Positions 1-36,069 of a stretch of DNA of 36,069 bases are shown here, in pieces. Location of the stretch: assembly GCA_026388315.1 (NCBI GenBank), contig JAPLKA010000086.1, positions 1-36,069 of the forward strand. The letters run 5' to 3'. Position numbers and translations under genes: made by a program. The stretch is from Pseudomonadota bacterium (GTDB lineage: Bacteria; Desulfobacterota; Syntrophorhabdia; Syntrophorhabdales; Syntrophorhabdaceae). The notes under the pieces are model-generated. The model did not search any database, was not told where the DNA came from, and worked only from the letters and a program-made list of their open reading frames with translations. Positions within the stretch are counted from its first letter, which is position 1; each line of letters starts with the position of its first letter.

Positions 1-809
1 GTAAATGTGTGTTTCAGTGTCGGATCATCGAGCACTGTGTATATAGCCCCGACAGCCCCCATAGAGGTAAAATATTCAGGAACGATAAATTCCCCATCCT
101 GCAAGGCAAAAACGTCTCTAATTGCCCTTTTCATGCCTGCATTTGCCGCAACACCTCCTACAAATGCCACAGGATTTTTGATGTCCTTGCCTTTGGCAAT
201 ATTGCTTTTGAAATTTCTCGCAAGTGCATAGCACAAGCCTGCTACAATCTCATAATCAGGGGTTGCAATCTGCTGGAGATGAATCATATCGGACTTGGCA
301 AATACCGTACATCTTCCTGCAATCCTTGGCGGATTTTTCGACTTTAACGCCACTTCACTGAATTCTTCGATGGTAAACCTGAGCCTGGAGGCCTGCTGAT
401 CTAAAAATGAACCTGTACCGGCCGCACATAACGCATTCATTGAAAAATCCTTGATTTTCAGCCTTCCATCTTTGCTGCCATCCTCAAATATAATGAGTTT
501 TGAATCCTCTCCGCCGATATCAATAACGCTCCTCACATGGGGGTAAAGATGGCCGAATCCCCTTGACAGGGCTACAATCTCGTTTACAAAGGATGCACCG
601 ATCAATGATGTAAACGTTTTTGCTCCTATGCCGGTTGTTGCAATGAATTCAATATCGTATGCTTTTAATGTTTCTTCAATCGCATATTTTGCTGTTACGA
701 TTGCTCTACCCTTGTGGCGCATGTATTCATTTTTTACAATACGCCCCGATTTGTCCATTACAACGAGATTTACACTGACAGAACCGACATCAATACCCAC
801 TCTAAACAT
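1..809 (-). CDS. BadF/BadG/HgdC-family CoA-enzyme activase, partial (C-terminus beyond the window)
   Basis: The minus strand is open from an ATG at 809 to the window edge, giving 269 codons without a stop. The start MFRVGIDVGSVSVNLVVMD is the phosphate-1 motif of the ASKHA ATPase fold, and DIGGEDSKLI is the second phosphate motif. A cysteine in NALCAAGTGSFLDQQ and another in GRCTVFAKSDM match the two ligands of the bridging [4Fe-4S] cluster in 2-hydroxyglutaryl-CoA dehydratase activator. Near the edge, FVGGVAANAGM is the adenosine motif. Known members hydrolyse ATP to inject an electron into a CoA-ester dehydratase or benzoyl-CoA reductase. Short activases end near 260-270 residues, whereas a fused form runs to about 1,400. 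No stop appears by codon 269, so the long form is possible but cannot be decided. A G-rich ribosome site (TTGGGGGA) lies about 10 bases before the ATG. The substrate enzyme is not visible. Confidence 0.9.
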   Translation of the reverse strand, partial: MFRVGIDVGSVSVNLVVMDKSGRIVKNEYMRHKGRAIVTAKYAIEETLKAYDIEFIATTGIGAKTFTSLIGASFVNEIVALSRGFGHLYPHVRSVIDIGGEDSKLIIFEDGSKDGRLKIKDFSMNALCAAGTGSFLDQQASRLRFTIEEFSEVALKSKNPPRIAGRCTVFAKSDMIHLQQIATPDYEIVAGLCYALARNFKSNIAKGKDIKNPVAFVGGVAANAGMKRAIRDVFALQDGEFIVPEYFTSMGAVGAIYTVLDDPTLKHTF

Positions 810-866
810 ACTTGTATATCCCCCAAGGCACTAAAGGTTTTGATTTTGTAAGGGTCTTATGTTACT

Positions 867-872
867 TATAAT
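867..872 (+). promoter_or_regulatory. Possible -10 element before acylphosphatase operon
   Basis: TATAAT lies about 55 bases before the acylphosphatase ATG, in the divergent gap after the activase start. No good -35 hexamer sits at the usual spacing, so this is a weak call. Confidence 0.25.
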
Positions 873-927
873 GAAAATGGGTGTCTAATCAATAAAAAAC
901 ATCAATGGCGAGTAATAAGATACCAAT

Positions 928-1200
928 ATGAAAAGATTACATATATTTGTGAGCGGGATGGTCCAGGGCGTTTTTTTCAGACAGAGCACGGCAATGAAAG
1001 CTAAAGAATTCGGTTTAAAAGGCTGGGTGAGAAACCTGAGGGACGGAAGAGTGGAGCTTGTCTGTGAAGGTAACGAAGATAGTTTGCATACAATGATTGC
1101 ATGGTGCGAAAAGGGGCCAAAGGGAGCATTTGTCGACAGTGTAGATACCCGGTGGGAAGAATTCAAGGGTGAATTCAATAACTTTCAAATCGTATACTGA
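928..1200 (+). CDS. acyP: Acylphosphatase
   Basis: This 90-residue protein has the usual length and both signatures of acylphosphatase: GMVQGVFFR, with the phosphate-binding Arg at residue 18, and GWVRNLRDGRVE, with the catalytic Asn at residue 36. The family hydrolyses carboxyl-phosphate bonds such as those of acetyl phosphate or 1,3-bisphosphoglycerate in the cytoplasm. It stands first in a same-strand run, with only 8 bases before the next gene's GTG, so it is probably cotranscribed with the tetrapyrrole genes. There is no strong ribosome site before the ATG. The functional link to heme genes is unclear and may be only positional. Confidence 0.93.
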   Translation: MKRLHIFVSGMVQGVFFRQSTAMKAKEFGLKGWVRNLRDGRVELVCEGNEDSLHTMIAWCEKGPKGAFVDSVDTRWEEFKGEFNNFQIVY

Positions 1201-1208
1201 AAAAAACA

Positions 1209-1850
1209 GTGTCAAAAATATTCTCTAAAAATAACTATTATCCTGTGTTTTTCAACATCGGAGACAAGCTGTGTATCGTTATCGGCGGCGGGACAGTTGC
1301 AGAACAAAAAGTAAGGATACTTCTGAAGTTCAATACAAGGATCAGGGTAATAAGCCCCGTAATGACGAAAAATCTTTCCGTGCTCTCTCAAAAAGGTAAA
1401 ATTGAAACTATTTCAAGGGAATATAGAGATGGTGACCTGGATGGGGCCGTACTGGTTTTTGCTGCCACCAACAAAAAAGAAATAAATGACGCTATTAAAA
1501 AAGAGGCAGTAAAAGGACATATCCCCGTCAATGTGGTGGATGACCCGGGTCTCTGTGATTTTATAGTTCCGTCCATTGTAAAAAAGAAATCCATTGTTAT
1601 TGCCATTTCAACATCCGGTACCCTGCCCTTGCTGTCAAAGATACTGAGGAAGGACATCAGCAATCTGGTGTCACAAGATTATCTTACATATGCAGAAAAA
1701 ATCGGTAAGTTCAGAAAGTTCCTTATAAAGGTCATACACGATAAGAAAAGAAGGAAAGAGATACTCGCTGAAATCAGCAAAACTGGCGTTAAGGAACTGG
1801 CTGGAATGGATACAAAGGCTATTAAAAGTAAATTTCTCAGAAATTCATAA
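1209..1850 (+). CDS. Precorrin-2 dehydrogenase / sirohydrochlorin ferrochelatase-like (CysG N-domain, Met8p type)
   Basis: The 213-residue product opens with YYPVFFNIGDKLCIVIGGG, the Rossmann NAD-binding start of siroheme synthase N-domains, followed by VAEQKV. It continues with VFAATN and VNVVDDPGLCDFIVPSIV, the conserved stretch carrying the catalytic Asp of Met8p/CysG-B. A helical C-terminal part (about residues 145-213) completes a Met8-sized protein; there is no methyltransferase domain. The family oxidises precorrin-2 to sirohydrochlorin with NAD and may insert iron, which feeds siroheme or the siroheme-dependent heme route. Translation starts at GTG, and its stop overlaps the next ATG (TAATG), suggesting translational coupling to the cytochrome assembly gene. 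Confidence 0.92.
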   Translation: MSKIFSKNNYYPVFFNIGDKLCIVIGGGTVAEQKVRILLKFNTRIRVISPVMTKNLSVLSQKGKIETISREYRDGDLDGAVLVFAATNKKEINDAIKKEAVKGHIPVNVVDDPGLCDFIVPSIVKKKSIVIAISTSGTLPLLSKILRKDISNLVSQDYLTYAEKIGKFRKFLIKVIHDKKRRKEILAEISKTGVKELAGMDTKAIKSKFLRNS

Positions 1851-2665
1851 TGAATATTTATTTTTTTTACATATCGCTATTTTTTTATCTTCTGTCCACT
1901 GCATGCTATCTGTTATTCCTGACTATGAACAGGAATATTATTGAAAAGTTTGGCCATTATTCCCTCTTTTCAGGTTTTTGTATCCATTTTCTGGCTACCC
2001 TTGTCAGGTATTTCAATGCAGGATATACACCGATAACGAATATTTACGAGTCCCTCTCGTTTTTCAGCTTATGTATAGCAGGTTTTTTTCTTTACCTTAA
2101 GAGAATCTACAGGATAGAGATTATCGGGTGTATCGTTCTCCCCATCCTGTCTGTATTGTTAATCTGGGCCTCAACCTTTCCCGCGGAAATCAGACCCCTT
2201 CCTCCAGTGCTTAAGAGTTACTGGCTGCCAATACATACCATTTTTTCTTTTGTCGGGAATGCAATTTTTTTCATCAGCTTTTTTATATCGCTCCTGTATC
2301 TTGTTGTAGAAAGAGGTATAAAAAAGAAGAAGTTTCCATCCATCGCAACACGATTTCCTTCCCTTGAGACCCTTGATTTAATTAATTACAGGTGCATGTC
2401 CTATGGATTCCCTTTTCTTACCGTAGGAATTATTACGGGCTCGATCTGGGCGAGCGTTGCCTGGGGCTCATACTGGAGCTGGGACCCGAAGGAAACATGG
2501 TCGCTTGTCACATGGATCGTCTACGCCATACTTATCCATAACAGACTTGCAATCGGGTGGAGGGGAAGAAAAACAGCGTACATGATGATCATCGGTTTTT
2601 TTTCTATCCTCATAACCTTTCTGGGCGTTAACTTTTTTGCAGGAGGACTTCATTCGTATATTTAA
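1850..2665 (+). CDS. CcsA/ResC-type cytochrome c assembly protein (HemX-like)
   Basis: The 271-residue protein has about eight hydrophobic segments and the tryptophan-rich heme-binding motif WGSYWSWDPKETWSL (about residues 204-218) that defines the CcmC/CcmF/CcsA heme-handling superfamily. Histidines expected as heme ligands occur in LPIHTIF before the motif and in the last residues (GGLHSYI). The stretch NIYESLSFF is also typical of CcsA/CcsB-type proteins. These inner-membrane proteins pass heme out for attachment to apocytochromes in system II. HemX-like versions next to hemA are thought to affect glutamyl-tRNA reductase levels. It overlaps the upstream gene by one base and precedes hemA. 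No CcsB/ResB partner is visible in the window. The name ccsA, ccsB or hemX cannot be settled from sequence alone. Confidence 0.88.
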   Translation: MNIYFFYISLFFYLLSTACYLLFLTMNRNIIEKFGHYSLFSGFCIHFLATLVRYFNAGYTPITNIYESLSFFSLCIAGFFLYLKRIYRIEIIGCIVLPILSVLLIWASTFPAEIRPLPPVLKSYWLPIHTIFSFVGNAIFFISFFISLLYLVVERGIKKKKFPSIATRFPSLETLDLINYRCMSYGFPFLTVGIITGSIWASVAWGSYWSWDPKETWSLVTWIVYAILIHNRLAIGWRGRKTAYMMIIGFFSILITFLGVNFFAGGLHSYI

Positions 2666-2667
2666 TT

Positions 2668-2737
2668 CAGCTATTAGCAGTCAGCTTTCAGCTATCAGCA
2701 AAAATAAAACAAAGGCTTAATGCTAATGGCTAACAGC
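2668..2737. repeat. Degenerate heptamer repeat between ccsA-like gene and hemA
   Basis: Units of seven bases follow one another: CAGCTAT (2668), TAGCAGT (2675), CAGCTTT (2682), CAGCTAT (2689), then CAGC. A second short run, AATGCTA-ATGGCTA-ACAGC, covers 2719-2737. The tract fills most of the gap before hemA and creates a false in-frame upstream ATG. Confidence 0.7.
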
Positions 2738-2755
2738 TTCGAACTTGAGAAGAAT

Positions 2756-4045
2756 ATGCATATAAACGTATTTGGCCTTAACCACAACACTGCCCCGATA
2801 GAGATCAGAGAGAAACTCTACTGTTCGGAAAGTGATGTACCGGTAATCTTGAAAAAGCTGAAAGATTGGGGTTTAAATGAAAGCGTTGTTATCTCTACCT
2901 GCAACAGGACGGAAATATATTTCTGCTCCGATAATACTGAGGAGTCCATCAAAAAGATTGAGGGGCTCTTGCTGGAACACTTTGGTGCGCCACTGGATTG
3001 GCTGAAAAGCTATACCTACCGGTTCTGTGATGAAGAGGCATATAGACACTTATTCCTTGTTGCATCGGGGCTTGATTCGATGGTCGTCGGGGAGCCCCAG
3101 ATACTCGGTCAGGTAAAAGATGCATACAGAATGGCAACTCTCCATAATGCGACCGGTTCTTTTCTCGATAAAGCCTTTCATAAGACTTTTAATGTTGCAA
3201 AGAGGATACGAACAGAGACAAGAATAGGATATAACCCCTTATCGATAAGCTCCATGGCAATTGAGCTTTCTAAAAAGATCTTCGGTGAGTTGAACCGGAA
3301 AAAGATACTTGTCATCGGTGCAGGCGAGATGTGTGAAATTGCACTGAAATACTTTAAAAAAGAGGGTTTAACCGAGATATTTATCACAAACAGGACTTTT
3401 CAGAATGCGCAGAAGCTCGCAGAAGACATTACAGGAATCCCCTGCCTTTTACAGGACATCCCGGACCTGCTGACGAAAGTTGATATGGTGTTGTCTTCAA
3501 CGGGCTCCGAAAAACCGATTATTGATAAAGAACTTGTTGTACCCATTATGAAAAAAAGAAAGAACAGACCTCTGTTCTTTATTGATATTGCTATGCCAAG
3601 GGATATTGATCCGGAGGTAAATCACATCGAAAATGTCTATCTCTATGATATTGATGACCTCAAAGGACTCTCGCAGCAACACCTCTCCGACAGGTTGAAG
3701 GAATCAGAAAAGGCACACGCCATCATCGAAGAAGAAGTGGTTAAGTTTTCTCACTGGTTAGAACAGTTGGAAAAAAACCCGCTCATTACACATATTATCG
3801 ATGTAGTGGAAGAAACAAGATCAAATGAACTGAAGAGAATGATACAGAAGATGAAATATGTTGACGAAGAAACGTTGAGAAACATGGATTTACTGACAAG
3901 GAGCATCGTTAATAAGCTTATCCACAGGCACATTTTCTTAATTAGGCAGAATGGAAGCCCTTCTTTGCTCGAAATAATGAAGCAATTGTTTAAATTTGAG
4001 GAAGAGAATGAAAAAAAAATGGACAGTGGGAACGAGGGGAAGTAA
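2756..4045 (+). CDS. hemA: Glutamyl-tRNA reductase
   Basis: The product from ATG 2756 is 429 residues. It opens MHINVFGLNHNTAPIEIREK, the standard GluTR start. The catalytic cysteine lies in VVISTCNRTEIY. The region LFLVASGLDSMVVGEPQILGQ is the family signature, and KILVIGAGEMCE begins the NADPH-binding Rossmann domain; a helical dimerisation domain ends the protein. GluTR reduces glutamyl-tRNA to glutamate-1-semialdehyde, the first committed step of C5 tetrapyrrole synthesis. An in-frame ATG at 2720 would add 12 residues, but that stretch is coded by repeat DNA and lacks family similarity. A purine-rich site (GAGAAG) supports 2756. It overlaps hemC by 38 bases. Confidence 0.96.
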   Translation: MHINVFGLNHNTAPIEIREKLYCSESDVPVILKKLKDWGLNESVVISTCNRTEIYFCSDNTEESIKKIEGLLLEHFGAPLDWLKSYTYRFCDEEAYRHLFLVASGLDSMVVGEPQILGQVKDAYRMATLHNATGSFLDKAFHKTFNVAKRIRTETRIGYNPLSISSMAIELSKKIFGELNRKKILVIGAGEMCEIALKYFKKEGLTEIFITNRTFQNAQKLAEDITGIPCLLQDIPDLLTKVDMVLSSTGSEKPIIDKELVVPIMKKRKNRPLFFIDIAMPRDIDPEVNHIENVYLYDIDDLKGLSQQHLSDRLKESEKAHAIIEEEVVKFSHWLEQLEKNPLITHIIDVVEETRSNELKRMIQKMKYVDEETLRNMDLLTRSIVNKLIHRHIFLIRQNGSPSLLEIMKQLFKFEEENEKKMDSGNEGK

Positions 4046-4916
4046 GCTCGCTCTCAAACAGACCGAAATAGTCATACAAGCCCTGAAAACATTGTATCCA
4101 TACAATGAATTTGCCATAAAAATTATTAAAACAACGGGTGACACAATCTGGGACAAGCCTCTTCATCTTATTGGCGGAAAAGGACTTTTTGTAAAAGAGA
4201 TTGAAGATGCCCTTTTAAAAAATGAGATCGATATGGCTGTACACAGTATGAAAGACCTCCCCACAGAGCTTGAAAATGGGCTTGTCATAGGGGCAGTCCT
4301 TGAGCGGGAAGACCCGAGAGATGTTTTTATCTCTTCAATATATGGAAGTATTCAGGATATCCGGGAAGGGTCACGTATCGGGACGAGCAGCACAAGGAGG
4401 AAGTCCCAGATTCTCCATTTCAGAAGAGGATTGGAAATTGTTCCTCTCAGGGGTAACGTTGACACGAGGATAAAGAAATTACATTCACATACCCTTGACG
4501 GGATCATCCTCGCCTATGCCGGTGTAAAAAGAATGGGTTTTGACAATTTTATAAAAGAAGTTCTCCCCTTTGAAATCATGGTGCCCCCACCAGGTCAGGG
4601 CGCTATCGGGATTGAAACGAAAGATGAAAGTGATTTCATCAAATTATTAAAACCCCTGAACCATGAAAACACTTTCCGCGAAGTCACAATAGAAAGGGAG
4701 TTACAGTCAATGATTGGAGGAGGCTGCCAGGTTCCCCTTGGAATAAACGCCAGCATAGCAAGCAATATATTAACCCTTCATGTTGTTCTCGGCAGGGAAG
4801 ATGGTGAACTCCTTGTAAAAGAGATGTGTGTCGAAGATGTGAAAAATGCAAACGATACGATGTCCCGTATCCTTCAAATAATAAGAGACAAACAAAAATG
4901 CCTCTCGTTGACTTGA
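4008..4916 (+). CDS. hemC: Hydroxymethylbilane synthase (porphobilinogen deaminase)
   Basis: The product has 302 residues from ATG 4008. It shows VGTRGSKLALKQTE at the N-terminus, the DMAVHSMKDLPTE segment with the active-site Asp and Lys, GTSSTRRKSQ, LRGNVDTRIKKL and the dipyrromethane-attachment cysteine in GGGCQVPLG. It joins four porphobilinogens into hydroxymethylbilane. A TTG twelve bases upstream is possible, but ATG 4008 has GAGGAAGAGA directly before it. The gene starts inside the end of hemA, implying translational coupling. The operon stops here: hemB, hemD/cobA and glutamate-semialdehyde aminotransferase are not in this window. The TGA lies within the terminator hairpin. Confidence 0.96.
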   Translation: MKKKWTVGTRGSKLALKQTEIVIQALKTLYPYNEFAIKIIKTTGDTIWDKPLHLIGGKGLFVKEIEDALLKNEIDMAVHSMKDLPTELENGLVIGAVLEREDPRDVFISSIYGSIQDIREGSRIGTSSTRRKSQILHFRRGLEIVPLRGNVDTRIKKLHSHTLDGIILAYAGVKRMGFDNFIKEVLPFEIMVPPPGQGAIGIETKDESDFIKLLKPLNHENTFREVTIERELQSMIGGGCQVPLGINASIASNILTLHVVLGREDGELLVKEMCVEDVKNANDTMSRILQIIRDKQKCLSLT

Positions 4917-4928
4917 GAGGCATTTTTT
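4894..4928. terminator. Intrinsic terminator shared by hemC (+) and HU gene (-)
   Basis: AAAAATGCCTCTC (4894-4906) pairs perfectly with GAGAGGCATTTTT (4915-4927) across an 8-base loop. T-runs on both strands make it bidirectional. The hemC stop codon is at 4914-4916, so the stem includes the last coding triplets. Confidence 0.85.
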
Positions 4929-4953
4929 AAGAAAACCTAATGATCGGGGTGGG

Positions 4954-5223
4954 CTAAACTGCTTCTTTAAAGGCTTTGCCTGCTGTAAATTTTGGCACCT
5001 TGCGGGCAGGTATCTTGATTTCCTTGCCTGTTCTCGGGTTTCTCCCCTTCCTTGCTTTTCTCTTAGATACTGAGAATGTACCGAAGCCAACGAGTGTTAC
5101 CTTTTCTTCTTTTTTCAAAGCTCCCTTAACACTGTCAACAAATGCGTCCAATGCCTTGCCTGCTGCTACTTTAGAAATTTTAGCGCCCGCTGCCATTACA
5201 CTGATTAATTCTGCTTTTGTCAT
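4954..5223 (-). CDS. hup: HU-family nucleoid DNA-binding protein
   Basis: This 89-residue protein matches HU/IHF length and order: [11 protein letters not shown] at the start, a dimerising helical body, [11 protein letters not shown], then the DNA-bending arm [19 protein letters not shown] containing the RNP tip with the intercalating proline, and [13 protein letters not shown] at the end. It binds and bends DNA as a homodimer or heterodimer in the nucleoid. A strong ribosome site (AAAGGAGGGG) lies 5-14 bases before the ATG. It is a single gene converging on hemC and sharing its terminator. The arm and tail fit HU better than sequence-specific IHF, but the two cannot be told apart with full certainty. 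Confidence 0.95.
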
Positions 5224-5284
5224 ATGTACCCCTCCTTTAGAGTATTGATTTTGGTAGCTTTAACAATAACCACCTTTTAAATAC

Positions 5285-5314
5285 TTTATACTTCTTATTA
5301 TAAAAAATATGCAA
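5285..5314 (-). promoter_or_regulatory. Candidate sigma-70 promoter of the HU gene
   Basis: On the minus strand TTGCAT (complement of 5309-5314) and TATAAA (complement of 5285-5290) are separated by 18 bases, about 62 bases before the HU start, in AT-rich DNA. Confidence 0.45.
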
Positions 5315-5404
5315 CAGATTTTTTATCATTTTTAAAATTTTTTGGGGCTCTGTTTTGTGACCAACTTTTAGTAGTACGATCCTGGATGCTCGATAGTAGT
5401 TTAA

Positions 5405-5495
5405 ACCTGTTCAATTGGTTTTATTAGTTAAACCAATTAAGACTGATGAGACAAATAGGACATGCAGTTAGAAACCTGTCTTATTAGTTAACCCT
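5405..5495. repeat. Inverted and direct repeats in HU-typA gap
   Basis: AATTGGTTT (5413-5421) and AAACCAATT (5430-5438) form a 9-bp stem with an 8-base loop. The segment TTATTAGTTAA occurs at 5421-5431 and again at 5481-5491, each a short distance after the word ACCTGT. A related arrangement follows the UPF0182 gene at 10176-10235. In the rest of this 376-base gap, apart from the two promoters listed, I see nothing else. Confidence 0.6.
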
Positions 5496-5511
5496 AATAG
5501 CAATTATCCCC

Positions 5512-5540
5512 TTGATTTAGCATGGTTTTTAAGGTATAGT
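5512..5540 (+). promoter_or_regulatory. Candidate sigma-70 promoter of typA
   Basis: TTGATT (5512-5517), a 17-base spacer and TATAGT (5535-5540) lie about 60 bases before the typA ATG. A second TATAAT at 5581 has no matching -35. Confidence 0.5.
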
Positions 5541-5599
5541 ATCCCTTCGATAGTCAGAAACTTCATCGAACCATTCACACTATAATACAATGAGGGAGT

Positions 5600-7420
5600 A
5601 TGGAACAGAGCAACATTAGAAATATCGCGATCATCGCCCATGTAGACCATGGGAAAACAACACTGGTAGATCAGCTTTTCAGGCAGAGCGGGATGTTTCG
5701 TGACAATGAAGTGGTGGAAGAACGCCTCATGGATTCAATGGACCTTGAAAAAGAACGGGGTATAACGATTACTTCAAAAAACGGCTCCTTCGTTTACAAG
5801 GATTTCTTTATTAATATCATCGATACACCGGGACATGCAGATTTTGGTGGCCAGGTCGAAAGGGTTCTTAAAATGGCTGATGGCGCACTTCTCCTTGTTG
5901 ATGCAGCGGAAGGGCCAATGCCACAGACCCGTTTTGTCCTCAAGAAAGCTCTTTCCCTGAAAATACCCGTTATTGTTGTGATCAATAAAATAGATAAACC
6001 GGCGGCAAGGTGTGAATGGGTAGTAGATCAGGTCTTTGATCTTTTTGTAAAACTGGATGCACCCGACGATATACTCGATTTCCCTTTCATCTATACCTCT
6101 GCAAAGGCCGGTTATGCAACATTTGACCATACCCAGAACCAGGGCACGATGATCCCGCTTTTCGAATTAATCGTTAATGCTGTTCCGCCTCCAATAGGTA
6201 ATCCCGAAGCTTCTCTGCAGATGCTTGTAAGTTCCCTTGCATACTCTCCTTTTCTCGGAAGACTTGCTATAGGAAAGATAACCTCCGGACTGTTAAGCAT
6301 AAACAAAGACGTTATTGTTTCAAAAACTGACGGTTCAATATCACCTGCCCGTATCACAAAGATCTACCGGTTCAAAGGCAGCAGCAAGGAAGAAGTTGAG
6401 ACTGCCGGTGTCGGAGAAATCGTCGCGGTAGCCGGTATGGAGTCAATTACAGTTGGAGAGACCCTTACCGACCCTGAAAACCCTCTTCCCCTCCCCGGTA
6501 TAGATATAGACCCGCCAACAATATCCATGAACTTTATCCCTAATGACTCGCCCTTTGCAGGAAAGGAAGGGAGATTCCTTACTTCACGACATATCCGTGA
6601 AAGGCTCATTCGTGAGACGCTCTCGGACGTTGCACTCGTCGTGGAAGAATTGACCGATAGCATTGGATACAAAGTATCCGGCAGGGGAGAACTTCACCTC
6701 TCCATTCTTATTGAAAAGATGCGCAGGGAGGGCTATGAATTTCAGGCTACACGGCCCAGGGTCATATTTAAAGAGGGGGATGAGGGAATACTCGAACCAT
6801 ACGAAGAACTCACCATCGACGTTGATGAGCAATACTCAGGAAACGTAATCGAAAACCTCGGAAAAAGGAAAGGCCTGATGGTAGAAATGCATCAGAACAA
6901 AGGGATGGTGAGGATGAGATACAGGATTCCCACCAGAGGGCTTATAGGTTTCCGTTCAGAATTTATGACCGAGACAAAAGGTATGGGCACGATGAACTAC
7001 ATATTTGACGGTTATGACCGGTATGCCGGTGAAATGAAGAACCGGAATAACGGAACCCTTGTGGTAATGGAAGAATGCAGCAGCGTGGCTTATGCCCTCT
7101 TCAACCTTCAGGGAAGAGGACAATTGTTTATAGGGCCCGGCGAAAAGGTCTATGGTGGCCAGATTATCGGTGAACACAGCCGCGAGAATGACCTTGTAAT
7201 AAATCCTGCCAAAGGGAAAAAACTTACCAACATGAGGGCTTCCGGCTCTGATGACGCCGTTATTCTTACCCCCTTCAGAAAAATGAGCCTGGAGGATTGT
7301 ATTTCATACATCAATGAAGACGAGCTTGTCGAAATAACACCCCTCTCAATCAGATTAAGGAAGATTATGCTCGATGAGACTCAGCGCAAAAGGGCAAAAA
7401 TAGCCGCTGCAAAAGCGTAA
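5600..7420 (+). CDS. typA: Ribosome-associated translational GTPase TypA/BipA
   Basis: The 606-residue length matches TypA. The G-domain shows NIAIIAHVDHGKTTLVDQL (G1), RGITI (G2), DTPGHADFGG (G3), NKIDKPAAR (G4) and TSAKAGYA (G5). After the beta-barrel, the EF-G-like domains III and V follow, then the TypA-specific C-terminal domain with RGLIGFRSEFMTET and KKLTNMRASGSDDAV. TypA binds the 70S ribosome and acts in stress response, cold growth and 50S assembly in studied bacteria. GAGGGAG precedes the ATG. It stands first of a two-gene run with the UPF0182 protein 55 bases downstream. Confidence 0.96.
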   Translation: MEQSNIRNIAIIAHVDHGKTTLVDQLFRQSGMFRDNEVVEERLMDSMDLEKERGITITSKNGSFVYKDFFINIIDTPGHADFGGQVERVLKMADGALLLVDAAEGPMPQTRFVLKKALSLKIPVIVVINKIDKPAARCEWVVDQVFDLFVKLDAPDDILDFPFIYTSAKAGYATFDHTQNQGTMIPLFELIVNAVPPPIGNPEASLQMLVSSLAYSPFLGRLAIGKITSGLLSINKDVIVSKTDGSISPARITKIYRFKGSSKEEVETAGVGEIVAVAGMESITVGETLTDPENPLPLPGIDIDPPTISMNFIPNDSPFAGKEGRFLTSRHIRERLIRETLSDVALVVEELTDSIGYKVSGRGELHLSILIEKMRREGYEFQATRPRVIFKEGDEGILEPYEELTIDVDEQYSGNVIENLGKRKGLMVEMHQNKGMVRMRYRIPTRGLIGFRSEFMTETKGMGTMNYIFDGYDRYAGEMKNRNNGTLVVMEECSSVAYALFNLQGRGQLFIGPGEKVYGGQIIGEHSRENDLVINPAKGKKLTNMRASGSDDAVILTPFRKMSLEDCISYINEDELVEITPLSIRLRKIMLDETQRKRAKIAAAKA

Positions 7421-7475
7421 TAAACAAGATATAATATCAGGTAGACTGTTCAGCATATCAGTATAGGGGGTACGT

Positions 7476-10172
7476 ATGACATTCAACCGGGCAATTCGAT
7501 TCATCATATTAGCGTTACTAATTGTTTTTTTCTTCTCTGCGTCGAGAGTCATCGGCATGTACGTGGATTGGCTTTTTTTCAGAGAAGCAGGCTTCGAAGG
7601 GATATTTACAAGGGTTTTATCCGCCGAGGTGCTTACGGGTTTTGTCTTTGGTGTTGTTTTCTTCGTCTTTGTTGCTGCCAATGTCCTCTTTGCATCTATG
7701 ATCAAAGTGCCTCCCATCGACGTAATGTTTATGGGTCAGATGAGGATGTCTCTTGATCCAAACAAATTCAACAAATTATTTAAAATTTTCGGTTTATTTG
7801 CTGCATGCTTCGGCGGGGCATTAAGCGCCTTATGGGGAAGCAGCCTCTGGTCACAGGCACTCGCCTTTCTCAATAGCATCAATACAGGAAAAACAGACCC
7901 GATCTTCAGCCATGATTTGAGTTTTTACCTCTTCAAACTTCCCTTATATGAATCTTTGAACGTGTATGCAGGCTTTCTCCTTTTCTTTACTATCCTCCTT
8001 GTGGGTGCAGGATATGTTACGCGGGGCGGTTTCCTTTTTCTCGGCAACAGGATATCTCTTGTAAAACGCGCAAAAGAACATATGTCCCTGCTTTTTTTTC
8101 TGTTTTTCGTGAAACTTGCCTTCGGATTATATCTCGACAGGTTCGAAACGCTCTATTCCTCACATACCGTTATTACCGGCGCTGGTTACGCTGATGTGCA
8201 TGCAAAGCTCATTGTGCTTGGGATTTTGGCTCCCCTGACGTTTATCGGGGGCATTGTAATTTCCTTTGCAGTCCTTAAAGAAAAGTTTAAAATCGCACTC
8301 TATCCGGTAATCGGACTTGTTGCAATGTACCTCCTCGGAGTAGTGGCCTATCCTGGCCTCCTCCAGAATTTCAATGTGGCACCCAATGAACAGGCCATGG
8401 AAGAACCCTTCATCAGACACCACATTGCCCTCACAAAATATGGCTATAACCTCCAAAATGTTCAAATGATACCCTTTGATGTATCCTTCAGCCTTACGGC
8501 AAAGGATATAAGGAAAAACGATACGACGATCAAGAACGTTAAACTCTGGGATGAAAAACCGCTCCTCAAGACATACAGCCAGCTTCAGCAGATCAGGACC
8601 TATTACCGCTTTAACGGCATTGACACCGATCGATACACCATCGACGGGGAATACAGGCAGATGATGCTTTCCGCCAGAGAGCTCTCTTATAATGATCTTC
8701 CCAGCAAATCATGGATCAACGAAAAGTTTGTTTTTACCCATGGCAACGGCATTGTCATGGGGCCTGTGAGTAAAATTTCCAAGGACGGGTTGCCTGAATT
8801 CACCATCAAGGACATTCCGCCTTCTTCGGCCTCGAATGTGAAGATCTCGACTCCTGAAATATACTTTGGCGAGCTCACCAGCGATTATGTCATCGTAAAT
8901 ACTAAGGTTCCTGAATTTAGCTACCCAACATCAGAGGGTAATATATACACTTCCTATAAGGGGTCAGGCGGTGTCCGGCTTGATTCCCTGTTGAAGCGGG
9001 CTCTCTTTGCCTCCTACTTCCAAACCGCAAAGATCATCCTTTCCTCTGAGATCACAAATGACAGCCGTATCCTTTATAACAGGAACATTGTCCAGAGGGT
9101 GCAGAAGATTGCCCCTTTCCTGGTCCTCGATTCAGACCCCTACGTGGTAGTCGGGGATAACGGTAAAATCTACTGGATTATCGACGGATATTCTGTATCA
9201 TCCCGGTTACCTTATTCAAAACCCCTCAAGAACAGGATAAATTACATGCGGAACTCTGTGAAGGTTGTAGTAGATGCCTATAATGGTAAGATTGATTTCT
9301 ATGTCAGTGATCCCGATGATGTAATTATAAAAGTCTATGGTGCGATCTTCCCGGGTGCATTTAAACCCATCAAGGAAATGCCGGGCGATTTAAAAAAGCA
9401 TGTAAGATACCCCAGGGATTTTTTCAGCGTACAGACTGCCCTGTATGCCACCTTTCACATGAATGATCCGAAGGTATTCTACAATAAGGAAGACCTCTGG
9501 GAGATACCTGTCCATAGTGAGAAGCCCATGGATGCGAACTACCTGATCATGAAGCTCCCCGAAGAACAAAGAGAGGAGTTCGTCCTTCTCGTGCCCTATA
9601 CACCGGCAAAGAGGGATAATCTTGCTGCCTGGTTCGCTGCCCGCTGTGATGAACCGAATTATGGGAAACTCCTTGTATTCACGTTTCCCAGAGACAGGCT
9701 CGTCTTCGGGCCAAGACAGATTGATGCAAGGATAGACCAGGATTCATATATTTCACAACAGTTGACACTTTGGGGCCAGCGGGGATCACAGGTCATCAGG
9801 GGAAAGCTTCTTATAATCCCTATTGAAAAATCGCTCCTCTATATCCAGCCACTGTATCTTGCTGCAGAGGACAAAGGGGGATTGCCCGAACTCCGGAGGG
9901 TTATTGTTGCCTATGAGAACGACGTGGTCATGGAGGAAAACCTTGAACAGGCTCTGGCAGTGCTATTCGGGAATAGAAAAACTGCTCCGGCAACCGGGGC
10001 AGCAACCGCCGTAACAACAACGAAAAAGGCCTCTGTTCAAGACCTTGCAAAAGAAGCGGCACAGATTTTTGAAAGGGCCAAAGGACTCCAGAAACAAGGA
10101 GACTGGGCAGGCTATGGAGAACAGCTCAAGAAGCTGGAGCAGATTCTTAAGCAGATGGCAGGGCAGCAGTAA
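7476..10172 (+). CDS. UPF0182 family membrane protein
   Basis: The 898-residue product has about seven hydrophobic segments in the first 290 residues, beginning with RFIILALLIVFFFSASRVIG. A long soluble part follows with the UPF0182 (COG1615) stretches VDWLFFREAG, FSHDLSFYLF, NVAPNEQAMEEPFI and YPRDFFSVQTALYATFHM, and ends with an Ala/Thr linker and a charged coiled tail (about residues 850-898). The family is widespread in anaerobes and actinobacteria and has no assigned biochemical function; the topology suggests a large domain outside the cytoplasm, which is inference. The ribosome site GGGGG lies 5-10 bases before the ATG. The gene follows typA closely and may be cotranscribed. Confidence 0.9.
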   Translation: MTFNRAIRFIILALLIVFFFSASRVIGMYVDWLFFREAGFEGIFTRVLSAEVLTGFVFGVVFFVFVAANVLFASMIKVPPIDVMFMGQMRMSLDPNKFNKLFKIFGLFAACFGGALSALWGSSLWSQALAFLNSINTGKTDPIFSHDLSFYLFKLPLYESLNVYAGFLLFFTILLVGAGYVTRGGFLFLGNRISLVKRAKEHMSLLFFLFFVKLAFGLYLDRFETLYSSHTVITGAGYADVHAKLIVLGILAPLTFIGGIVISFAVLKEKFKIALYPVIGLVAMYLLGVVAYPGLLQNFNVAPNEQAMEEPFIRHHIALTKYGYNLQNVQMIPFDVSFSLTAKDIRKNDTTIKNVKLWDEKPLLKTYSQLQQIRTYYRFNGIDTDRYTIDGEYRQMMLSARELSYNDLPSKSWINEKFVFTHGNGIVMGPVSKISKDGLPEFTIKDIPPSSASNVKISTPEIYFGELTSDYVIVNTKVPEFSYPTSEGNIYTSYKGSGGVRLDSLLKRALFASYFQTAKIILSSEITNDSRILYNRNIVQRVQKIAPFLVLDSDPYVVVGDNGKIYWIIDGYSVSSRLPYSKPLKNRINYMRNSVKVVVDAYNGKIDFYVSDPDDVIIKVYGAIFPGAFKPIKEMPGDLKKHVRYPRDFFSVQTALYATFHMNDPKVFYNKEDLWEIPVHSEKPMDANYLIMKLPEEQREEFVLLVPYTPAKRDNLAAWFAARCDEPNYGKLLVFTFPRDRLVFGPRQIDARIDQDSYISQQLTLWGQRGSQVIRGKLLIIPIEKSLLYIQPLYLAAEDKGGLPELRRVIVAYENDVVMEENLEQALAVLFGNRKTAPATGAATAVTTTKKASVQDLAKEAAQIFERAKGLQKQGDWAGYGEQLKKLEQILKQMAGQQ

Positions 10173-10191
10173 AGACCTGTTTTATTTGTTT

Positions 10192-10235
10192 AATTGGTTT
10201 GTTGGTCTTATTGGTTAAAGCCAATGGAACCAATT
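10192..10235. repeat. Nested inverted repeat after UPF0182 gene
   Basis: AATTGGTT (10192-10199) pairs with AACCAATT (10228-10235), and inside it ATTGG (10210-10214) pairs with CCAAT (10221-10225) over a 6-base loop. It begins 20 bases after the stop codon and could work as a 3' RNA end, but no T-run follows. It resembles the stem at 5413-5438. Confidence 0.55.
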
Positions 10236-10258
10236 GAACAACTATTCATTAATAAATA

Positions 10259-10287
10259 TTGCTATTTTTTTTGTTTTATGCGATAAT
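10259..10287 (+). promoter_or_regulatory. Candidate promoter of the cold-shock gene
   Basis: TTGCTA (10259-10264) and GATAAT (10282-10287) are spaced by 17 bases, giving a predicted leader of about 110 bases before the ATG at 10403. Long leaders are common for cspA-type genes; I cannot show a cold-box here. Confidence 0.45.
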
Positions 10288-10402
10288 ATATTCGAAGTTT
10301 CGGAAGCATCTGTTAGTAGCAACCGCAGAAATATCCATTTTTGTTGTCTCTTCGTAACACAGTTCCGTATCCTTCAACATTCTAAAAAGGAGGTATGTCA
10401 AT

Positions 10403-10603
10403 ATGGCAAAAGGAACTGTTAAGTGGTTCAATGAGTCAAAGGGTTTTGGTTTCATTACCAAAGATGACGGCGGAGATGTGTTTGTTCACTATTCAGCCAT
10501 TCAGGACAGTGGTTTTAAATCCCTGTCTGAAGGCGAGGCTGTAAACTTTGATGTTGTAAGCGGCCCGAAAGGTCCGAGCGCAGCAAACGTAGTAAAAGGC
10601 TAA
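10403..10603 (+). CDS. Cold-shock domain protein (CspA family)
   Basis: The 66-residue single-domain protein starts [19 protein letters not shown], containing RNP1 (KGFGFI), and continues [12 protein letters not shown], containing RNP2 (VFVHY). It ends [10 protein letters not shown]. Such proteins bind single-stranded RNA/DNA through a five-stranded OB barrel and act as RNA chaperones. The ribosome site AAAAAGGAGG is strong, though about 9-10 bases from the ATG. It has its own promoter candidate and a terminator-like hairpin, so it is probably monocistronic. Confidence 0.96.
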
Positions 10604-10610
10604 GACCATA

Positions 10611-10645
10611 AAGCAGGTTCAGATCATCTGGACCTGCTTCCTTAA
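10611..10645 (+). terminator. Terminator-like hairpin after cold-shock gene
   Basis: AAGCAGGTTCAG (10611-10622) pairs with CTGGACCTGCTT (10628-10639), a 12-bp stem with one G-U pair. The downstream T-run is poor (TCCTT). Confidence 0.6.
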
Positions 10646-10726
10646 AATTCACTCAAACCCATTCAAATTGATCCGCCTTTCATGAAAAGATGTGTTTTTT
10701 TTCTTCGTAGTATTAATGGGCGCTAT

Positions 10727-10740
10727 GTGATATAATAAAT
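10727..10740 (+). promoter_or_regulatory. Extended -10 promoter element before the 200-aa gene
   Basis: GTGATATAATAAAT contains an extended -10 (TG-A-TATAAT, 10728-10736), about 70 bases before the ATG. The same 14 bases recur at 28264-28277 before the GGDEF gene. No clear -35 is present, as expected for extended -10 promoters. Confidence 0.5.
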
Positions 10741-10806
10741 ACATGTAGCCATAAACAATACCTACCGCAACATCGGAAACAAGAATAGCTTAGCGAGGGG
10801 TAAATA

Positions 10807-11409
10807 ATGAAAAAACCGCATACAAATGATGGTGAATTGCCGAAAAACCAATCTTCTATTCAAAAGATTGCCCATGAAAAACTTTCCGGGGAAATTAAGA
10901 AGGGAAATTTATTTTCCAGCATGGCAGACGCTGAGCATTTATATGAAGCCAAAAAAGCCCTTGACAAAGGCTATAAGCTTAATCCAAACCCTTTAAAAAC
11001 AGAATGGGGAAGAGTAAACGATGCGAAAAAACATCTTAAGGCAATTGGGCCGGAATCATCTGAATATGTCGCAGCACAGGGGCTTATGCACAAAACCCAC
11101 ACAAGAGAAAGGCATATTGAGCATGTATCTATAAATGTTGCGAATCAGATTATGATCAAACAGCGTGAAATGCTGACAAGTGAATTGGAACAGTATTACG
11201 TCACCAGGGGTATATTTGTTGACATAGAGTTGAGCGGTCCGGATAAGACATATATGAAATTATCATCTTCACTGTTTCGCGAAGCATCGATTGATAAAAT
11301 TGCAGATGGGACCAAGTTCTTCGCCCATCTCAAGAGAGCCGGCTTTAAAAGAATTATCTTAGAGGACAATGAAGACAATGCATGGACATACAGCTTTGCA
11401 AAGTCGTAA
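10807..11409 (+). CDS. Hypothetical protein, 200 aa
   Basis: I do not recognise this protein. It is hydrophilic, has no signal peptide or membrane segment, and is rich in Lys, Glu and His. Residues about 8-115 look mostly helical (KIAHEKLSGEIKKG, AKKALDKGYKL, a His-containing run around HKTHTRERHIEHV). The C-terminal 70 residues look alpha/beta, with GIFVDIELSGPDKTYMKL and GFKRIILEDNEDNAWTYSF. That last pattern, a helix followed by GF-x-hydrophobic strand and a WTY strand, recurs at the end of various small bacterial proteins, but I cannot name a domain. GAGGGG precedes the ATG. The gene has its own promoter candidate and converges on the histidine kinase gene with only 21 bases between stops. 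Confidence 0.8.
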   Translation: MKKPHTNDGELPKNQSSIQKIAHEKLSGEIKKGNLFSSMADAEHLYEAKKALDKGYKLNPNPLKTEWGRVNDAKKHLKAIGPESSEYVAAQGLMHKTHTRERHIEHVSINVANQIMIKQREMLTSELEQYYVTRGIFVDIELSGPDKTYMKLSSSLFREASIDKIADGTKFFAHLKRAGFKRIILEDNEDNAWTYSFAKS

Positions 11410-11430
11410 TGGAACATTCTTGCCCGTGCC

Positions 11431-12519
11431 TTAGAGAAGCTTCGTCCGAATCTCCCGGCGCCGTTCTCTGGGAAGGACAATACAAATCTCGGTTCCTTTC
11501 TCAGGTACAGTGTCAACATCAATCTGACCTTTATGCTCTTGAACGATTCGTTTTGCCATGGTGAGCCCCAGACCCAGGTAGTTGAATTTAGTAGTAAAGA
11601 AAGGATCGAAGATGTAAGGAAGGTCTTTGGGCAGAATCCCGTCTCCGCTGTCCTTTACCCGTATGAACGCCTCGCTGCCGACAATATCACCGGTTACGGT
11701 TACCTCGCCGCTGTCCGGAATTGCCTCCAGAGCATTCTGTACGATGCACTGGACAACTCGAATGAGTAAAGCAAGATCACCAAAGAGTGGCGTTACAGGG
11801 AGAACTCCCGGATCAGGAAATGTAATTATCACAGGATTCCCCTCCAAGCGAATGAAGGCATTTCTAACCCCCTCAAAAATTTCAGAGAGGGTTAAAGGTG
11901 AATAACGGGCCGGATAAACTTTGGCAAACTCCACCAACCGGTCGATTATGTATTCCAAACGCCTTGACTCATCATGAATAATCGTGGTGTAGCGGGAGAA
12001 CTCCTCATTGGATACCTTTTCCTTGGCCAATCGTAAGGCAAACCCTCCAATGGAGACTATGGGATTTCGAATCTGGTGGGAAATTTGATCGGTTATCATC
12101 CCAAGCCCGACAAATCTCTCTGAGCCGATGTATTCTTTTTCCATCCTTTTAAGATGAGTGATATCCTGCATGGTAAAAATTATTAACTCATGGCCATTTG
12201 AATCCCCTTTGTACAGGGCAGTGGAAAGGTTAACGAAAAACGAACTCCCATCTTTCCTGTGTAAAAGAGCCTCTCCTTCAAAGCCCCTGCCTCCCAAGGT
12301 AATTTTCATGATATTGGAGAGGAATATCTGCGTATCATCTGGAAGAAAGAGTATCTCGATGGATTTACCGTTCAGAGAACCACTGGAGTAACCGAACAGT
12401 TCTGCTGCTAAATTGTTGGTAAAACGGATATGTCCCTGGTTATCGGTGAGGATAATACCAGTCTTAACAACCTCGACCAACGTATTGCTCAGACTTTGTG
12501 ACCAGGATATAGAATCCAT
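11431..12519 (-). CDS. Soluble PAS-domain sensor histidine kinase
   Basis: The 362-residue protein has a PAS domain at about 12-125 (GIILTDNQGHIRFTN, ending IFTMQDITHLKRME), a HisKA domain with the phospho-accepting His148 in SHQIRNPIVSIGG, and an HATPase domain with N-box QNALEAI, G1 DSGDGI, F-box FDPFFTTK and G2 GLGLTMA. No membrane segment or receiver domain is present, so it senses something inside the cell and passes phosphate to an unlinked regulator. No response regulator occurs in the window. It lies 55 bases after the BrkB-CNBD gene on the same strand and is probably its operon partner. The site GGAAGGGAGA stands just before the ATG. Confidence 0.93.
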   Translation of the reverse strand: MDSISWSQSLSNTLVEVVKTGIILTDNQGHIRFTNNLAAELFGYSSGSLNGKSIEILFLPDDTQIFLSNIMKITLGGRGFEGEALLHRKDGSSFFVNLSTALYKGDSNGHELIIFTMQDITHLKRMEKEYIGSERFVGLGMITDQISHQIRNPIVSIGGFALRLAKEKVSNEEFSRYTTIIHDESRRLEYIIDRLVEFAKVYPARYSPLTLSEIFEGVRNAFIRLEGNPVIITFPDPGVLPVTPLFGDLALLIRVVQCIVQNALEAIPDSGEVTVTGDIVGSEAFIRVKDSGDGILPKDLPYIFDPFFTTKFNYLGLGLTMAKRIVQEHKGQIDVDTVPEKGTEICIVLPRERRREIRTKLL

Positions 12520-12574
12520 TTTCTCCCTTCCTCTTTTCTGTTTTATATTCGATTACAAATCATTATTTTTATCA

Positions 12575-13795
12575 TCAAATACTCTCATTTGTTGACTTAA
12601 GTCTTAAAGCCATCTCTTTAAGAATAGCAAGGACAATCTCCGGGCTTTCCCTCAGGATAGTTTCAAAGTTCTCCCGTGAAATGATCACAAGCCTTGTGTG
12701 GTGTTCCAGTGCTCTCGCCGTTGCAGTTCTCGGAGCATCGAGCAACATGGACATTTCGCCAAAATAATCACCACTTTTCATGGTTTTGATGACCTTATCT
12801 TTCCTGCTTATGCTGACAAAACCCGACATGACGAAGAACATGACATCGCCATCCTCCTCCTCAAAAAAAACAACATCCCCTTTATCGTAGACTTTGATAT
12901 ATCTGTTAATGAATTTTTCTGGAATACCTCCGGCATGTTCCGCGCCGAGGAAAAGTTTTTTCAACAGAAGTACCTCTCTTTTCTCGATATTCACTATGAT
13001 TTCCGCCCCGAAGAGGATTACCAGAAAGCAATAATACACCCAGATGATCATGATAAAAAATATCTTCATGGAACCAAAAGCGACACCGTAATTGGGGTTG
13101 AAACTGAGGAAACGGGTAAAAAGGCTTTTCATCACAACGAGGAGGATGGCTGTAATTACGGATACCGTTACAATATGACGGGTCTTGAGCCTCACGGGTT
13201 GCAAAGTAACATACACTGTCACCATGCATATGCTTGCCACTATGAATGATGTGAGAGCATCCCCGCTGTTTTTTAAAAAAATACCTTCGATGAAAGGGCG
13301 GATATAAAAGTTATATGTCATTTCACCCGCGACAAGGGCAACAAAGAGGGCAATCATAATGAAAGTTGTTGTAATATTGATGAGTTGCAGCCGGAGAAAG
13401 GATATTTCCTGTGTAATATTGAACACCTTGAGAAAAGCCGTCCGCAGGGAATCGCTAACCGACATGAGAGACACAAAAATCATGGAGAGGCTTACAATCC
13501 CCCAGGTGATCCTGTAGCTGGTAGGAAAGTAGAATTCCTTGATCGTGAAGCCATCAAGGGTCGGGAATATATGCGACATGAGGTTTTCGATACCATTAAT
13601 AACTTGATGCGAAAAGCCAGTGTAGCTGCCGAAAAGGTATGCCACGAAGAAAAGGAGCGGGATAATCGAAAAAAACCCGTACGATGCAAGTGCAACAGAC
13701 ATTTCAAAATTGTTGTGACGTATAAAAGATTTTATTGATTCCTTAACGATGACAAGGGTAATCCCGGCGGGCTCTTTGTTTCTTCCGTACATCAT
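12575..13795 (-). CDS. YihY/BrkB-type membrane protein fused to a cyclic-nucleotide-binding domain
   Basis: The 406-residue protein has an N-terminal YihY/BrkB-like membrane domain (about 10-280): a start resembling the RbN/BrkB leader (FIRHNNFEMSVALASYGFFSIIPLLFF), about six hydrophobic helices, and the family-like end NYGVAFGSMKIFFIMIIWVYY followed by ILFGAEI. After a short linker, residues about 295-400 form a cNMP-binding domain with the phosphate-binding cassette GDYFGEMSMLLDAPRTATARA, keeping the Glu and Arg that contact cyclic nucleotide. BrkB-family function is unsettled (once called RNase BN); CNBDs act as ligand-operated switches. The fusion suggests a membrane process gated by a cytoplasmic ligand. 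ATG ATG doubles the start; AAAGGA precedes it. It lies between CMD-like and kinase genes, spaced 54-55 bases each side. Confidence 0.88.
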   Translation of the reverse strand: MMYGRNKEPAGITLVIVKESIKSFIRHNNFEMSVALASYGFFSIIPLLFFVAYLFGSYTGFSHQVINGIENLMSHIFPTLDGFTIKEFYFPTSYRITWGIVSLSMIFVSLMSVSDSLRTAFLKVFNITQEISFLRLQLINITTTFIMIALFVALVAGEMTYNFYIRPFIEGIFLKNSGDALTSFIVASICMVTVYVTLQPVRLKTRHIVTVSVITAILLVVMKSLFTRFLSFNPNYGVAFGSMKIFFIMIIWVYYCFLVILFGAEIIVNIEKREVLLLKKLFLGAEHAGGIPEKFINRYIKVYDKGDVVFFEEEDGDVMFFVMSGFVSISRKDKVIKTMKSGDYFGEMSMLLDAPRTATARALEHHTRLVIISRENFETILRESPEIVLAILKEMALRLKSTNESI

Positions 13796-13849
13796 ACGGC
13801 AATGAACATCCTTTTAGAATCGAACAGAGCGGATTGCAGAGTCATCAGA

Positions 13850-14395
13850 TTAAAACGGATATTCTTTACCATCGGGTAACGGAATGTCGAAGGCAAACAT
13901 GACGGCAGCTATCATCTGGTAAAAACCACACAAGACAACCAGCTCGACGACACCTTTCACCCCTGATGCTTTTATAAGTTCATCCTGGATGTCCCGCGGG
14001 ATGGGCTGACGTTCAAGGACATGCTGGACAGCGGTGAATGCCGACTGCTGAATCTGATCTAATCCTTGTGGAACACTCTCTGTTCGTATCGCCTCAATAA
14101 CAGTTTCCGGGATGCCTTCCTGTATAGCCATTGGCACATGCATAACCCACTCATATGCAGCACCTATCCTCCGGGCTATAAAAAGAATGACTAATTCCCG
14201 GACAGAACCAGGTAAAACTCCCGTGCCAAATCTCAAATAACTCCCGAGATCGCCTATGCGCCTGGCAAGTTCGGGATGGTTGAGCAAGCTTCTGTAAAGA
14301 TCGTAGATATAACCCCTTTTGGATACAAGTTCGTTATAGATTTCTTCTATTTCAGAGGAAAGTGGTGATGTTATCGGATCGGGAAGTTTTGACAT
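13850..14395 (-). CDS. Carboxymuconolactone decarboxylase-family protein (AhpD-like fold)
   Basis: The 181-residue product has the CMD-family helical pattern: LYRSLLNHPELARRIGDLGSYLRF, then LPGSVRELVILFIARRIGAAYEWVMHVPMAIQEGIP, with the Glu-Trp and His (EWxxHVP) typical of the carboxymuconolactone decarboxylase-like side of the family. It has no CxxC pair, so it is not an AhpD-type peroxidase partner. Substrate is unknown; aromatic-pathway lactone or a carbon acid would fit the family. It is first in a minus-strand run with the BrkB-CNBD gene (54 bases away). Its leader contains the GC-rich structured segment at 14415-14474. No good ribosome site is seen directly before the ATG. Confidence 0.85.
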   Translation of the reverse strand: MSKLPDPITSPLSSEIEEIYNELVSKRGYIYDLYRSLLNHPELARRIGDLGSYLRFGTGVLPGSVRELVILFIARRIGAAYEWVMHVPMAIQEGIPETVIEAIRTESVPQGLDQIQQSAFTAVQHVLERQPIPRDIQDELIKASGVKGVVELVVLCGFYQMIAAVMFAFDIPLPDGKEYPF

Positions 14396-14414
14396 AAAAC
14401 AAGTCCCTCAATTA

Positions 14415-14474
14415 CCGGGGCTTACGTCGCCCCCTCCACCGGCAAAGCCACGACCCGCTTTGCGGGTGCCCCGG
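14415..14474. other. GC-rich structured leader element with competing stems
   Basis: CCGGGGC (14415-14421) pairs with GCCCCGG (14468-14474) as a closing stem. Inside, ACCCGC (14453-14458) pairs with GCGGGT (14462-14467) over TTT, but GCAAAG (14442-14447) can instead pair with CTTTGC (14458-14463), and GGGGC (14417-14421) with GCCCC (14429-14433). These pairings exclude one another. The stretch is much richer in GC than its surroundings and lies in the presumed leader of the CMD-family gene. Confidence 0.6.
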
Positions 14475-14547
14475 CCTCCCCCTCTCGCTCGCTTATGCTC
14501 GCTGAATAGATTCACACAAGTGGCGCTGGGTAAGCATTAGAATTTAC

Positions 14548-15492
14548 TCACTTCTTTAAAAGCATTGCACCGCTTGAGTACCCTCCCCCGAAAACGGTGA
14601 TAACGATCAATTCGTCTTTCAGGAATCTGTCCCAGTTTTGCGAGAGGGCAACAAGCGTGCTTGCACAGCCTGTATTCCCTATATCTTCGATGTTCATGAT
14701 CCGCTGCCCGTTTCGTAATCCAAGGGTTTTTGCAACATTGTCGATTATCCTGAAATTGGCCTGGTGCGGTATCAGGTAGTCAATGTCGTCCAGCGTAAAA
14801 TGGTTCTTTTTTATGATGTTTTCAACTTCAGAAACCATGTATTTGCAGGCATAGACAAAGATATCTTTCCCGTAGGGCATTTGCAGACCCCCATTTCTAG
14901 GCCTTAAATACACCCCCTCTATACCCTTTCCGATATGCCCGAGCCCGGTCGTATTCAGGTCAAGAATTTTTATGTCTTTTTCCGAATCCTTCTCTTTTGA
15001 AATAAAGGCAGCCGCAGCGCCATCTCCCCACAGATAGCCTGATTGTTCGTCTCTGTCGTTGTTGTATGCGCTGTTGTGTTCTGAAGTAATCACAATCGCT
15101 CTTTGGGCTTTGTTTGTGGCGAAATACCCTTCAACAATCTCTACTGCGTTGAGAAATGATGAACATGCCGAAGTAATGGTGATGGCCTTTGCCCGGTGAA
15201 TATTGAAATAACCCTGTACCGCATGGGCAAGCGTTCCAATGGTATCATACGGTGTGTACGTGGCGCCGACAATCAGATCAACATCGCTCAGCGAATATGG
15301 AAGTCTGCTTATTGCAGACTTCATTGCTTCTATCGACATAGTGTTCGTATTCTCGTCAGGCCCTGCCTTTGTTCTTCTCTTGATGCCTGACCTTTTATAT
15401 ATCCACTCGTCAGTTAATCCGTTTAAATTTGTGTAGTGATCATTTGAAATGATTATTTCAGGCAAATAATGGCAAACTGCGTTGATATACAT
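14548..15492 (-). CDS. Beta-ketoacyl-ACP synthase III (FabH-like)
   Basis: The 314-residue thiolase-fold protein carries the KAS III triad: Cys110 in TSACSSFLNAVE, His243 in IPHQANFRI and Asn273 in GNTGCASTL. It begins with the usual FabH-like strand (INAVCHYLPE) and has TDEWIYKRSGI, and ends with FGGGYSSGAMLL. KAS III enzymes condense an acyl-CoA starter with malonyl-ACP. The protein departs from housekeeping FabH in its N-terminal WIYKRSGIKRR region and stands alone, with no acp, fabD or fabG nearby, so a role with an unusual starter unit is possible. It lies 5' to 3' toward the CMD-family gene, 152 bases apart. There is no clear Shine-Dalgarno before the ATG. Confidence 0.9.
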   Translation of the reverse strand: MYINAVCHYLPEIIISNDHYTNLNGLTDEWIYKRSGIKRRTKAGPDENTNTMSIEAMKSAISRLPYSLSDVDLIVGATYTPYDTIGTLAHAVQGYFNIHRAKAITITSACSSFLNAVEIVEGYFATNKAQRAIVITSEHNSAYNNDRDEQSGYLWGDGAAAAFISKEKDSEKDIKILDLNTTGLGHIGKGIEGVYLRPRNGGLQMPYGKDIFVYACKYMVSEVENIIKKNHFTLDDIDYLIPHQANFRIIDNVAKTLGLRNGQRIMNIEDIGNTGCASTLVALSQNWDRFLKDELIVITVFGGGYSSGAMLLKK

Positions 15493-15526
15493 ATGTACCG
15501 CTATATAAGAGCGAATTCCTTTCTTA

Positions 15527-15557
15527 AGGTTCTGGCATTGAAACCAGAATCCTTTTT
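15527..15557 (+). other. Hairpin with T-run upstream of FabH-like gene
   Basis: TTCTGG (15530-15535) pairs with CCAGAA (15544-15549) over 8 bases, followed by TCCTTTTT on the plus strand. No plus-strand gene ends here, so it may end antisense RNA entering from the FabH side. The rest of the 278-base gap to 15770 holds nothing I can assign. Confidence 0.35.
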
Positions 15558-15770
15558 ATTAAATTATCCCTGAAATATCATTTAAAGAAGCTCATAGCAG
15601 CCTGCCGGGAAACTACAATCCAAAAAAATATCTTTTTTACAATAAACACTTGTATCAAGTCAAGAGCATACCAGTAATATGCCCCGGTGTCAATGTGAAA
15701 ATGTCCGTAAATATCTGTTGCAATAAAATTCTGATTGCGAGAGAATACATTCCATCGTGAGAACTCTTAT

Positions 15771-16055
15771 ATGAAAAGATTATGCGGTATTTTCCCATTT
15801 GTTATTGCTTTGTTTTCGCTTGCCATGCTTTCGGGCTGTGCCGGTCCATCCTCCGTCACGTATTCTACAGGTGACGGTTGGTTTGAAACCTCTTCTGAAA
15901 CAGTGGAATACGATGGCAGAGGCGGGTCAAGGGTTGTAGCCGAAGATGGTCTGCCGCTTGAGGATGCAAGCGGTTTTAAGGAAGAACAGAATCTTACTGA
16001 TTATGGACTTGGCAGGGAGTATGGACTCGAGGAAGGCCGGGGGCTGATGCCCTAA
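15771..16055 (+). CDS. Small putative lipoprotein
   Basis: From ATG 15771 the product is 94 residues. It starts MKRLCGIFPFVIALFSLAML and carries a lipobox LSGC, so Cys24 would be lipidated and the mature protein anchored in a membrane outside the cytoplasm. The mature part (about 70 residues) is acidic and Gly-rich (YDGRGGSRVVAEDG, GLGREYGLEEGRG) with no recognised domain. An in-frame ATG 36 bases upstream would put charged residues before the signal peptide and is rejected. The ribosome site is weak (GTGAGAA). It stands alone, facing the convergent Ntn-hydrolase gene. Confidence 0.7.
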   Translation: MKRLCGIFPFVIALFSLAMLSGCAGPSSVTYSTGDGWFETSSETVEYDGRGGSRVVAEDGLPLEDASGFKEEQNLTDYGLGREYGLEEGRGLMP

Positions 16056-16171
16056 CAAACATCCCCGCACCCCAACCTCCCCTGTTGCGCAAGAAACCTC
16101 TTTTTACTATTAAGCGCCGTACATCAGGGATATCCCTTATGTATCATAAGTTACTGTTTTTCACCAATTTT

Positions 16172-17032
16172 TCACTCTGAACCAGACACAGAGAATAACG
16201 AAAAATCTAATTTTCCTGTAAAAATGCTATCCGGTTCATCCGGATTTGAAATCTTCATGTATATTTCTGGTAAACCTGACACAGGGATGGATACAATAAA
16301 GCTTGCCAGGGTACGCACTTTGCCGGATGTACTTCCCGTCCTCCATAGAGCATAATCAGACCCCCCTGCCCTGTCTTCGCTTATCATGATAAAATCATTC
16401 ATGGTAAATGGTTTTTCAGACGAAGTCAGATAATTTTGGATGCGTTTGAGTCTGGCTTCACTATTCACACTTCTGTGTTCATTAGCCTGGGTCAAATTCG
16501 CATCTGTATAATGGTTTGCAAAAGCCAGTATCCCATTCTCAATGTCTTTTATTGCTATTTTACCGCCGGGAGCCACTTCAATCATGGCAACCCTTGAAGA
16601 ATCGGCAACCATATATAAAGCAGGGTGACTTTTTATGAAAATATCCCGACGTGACAAAACAGCATTGACAGAATCAAATGTTGTAAGGATTCTCTCTGTT
16701 GTATCTTCAGTTGCTACATGTCTTTTTTCTCTTGGTACACTGGTTACCGAAGCGTTTAAAACTGCCAGTCCCTTCTCATTGATGCCGCCAACAATATACC
16801 CATCGACTTCAGCGTCATAAAGACCAAAGACATTAAAACCATTGAGAGGGAAAAGAAGTCTCGGATGTGTTGAAAGATTCGGGGAGTTATCACGGTTTTT
16901 TGCAATGATGGTTCCTTTAATATTTACCTTCTGTCCTGTGGCGCCCCAGACGGTACATCCCCGGGCAGATGGCACATTTATAATCAACACTGCCCCTATA
17001 ATAAGGAAGAAAAAAATGATCCGGACTCTCAT
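16172..17032 (-). CDS. Secreted linear-amide hydrolase (choloylglycine hydrolase/C45 Ntn-hydrolase type)
   Basis: From ATG 17032 the protein is 286 residues. A hydrophobic signal segment (IIFFFLIIGAVLIINVPSARG) ends directly at CTVWGATG, placing Cys26 as the likely N-terminal nucleophile exposed by processing. GTIIAKNRDN follows, as in choloylglycine hydrolases and C45 acyltransferase-like Ntn-hydrolases, where the Arg-Asp pair lies in the active site. Later, YIVGGINEKGLAVLNASV and FANHYTD match the family layout. Known members cleave linear amides such as penicillin V, bile-salt conjugates or carcinine; the substrate here is unknown. An upstream in-frame GTG at 17056 would add eight polar residues and looks less likely. 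It is the last gene of the minus run after a 240-base gap from the larger lipoprotein. Confidence 0.78.
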   Translation of the reverse strand: MRVRIIFFFLIIGAVLIINVPSARGCTVWGATGQKVNIKGTIIAKNRDNSPNLSTHPRLLFPLNGFNVFGLYDAEVDGYIVGGINEKGLAVLNASVTSVPREKRHVATEDTTERILTTFDSVNAVLSRRDIFIKSHPALYMVADSSRVAMIEVAPGGKIAIKDIENGILAFANHYTDANLTQANEHRSVNSEARLKRIQNYLTSSEKPFTMNDFIMISEDRAGGSDYALWRTGSTSGKVRTLASFIVSIPVSGLPEIYMKISNPDEPDSIFTGKLDFSLFSVSGSE

Positions 17033-17271
17033 GCATACACCCTGTTGTTCTTCCACCCCTTTTTTCCTATCATCCCGTGAGGCAGATAGAACATCCCAAC
17101 TTTTCCGGACACTGGTTTACAGACATGAGGCTTTATGTCGGCATCGGAAGTTAGGGACCGCATAAATGCATTATATCACAATAAACTAATTTCATTGAAA
17201 AATCCTTATTTTTGATCTCAGTAGCCAGATACCTTATCTCAGATTGAATAAAAATCTGCCACCTGTAATTG

Positions 17272-18606
17272 TTAATCTGAAATCCCCAGTCCCAAATCCC
17301 GGATTACCTTCTCTGCTAAAATCTTTGCGGCTTTTGTCAATTCAGCCCTGAGAATGAGAGGGCCATCGGCACTGCAATATGCAGCAAATTGACGGCATTC
17401 GGAAGATACGGGTACAGGTAAAATATAGCGATCCCTGCCGCGGGGTCTCCCTTTCTGTAAAAATGTGTACTGCAGAATAGAATCAGAGATATATTTCTCT
17501 GTCATAACATCCTGCAGGCGGGCACGCATTTCCACCTCAACGCAGAAAGTCCAGTTTTCGTTACATTCACGGAGGACAACCCTCTGGATATTGGCATACA
17601 GGATACCCCTCAAATCCTTATCCTTCGCTACCTGCAACGCGCCATCATTTACAGACAGATCTGGCTGTTTTGCTATTTCCCGGATGTGCCGGCTCTTTAA
17701 AAGTGCCCTTGTTACCTCGGTTATCAGGTCAAAATACTGAAATTCCTTTGCGATTATTTCCATGCATGGGGTCCAGACAAAAACTCCATAAGGATAAAAC
17801 GGCAGATAAAATGGTACACTCAGCGGGCCACCCGCAAAAAAGGCATAATTAGGAAGGACAACACGATCCCTGCTCATTTCAATCCAGTCAGGAGAATCGG
17901 GGCTAAGCTGGCCTGATATTTCAGCGCCTATATATGTTAAGCGTTGGACATTTGTCCTATCAGGCATGCCGTATCTTTCCATAATAGCTGTTTTTACTGA
18001 ACCATATTGACTAAAATCAGTTTGAGCCACCATTGAAGCCGATTCTGTCTCGTCAACAACGTGAACATCTGTACACTCCTCAACATTCCATGACAATTCC
18101 GCTTGACCTTTACATGAAAAAGAAAAGGAGCCTATATACAGCAAAGAGCTGCCCTTCGGTACACGGAACCAGAAGGTGGAAAGGCTCATGGTTTTTCCGA
18201 ATATCTGACGGGTCAATTTACCGGTCTCTGCATCAATTTTGTCCGGCCCGGCATCCTGAGCCGTGTAACCCGGGATAACAGTAAAGTGATAGGTGCCTGG
18301 TTCCAGAACGAAATATGCCCACCCTTTTGTTCTTGCTTCTGAAGAGGGAAATGAAGTAAGCGTGTATTCTTTCGGTATTTCATCCCTGTCCAGATTTGCC
18401 ATTTCTATAAAAAAATCAGAGTCTTTCAAGGGGCTGTCAACCATGTCACCGGAAAATTTTAAAAGAACGATTGATTTGTTATGAAGCCTTATCGCCTCAG
18501 CCTTGGATGATCCTGGTGGCCCGATGGTTGTGCATCCATGGAGAAGTGTTGCAAGTATTGCAGCCGCAATGAAACAAATAAGTACTTTTTGGAGATGCAT
18601 TGTCAT
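17272..18606 (-). CDS. Putative lipoprotein of unknown function, 444 aa
   Basis: I do not recognise this protein. From the ATG at 18606 it starts MTMHLQKVLICFIAAAILA and has a lipobox LLHGC, so it is probably a lipid-anchored envelope protein. An in-frame start at 18801 would run 65 residues through the divergent promoter and into the opposite gene, and is rejected. The mature part shows beta-rich stretches (RLHNKSIVLLKFSG, GWAYFVLEPGTYHFTVIPGY, KGSSLLYIGSFSFSCKG) and a C-terminal half with alternating strands and helices (VEVEMRARLQDV, TKAAKILAEKVIRDLGL). The repeated strand patterns suggest two or three carbohydrate- or protein-binding-like domains, but no name is justified. It is divergent from the acyl-CoA-synthetase-like/GNAT gene. 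Confidence 0.75.
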   Translation of the reverse strand: MTMHLQKVLICFIAAAILATLLHGCTTIGPPGSSKAEAIRLHNKSIVLLKFSGDMVDSPLKDSDFFIEMANLDRDEIPKEYTLTSFPSSEARTKGWAYFVLEPGTYHFTVIPGYTAQDAGPDKIDAETGKLTRQIFGKTMSLSTFWFRVPKGSSLLYIGSFSFSCKGQAELSWNVEECTDVHVVDETESASMVAQTDFSQYGSVKTAIMERYGMPDRTNVQRLTYIGAEISGQLSPDSPDWIEMSRDRVVLPNYAFFAGGPLSVPFYLPFYPYGVFVWTPCMEIIAKEFQYFDLITEVTRALLKSRHIREIAKQPDLSVNDGALQVAKDKDLRGILYANIQRVVLRECNENWTFCVEVEMRARLQDVMTEKYISDSILQYTFLQKGRPRGRDRYILPVPVSSECRQFAAYCSADGPLILRAELTKAAKILAEKVIRDLGLGISD

Positions 18607-18670
18607 GAAAAACATAACAGAGCAGAGGTTTGAATTCAAGGAGCTTCTTGTAGTTAATAATTGTATACCG

Positions 18671-18699
18671 TTGCATACTTTTTGCGCTAATGCTATCCT
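18671..18699 (+). promoter_or_regulatory. Candidate promoter of the synthetase-like/GNAT gene
   Basis: TTGCAT (18671-18676), a 17-base spacer and TATCCT (18694-18699) lie about 40 bases before the GTG start, in the gap divergent from the large lipoprotein gene. Confidence 0.45.
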
Positions 18700-18738
18700 G
18701 AAAGACAAGCAATTAAGTGATTGAGAGGGTGAAAGGCT

Positions 18739-21180
18739 GTGGGCGATCTGAAAAAAATGTTTGATCCTGAAACGGTCGTTTTTGTTGGCGCTGACGACCA
18801 TGAGGGTTCTATTGAAAGGGCAATACTCGACAACCTCCTTTCATCGCATAAAAGGCGTCTGTATGCTGTCAACAGTAACAAAAGCAAGGCGCTCCATCTC
18901 GATTGCCGCCCCACTGTGGGTGATATTGATGACCATATCGACCTTGCCGTCATCGTAGCGCCGGACGAATCTGTTCTCAACAGAATTGAGGAGTGTGCCA
19001 AAAAAGGTGTTGAAGGAGCAGTTGTCATATCTACAGGACCCCGGACATCCACGAATGACAGGAAATGTTTTGAAGCACGCATATGGGAGATCAGAAAAAA
19101 CTCCGGTATGAGGATTATCGGTCCTGACAGCAACGGTATTATTCTGCCTAATACCAGCCTGAAAGCAACGTTTCTCAAGGCGGATCCTGCCCCGGGAAGT
19201 ACGGCCTTTATCTCCCAGAGCAGCACCATAGGAAATGCCATGTTGTATCGGGGGGTTGCTCATCGCATCGGTTTCAGCATGTTCATTTCTCTCGGCTCTA
19301 TGGTTGATGTAGATTTTGCCGATATTATTGATTTTCTACAGGAAGACTATTTTACAAAAAGTATTATGCTTTATGTGGAACATATCAGAGATGCAAAGAA
19401 ATTCTTAAGCGCCTCACGCTGTTTCGCACGAAACAAGCCTATCGTTGTTCTGAAACCGGGCAGATACCCCCAAAGCGCAGAGGCACTCACTGCTCATGCA
19501 GGCAAGGAGACCGGAACGGATGCTGTTTATGATGCCGCGTTCAAACGCGTCGGCATAGTCAGAGCTAAGGAAACCGAGGATTTCTTTGATACCGCTGAGG
19601 TTCTTGTTTCGAAATCTCTTCCTAGGGGGTCAAGGCTTGCCGTTATTACAAATTCAGGGGGCATAGGTATTATTATTTGCGATACCCTGACAGAACAGAA
19701 AGGACGACTCGCCGGATTATCAGAGGTCAGCGTTGAAAGACTTAGCCGGATAATACCCGGTTCATGGAGCGTTAGGAACCCTCTTGACATTCTGGAGGAT
19801 GCAGATGTGGAAAGATATGTTGAGGTAACCGATATTTGCATGAAAGACGAAGGTGTTGACGGTATAATCGTCGTCTATGCACCGACTTCACATTGTGATC
19901 CGTCAGAACTGGCAAAGAGCTTGGCAGGGCTCTCAAAGAAGACAGCAAAACCGCTAATAGCTGTATGGATGGGCGGCCAATATTCGAGTGAAGGCATAGA
20001 TTATTTCCGGGAGGCCGCAGTGCCTGTTTATGAAACGCCGGAAGACGCCGTCAGGGCATATATGTATATGTATAATTACCATCAGGGCATCGAATTGCTC
20101 AACGAGACGCCGGAAGAGGTCCCTCAAAATGAAATGCGATTAACAAACCATCTGAGAGTTATTGTCCGCAATGCGATAAGAGATGGCAAAGAAATTTTTG
20201 CCGGAGAAGATGTGGTCGGTTTTCTCGGAAACTATGGCATTCCCGTTCTTAAAGGAACTCTCCATGGTGAAAAAAATGTGGCGCAAGAGAACATAATTGA
20301 TGAATGGGCGTTGAGATGCATAAGAGATGTTGATTTCGGTGCTGTTATCCTTTTGATATCCATGAGCAGTAAAATGCGGAGCCGAACCGGTTTTGCCGTT
20401 GGGTTGCCTCCTCTCAACCGCGTGCTCGCAAGGCGTTTGATGGAAGAGGCAGAATTCCCAATGGAACACAGGTTTGTTGTAAAGCAAATGGAAGAGACTC
20501 TTATAAATTTTTCCAATCTCATTGCCGATTTTCCCGAATTTACCGAGATAGAAATAGAATCTGTTGTAATAGCTGATAACAAGATGTACGCAAAGAGTGC
20601 GACTATTCAGATAGATAAGGGCTATCAAAAAGGCATCGTTCAATATCCACACCTCGTTATTATGCCCTATCCGTCACGGTATATCATGCCGTGGAAACTC
20701 CGTGACGGAAGAGACGTTATATTAAGACCTCTCAGAGCTGAGGACGAACCTCTGATAAAGGAAATGATGTCTTCTTTATCGGAAGAGACGCTACGGGTGA
20801 GGTTTTTTGTTGTCATGGAGATTAATCACAGAATGCTCATGCAATTTTGCAACATAGATTACGACAGGGAGATAGCAATTGTTGCCGAATTAAAAGATGG
20901 CGACAGCAAGAGGATCATAGGCGGCGGGCGGCTCATAGTCGAGCCGGATTCTGAAAGCGGCCAATTCGCACTTCTCGTTTCTGACGATTTTCAAAGACAG
21001 GGGATGGGCGAGAAGTTCCTTGATATTACAATAGGTATTGCACAGGACAAGGGATTGCGGGAGATTTACGGCATTGTACTAACTGAAAATGATAAAATGC
21101 TCGAATTAAGCAGGAAAATGGGATTCAAATCATCCAAACTACCTGACGGCATCACCAGAGTATCGCTGGAATTAAAATAA
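18739..21180 (+). CDS. Acyl-CoA synthetase (ADP-forming)-like / GNAT acetyltransferase fusion with reduced ATP-grasp region
   Basis: The 813-residue protein is built like the Pat/YfiQ protein acetyltransferases. Residues about 1-120 are a CoA-binding Rossmann domain (ETVVFVGADDHEGSIE). The succinyl-CoA-ligase-like domains follow to about 450, with the position of the phospho-histidine kept as His253 in TAHAGKETG. From about 655 to the end there is a GNAT domain (DVILRPLRAEDEPLIKEM), with the acetyl-CoA loop QRQGMGE. Between them, only about 150 residues remain for the ATP-grasp domain. Its start (NYGIPVLKG) and end (GLPPLNRVLARRLMEE) are present, but the central nucleotide-binding part, with the usual THKSDVGGV signature, is missing. 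It therefore probably acetylates lysines, perhaps on metabolic enzymes, and likely lacks ligase activity. GTG start; GAAAGG precedes it. Confidence 0.88.
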   Translation: MGDLKKMFDPETVVFVGADDHEGSIERAILDNLLSSHKRRLYAVNSNKSKALHLDCRPTVGDIDDHIDLAVIVAPDESVLNRIEECAKKGVEGAVVISTGPRTSTNDRKCFEARIWEIRKNSGMRIIGPDSNGIILPNTSLKATFLKADPAPGSTAFISQSSTIGNAMLYRGVAHRIGFSMFISLGSMVDVDFADIIDFLQEDYFTKSIMLYVEHIRDAKKFLSASRCFARNKPIVVLKPGRYPQSAEALTAHAGKETGTDAVYDAAFKRVGIVRAKETEDFFDTAEVLVSKSLPRGSRLAVITNSGGIGIIICDTLTEQKGRLAGLSEVSVERLSRIIPGSWSVRNPLDILEDADVERYVEVTDICMKDEGVDGIIVVYAPTSHCDPSELAKSLAGLSKKTAKPLIAVWMGGQYSSEGIDYFREAAVPVYETPEDAVRAYMYMYNYHQGIELLNETPEEVPQNEMRLTNHLRVIVRNAIRDGKEIFAGEDVVGFLGNYGIPVLKGTLHGEKNVAQENIIDEWALRCIRDVDFGAVILLISMSSKMRSRTGFAVGLPPLNRVLARRLMEEAEFPMEHRFVVKQMEETLINFSNLIADFPEFTEIEIESVVIADNKMYAKSATIQIDKGYQKGIVQYPHLVIMPYPSRYIMPWKLRDGRDVILRPLRAEDEPLIKEMMSSLSEETLRVRFFVVMEINHRMLMQFCNIDYDREIAIVAELKDGDSKRIIGGGRLIVEPDSESGQFALLVSDDFQRQGMGEKFLDITIGIAQDKGLREIYGIVLTENDKMLELSRKMGFKSSKLPDGITRVSLELK

Positions 21181-21204
21181 TTCAGTGAATAGTCGTTTTT
21201 TACC

Positions 21205-21239
21205 TTTCACGTTTCACCTTTGCTATGAGCTATATACTT
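21205..21239. repeat. Heptamer-period tract before fabI
   Basis: Five consecutive 7-base units can be read: TTTCACG, TTTCACC, TTTGCTA, TGAGCTA, TATACTT. It runs into the fabI promoter. Confidence 0.55.
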
Positions 21240-21266
21240 GACAAGTTAACTTTTCAAGATATACTT
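21235..21266 (+). promoter_or_regulatory. fabI promoter with overlapping palindromes
   Basis: The consensus -35 TTGACA (21238-21243) is followed after 16 bases by TATACT (21260-21265). ACTTGACAAGT (21236-21246, a 5+1+5 palindrome) covers the -35, and AAGTTAACTT (21243-21252) is a perfect 10-bp palindrome within the spacer. This layout suits a repressor site. Confidence 0.6.
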
Positions 21267-21298
21267 GAAAAACAACGAATTAAAAAAAGGGGTGTATT

Positions 21299-22123
21299 AT
21301 GAAAAAGAAACATCATAAGAAAAACAGGGATTTTGATCTTATCACCGGAAAACAGATAAACAAATTCCTGAAGGGCAAAAAAGGATTAATACTCGGTATA
21401 GCTAACGACAAAAGCATCGCATACGGATGTGCCAAGGTCGTACATGATCTCGGCGCTGAACTGGCGGTGACTTATCTGAACGAAAAGGCCTATCCTTATG
21501 TAGGGCCTCTTGCTGAACAGATGCAATGCCCCATCATCATGCCTTATAACGCTGAAATACCCAGCCAGTTGGAAGCTGTTTTTGAAAAAATATCGCAGAC
21601 ATGGGGAAGGCTTGATTTTGTGCTTCACAGTATTGCTTCAGCTCCAAAAGAAGATTTGCATGCCCGTGTGGTTGATTGTTCAAAAGAGGGTTTTCTGCTG
21701 GCCATGGAAGCTTCATGTTACTCATTGATTCAGACAGTCAGACTCTCTGAGCCTCTTATGGAGGAAGGCGGTTCGATACTTACCATGACCTTTTACGGCT
21801 CAGAGAAGGTGGTTGCAAATTACAACATCATGGGGCCTGTAAAGGCTGCCCTGGAAAGCACCGTCAGATATATGGCAGCGGAGCTTGGTCCAAAAATGAT
21901 CCGGGTTAATTCAATTTCACCCGGGCCCATATTAACAAGGGCTGGTTCAGGTATAGGCCACTTTGACGAACTGATGGAGCATGCCGTTTCCATTGCCCCT
22001 GAGCATCATCTGGTTACAATTGAGGATGTCGGGGCTTTAGCCGCCTTTCTTGTAAGCGACAGGGCACAAAGCATCACAGGAGGCGTCCACTATATTGATG
22101 GTGGATTTCATATTGTAGGGTAA
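21299..22123 (+). CDS. fabI: Enoyl-[acyl-carrier-protein] reductase, FabI type
   Basis: The 274-residue protein is a FabI-type short-chain dehydrogenase. KGLILGIANDKSIAYG is the family's divergent nucleotide-binding start; the catalytic pair is the Tyr of NYNIMGPVK with Lys six residues later, and FYGSEK holds the earlier conserved Tyr. RVNSISPGPILTRAGSGI and GVHYIDGGFHIVG complete the fold. FabI reduces trans-2-enoyl-ACP in the last step of each fatty-acid elongation cycle, using NADH or NADPH. About 24 residues rich in Lys and His (MKKKHHKKNRDF) precede the normal FabI start; the ribosome site AAAAGGGG before this ATG and lack of an internal Met support it as real. It stands alone under its own promoter. 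Confidence 0.93.
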   Translation: MKKKHHKKNRDFDLITGKQINKFLKGKKGLILGIANDKSIAYGCAKVVHDLGAELAVTYLNEKAYPYVGPLAEQMQCPIIMPYNAEIPSQLEAVFEKISQTWGRLDFVLHSIASAPKEDLHARVVDCSKEGFLLAMEASCYSLIQTVRLSEPLMEEGGSILTMTFYGSEKVVANYNIMGPVKAALESTVRYMAAELGPKMIRVNSISPGPILTRAGSGIGHFDELMEHAVSIAPEHHLVTIEDVGALAAFLVSDRAQSITGGVHYIDGGFHIVG

Positions 22124-22145
22124 TAGATCATAGCAATCAAAAACT

Positions 22146-22206
22146 GTTCACGGTTCACAGTTCACGGCAATTGAGTATCCAATAAACAGAATCATGAGCC
22201 ATGAGC
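22146..22206. repeat. Heptamer repeats after fabI
   Basis: GTTCACG-GTTCACA-GTTCACG occupies 22146-22166, and CATGAGC-CATGAGC occupies 22193-22206. Both keep a strict 7-base period with different words. Confidence 0.7.
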
Positions 22207-22218
22207 TGAATTAGCTTC

Positions 22219-23154
22219 TCACACCTGAGGGGGCTTTTTCTTCTCCGGCGCAGGTTCCGGGGCAATCGGTATCCGCAGTTCCACTAAAGCACAGAAAACC
22301 CGCAGCTCATCAAGAAGTGTCACAAGGTCAGGCCTTGTGTATGTTGCGATGCCCATCTCAATGCGTGACTCTACGGATCGTAAGCTGGCAATCTGCTTCG
22401 TCATAGGTAGGGGCTTTGTTTTGCCCGGCTCCGGTTTGGGTTTTTTCCATGCGGTGAGCAATTTCTCAAGTGCGAGATAGGTCACTGGTGCCTTCATGAC
22501 GGCCTCAAAGATCTTATCACGGTCAGGACAATCGAGGTTCGAGGCGAAGAGATACCCCTGGGAAACAGGGAGGTTTCCTGCCCGGATTGCTACCTGAATC
22601 TCAGGAGGATTTTTCAAAAGTGAAACCGTGCGAAACAAGGTAGGATAAGACTTTCCGGAGATTTCAATGATGGTGTTCAATGTGAACACCGCTGCCTCCG
22701 ATAAAGTGTCGGGTTTCCGGTTGTACTTTATTAGGTCACTCATCACTCCATCCACATCATACCCTGTGTCAGGATGTTTCGCCTGAATATATGCCAATAT
22801 TCCTTTGGCTTGGTCCATGGGATTCAAGTCTTCACGTTGCAGGTTTTCTGTCAACTGATAGGCCACTATCTGATCCGCCTCGGTGATCGTATCTAAAACC
22901 CGTACCGGGATCAATGGAAGCACCAGCCTCAGTGCAGCCAGATAACGGCGTTCTCCGCAGAGAAGCAGGTATTTGCCGTCCTTCGGTGTTACAAGGACAG
23001 GCTCCAAGACACCCCGGTCTTTAATGGACTCCATAAGGGCTTTGAAGGAATCACTCTCCGTATCAATCCCTGAACGAATTTGTTCTTCCACAATAATGTC
23101 TTCCAGAGGCAGATACAAAAACTCCTGATTCTCAACTGTTTTCTTTGTTGCCAT
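22219..23154 (-). CDS. Orphan ParB/Spo0J-like protein
   Basis: The 311-residue protein has a ParB N-terminal domain: a start LPLEDIIVEEQIRS, then IKDRGVLEPVLVTP, the CTP-binding LLCGERRYLAAL box and YQLTENLQREDLNPMDQA. A central helix-turn-helix-like region follows (KSYPTLFRTVSLLKNPPEI, AIRAGNLPVSQGYLFA). The last 90 residues contain a Pro/Lys linker and a short helical tail ending in PAPEKKKPPQV. ParB proteins bind parS and slide as CTP-driven clamps. No parA lies beside it and it is outside any ori-like context, so it more likely comes from a plasmid, phage or integrated element, or regulates transcription. The site GAGGGGGAGA precedes the ATG. Confidence 0.85.
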   Translation of the reverse strand: MATKKTVENQEFLYLPLEDIIVEEQIRSGIDTESDSFKALMESIKDRGVLEPVLVTPKDGKYLLLCGERRYLAALRLVLPLIPVRVLDTITEADQIVAYQLTENLQREDLNPMDQAKGILAYIQAKHPDTGYDVDGVMSDLIKYNRKPDTLSEAAVFTLNTIIEISGKSYPTLFRTVSLLKNPPEIQVAIRAGNLPVSQGYLFASNLDCPDRDKIFEAVMKAPVTYLALEKLLTAWKKPKPEPGKTKPLPMTKQIASLRSVESRIEMGIATYTRPDLVTLLDELRVFCALVELRIPIAPEPAPEKKKPPQV

Positions 23155-23181
23155 CTTTCTCCCCCTCTTTTTAATTCAGTG

Positions 23182-23253
23182 GTTCGTACTTCGTCGTTCG
23201 TACTTCGTTAAGAGCCTTTCTCGATGTACTATGTACTATGTACTATATACTGT
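23182..23253. repeat. Heptamer repeats upstream of the ParB-like gene
   Basis: GTTCGTA-CTTCGTC-GTTCGTA-CTTCGTT fills 23182-23209; GTACTAT three times followed by ATACTGT fills 23226-23253. All units are exactly seven bases. Confidence 0.8.
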
Positions 23254-23319
23254 CTTGTAAATCTACCTCGATACTGTTCTTTATTGTAAATAATATTGTA
23301 AATCTGTCAAGTTTTTTTA

Positions 23320-23472
23320 ATGCCTATAGATGGAAAACAAGGGTTTGCTGATACGGTTAACTGTTTCTTCACTGTCGGAAAACAAGGGGAATATATAAAT
23401 TATGATATCTACGACTGGCGAGATGGTAAGAAGGTTGCCGAATATGCCTACGGCAAATTAATTATGAAATGA
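23320..23472 (+). pseudogene. Short ORF, possible gene remnant
   Basis: An ATG at 23320 opens 50 codons to TGA at 23470. The C-terminal part (YDIYDWRDGKKVAEYAYGKL) looks protein-like, with alternating aromatic and charged residues as in beta-repeat envelope proteins. No ribosome site is seen. It may be the end of a deleted gene. Around it, the 657-base gap between the two minus-strand genes otherwise holds only repeats and a terminator. Confidence 0.3.
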
Positions 23473-23673
23473 AACCCGAACGACAGATGTGGTGTATGCC
23501 TATAAATCCAGTATAGGCTCTTTTCAGCGAATCTGAGGATTACTGATTGAAATATCTAATTTATCAGGGGGGTGAGTCCTTTATAGAGAGTTATTACATC
23601 ACTGTTGCTTCGTGTATCAATACGGACAAGTTCTTCATCTCCTGCAAAGTTGATCCTTCAACTGTGTCACTTG

Positions 23674-23722
23674 TCATGTATCATATTTCGTGTCTCGTAT
23701 CTCGTGAAGCGTATCTCGTTAA
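23674..23722. repeat. Heptamer repeat tract
   Basis: Seven units in strict register: TCATGTA, TCATATT, TCGTGTC, TCGTATC, TCGTGAA, GCGTATC, TCGTTAA. They follow a loose TCrTrtn pattern. Confidence 0.75.
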
Positions 23723-23771
23723 AGATTCTTCTATGAGGCTTTTACATTTCACGAACAGCACTTTACGATTA

Positions 23772-23803
23772 ACAAAAAAACGACCTAAACACATAGGCCG
23801 TTT
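23772..23803 (-). terminator. Terminator of the 136-aa gene
   Basis: On the minus strand AAACGGCCTA pairs with TAGGTCGTTT (one mismatch) over a 6-base loop and is followed by a T-run, 9-40 bases after the stop of the gene at 23812. Confidence 0.75.
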
Positions 23804-23811
23804 GCAGTGCT

Positions 23812-24222
23812 TCAAATAAATATTACTTTTTTTCGATATATCTTTATCATTGCCCTTATCAATTCAGTGTCATCCAGACCTGCTCGCTGAAGGGAAAAGA
23901 GGAGTTCTGCTCCTTTTATGGCAATCTTAACAATTTCCTCAAACTCGCCATTACGTCCGGCATTATAATACTCTTGCCTAAACCGCACTATTTTTGATAA
24001 AGACCGACTAAATCTCTGATTCTCCTTTTTTCTTTCTTCCTGGCAGCTTTCGCAAAAACAATCACCGTGTCTTTGAGCCATCCCTAACAGCTTGGTGATT
24101 CTGCCATAAGGGAATTCTTCTTTTGTTGTCAAAACCCTTAAAGCTTTTACGATATTAACAAAATCCAATGCCTTTTTCCCGTCTGCTTTTATTTCTGGAA
24201 CGATTTGTTCTGGCTCTACCAT
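23812..24222 (-). CDS. Hypothetical protein with CxCxxC motif, 136 aa
   Basis: I do not recognise this protein. It is soluble, charged and mostly helical. Its one striking feature is GDCFCESCQEERKKENQRF at about residues 53-71, with Cys in a CxCxxC arrangement that could bind a metal, followed by a strongly basic helix. The N-terminal part (DFVNIVKALRVLTTKEEFPYGRITKLLGM) suggests a small helical domain that might be DNA-binding. The last third (AGLDDTELIRAMIKIYRKK) is helical. GAGGTGA stands before the ATG and a good terminator follows, so it looks like a live gene. An IS3 fragment lies directly upstream. Confidence 0.7.
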   Translation of the reverse strand: MVEPEQIVPEIKADGKKALDFVNIVKALRVLTTKEEFPYGRITKLLGMAQRHGDCFCESCQEERKKENQRFSRSLSKIVRFRQEYYNAGRNGEFEEIVKIAIKGAELLFSLQRAGLDDTELIRAMIKIYRKKVIFI

Positions 24223-24244
24223 GACTTCACCTCTTGTTTTTTGA

Positions 24245-24418
24245 ATGATTACCCTTTCTGCTCATTGACGTCTTCATGCCGAACTGATTAAGGATCTTTC
24301 CATATTCATGGGAGCAGTACTGGCTTCCCCGGTCTGAGTGATGGATGAGGCCCGGTTCCGGCCTTTTGGCCGATACTGCCCTGAACAGGGACTGCATGAT
24401 AAGGTCTTTTGTTATCTT
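24245..24418 (-). pseudogene. IS3-family transposase (OrfB) fragment
   Basis: Minus-strand reading gives TKDLIMQSLFRAVSAKRPEP, then GLIHHSDRGSQYCSHEYGKI and GMKTSMSRKGN. This is the centre of the IS3 OrfB integrase core, including the second catalytic Asp (HHSDRGSQY). An in-frame stop lies just before it and the similarity ends abruptly after MSRKGN, before the catalytic Glu. It is therefore a dead internal piece; no terminal repeats were found. Confidence 0.85.
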
Positions 24419-24560
24419 TTAAATTTTTCTCTCTGTCTTTTTAGCTTATATTCTCCTGTATAAAGACTCTATTATTGCAGAATAGCCTGACATAAAGGAG
24501 AGGAGGCATCCCTTACGTTTCCCAGCACGAGAAGAGTCTTTTTGGAATGTCCCTCCAGAA

Positions 24561-24739
24561 ACACTCTTAATTGATACTATACTCTGCCGTTGATGTAAAG
24601 GAGCTTTACCGCATCGGACTACCCATGGGCGAGACCCACTCGATGCCCTTCATGCGGAGGGCGAATATGGGGTCACGGTTCTTTGCCCCGGTACTTGGGT
24701 GTTGGGGAGCAATGGAGCAGAAAGTGCAATTAAGAGTGT
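24561..24739. repeat. 179-bp segment bounded by a perfect 13-bp inverted repeat
   Basis: ACACTCTTAATTG (24561-24573) recurs inverted as CAATTAAGAGTGT (24727-24739). The inside holds a plus-strand open frame from 24571 to TAA at 24739-24741 (its ATG at 24625 gives GETHSMPFMRRANMGSRFF and on to QKVQLRV), which I do not recognise. No clear target duplication flanks the ends. It is MITE-like in form, or a remnant of a gene whose end carries the terminator that follows. Confidence 0.55.
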
Positions 24740-24741
24740 AA

Positions 24742-24775
24742 AGGGTAGAGTCTGACGGCTCTACCCTCTTTTGTT
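24742..24775 (+). terminator. Plus-strand intrinsic terminator
   Basis: AGGGTAGAG (24742-24750) pairs with CTCTACCCT (24759-24767) and is followed by CTTTTGTTT. It directly follows the stop of the small frame ending at 24741, suggesting a once-transcribed plus-strand gene. Confidence 0.7.
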
Positions 24776-24880
24776 TCTCGTATCTTCGCAATTACGAATT
24801 GAAAGCAAGTACACTTAACTGTTTGATCAAAAGTATTGATAACAGGAAGGCTTTATGAGGCGATAGATCAAGCTGTTGTA

Positions 24881-25156
24881 TTAAGAAATCTGTAAGTGCA
24901 ATTGCTTCCCGAGTGCTGCTGCAAAACGCTCCAGGGTTGACAGCTTGATATCTTCCGCATGGTTCTCGATTCTTGAAATTGCGGTTTTCCTGGTATTGAG
25001 CTTGAGAGCGAGTTCCTCCTGCGTTAGGCCTGCTGACTCACGGGCATGACGAAGCATTACGCCTATTTTGAACTGTTCATAGCCTCCTTCGTAACCTTCG
25101 GCAAATTCTTTATCTCTCTTTTTTCTCTGATTAATATATTGTTTCAAATCACTCAT
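24881..25156 (-). CDS. higA: HigA-type antitoxin (XRE helix-turn-helix)
   Basis: From ATG 25156 the product is 91 residues. Residues about 30-85 form a Cro/CI-type helix-turn-helix: IGVMLRHARESAGLTQEELA, LKLNTRKTAISRIENH and LSTLERFAAALGKQL. The N-terminal 30 residues (MSDLKQYINQRKKRDKEF) are a charged helix likely used in dimerisation or toxin contact. Antitoxins of this type neutralise the paired RNase and repress the operon. The ATG overlaps the toxin stop in ATGA, so translation is coupled. A longer in-frame reading to 25411 is the toxin gene in another frame and is rejected. The toxin-first order is the HigBA order. Confidence 0.88.
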   Translation of the reverse strand: MSDLKQYINQRKKRDKEFAEGYEGGYEQFKIGVMLRHARESAGLTQEELALKLNTRKTAISRIENHAEDIKLSTLERFAAALGKQLHLQIS

Positions 25157-25509
25157 GGTTTCATCCTCCTCTTTAGGAAATCTTTCCTGTAGCCCTGTGC
25201 CTTTTCTATCTCCTGTTTTGGTGTTTTCTGACTTTTCTTTACCAGCCCATGCGTCAGGACAACTACAGAGTTGCCTATAAAGAAACAGAATATACGATAT
25301 GTGTTTGAACCGGATTGAATCCTGCACTCCCATATCTCTTCTGTGCCGACAAGTTTTTTGAAATATGAAGAAGGGACAATAACCAAGTCCTCCAACAGAT
25401 TCAAAACCCATGTTACTTTCTGTGCAGCTTTTACCGGTAATGAATCAAGAAACTCCTTTATCGGGCAGTTTCCACTAACCGTCGTATAGAACGTAACAAA
25501 TCTTCTCAC
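25153..25509 (-). CDS. higB: HigB/Gp49-type RelE-superfamily toxin
   Basis: The 118-residue product starts RRFVTFYTTVSGNCPIKEFL and continues LPVKAAQKVTWVLNLLEDL, the hallmark of the phage-derived Gp49-like/HigB family. EIWECRIQSGSNTYRIFCFF and VVVLTHGLVKKSQKTPKQEIEKA complete the RelE-like fold; the Arg in ECRI and RIFCFF and the final Lys-rich helix fit the mRNA-cleaving surface. Family members cut mRNA in the ribosome when freed from HigA. Translation starts at GTG 25509 with no ribosome site, and the promoter places the transcript start at or next to this GTG. Confidence 0.88.
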   Translation of the reverse strand: MRRFVTFYTTVSGNCPIKEFLDSLPVKAAQKVTWVLNLLEDLVIVPSSYFKKLVGTEEIWECRIQSGSNTYRIFCFFIGNSVVVLTHGLVKKSQKTPKQEIEKAQGYRKDFLKRRMKP

Positions 25510-25515
25510 TGAATA

Positions 25516-25544
25516 ATGTTAACCTGGATGTTAACCTTTGTCAA
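25516..25544 (-). promoter_or_regulatory. higBA promoter with embedded direct-repeat operator
   Basis: On the minus strand TTGACA (complement of 25539-25544), a 17-base spacer and TAACAT (complement of 25516-25521) form a promoter. ATGTTAACC occurs at 25516-25524 and 25528-25536, a 12-base period, each with a GTTAAC core. The repeats cover the -10 and spacer, as expected for an autorepressed antitoxin operon. Confidence 0.65.
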
Positions 25545-25644
25545 GTAAGTTTTTCATATACAATGCAACGTCGATGGTGATTTTATGAGAATTACCGGTT
25601 GAAAGAAACAGTACGGTACTTAGGTTGCGAGTACAAGATTACAG

Positions 25645-26094
25645 TCAGCTATATTTAATTTCTCCTTCAACAAAACATGTCTTGCGGCTCAGCATTGCAA
25701 ACATGACGCGAATGAGCTTATGAGCTGTGGCATGGACCGCCTTTTTATAGGGCAACCCCTCTTTCCTCCTTTTATAGCAATAGGTTCTGAAGAGGTCGTT
25801 GTTGATGATAACTTTGGTCGCCATAAGCCAGATCATCCTTCTTAAGTGTCGATTCCCTCGCTTACTTATCCTGCTTTTTCCCACATATTCGCCTGTTTGA
25901 TAGGTTGAAGGGTCAAGCCCGGATGCAGCGATCAGTTTCTTGTCGTTTTGATAAATCTCTACTGCCCCTCCCATCTCAATAAGGAAGTTTACTGCGGTGT
26001 TTTCTCCTATTCCCTTCATAGAGCAGAGTATCTCCATGTCCTGCTTCATCCTTTCACTTAAGGGGCTCATGAGCACCTTTGTGGTCTCTTTCAC
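25645..26094 (-). pseudogene. IS110/IS116/IS902-family transposase, C-terminal remnant
   Basis: The 149-residue open frame is the Tnp_20-type C-terminal half: MKGIGENTAVNFLIEMGG, then LIAASGLDPSTYQTGEYVGK, ISKRGNRHLRRMIWLMATKV and a basic end (RRKEGLPYKKAVHATAHKLI). The N-terminal DEDD nuclease half, present in full-length transposases of about 330-400 residues, is absent; its place is taken by a heptamer-period tract and the neighbouring synthetase gene. It is therefore a truncated IS110-type remnant. Terminal sequences were not found. Confidence 0.85.
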
Positions 26095-26109
26095 CTTTTA
26101 CCTTTTACT
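26089..26109. repeat. Heptamer repeat at the truncation edge of the IS110 remnant
   Basis: TTTCACC-TTTTACC-TTTTACT fills 26089-26109, directly where the transposase frame is cut and at the 3' end of the beta-subunit gene. Confidence 0.6.
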
Positions 26110-26785
26110 ATTTTGAGAGCATTATGCGGGCATCCGTAACAACGCATTTTGAGGCATTACAGATAACCGGGTTTAAATCAATCGAATCTACCTCTTCGCC
26201 AAACTCCATGACCATATCTGAAAAGGCAAGCAGCATCTTTTTCAGCGCCTCAATATTGATCGGCTCAGAACCCCTGTATCCTTCGAGGAGCGGGCGGGCT
26301 TTGATAGATTTCAGCATTGAATCAACATCCTTCTCAAAAATCGGCGCCATTCTCAGGGCCACATCTTTATATATCTCAACCGCTGTTCCGCCTACGCCAA
26401 GGAGAACAACAGGGCCAAATTGCTGATCCAGTTTCATTCCCACAATAAGCTCAATACCACGAACCATTTCTTCAACGATGATCCCGGAAAAACCCTTGAT
26501 TTTGCCCATTTCTGTGTAGACCTCAGCAAGTTTTTCATCGCCGGAAACACCGACAGCAACCCCTCCAACATCGGATTTGTGGACAACTTCAGGGGAAACA
26601 ACCTTGACAACAACGGGGTATCCTATTTGATTCGCAAATCTGATTGCCCCCTGCGCATCCCTGGCCCAGAAGAATTCCGTAGTTTTTACACCTGAAAGAC
26701 GAAGGATTTCCTTTGCCTGGGGTTCCATAGCCCAACCCCTTTCTTTACATCCAGACAATATTTCACTGATTTCTTTACTCAGCAT
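26108..26785 (-). CDS. ADP-forming acyl/acetyl-CoA synthetase, beta (ATP-grasp) subunit
   Basis: The 225-residue protein is the ATP-grasp half of an ADP-forming acetyl-CoA synthetase: ILRLSGVKTTEFFWARD, GYPVVVKVVSPEVVHKSDVG with its ATP-grasp Lys and signature HKSDVGGVAVGV, GIIVEEMVRGIELIVG, FGPVVLLGVGGTAVEIYKD, and the C-terminal SIDLNPVICN. The alpha subunit gene ends 7 bases inside this gene's start. The enzyme makes ATP from acyl-CoA, ADP and phosphate, giving energy during fermentation or syntrophic oxidation. AGGAGG lies before the ATG. The length matches archaeal separate beta subunits. Confidence 0.93.
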   Translation of the reverse strand: MLSKEISEILSGCKERGWAMEPQAKEILRLSGVKTTEFFWARDAQGAIRFANQIGYPVVVKVVSPEVVHKSDVGGVAVGVSGDEKLAEVYTEMGKIKGFSGIIVEEMVRGIELIVGMKLDQQFGPVVLLGVGGTAVEIYKDVALRMAPIFEKDVDSMLKSIKARPLLEGYRGSEPINIEALKKMLLAFSDMVMEFGEEVDSIDLNPVICNASKCVVTDARIMLSK

Positions 26786-28146
26786 GCCCTGTACCTCCTT
26801 ATAGATTCCGCCATATGCACGGCATCCTCAACAGAATGCGCAACAGGAATGTTGTTGAGTGTAAACCCTTCAACAAGCATTGAATATTTTTCTATATGGG
26901 GCACATAAGCAATCAAAGGCTTGCCCTCCTGTTCATGGACAAGACTCAATCTTGCCCCAAGGTCCATTGTTATGCCAGGTTGATAAGGAAGGAGCAAAAG
27001 CATGATACAGTCTACAGCATCTGTTCGGCTGAGAAATCTTGCCGCAGCAATGAAATCATCGTCCGTAGAGCTGCCTGTAAGGTCAACAGGGTTGGCAAAA
27101 GAGGCAATATTTTGAATCGCAGACGACAAAACATTACGAAGTCCATCCTTCATTTCTTTAGTAAAGACGGGCACCTGAAGGCCGTGAGCAAAGCAGGCAT
27201 CTGTTGCCAGTGCGCCGTGTCCTCCGCTACTTGTAATGATACCCATCCTGCCCTCGATCGGTTTTTTATAACAACTAAGCGCTTCGGCAAATGTGACAAG
27301 TTCATATTCATCCGTAGCTTCAACTATCCCATACTGCGCCATAACAGCAGAAAACACTTCATAATTGCCGGCCATGGAAGCGGTATGGCTCTTTACAGCG
27401 GTGGTTCCACCGGGGGTTTTACCGGATTTGAGTACAATCACAGGTTTTCCGCACTCTGAAGCGGCAAGGACAAATTTTCGCCCTTCATTCTTGTCAAACC
27501 CCTCCAGATAAAAGGTGATGACGTCTGTTTTAGGGTCGTCTCTGAAGTACCGGAGTAAATCAACCTCCCTTATCAAGGCCTTGTTTCCTATGCTGACCGC
27601 CAATGAAAGACCAACCCCTTCTGAAGCACATTTGAGCATGTGATCAACAAGCATACCGCCGCTCTGGCTTACCATGGCTACCTTTCCCCGATCAGGTCGC
27701 ACTATCCTCTCGCTTGGTATAAAAAAGGTATCCATCAAAGGGGGTGAATAGATACCAAGACAATTTGGCCCTATAAAGGGGAAATCCGCCTCTTTTGCTA
27801 TCGACACAAGCCTGTTCTGCAAATCCATAAGACCTGTTTCTGCAAATCCACCCGAAATGATAACTGCACCCCCCACCTCTGCCTCGATACACTCAGCGAT
27901 GACTGAAGGGACAATTTCCGCCTTTGTAACGATAACTGCCAGATCAATCTTTTCGGGAATATCCCGGATTTTAGCATAAACATCCTCACCATTGATACTA
28001 CCGCCCTTGCCGTTCACCGCATAGGCCGATACCTTATAGCGAAGATGGTTTTTATTGTAAATTACATTGGCCGGGTGAGAATCATTGCTTTGAGAAACAC
28101 CAATGACCGCCATTGTCTGTGGTTTGAATAACCGGTTAAGATTCAT
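26779..28146 (-). CDS. ADP-forming acyl/acetyl-CoA synthetase, alpha subunit
   Basis: The 455-residue protein starts with a CoA-binding domain (TMAVIGVSQSNDSHPANVIYN) and has two ligase-CoA domains; the phosphorylated His lies in KSHTASMAG, and FIGPNCLGIYSP and AMVSQSGGMLVDHML are typical of the family. It forms the reaction half with the beta subunit encoded just downstream. The separate-subunit arrangement contrasts with the fused and ATP-grasp-reduced protein at 18739-21180. GGGGG lies about 5 bases before the ATG. The substrate (acetate, aryl or branched acid) cannot be told from sequence. Confidence 0.93.
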   Translation of the reverse strand: MNLNRLFKPQTMAVIGVSQSNDSHPANVIYNKNHLRYKVSAYAVNGKGGSINGEDVYAKIRDIPEKIDLAVIVTKAEIVPSVIAECIEAEVGGAVIISGGFAETGLMDLQNRLVSIAKEADFPFIGPNCLGIYSPPLMDTFFIPSERIVRPDRGKVAMVSQSGGMLVDHMLKCASEGVGLSLAVSIGNKALIREVDLLRYFRDDPKTDVITFYLEGFDKNEGRKFVLAASECGKPVIVLKSGKTPGGTTAVKSHTASMAGNYEVFSAVMAQYGIVEATDEYELVTFAEALSCYKKPIEGRMGIITSSGGHGALATDACFAHGLQVPVFTKEMKDGLRNVLSSAIQNIASFANPVDLTGSSTDDDFIAAARFLSRTDAVDCIMLLLLPYQPGITMDLGARLSLVHEQEGKPLIAYVPHIEKYSMLVEGFTLNNIPVAHSVEDAVHMAESIRRYRAC

Positions 28147-28212
28147 CTAACCCCCTTTTCTTTTGTTTATATAAGGAAATTGTAACCCCATGTACAAAAA
28201 AAGTAAATGAGT

Positions 28213-28240
28213 GTTTTTTGCAGTGAGTTTTTTGCAGTGA
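28213..28240. repeat. Perfect 14-bp tandem duplication
   Basis: GTTTTTTGCAGTGA occurs twice in a row (28213-28226, 28227-28240). Fourteen is twice seven, so it may belong with the heptamer tracts. Confidence 0.8.
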
Positions 28241-28263
28241 GTAATGTTCAAAATTCCTGAAAG

Positions 28264-28277
28264 GTGATATAATAAAT
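28264..28277 (+). promoter_or_regulatory. Extended -10 promoter element before the GGDEF gene
   Basis: GTGATATAATAAAT, identical to 10727-10740, holds TG-A-TATAAT. It lies about 50 bases before the chosen ATG. Confidence 0.5.
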
Positions 28278-28325
28278 AAAAGTTCGGGGTTGATACAACA
28301 ACACATCAATAAAGGGGGCATCAGG

Positions 28326-29402
28326 ATGGTAAATAAGAACCAATCTAACAAAACAAAAAAGGGTGAATGTTCTGTTCGAGAAATCAACTTTGAAGAAGGA
28401 CTTGATGAGCAATTGATATTTCTGAACTTTGGTGCTCGCCTACTCACCGCATTTACCGATAGAAAACTTCTTATAAACATAGCCCTCGAAACAATAGCTG
28501 ATTTCAGTAAAAGTAAACGGGTAGCGGTTTTGATATTAGATAAAGACAGTGAAAAATTAAGCGTTGAAGGACTCCTTGTTAATAATAAACCTTACCAAAA
28601 AAACAAAGTAATCTCATTAGAGGACCCATTCCTCAAACATGTTCTCTCTTCAAAAATACCCAGATTTTATTCACTCAGGATGAACGGAAAGGTTCCCGTT
28701 CCCTCTGATTCAAGGGAAACAACAAATAAAAAATGTTTATGTCTGCCCCTTGTGGATTCATCTTTTGAGGTCATTGGGCTGGTAGTTATTGAAAGCCCGA
28801 AGAAAGATAATTTGAGTTTCCAGGATTTGCAACAGTTATTCATTTTGTCGACGCTGTTTTCCATCTCGCTTCAGAATTCATTACTTTTTTCGCAGATCCT
28901 CTATGATGGACTCACAGGTCTTTTTGTTCGTAAATACTATGATATCAGGATTAATGAAGAGCTATTGAAGCTCAAAAGGCACCCCGGATCAATAGCAATT
29001 ATCCTCATCGATATCGACCACTTCAAAACCATCAATGATTCGTATGGCCATCAGGTTGGAGACAGGGTGTTAGTTGAATTTTCCAATATTTTGAAAGAAA
29101 ACGTACGTAAAGGGACGAGTATGGTAAGCAGATATGATGGTGAAAAATTTATTATTCTCATGTCTGACACACCGCTTAACGGGGCATTAATAGTGGCTGA
29201 CAGAATCCGTTCTCTTTGCAGCGGTTATAACTTTGCTGACGCTCATAATTTGCAGGTCACTGTCAGCGCGGGAATAGCATCAACAGATAATGAAGGATTG
29301 ATTGCCGCTGAAGAATTGTTCAGGCGTGCAGATGCAATGCTTTACAAAGCAAAACAATCCGGTAGAAACCAGACGATGGTATGGGTTGGTTCCGACTCAT
29401 AA
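28326..29402 (+). CDS. GAF-GGDEF protein with degenerate active-site motif
   Basis: From ATG 28326 (GGGGG and AGG just before it) the product is 358 residues. Residues about 30-190 look like a GAF domain (LLINIALETIADFSKSKRVAVLI, CLPLVDSSFEVIGLVVIE). The GGDEF domain follows: DGLTGLFVRKYYD, then LIDIDHFKTINDSYGHQVGD, VSRYDGEKFIILMS and VTVSAGIAS. The signature GG(D/E)EF is replaced by DGEKF at 271-275, losing the first Gly and the second acidic residue. The inhibitory RxxD site also is not kept (RKGT). Diguanylate cyclase activity is therefore doubtful; a GTP- or c-di-GMP-binding or protein-interaction role is more likely. No receiver or membrane segment is present. Confidence 0.88.
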   Translation: MVNKNQSNKTKKGECSVREINFEEGLDEQLIFLNFGARLLTAFTDRKLLINIALETIADFSKSKRVAVLILDKDSEKLSVEGLLVNNKPYQKNKVISLEDPFLKHVLSSKIPRFYSLRMNGKVPVPSDSRETTNKKCLCLPLVDSSFEVIGLVVIESPKKDNLSFQDLQQLFILSTLFSISLQNSLLFSQILYDGLTGLFVRKYYDIRINEELLKLKRHPGSIAIILIDIDHFKTINDSYGHQVGDRVLVEFSNILKENVRKGTSMVSRYDGEKFIILMSDTPLNGALIVADRIRSLCSGYNFADAHNLQVTVSAGIASTDNEGLIAAEELFRRADAMLYKAKQSGRNQTMVWVGSDS

Positions 29403-29447
29403 TTAATCAGTTTCAACCATCATATTGCCACACACATATCGCATTAA

Positions 29448-31067
29448 ATGGAGCAATGTAAAAAAATAATGGAAACAAAGAAAAACAGTTCGATATGGAG
29501 CCCACTGTCGGATCGATCTTTCAGACTGCTCTGGATAACGAATGTTGTTTCTCTTGTTGGCACATGGATGCATGAAGTCGGGGCTTCATGGCTCATGACC
29601 TCTCTTACCCTGTCCCCTTTTGTGGTAGCCATGGTGCAGACGGCAACCACCCTGCCCTTTTTCCTGCTTTCCCTTCCAGCAGGAGCTCTGGCAGACACAA
29701 TTGACCGCCGGCGTTTGCTCATATTCACCCAGATACTTATGTCAGCAGCTGCCTTAGGACTGGGTCTTGTCACCGTCTTCGGAAAAGCATCACCGCTGAC
29801 CCTCCTTGTCTTTACATTCTTTCTCAGCATCGGTGCGGCAATAAATACCCCGGCCTGGCAGGCAATTATCCCTGAACTCGTGCCCCGGAAAGACCTCGCT
29901 TCAGCGATAACGCTTGGCTCTGTCTCTTTTAATATTGCCCGTGTTGCAGGCCCTGCCCTTGCCGGGCTCATCGTTGCCGCACTTGGACCAGGCATTACAT
30001 TCCTTTTGAATGCCCTTTCTTTCTCCGGTGTTGTGACAGTACTCATTCGCTGGAAGCGTGAACCAACGATGCGTACACTACCCGAAGAACGACTGATGGG
30101 TGCGATACGTTCAGGGATCCGTTATGTAAGAAATGCACCTCATGTCTGGGCAGTACTTATTCACATGGGAATTTTTTCGTTTTTTGCCAGCTCCCTCTGG
30201 GCTTTTCTTCCTATTGTCGCAAGGTCTCATCTGGGGTTAAGCTCCGCCGGATTCGGTATGCTCCTCGGATTCTTTGGCATCGGTGGTCTTGTTGGTGCAG
30301 CTATTCTGCCAAAGGTTCAACACAAAACTTCGATGAATTTCCTTGTAGTCCTCTCAACTATTTTTTTCGCACTTGTAATATTTGCCCTCGCAGTTTTAAA
30401 GGATTTTAAGCTTCTCTCAATTGCCATGGTCATCGGGGGCATATCCTGGCTCACCGTTCTGTCCATCTTTAATACCTCCGTCCAGTCAGTCATACCTTCA
30501 TGGGTCAGAGGGCGTGTAATTTCCGTATTTATACTCGTATTTTTCGGTGGTATGGCAGGCGGGAGCGTGCTCTGGGGGGCAATAGCCACAAAAACAAGCA
30601 TATCTGCTACCCTTGTTGGAACATCCCTCTGCATCGTAACGGGGACATTTCTTACATGGCGCTACAAACTCTCGAGCGGCGAGGGGCTTGACCTTACCCC
30701 ATCCCAGAATTGGCCTGTGCTTGCCATGGAAAAAAGGCCCGACATGGAAGAAGGGCCTGTATTGGTCGTTGTTGAATATCATATTGATCCAGCGCAATCA
30801 GAGGCATTTATGGACGCCATGGGTCCAATGAAGACAATTCGTATGAAAGACGGTGCAATCAGGTGGAATCTCTTTCGTGACGTAACGACTGCGGGACATT
30901 ACATCGAATCGTTTATAGTGGAATCATGGGTAGAACACTTACGACAACATGAACGGTTTACTGTATCTGACCGGGAAATCCAGAAACATGTCCGCTCATT
31001 TCAGTCAGGCGGCAAACCCGTGACAGTTCAACACTTTATCGCCGAACCTGTACGCAGGAAGAAGTAA
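29448..31067 (+). CDS. MFS_3-type transporter with C-terminal alpha/beta (Dabb-like) domain
   Basis: The 539-residue protein has a 12-segment MFS core (about 20-415): SDRSFRLLWITNVVSLVGTW, DTIDRRRLLIFTQILMSAA, the RVAGPALAGL region, then FFGIGGLVGAAIL. The soluble C-terminus (about 430-539) resembles a monooxygenase-like ferredoxin-fold domain (VVVEYHIDPAQSEAFMDAM, WNLFRDVTTAGHYIESFIVE, HERFTVSDREIQ). This full-length layout is that of MFS_3 (transmembrane secretion effector/EntS-like) proteins, which export siderophores or drugs. The substrate is unknown; no siderophore genes are nearby. The ATG at 29448 has no good ribosome site; an in-frame ATG at 29469 is the other choice. Confidence 0.9.
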   Translation: MEQCKKIMETKKNSSIWSPLSDRSFRLLWITNVVSLVGTWMHEVGASWLMTSLTLSPFVVAMVQTATTLPFFLLSLPAGALADTIDRRRLLIFTQILMSAAALGLGLVTVFGKASPLTLLVFTFFLSIGAAINTPAWQAIIPELVPRKDLASAITLGSVSFNIARVAGPALAGLIVAALGPGITFLLNALSFSGVVTVLIRWKREPTMRTLPEERLMGAIRSGIRYVRNAPHVWAVLIHMGIFSFFASSLWAFLPIVARSHLGLSSAGFGMLLGFFGIGGLVGAAILPKVQHKTSMNFLVVLSTIFFALVIFALAVLKDFKLLSIAMVIGGISWLTVLSIFNTSVQSVIPSWVRGRVISVFILVFFGGMAGGSVLWGAIATKTSISATLVGTSLCIVTGTFLTWRYKLSSGEGLDLTPSQNWPVLAMEKRPDMEEGPVLVVVEYHIDPAQSEAFMDAMGPMKTIRMKDGAIRWNLFRDVTTAGHYIESFIVESWVEHLRQHERFTVSDREIQKHVRSFQSGGKPVTVQHFIAEPVRRKK

Positions 31068-31118
31068 ATCAAGACTATTTGCCCACAACTTTATTTAATT
31101 CTTTTATGCAATGAATCC

Positions 31119-31442
31119 TTAAATCGTCACACTAAACGTCGTTGTATTTTCATAGACTTTACAAGCAGCTTGCGTCTGTTTAAATTTCTTTATAAAAAAG
31201 TCTCTACCGTTTTCGAGGGTATCGTTTCTTAGATTTAATTGTTCGATAATTTGCAGGCTCAAATCGAATGTTCTCAAATCAAAATAAACATTGTTTCTGT
31301 CTATCGCGAGACCGTTTTGAAGTCTTTCGTCAGGGAGGTTTTTTTGTAAAAGATAAAGGCTATCGTTTTTGGAGCAAAACTGCTTTATTGCATCCTTAAT
31401 GAGGATGCTTTCTTTTCGGTATGATTGAATAGCTACGTTCAT
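31119..31442 (-). CDS. Hypothetical protein, 107 aa
   Basis: I do not recognise this protein. From ATG 31442 (AGGTG eight bases before it) it is a soluble, mixed-charge helical protein of AT-rich codon use. It starts MNVAIQSYRKESILIKDAI and continues with ERLQNGLAIDRNNVYFDLR and LSLQIIEQLNLRNDTLENG. A GTG nine bases upstream is possible but overlaps that ribosome site. The higher AT content and isolation between two well-conserved plus-strand genes suggest recent transfer. It has its own promoter candidate. No function can be given. Confidence 0.6.
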   Translation of the reverse strand: MNVAIQSYRKESILIKDAIKQFCSKNDSLYLLQKNLPDERLQNGLAIDRNNVYFDLRTFDLSLQIIEQLNLRNDTLENGRDFFIKKFKQTQAACKVYENTTTFSVTI

Positions 31443-31789
31443 AAAATACACCTATTTTATGTACGAGCATTGAGCTATATAATTTTATTTTAAAAAATAT
31501 TTTTTTGCAATAAAATTCGGAATAAAATTTATTTTACGTGACTTTTCTTTCGTAGTTTTTACCTCAATAATTTAATTTAATGATATATAAGAACATAATA
31601 TATTATAATGATACGGAAGAAAATGAATAGATTCCCACGGGGCAAGCCCGTGTAATAGAAGTTATAACTGATGTACCGATTAAAAATGGTGAGACTTGTC
31701 TCAGAATAAGATAAACATCCTGTTGGATTTATACCGGAAAAAATAACGGCAACATAATATCTTTTTAAAAAAAGGGATTTTGGCATCGT
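31443..31789. other. AT-rich intergenic stretch with one GC hairpin
   Basis: The 347 bases between the divergent 107-aa gene and the P-loop/CYTH gene are strongly AT-rich, especially 31440-31620. The one exception is CACGGG-GCAAG-CCCGTG at about 31637-31653, a perfect 6-bp stem. No gene was recognised; a minus-strand frame across it is low-complexity and unlikely to be coding. Confidence 0.5.
31482..31510 (-). promoter_or_regulatory. Candidate promoter of the 107-aa gene
   Basis: On the minus strand TTGCAA (complement of 31505-31510), 17 bases and TAAAAT (complement of 31482-31487). The surrounding DNA is so AT-rich that chance matches are likely. Confidence 0.3.
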
Positions 31790-32938
31790 ATGTTCAACAG
31801 TGCACAATTGATTGAACCCGTGAACATGATTGTTCTTACCGGAGGACCATGTTCAGGCAAAAGTTCTTCACTCGCATATCTTACAGAAAAATTATCTGAC
31901 CACGGCTTTATGGTCTTCGTCATACCGGAAACGGCCACCCTGATAACAAATAACGGCATTGATCGACGCAAGATGGATAAACAAAAACAGGTGGTCATGT
32001 TTGAAGAGACTATTTTCGACATGCAGCTCGCCTTTGAGGAAACCTATAAAAAGGCAGTCACAAGGATCTTCCCTGAGAGGAAAAAGGTAATTCTCCTCGA
32101 CAGGGGCATTATGGATGTAAAGGCATTTATAGCTCATGATGATTTCAGGGCCATCCTTAAAAGAAAAGGATTGAATGAAGTGAGCCTTCGCGACAGGTAT
32201 AACGGAGTTATCCATCTTGTTACTGCAGCCGAAGGGGCCATAGAATTTTATACTGGAGACAACAATACTGCACGGCTTGAAACTCCTGAGGAAGCGCTTC
32301 GCTTTGATCACGGAATACGGGAAAGCTGGCTTGGTCATCCACATTTTAAAATAATCGATAACAGGACCGATTTTGAAGGCAAGATCAAAAGGACTTTTGC
32401 AGCAATTTCACAATTTCTCAACATCCCTGTGCCGCTTGAGAGAAAGGAAAAATTTTTAATTAAAAACATTGATTGCAGAAAACTCCCCGTCCATCAGACA
32501 ATACAGGTTGACGAAATCTATCTTCGCTCAAAAAACCGGAACGAAGAAGTCAGGATCAGGAAAAGAGGGCAGGACGGCGCATATCTTTATTTCCTTACCA
32601 GAAAAAAAGCTATCAAAAACCAGGATAACTATATTGAAGAAGAAGAGCTCATAACGGAACAGGAATTCCATACCCTGAAAAATCTGATTGACCCGAAAAC
32701 GGTAACGATAGAGAAGGAACATATCTGTTTTTTATGGAATAATCAGTATTTTGAACTGGACATACATAAAGGGGCAAATGAAGGCCTTGCAATACTTGAA
32801 GTTGAACAGTTTGAGGCATACGACGCAAAAGAAACGATACACATACCCCCATTTATCTCCATTGAGAAAAAAATTACCGGTGATTTGCAGTACAGTACAA
32901 GGAACATGGCGGCAAAACATCGAAAGTTTCAGGTTTGA
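31790..32938 (+). CDS. AAA_28-type P-loop NTPase fused to a CYTH (triphosphate tunnel) domain
   Basis: The 382-residue protein starts with a Walker A motif LTGGPCSGKSSSLAYL at about 16-31 and a Walker B-like strand KKVILLDRGIMDVKAF at about 100, the pattern of AAA_28/NadR-like kinases. Residues about 215-370 form a CYTH-like beta-tunnel: KEKFLIKNIDC, VDEIYLRSKNRNEEVRIRKR, AYLYFLTRKKAI, EEEELITEQEF and ILEVEQFEAYD. CYTH enzymes use a tunnel of Glu, Lys and Arg to act on triphosphates such as tripolyphosphate, thiamine triphosphate or ATP; the ExExK motif is altered (ERKEK). The fusion implies a nucleotide- or vitamin-related kinase/phosphatase. It ends 35 bases before the flavocytochrome gene. 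Confidence 0.85.
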   Translation: MFNSAQLIEPVNMIVLTGGPCSGKSSSLAYLTEKLSDHGFMVFVIPETATLITNNGIDRRKMDKQKQVVMFEETIFDMQLAFEETYKKAVTRIFPERKKVILLDRGIMDVKAFIAHDDFRAILKRKGLNEVSLRDRYNGVIHLVTAAEGAIEFYTGDNNTARLETPEEALRFDHGIRESWLGHPHFKIIDNRTDFEGKIKRTFAAISQFLNIPVPLERKEKFLIKNIDCRKLPVHQTIQVDEIYLRSKNRNEEVRIRKRGQDGAYLYFLTRKKAIKNQDNYIEEEELITEQEFHTLKNLIDPKTVTIEKEHICFLWNNQYFELDIHKGANEGLAILEVEQFEAYDAKETIHIPPFISIEKKITGDLQYSTRNMAAKHRKFQV

Positions 32939-32973
32939 GAGGGAACTGTAGAAAAAAATTGAGGAGGCAAACA

Positions 32974-34797
32974 ATGGGCAGCTGGAGTCCCAAACAAAAG
33001 GTTGCAATTTTATTGGTATTCCTTGGAGCATTAGCCATCCTGACAACGGCATACACAGTTTCCCAGGCGCAACCTGCGCGGCAGGATGCTCTTCAGTCAC
33101 AGAAGACAGCTGTAATCTCGGGTGCCGGAAGTCTTGCAGATATCCATAAGGCTAAAACCGTTGATTGTGCGGCCTGCCATGGCAAAACCATGGAGGTAGA
33201 CGATAACGAAACTGCCGCCAATGCCCAGTGCATAGGGTGTCATGGCCCTCTCGCTGAAATTACCAAAAAGGGTCAGGGCCATATTAATCCTCATAAGGCC
33301 CATATCGGACAAGTAAGTTGCACCGTATGTCATCACGGGCATACAGCTTCGCGGTCTTACTGCCTGGGCTGCCACGCCTTTAACATGCCAATCCCCGGAA
33401 GTGGCGGGCCTGTGCCCGCGAAAAAGGATCTGGTGAAAACAGACCGGAAAATGGACTCTACTGACATCTTAATCGTCGGCGCAGGCGCTGCCGGTTTCAC
33501 TGCAGCAATCACCGCCCACGACGCTGGTACGAAGGTTATCATCCTCGAGAAACAGCCAATCACTGGCGGCAACAGTATGCTTGCGGCGGGCGGTATGAAC
33601 GCTGCCAACACCCGGATGCAGGCGATAAAAGGCATCAAAGACAGTCCTGAGCTCATGTTCAAAGATACAATGACCGGCGGCAAAAACGTCAACGACCCTG
33701 CGTTGGTGAAGATACTTGCAGATAAGTCATCCGAGTCGGTTGACTGGTTGACGTCTATCGGCGCCGATGTGAGTGATGTTGGTCGGCTGGCCGGGGCGAG
33801 TGTGAACAGGGCTCACCGTCCCACAGGCGGTGCAGCAGTGGGCGCTCACCTTATCGATGTGCTTCGTAAGAATGTCACTGACCGTAAGATCGATGTACGG
33901 GTAAACAGTACGGTTGTACAGGTCCTGCGGAATAAGGACGGACGCGTTACGGGCGTACAGGTAAAGGGCAAACACCGTGGCCTGTATGTTATCGAGGCCA
34001 AAGCGGTTATTATCGCCTCAGGCGGTTTTTCCACCAATGCTGCTATGGTCGAATCTTATCGGCCGGAATATAAAGGCATGACGACCTCGAATCAGCCGGG
34101 TGCCACCGGTGACGGTATGAGGTTTGGTGAAACAGCCAGTGGAAAGCTTATAGATATGAAGGAAATACAGATACATCCCACCGTTGCGGCAGGAAGCAGA
34201 ATACTCATCACCGAGGCAGTGCGCGGTAATGGAGCAATCCTCGTGAACAAAGAAGGCAAACGGTTTGTTAATGAGCTGACGACCCGCGATGCTGCATCGG
34301 CGGCCATGCTCCAACAGCAGGGCAAGATGGCTTACCTGATCATTGACGAAGGTATCCGGAAAAGTCTCAGGCAGATCGAAGGCTACTTCTATCTCGAACT
34401 CGTAAAGGGAGGCGCCACACTCAAAGAGCTTGCCGCAGCTATTGGTGTTCCTGCAGATGCCCTCGAGGCAACAGTTGCAAAGTACAACACGGCTTTTGAA
34501 ACGAAGAACGATGCTGAATTCAAGCGGTCAGACATGCCCCGCCCCATCAAGACTCCGAAGTTTTACGCTATTGGGGTGCAACCGGGCATTCATTACACAA
34601 TGGGTGGGCTCAAAATCGATAACCAGACCCGGGTAATTGATAAAGACGGCAAACCCATTTCGGGTCTCTACGCAGCCGGTGAAGTCACAGGTGGCATTCA
34701 TGGGGCAAATCGTCTTGGCGGCAACTCCATCTCAGAGACGATTACTTTCGGACGGATAGCCGGTGCAAGTGCAGGAAAGGCTGTGCTGAACAAGTAG
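32974..34797 (+). CDS. Periplasmic tetraheme flavocytochrome c (fumarate reductase-like)
   Basis: From ATG 32974 (GAGGAGG before it) the product is 607 residues. An N-terminal signal segment (VAILLVFLGALAILTTAYT) leads to an export site near QAQPA. Four heme motifs follow: CAACH (65-69), CIGCH (86-90), CTVCH (116-120) and CLGCH (130-134). The flavin part begins ILIVGAGAAGFTAAITAHD and has KRFVNELTTRD (with the Arg that acts as proton donor), IQIHPT, GIHYTMGG and the Arg of GGIHGANRLGGN. This matches Shewanella flavocytochrome c3, a soluble periplasmic fumarate (or urocanate-type) reductase taking electrons from quinol-linked cytochromes. The substrate cannot be fixed between fumarate and other enoates. 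An in-frame longer start would destroy the signal peptide. Confidence 0.94.
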   Translation: MGSWSPKQKVAILLVFLGALAILTTAYTVSQAQPARQDALQSQKTAVISGAGSLADIHKAKTVDCAACHGKTMEVDDNETAANAQCIGCHGPLAEITKKGQGHINPHKAHIGQVSCTVCHHGHTASRSYCLGCHAFNMPIPGSGGPVPAKKDLVKTDRKMDSTDILIVGAGAAGFTAAITAHDAGTKVIILEKQPITGGNSMLAAGGMNAANTRMQAIKGIKDSPELMFKDTMTGGKNVNDPALVKILADKSSESVDWLTSIGADVSDVGRLAGASVNRAHRPTGGAAVGAHLIDVLRKNVTDRKIDVRVNSTVVQVLRNKDGRVTGVQVKGKHRGLYVIEAKAVIIASGGFSTNAAMVESYRPEYKGMTTSNQPGATGDGMRFGETASGKLIDMKEIQIHPTVAAGSRILITEAVRGNGAILVNKEGKRFVNELTTRDAASAAMLQQQGKMAYLIIDEGIRKSLRQIEGYFYLELVKGGATLKELAAAIGVPADALEATVAKYNTAFETKNDAEFKRSDMPRPIKTPKFYAIGVQPGIHYTMGGLKIDNQTRVIDKDGKPISGLYAAGEVTGGIHGANRLGGNSISETITFGRIAGASAGKAVLNK

Positions 34798-34803
34798 CCA
34801 GGA

Positions 34804-34836
34804 AGCCAGGAGGAGCCCTTCATCCGCCTCCTGGCT
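34804..34836 (+). terminator. Strong hairpin after flavocytochrome gene
   Basis: AGCCAGGAGG (34804-34813) pairs perfectly with CCTCCTGGCT (34827-34836). No T-run follows, so it may stop transcription only weakly or protect the 3' end. Confidence 0.6.
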
Positions 34837-34913
34837 GACGCTAATCAAGGGCTCCATTTTGCTGCCATCTTTTCCGTCTTCACGATTGTAAAGATGATCT
34901 TAAGCCCCTGGAA

Positions 34914-34980
34914 GGAGCGGAGAGCGTGGAACGTAGAGTGATTTTGGTTGGGTTTTTTCAACTCAAAACTCAACACTGCT
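34914..34980. repeat. Heptamer-period tract before the DRTGG gene
   Basis: GGAGCGG-AGAGCGT-GGAACGT-AGAGTGA covers 34914-34941, and AACTCAA-AACTCAA-CACTGCT covers 34960-34980. Confidence 0.6.
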
Positions 34981-35034
34981 TATAAAACTTGGCTTGGTCC
35001 GACCCCAATCACTAAGCGCTTATGCAATTTAGGG

Positions 35035-35064
35035 TTGATTATACCCTCGTTATTAACATATTAT
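35035..35064 (+). promoter_or_regulatory. Candidate promoter of the DRTGG gene
   Basis: TTGATT (35035-35040), an 18-base spacer and TATTAT (35059-35064) lie about 20 bases before the TTG start, leaving a short leader that would just include the ribosome site. Confidence 0.4.
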
Positions 35065-35082
35065 ATTCAAAAGGAGAGCAAA

Positions 35083-35457
35083 TTGACACTACGAGAGGTG
35101 CAGGAGATACTTGAAGCAGAAGTTTTTTTTGGGCACGATCAGTTGGGCATGGAGGTAAAGACTGCATTTGGCGCTGATTTGATGAGTGACGTTCTGGCTT
35201 TTGCAAAAGCGGGAAGTCTTTTGCTGACTGGCCTGACGAATCCTCAGATTGTCCGTACATCTGATGTTCTCGATATTGCAGCCATTATCATAGTTCGTGG
35301 AAAGCGTCCTTTACCCGAAACTATCCGGCTTGCAGAAGAACTGAATATCCCAATCCTGGGAACAAAATATATCCTCTTTGAAACCGTTGGCAGGTTATAC
35401 ACGAAAGGAATTGTCGGTTGTATAGAAAAGGTCAGCGACAAACGTGATTTCTCATGA
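35083..35457 (+). CDS. DRTGG-domain protein
   Basis: From TTG 35083, with AAAGGAGAG just before it, the product is 124 residues. It opens LREVQEILEAEVFFGHDQLG and has the DRTGG-domain pattern: FGADLMSDVLAFAKAGSLLL, then TGLTNPQIVRTSDVLDIAAI and RPLPETIRLAEELNIPILGT, ending FETVGRLYTKGI. DRTGG domains are often regulatory or nucleotide-sensing, for example in some phosphotransacetylases. In anaerobes similar small proteins sit with serine/threonine anti-sigma kinases and hydrogenase or PHP genes. An in-frame ATG at 34948 would add a nonconserved 45-residue extension through promoter and repeat DNA. It overlaps the next gene by 14 bases. Confidence 0.82.
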   Translation: MTLREVQEILEAEVFFGHDQLGMEVKTAFGADLMSDVLAFAKAGSLLLTGLTNPQIVRTSDVLDIAAIIIVRGKRPLPETIRLAEELNIPILGTKYILFETVGRLYTKGIVGCIEKVSDKRDFS

Positions 35458-35878
35458 AACCGTAGTCTATGAGAACTCATTTTCCTTAGAAGGGAGGACC
35501 TTTAAAAACGCCGGATACGTCTCCAGGCAGGTCAAAACCTTGCTGCAGAGAATGAAGCTTTCCAAAGAAGTAGTCAGGCGGGCTGCCATAGTCACTTATG
35601 AGGCTGAAATCAATATCTGCTCTTATGCACAGCGTGGCAAGATTATTCTGCAAGTAACGCCCAAACAGATAATCATCGAAGCAATTGACGAAGGCCAGGG
35701 TATAGCAGATATCAAATTAGCCATGAAGGAAGGCTATTCCACAGCTACAGAAAAGATTCGGCACATGGGCTTTGGGGCCGGTATGGGGCTATCCAATATA
35801 AAAAACTTTTCTGATTTTTTTCACATCACCTCAGAGGTCGGTAAGGGCACCCATCTGAAAATGATCATACGTATCTAA
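35444..35878 (+). CDS. Anti-sigma-regulatory-factor-like serine/threonine kinase ATPase domain
   Basis: The 144-residue protein is a lone HATPase domain of the RsbW/SpoIIAB type: FKNAGYVSRQVKTLLQRMKL, the N-box YEAEINICSYA, G1 AIDEGQGIAD and G2 MGFGAGMGLSNIKNFSD, ending GKGTHLKMIIRI. Such proteins phosphorylate an anti-anti-sigma partner or bind a sigma factor. In anaerobes, DRTGG-ATPase pairs are seen beside redox enzymes, which suggests a redox or energy switch; this context part is inferred. Translation starts at GTG 35444 within the DRTGG coding end, implying coupled translation. Confidence 0.85.
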   Translation: MISHETVVYENSFSLEGRTFKNAGYVSRQVKTLLQRMKLSKEVVRRAAIVTYEAEINICSYAQRGKIILQVTPKQIIIEAIDEGQGIADIKLAMKEGYSTATEKIRHMGFGAGMGLSNIKNFSDFFHITSEVGKGTHLKMIIRI

Positions 35879-35935
35879 GGAGTCAGTCCCAGCCGAAAGT
35901 TTGCTTTTTCCATCGAGTGTGATATGGTAAATAGT

Positions 35936-36069
35936 ATGAAACCACGAATCATTCCCCGGAAGGAACACTGTATATCACGAAAGCAGGTGAGCCCGAATGC
36001 CGTGCGCACGCTCTACCGACTCCATAGAAACGGCTTTATCGCCTACCTGGTAGGGGGATGTGTCCGCGA
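35936..36069 (+). CDS. Poly(A) polymerase / CCA-adding-type nucleotidyltransferase, 5' end only
   Basis: From ATG 35936 the frame is open to the window edge, giving about 44 residues. The translated start KPRIIPRKEHCISRKQVSPN followed by LYRLHRNGFIAYLVGGCVR matches the N-terminus of PcnB-type enzymes (IIPRxEHxISR and YLVGGxVRD). PcnB adds poly(A) tails and the class II relatives add CCA to tRNA; the short fragment favours PcnB through the RKEHCISRK segment. An in-frame ATG at 35924 is possible. The catalytic DxD lies beyond the window. Confidence 0.85.
   Translation, partial: MKPRIIPRKEHCISRKQVSPNAVRTLYRLHRNGFIAYLVGGCVR

Follow-up and report, generated by a model that had tools for sequence, protein, structure and literature searches.

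Reports of heptanucleotide repeats in scattered bacteria go back decades, and to our knowledge the number seven in these repeats is still without an explanation. The described systems differ in what was made of them. In Beggiatoaceae a single word, TAACTGA, occurs mostly just upstream of start codons and in one orientation (PMC4679880), and Geobacter metallireducens contains heptanucleotide and octanucleotide multicopy families, mostly in sets of four units, that were read as regulator sites (PMC2700814). In the Nostoc trnL intron, one class of 7-nt repeats in the P6b stem has replaced another several times independently (PMC4476775). Polymerase slippage was proposed for long simple sequence repeats (LSSRs) by Mrazek (2007, as cited in PMC4679880 and PMC4692102), with 7 nt taken as the polymerase contact length. 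The tracts analyzed here are of an already known kind, the heptanucleotide simple-sequence repeats that include the cyanobacterial STRRs, the Beggiatoaceae TAACTGA sets, the GGGNATC repeats of Xanthomonas and Nostoc and the Geobacter families. A first reading of the sequence had likened them to the STRRs of filamentous cyanobacteria, and they do belong with such repeats, the likeness being one of form only.

The window, by which we mean the whole stretch of DNA analyzed, is the 36,069-bp contig C86, one of the 131 that make up a 3.80-Mb assembly. Statistics refer to a host-genome sample of 1.29 Mb collected by region from the same assembly, about one third of the genome, and the period-by-period tract counts are based on the 154 kb of intergenic DNA that it contains. 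A sister species (G002), which is ~95% identical to the host in aligned genes, was covered over about one fifth of its genome; a second batch of G002 sequence was picked for TTCACTA arrays and was left out of the vocabulary test. Tract counts were compared with 20 dinucleotide-preserving shuffles, the position statistics rely on gene calls from a crude longest-ORF mask, and absences of genes or domains refer to profile searches on draft assemblies.

Period 7 dominates the intergenic DNA of the host. The self-match of the sequence reaches 0.290 at lag 7, whereas lags 6 and 8 give 0.270 and 0.273; harmonics follow at 14 and 21. Coding DNA in the host sample has no excess at lag 7. We found 115 period-7 tracts in the 154 kb where the shuffles yielded 0.8 (sd 0.7), and the counts at other periods are 0 at period 6, 23 at 8 and 18 at 9. 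Period 7 thus stands above both neighboring periods and above the shuffled control, which is the comparison on which the original prediction had staked its case. The sharpness of the threshold is best seen in exact two-copy repeats, for which the ratio of observed to expected counts is 1.0 at period 4, 1.0 at 5, 0.7 at 6, 16.7 at 7, 9.4 at 8 and 6.0 at 9. Even at equal pairing length, steps 1–6 have no excess in the host sample: runs of at least 9 matched positions number 0–1 at each of these steps, compared with 101 at step 7 (0.9 expected) and 20 at step 8 (0.6 expected), so that the threshold is not a matter of pairing length. G002 shows a spectrum of the same shape, and so do loci of other phyla that had been selected because they hold a heptamer array. 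An excess found only at steps of 7 and longer, together with changes by whole units, strongly indicates a process that writes tandem 7-mers, as had been proposed.

Eleven tracts had been described in the window as keeping a strict heptamer register, and a clear lag-7 match is present in nine of them. The tract at 2668–2699 (CAGCTAT/TAGCAGT/CAGCTTT; lag-7 match 18/25, TRF period 7) lies between genes for cytochrome c assembly and for glutamyl-tRNA reductase, both assigned by Pfam, and a short tract akin to it lies at the start of the next gene (2719–2737; 8/12); read from the sequence, the two are roughly inverted copies that could pair. Upstream of an enoyl-ACP-reductase-like gene (21299–22123, Pfam) the tract at 21205–21239 runs through TTTCACG, TTTCACC, TTTGCTA and TGAGCTA (17/28), and downstream of the same gene there are three units of GTTCACG at 22146–22166 (12/14) and two of CATGAGC at 22193–22206 (7/7). 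The leader of a ParB-like gene (22222–23154, minus strand; ParB_N and HTH_ParB by Pfam) carries two copies of GTTCGTACTTCGTC at 23182–23209, in which heptamers form a sub-register (15/21; TRF period 7/14) and the self-match at period 14 (0.93) exceeds that at period 7, and a GTACTAT array of four units at 23226–23253 (19/21). An array that morphs from TCATGTA to TCGTATC is found at 23674–23722 (25/42), and TTTCACC TTTTACC TTTTACT make up the tract at 26089–26109 (12/14). The register is missing at 28213–28240, which is not a heptamer tract but the perfect 14-bp dimer GTTTTTTGCAGTGA (lag-14 match 1.00, lag-7 6/21), and it is weak at 34914–34980, a composite of GAGCG- and AACTCAA-type words (28/60). 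"Strict" is also too strong a word for the tracts starting at 21205 and 23674, whose word changes from one end to the other. Elsewhere in the window, positions 10291–10641 match the cspA thermoregulator in Rfam (RF01766; 79.8 bits, gathering score 78).

The tracts were said to fit neither CRISPR nor an insertion sequence, and we agree on both counts. They are contiguous 7-bp units without spacers, in contrast to CRISPR repeats of 24–40 bp with unique spacers, and they vary in word and flank and are not set by a transposase gene with terminal repeats; among the window genes examined, an IS110-family ORF at 25648–26094 (Pfam) is the sole transposase. What was found agrees with the class of heptanucleotide LSSRs, namely tandem 7-nt units beyond chance, change of copy number by whole units and a mainly non-coding location.

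The unit-wise change is best documented in the leader of the ParB-like gene. The block at 23160–23328 has five close copies elsewhere in the host genome, and these copies immediately precede the start codons of further copies of the ParB-like gene. When the six paralogous leaders are aligned, the tract at 23182–23209 is identical in all of them, and the tract at 23226–23253 has four units in the window and in C120, three in C25a, C90 and C88, and two in C25b; the array copies differ by exactly 7 or 14 bp in otherwise near-identical sequence. Leader copies with two, three and four units are therefore direct evidence of unit-wise change and of dispersal as a gene cassette. The ParB-like family has 48 matches in the host, 43 in G002, 46 in G016, 41 in G005 and 6 in G010, three other genomes have 3, 1 and 1, and the remaining 31 of the 39 family genomes have 0 and hold 0–2 TTCACTA matches. 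Ranked by copies of the ParB-like gene, the top five genomes are exactly those that hold at least five TTCACTA matches. Of 21 ParB-like copies or fragments in the host sample, 15 have a tract no more than 300 bp away, compared with 3.8 expected (maximum 9 in 200 draws). Because only 23 of the 169 tracts in the sample are near such a copy, the family does not account for most arrays. The amplification of the ParB-like gene is unusual; many copies are truncated, and several of these start at the internal ATG of codon 113.

The words themselves are many and unevenly used. The 169 tracts of the host sample comprise 73 distinct words, the commonest of which are AATAGTG, ACATCGT, AAAGGTG and AAAACTC, and no word was seen twice in the shuffled controls. 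The claim of a different word at each site is right insofar as there are many words, but the AATAGTG family (TTCACTA on the other strand) alone accounts for 45 of the 169 tracts (33 of the 115 intergenic ones), and many tracts lie in dispersed blocks: a flank of at least 20 bp is common with another locus for 57% of tracts compared with 36% of random intergenic points. The host has 42 exact matches to TTCACTATTCACTATTCAC and G002 has 31, where overlapping hits in a single array each count, and among the 39 family genomes most other genera have few or none; the mirror word, with a dinucleotide set identical to that of TTCACTA, occurs in 0 of the 39. Among 395 genomes of the phylum, the main word is present in 10 outside the family and the mirror word in 0, and in viral stretches the numbers are 18 and 4, respectively. 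Over other words made of the letters of TTCACTA the preference is weaker than over the mirror (TTACTCA in 10 stretches compared with 18, TTCCATA in 0). A 26-bp TTCACTA array occurs in at least 118 stretches from Acidobacteria, Alphaproteobacteria, Campylobacterota, Bacteroidetes, Cyanobacteria, Firmicutes and others. A mobile element carrying TTCACTA between phyla was rejected as an explanation, the flanks being common only to a few loci, and so was a universal cross-phylum vocabulary, as words far from the seed overlap in 5 types (51 in the genus, 62 foreign), which is near chance. Word vocabularies are species-specific; the AAGACAG family, for example, supplies 9 of the 52 tracts in the unselected G002 sample and none of the 169 host tracts (p=1e-6).

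Comparison of orthologous sites shows how fast the words turn over. For the 59 tracts anchored on both sides, the other species has the same word in 20 cases and a different one in 17, and in 22 cases it has no tract. These numbers count tracts, not sites: tracts from one region depend on each other, and some sites enter from both sides. At random intergenic points, the other species has a tract in 5 of 53 cases. The same-word orthologous pairs L313/L046 and L124/L035 are one 7-bp unit apart, plus substitutions. The cleanest word swap is located in carA, which encodes the small subunit of carbamoyl-phosphate synthase (P0001; L031:4738–5940 and L135:4322–5512) and contains an in-frame hairpin and heptamer array between two domains. 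The host array consists of four AACCCTG-type units and the G002 array of four GTTGCGC-type units, with nearly identical flanks and adjacent hairpin and with the reading frame kept in both species; the linker in six family members is only a few residues long, with little or no insertion, as judged from match coordinates. The site at the enoyl-ACP-reductase-like gene (L119) likewise has GTTCACG and CATGAGC in the host and AGCTATC, TTCTTAA and AGCTCAT tracts in G002, and CATGAGC is also repeated in G002 at the place orthologous to 22193–22206.

Larger differences between the two species also involve these sites. A ~4-kb host segment (window 22134–26109) is missing in G002 L119, with heptamer tracts at its edges and synteny resuming at 26109; the array at 23674–23722 is within this segment and the tract at 26089–26109 is at its far edge. 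The segment contains the ParB-like gene, a Gp49-like/HTH pair (toxin-antitoxin-like) and the IS110-family transposase ORF, and the corresponding G002 site has arrays and no ParB gene. A further ~2.2 kb (window 32811–35013), which encodes a protein of 620 aa with both cytochrome c3 and FAD-binding domains, is largely missing from G002, and the composite at 34914–34980 lies near its edge. Presence/absence blocks of 30–600 bp between host and G002 are common and some are hairpin-like. One of them is a 74-bp hairpin-like block with heptamer arms (L106:9950–10010), missing in G002 (L317:4778), that has GGATT on both sides in the manner of a target-site duplication.

With respect to genes, the density of tracts is 0.28 and 0.40 per kb between divergent genes and 0.81–1.27 per kb elsewhere, and this depletion fits expectation if promoters are spared. 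By the crude ORF mask, 79 of 109 tracts are clearly intergenic. Tracts are nearer to the upstream stop in 78 cases and to the downstream start in 43, and the main word has no consistent orientation to genes (19/36). Hairpin arms as a general design were rejected, with inverted partners within 150 bp found for 13% compared with 7% for other words. Tracts of period 8 and 9 (for example, AACCGGCG and CCCTTGAA) and palindromic blocks (GCAGGCTTTAGCCTGC) recur beside heptamers in the intergenic DNA of host and G002.

We consider it probable that the tracts are neutral heptanucleotide arrays that arise when slippage-like events duplicate at least 7 nt in tandem and that then spread in dispersed cassettes. 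This reading starts from the step spectrum, the unit-wise changes, the dispersal of leader copies and the turnover of words between species that we observed. Misalignment in replication or repair would produce tandem duplications with a hard lower limit of 7 nt, steps of 7 being far more frequent than 8 and 9 and nothing being found at 1–6; the arrays would next gain or lose whole units; and some would be carried to other places in the genome as part of dispersed repeat blocks or gene leaders, of which the ParB-like leader is the example here. Each species would in this way build up a favorite vocabulary of its own, and orthologous sites would turn over fast. The misalignment may be polymerase slippage or templated repair, and most arrays are presumably without function; we found support for none. 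Of the two mechanisms originally offered, slippage with a fixed step and an unknown enzyme, the latter is not required, and plain slippage fails on the sharp step and on the switching of words.

Mismatch repair does not set the 7-nt step. Searches of ten family genomes, with positive controls, found neither the MutS_I domain nor a MutL above the curated cut-off, and the one MutS_V match in each of these genomes, in a frame of ~770 aa, fits MutS2; judging from these profiles, Syntrophorhabdaceae appears to lack canonical mismatch repair. Filtering of short steps by mismatch repair was rejected on this ground. Ku end joining was rejected as a driver, Ku being missing from array-rich genomes, as were Y1 transposases, whose counts array richness does not follow. 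The same comparison speaks against REP/RAYT elements: G005 has 0 Y1_Tnp matches with 11 TTCACTA matches, and G019 has 7 with 0.

Several observations sit badly with neutral slippage and lend weight to other explanations. A model based on pairing length predicts expansion of short steps at equal pairing, and none is seen in spite of the lack of recognizable MutS1 and MutL; different words of similar length at one site, as in carA, are not predicted by slippage alone. Both a threshold independent of pairing length or word and the replacement of words in place would be covered if opposite-strand nicks ~7 nt apart, made by a transposase, topoisomerase or nuclease, were filled and ligated to give a duplication of fixed step and any word, with repeated events building arrays and replacing words at fragile sites. 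At least one presence/absence block, the 74-bp insert in L106/L317, has the short flanking direct repeat that fits such breaks. The proposal is nonetheless unlikely: it needs a hypothetical enzyme, the array-rich genomes are without Ku and their richness does not track Y1 transposases, long near-perfect arrays (for example, L039:1385–1484) resemble slippage growth, and tract sites are anchored between species no less often than random intergenic points. We give even less credence to a dedicated word-independent process with a 7-nt step that acts at fragile intergenic sites, swaps words between species and is tied to the amplified ParB-like family, which has >40 matches per genome and occurs nearly only in the array-rich genomes of the family. 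An enzyme resembling reverse transcriptase or telomerase that writes 7-mers from an RNA template would yield fixed-length tandem short words, which the tracts resemble in form only; a search of the host genome for the RVT_1 domain found none, each of the dozens of words would call for its own template, and we regard this as barely credible.

The other difficulty for neutral slippage is the main word, which is too common for independent random seeds given its share of the intergenic tracts and the lack of recurrence in shuffles, and which unlike its mirror is found in those 10 phylum genomes outside the family. A single dominant word that is preferred over its mirror in unrelated genomes and in viral stretches is what binding sites for a DNA- or RNA-binding regulator might produce, as proposed for Beggiatoaceae TAACTGA and the Geobacter metallireducens families. 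We nevertheless find this rather improbable, since the word is kept in only 20 of the 59 anchored tracts, orientation is inconsistent, stops are closer than starts, more than 70 distinct words occur in 169 tracts and one array lies within the carA coding sequence; a sequence-specific binding site was rejected on the poor conservation of words and the lack of orientation. The ParB-like proteins could instead make, bind or need the arrays, which would then be the ends or landing sites of the family. The coincidence of the amplified copies (48, 43, 46, 41 and 6) with exactly the five genomes rich in TTCACTA and the excess of copies near tracts speak for such a role, as does the G002 site that holds arrays without the ParB gene. 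It is very unlikely all the same, because most tracts are far from a copy, the association is in part that of one common leader, both may merely mark plastic genomes of related genera, and the many words speak against sequence-specific binding.

The frequent difference in word between species at one site speaks for a copying process whose step is at least seven letters, and not for a fixed signal. The genus offers a clean test system for such a process: there is a threshold at 7 and nothing at 1–6 in a lineage apparently without MutS1 and MutL, words have turned over at orthologous sites between two close species, and the family includes genera both rich and poor in arrays, whose comparison could name the responsible factor.

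Among known systems, the LSSRs with heptanucleotide units, as far as Mrazek (2007) is represented in the papers that cite it, are similar in that 7 is the commonest class, the location is intergenic and the distribution among relatives is patchy. Judged from the same citations, they differ from the present arrays in the dozens of words per genome, the fast turnover of words at orthologous sites and the measured lack of steps 1–6 seen here, and the slippage proposal, in the form in which it is cited, covers a unit of 7 but predicts neither the missing short steps at equal pairing nor word swaps at one site. Beggiatoaceae TAACTGA (PMC4679880) also forms short intergenic heptamer sets with one dominant word and a patchy distribution across phyla, whereas the host has many words, no orientation bias and tracts nearer to stops, and TAACTGA is outside the 25 commonest host words listed. 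The G-quadruplex heptamers GGGNATC of Xanthomonas and Nostoc (PMC4692102) are likewise dispersed, intergenic and avoided between divergent genes; the host words, however, are mostly not G-rich and lack G runs in every unit, and while 83% of the Xanthomonas repeats keep their place between species, the word is kept here in 34% of anchored tracts. As in Geobacter metallireducens (PMC2700814), there are several word families per genome, found between and within genes and with some opposite-strand pairs, but the unit number varies here and the sites turn over. The STRRs and the class I/II repeats of the Nostoc trnL P6b stem (PMC4476775) resemble our tracts in three respects: hairpin arms are built of 7-nt words, indels measure 7 nt, and one word class can take the place of another at a given site. 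That case involves one intron site and two word classes, and the present one many sites and many words that are mostly unpaired as hairpins; by analogy, the Nostoc intron is the direct precedent for the swapping of words described here.
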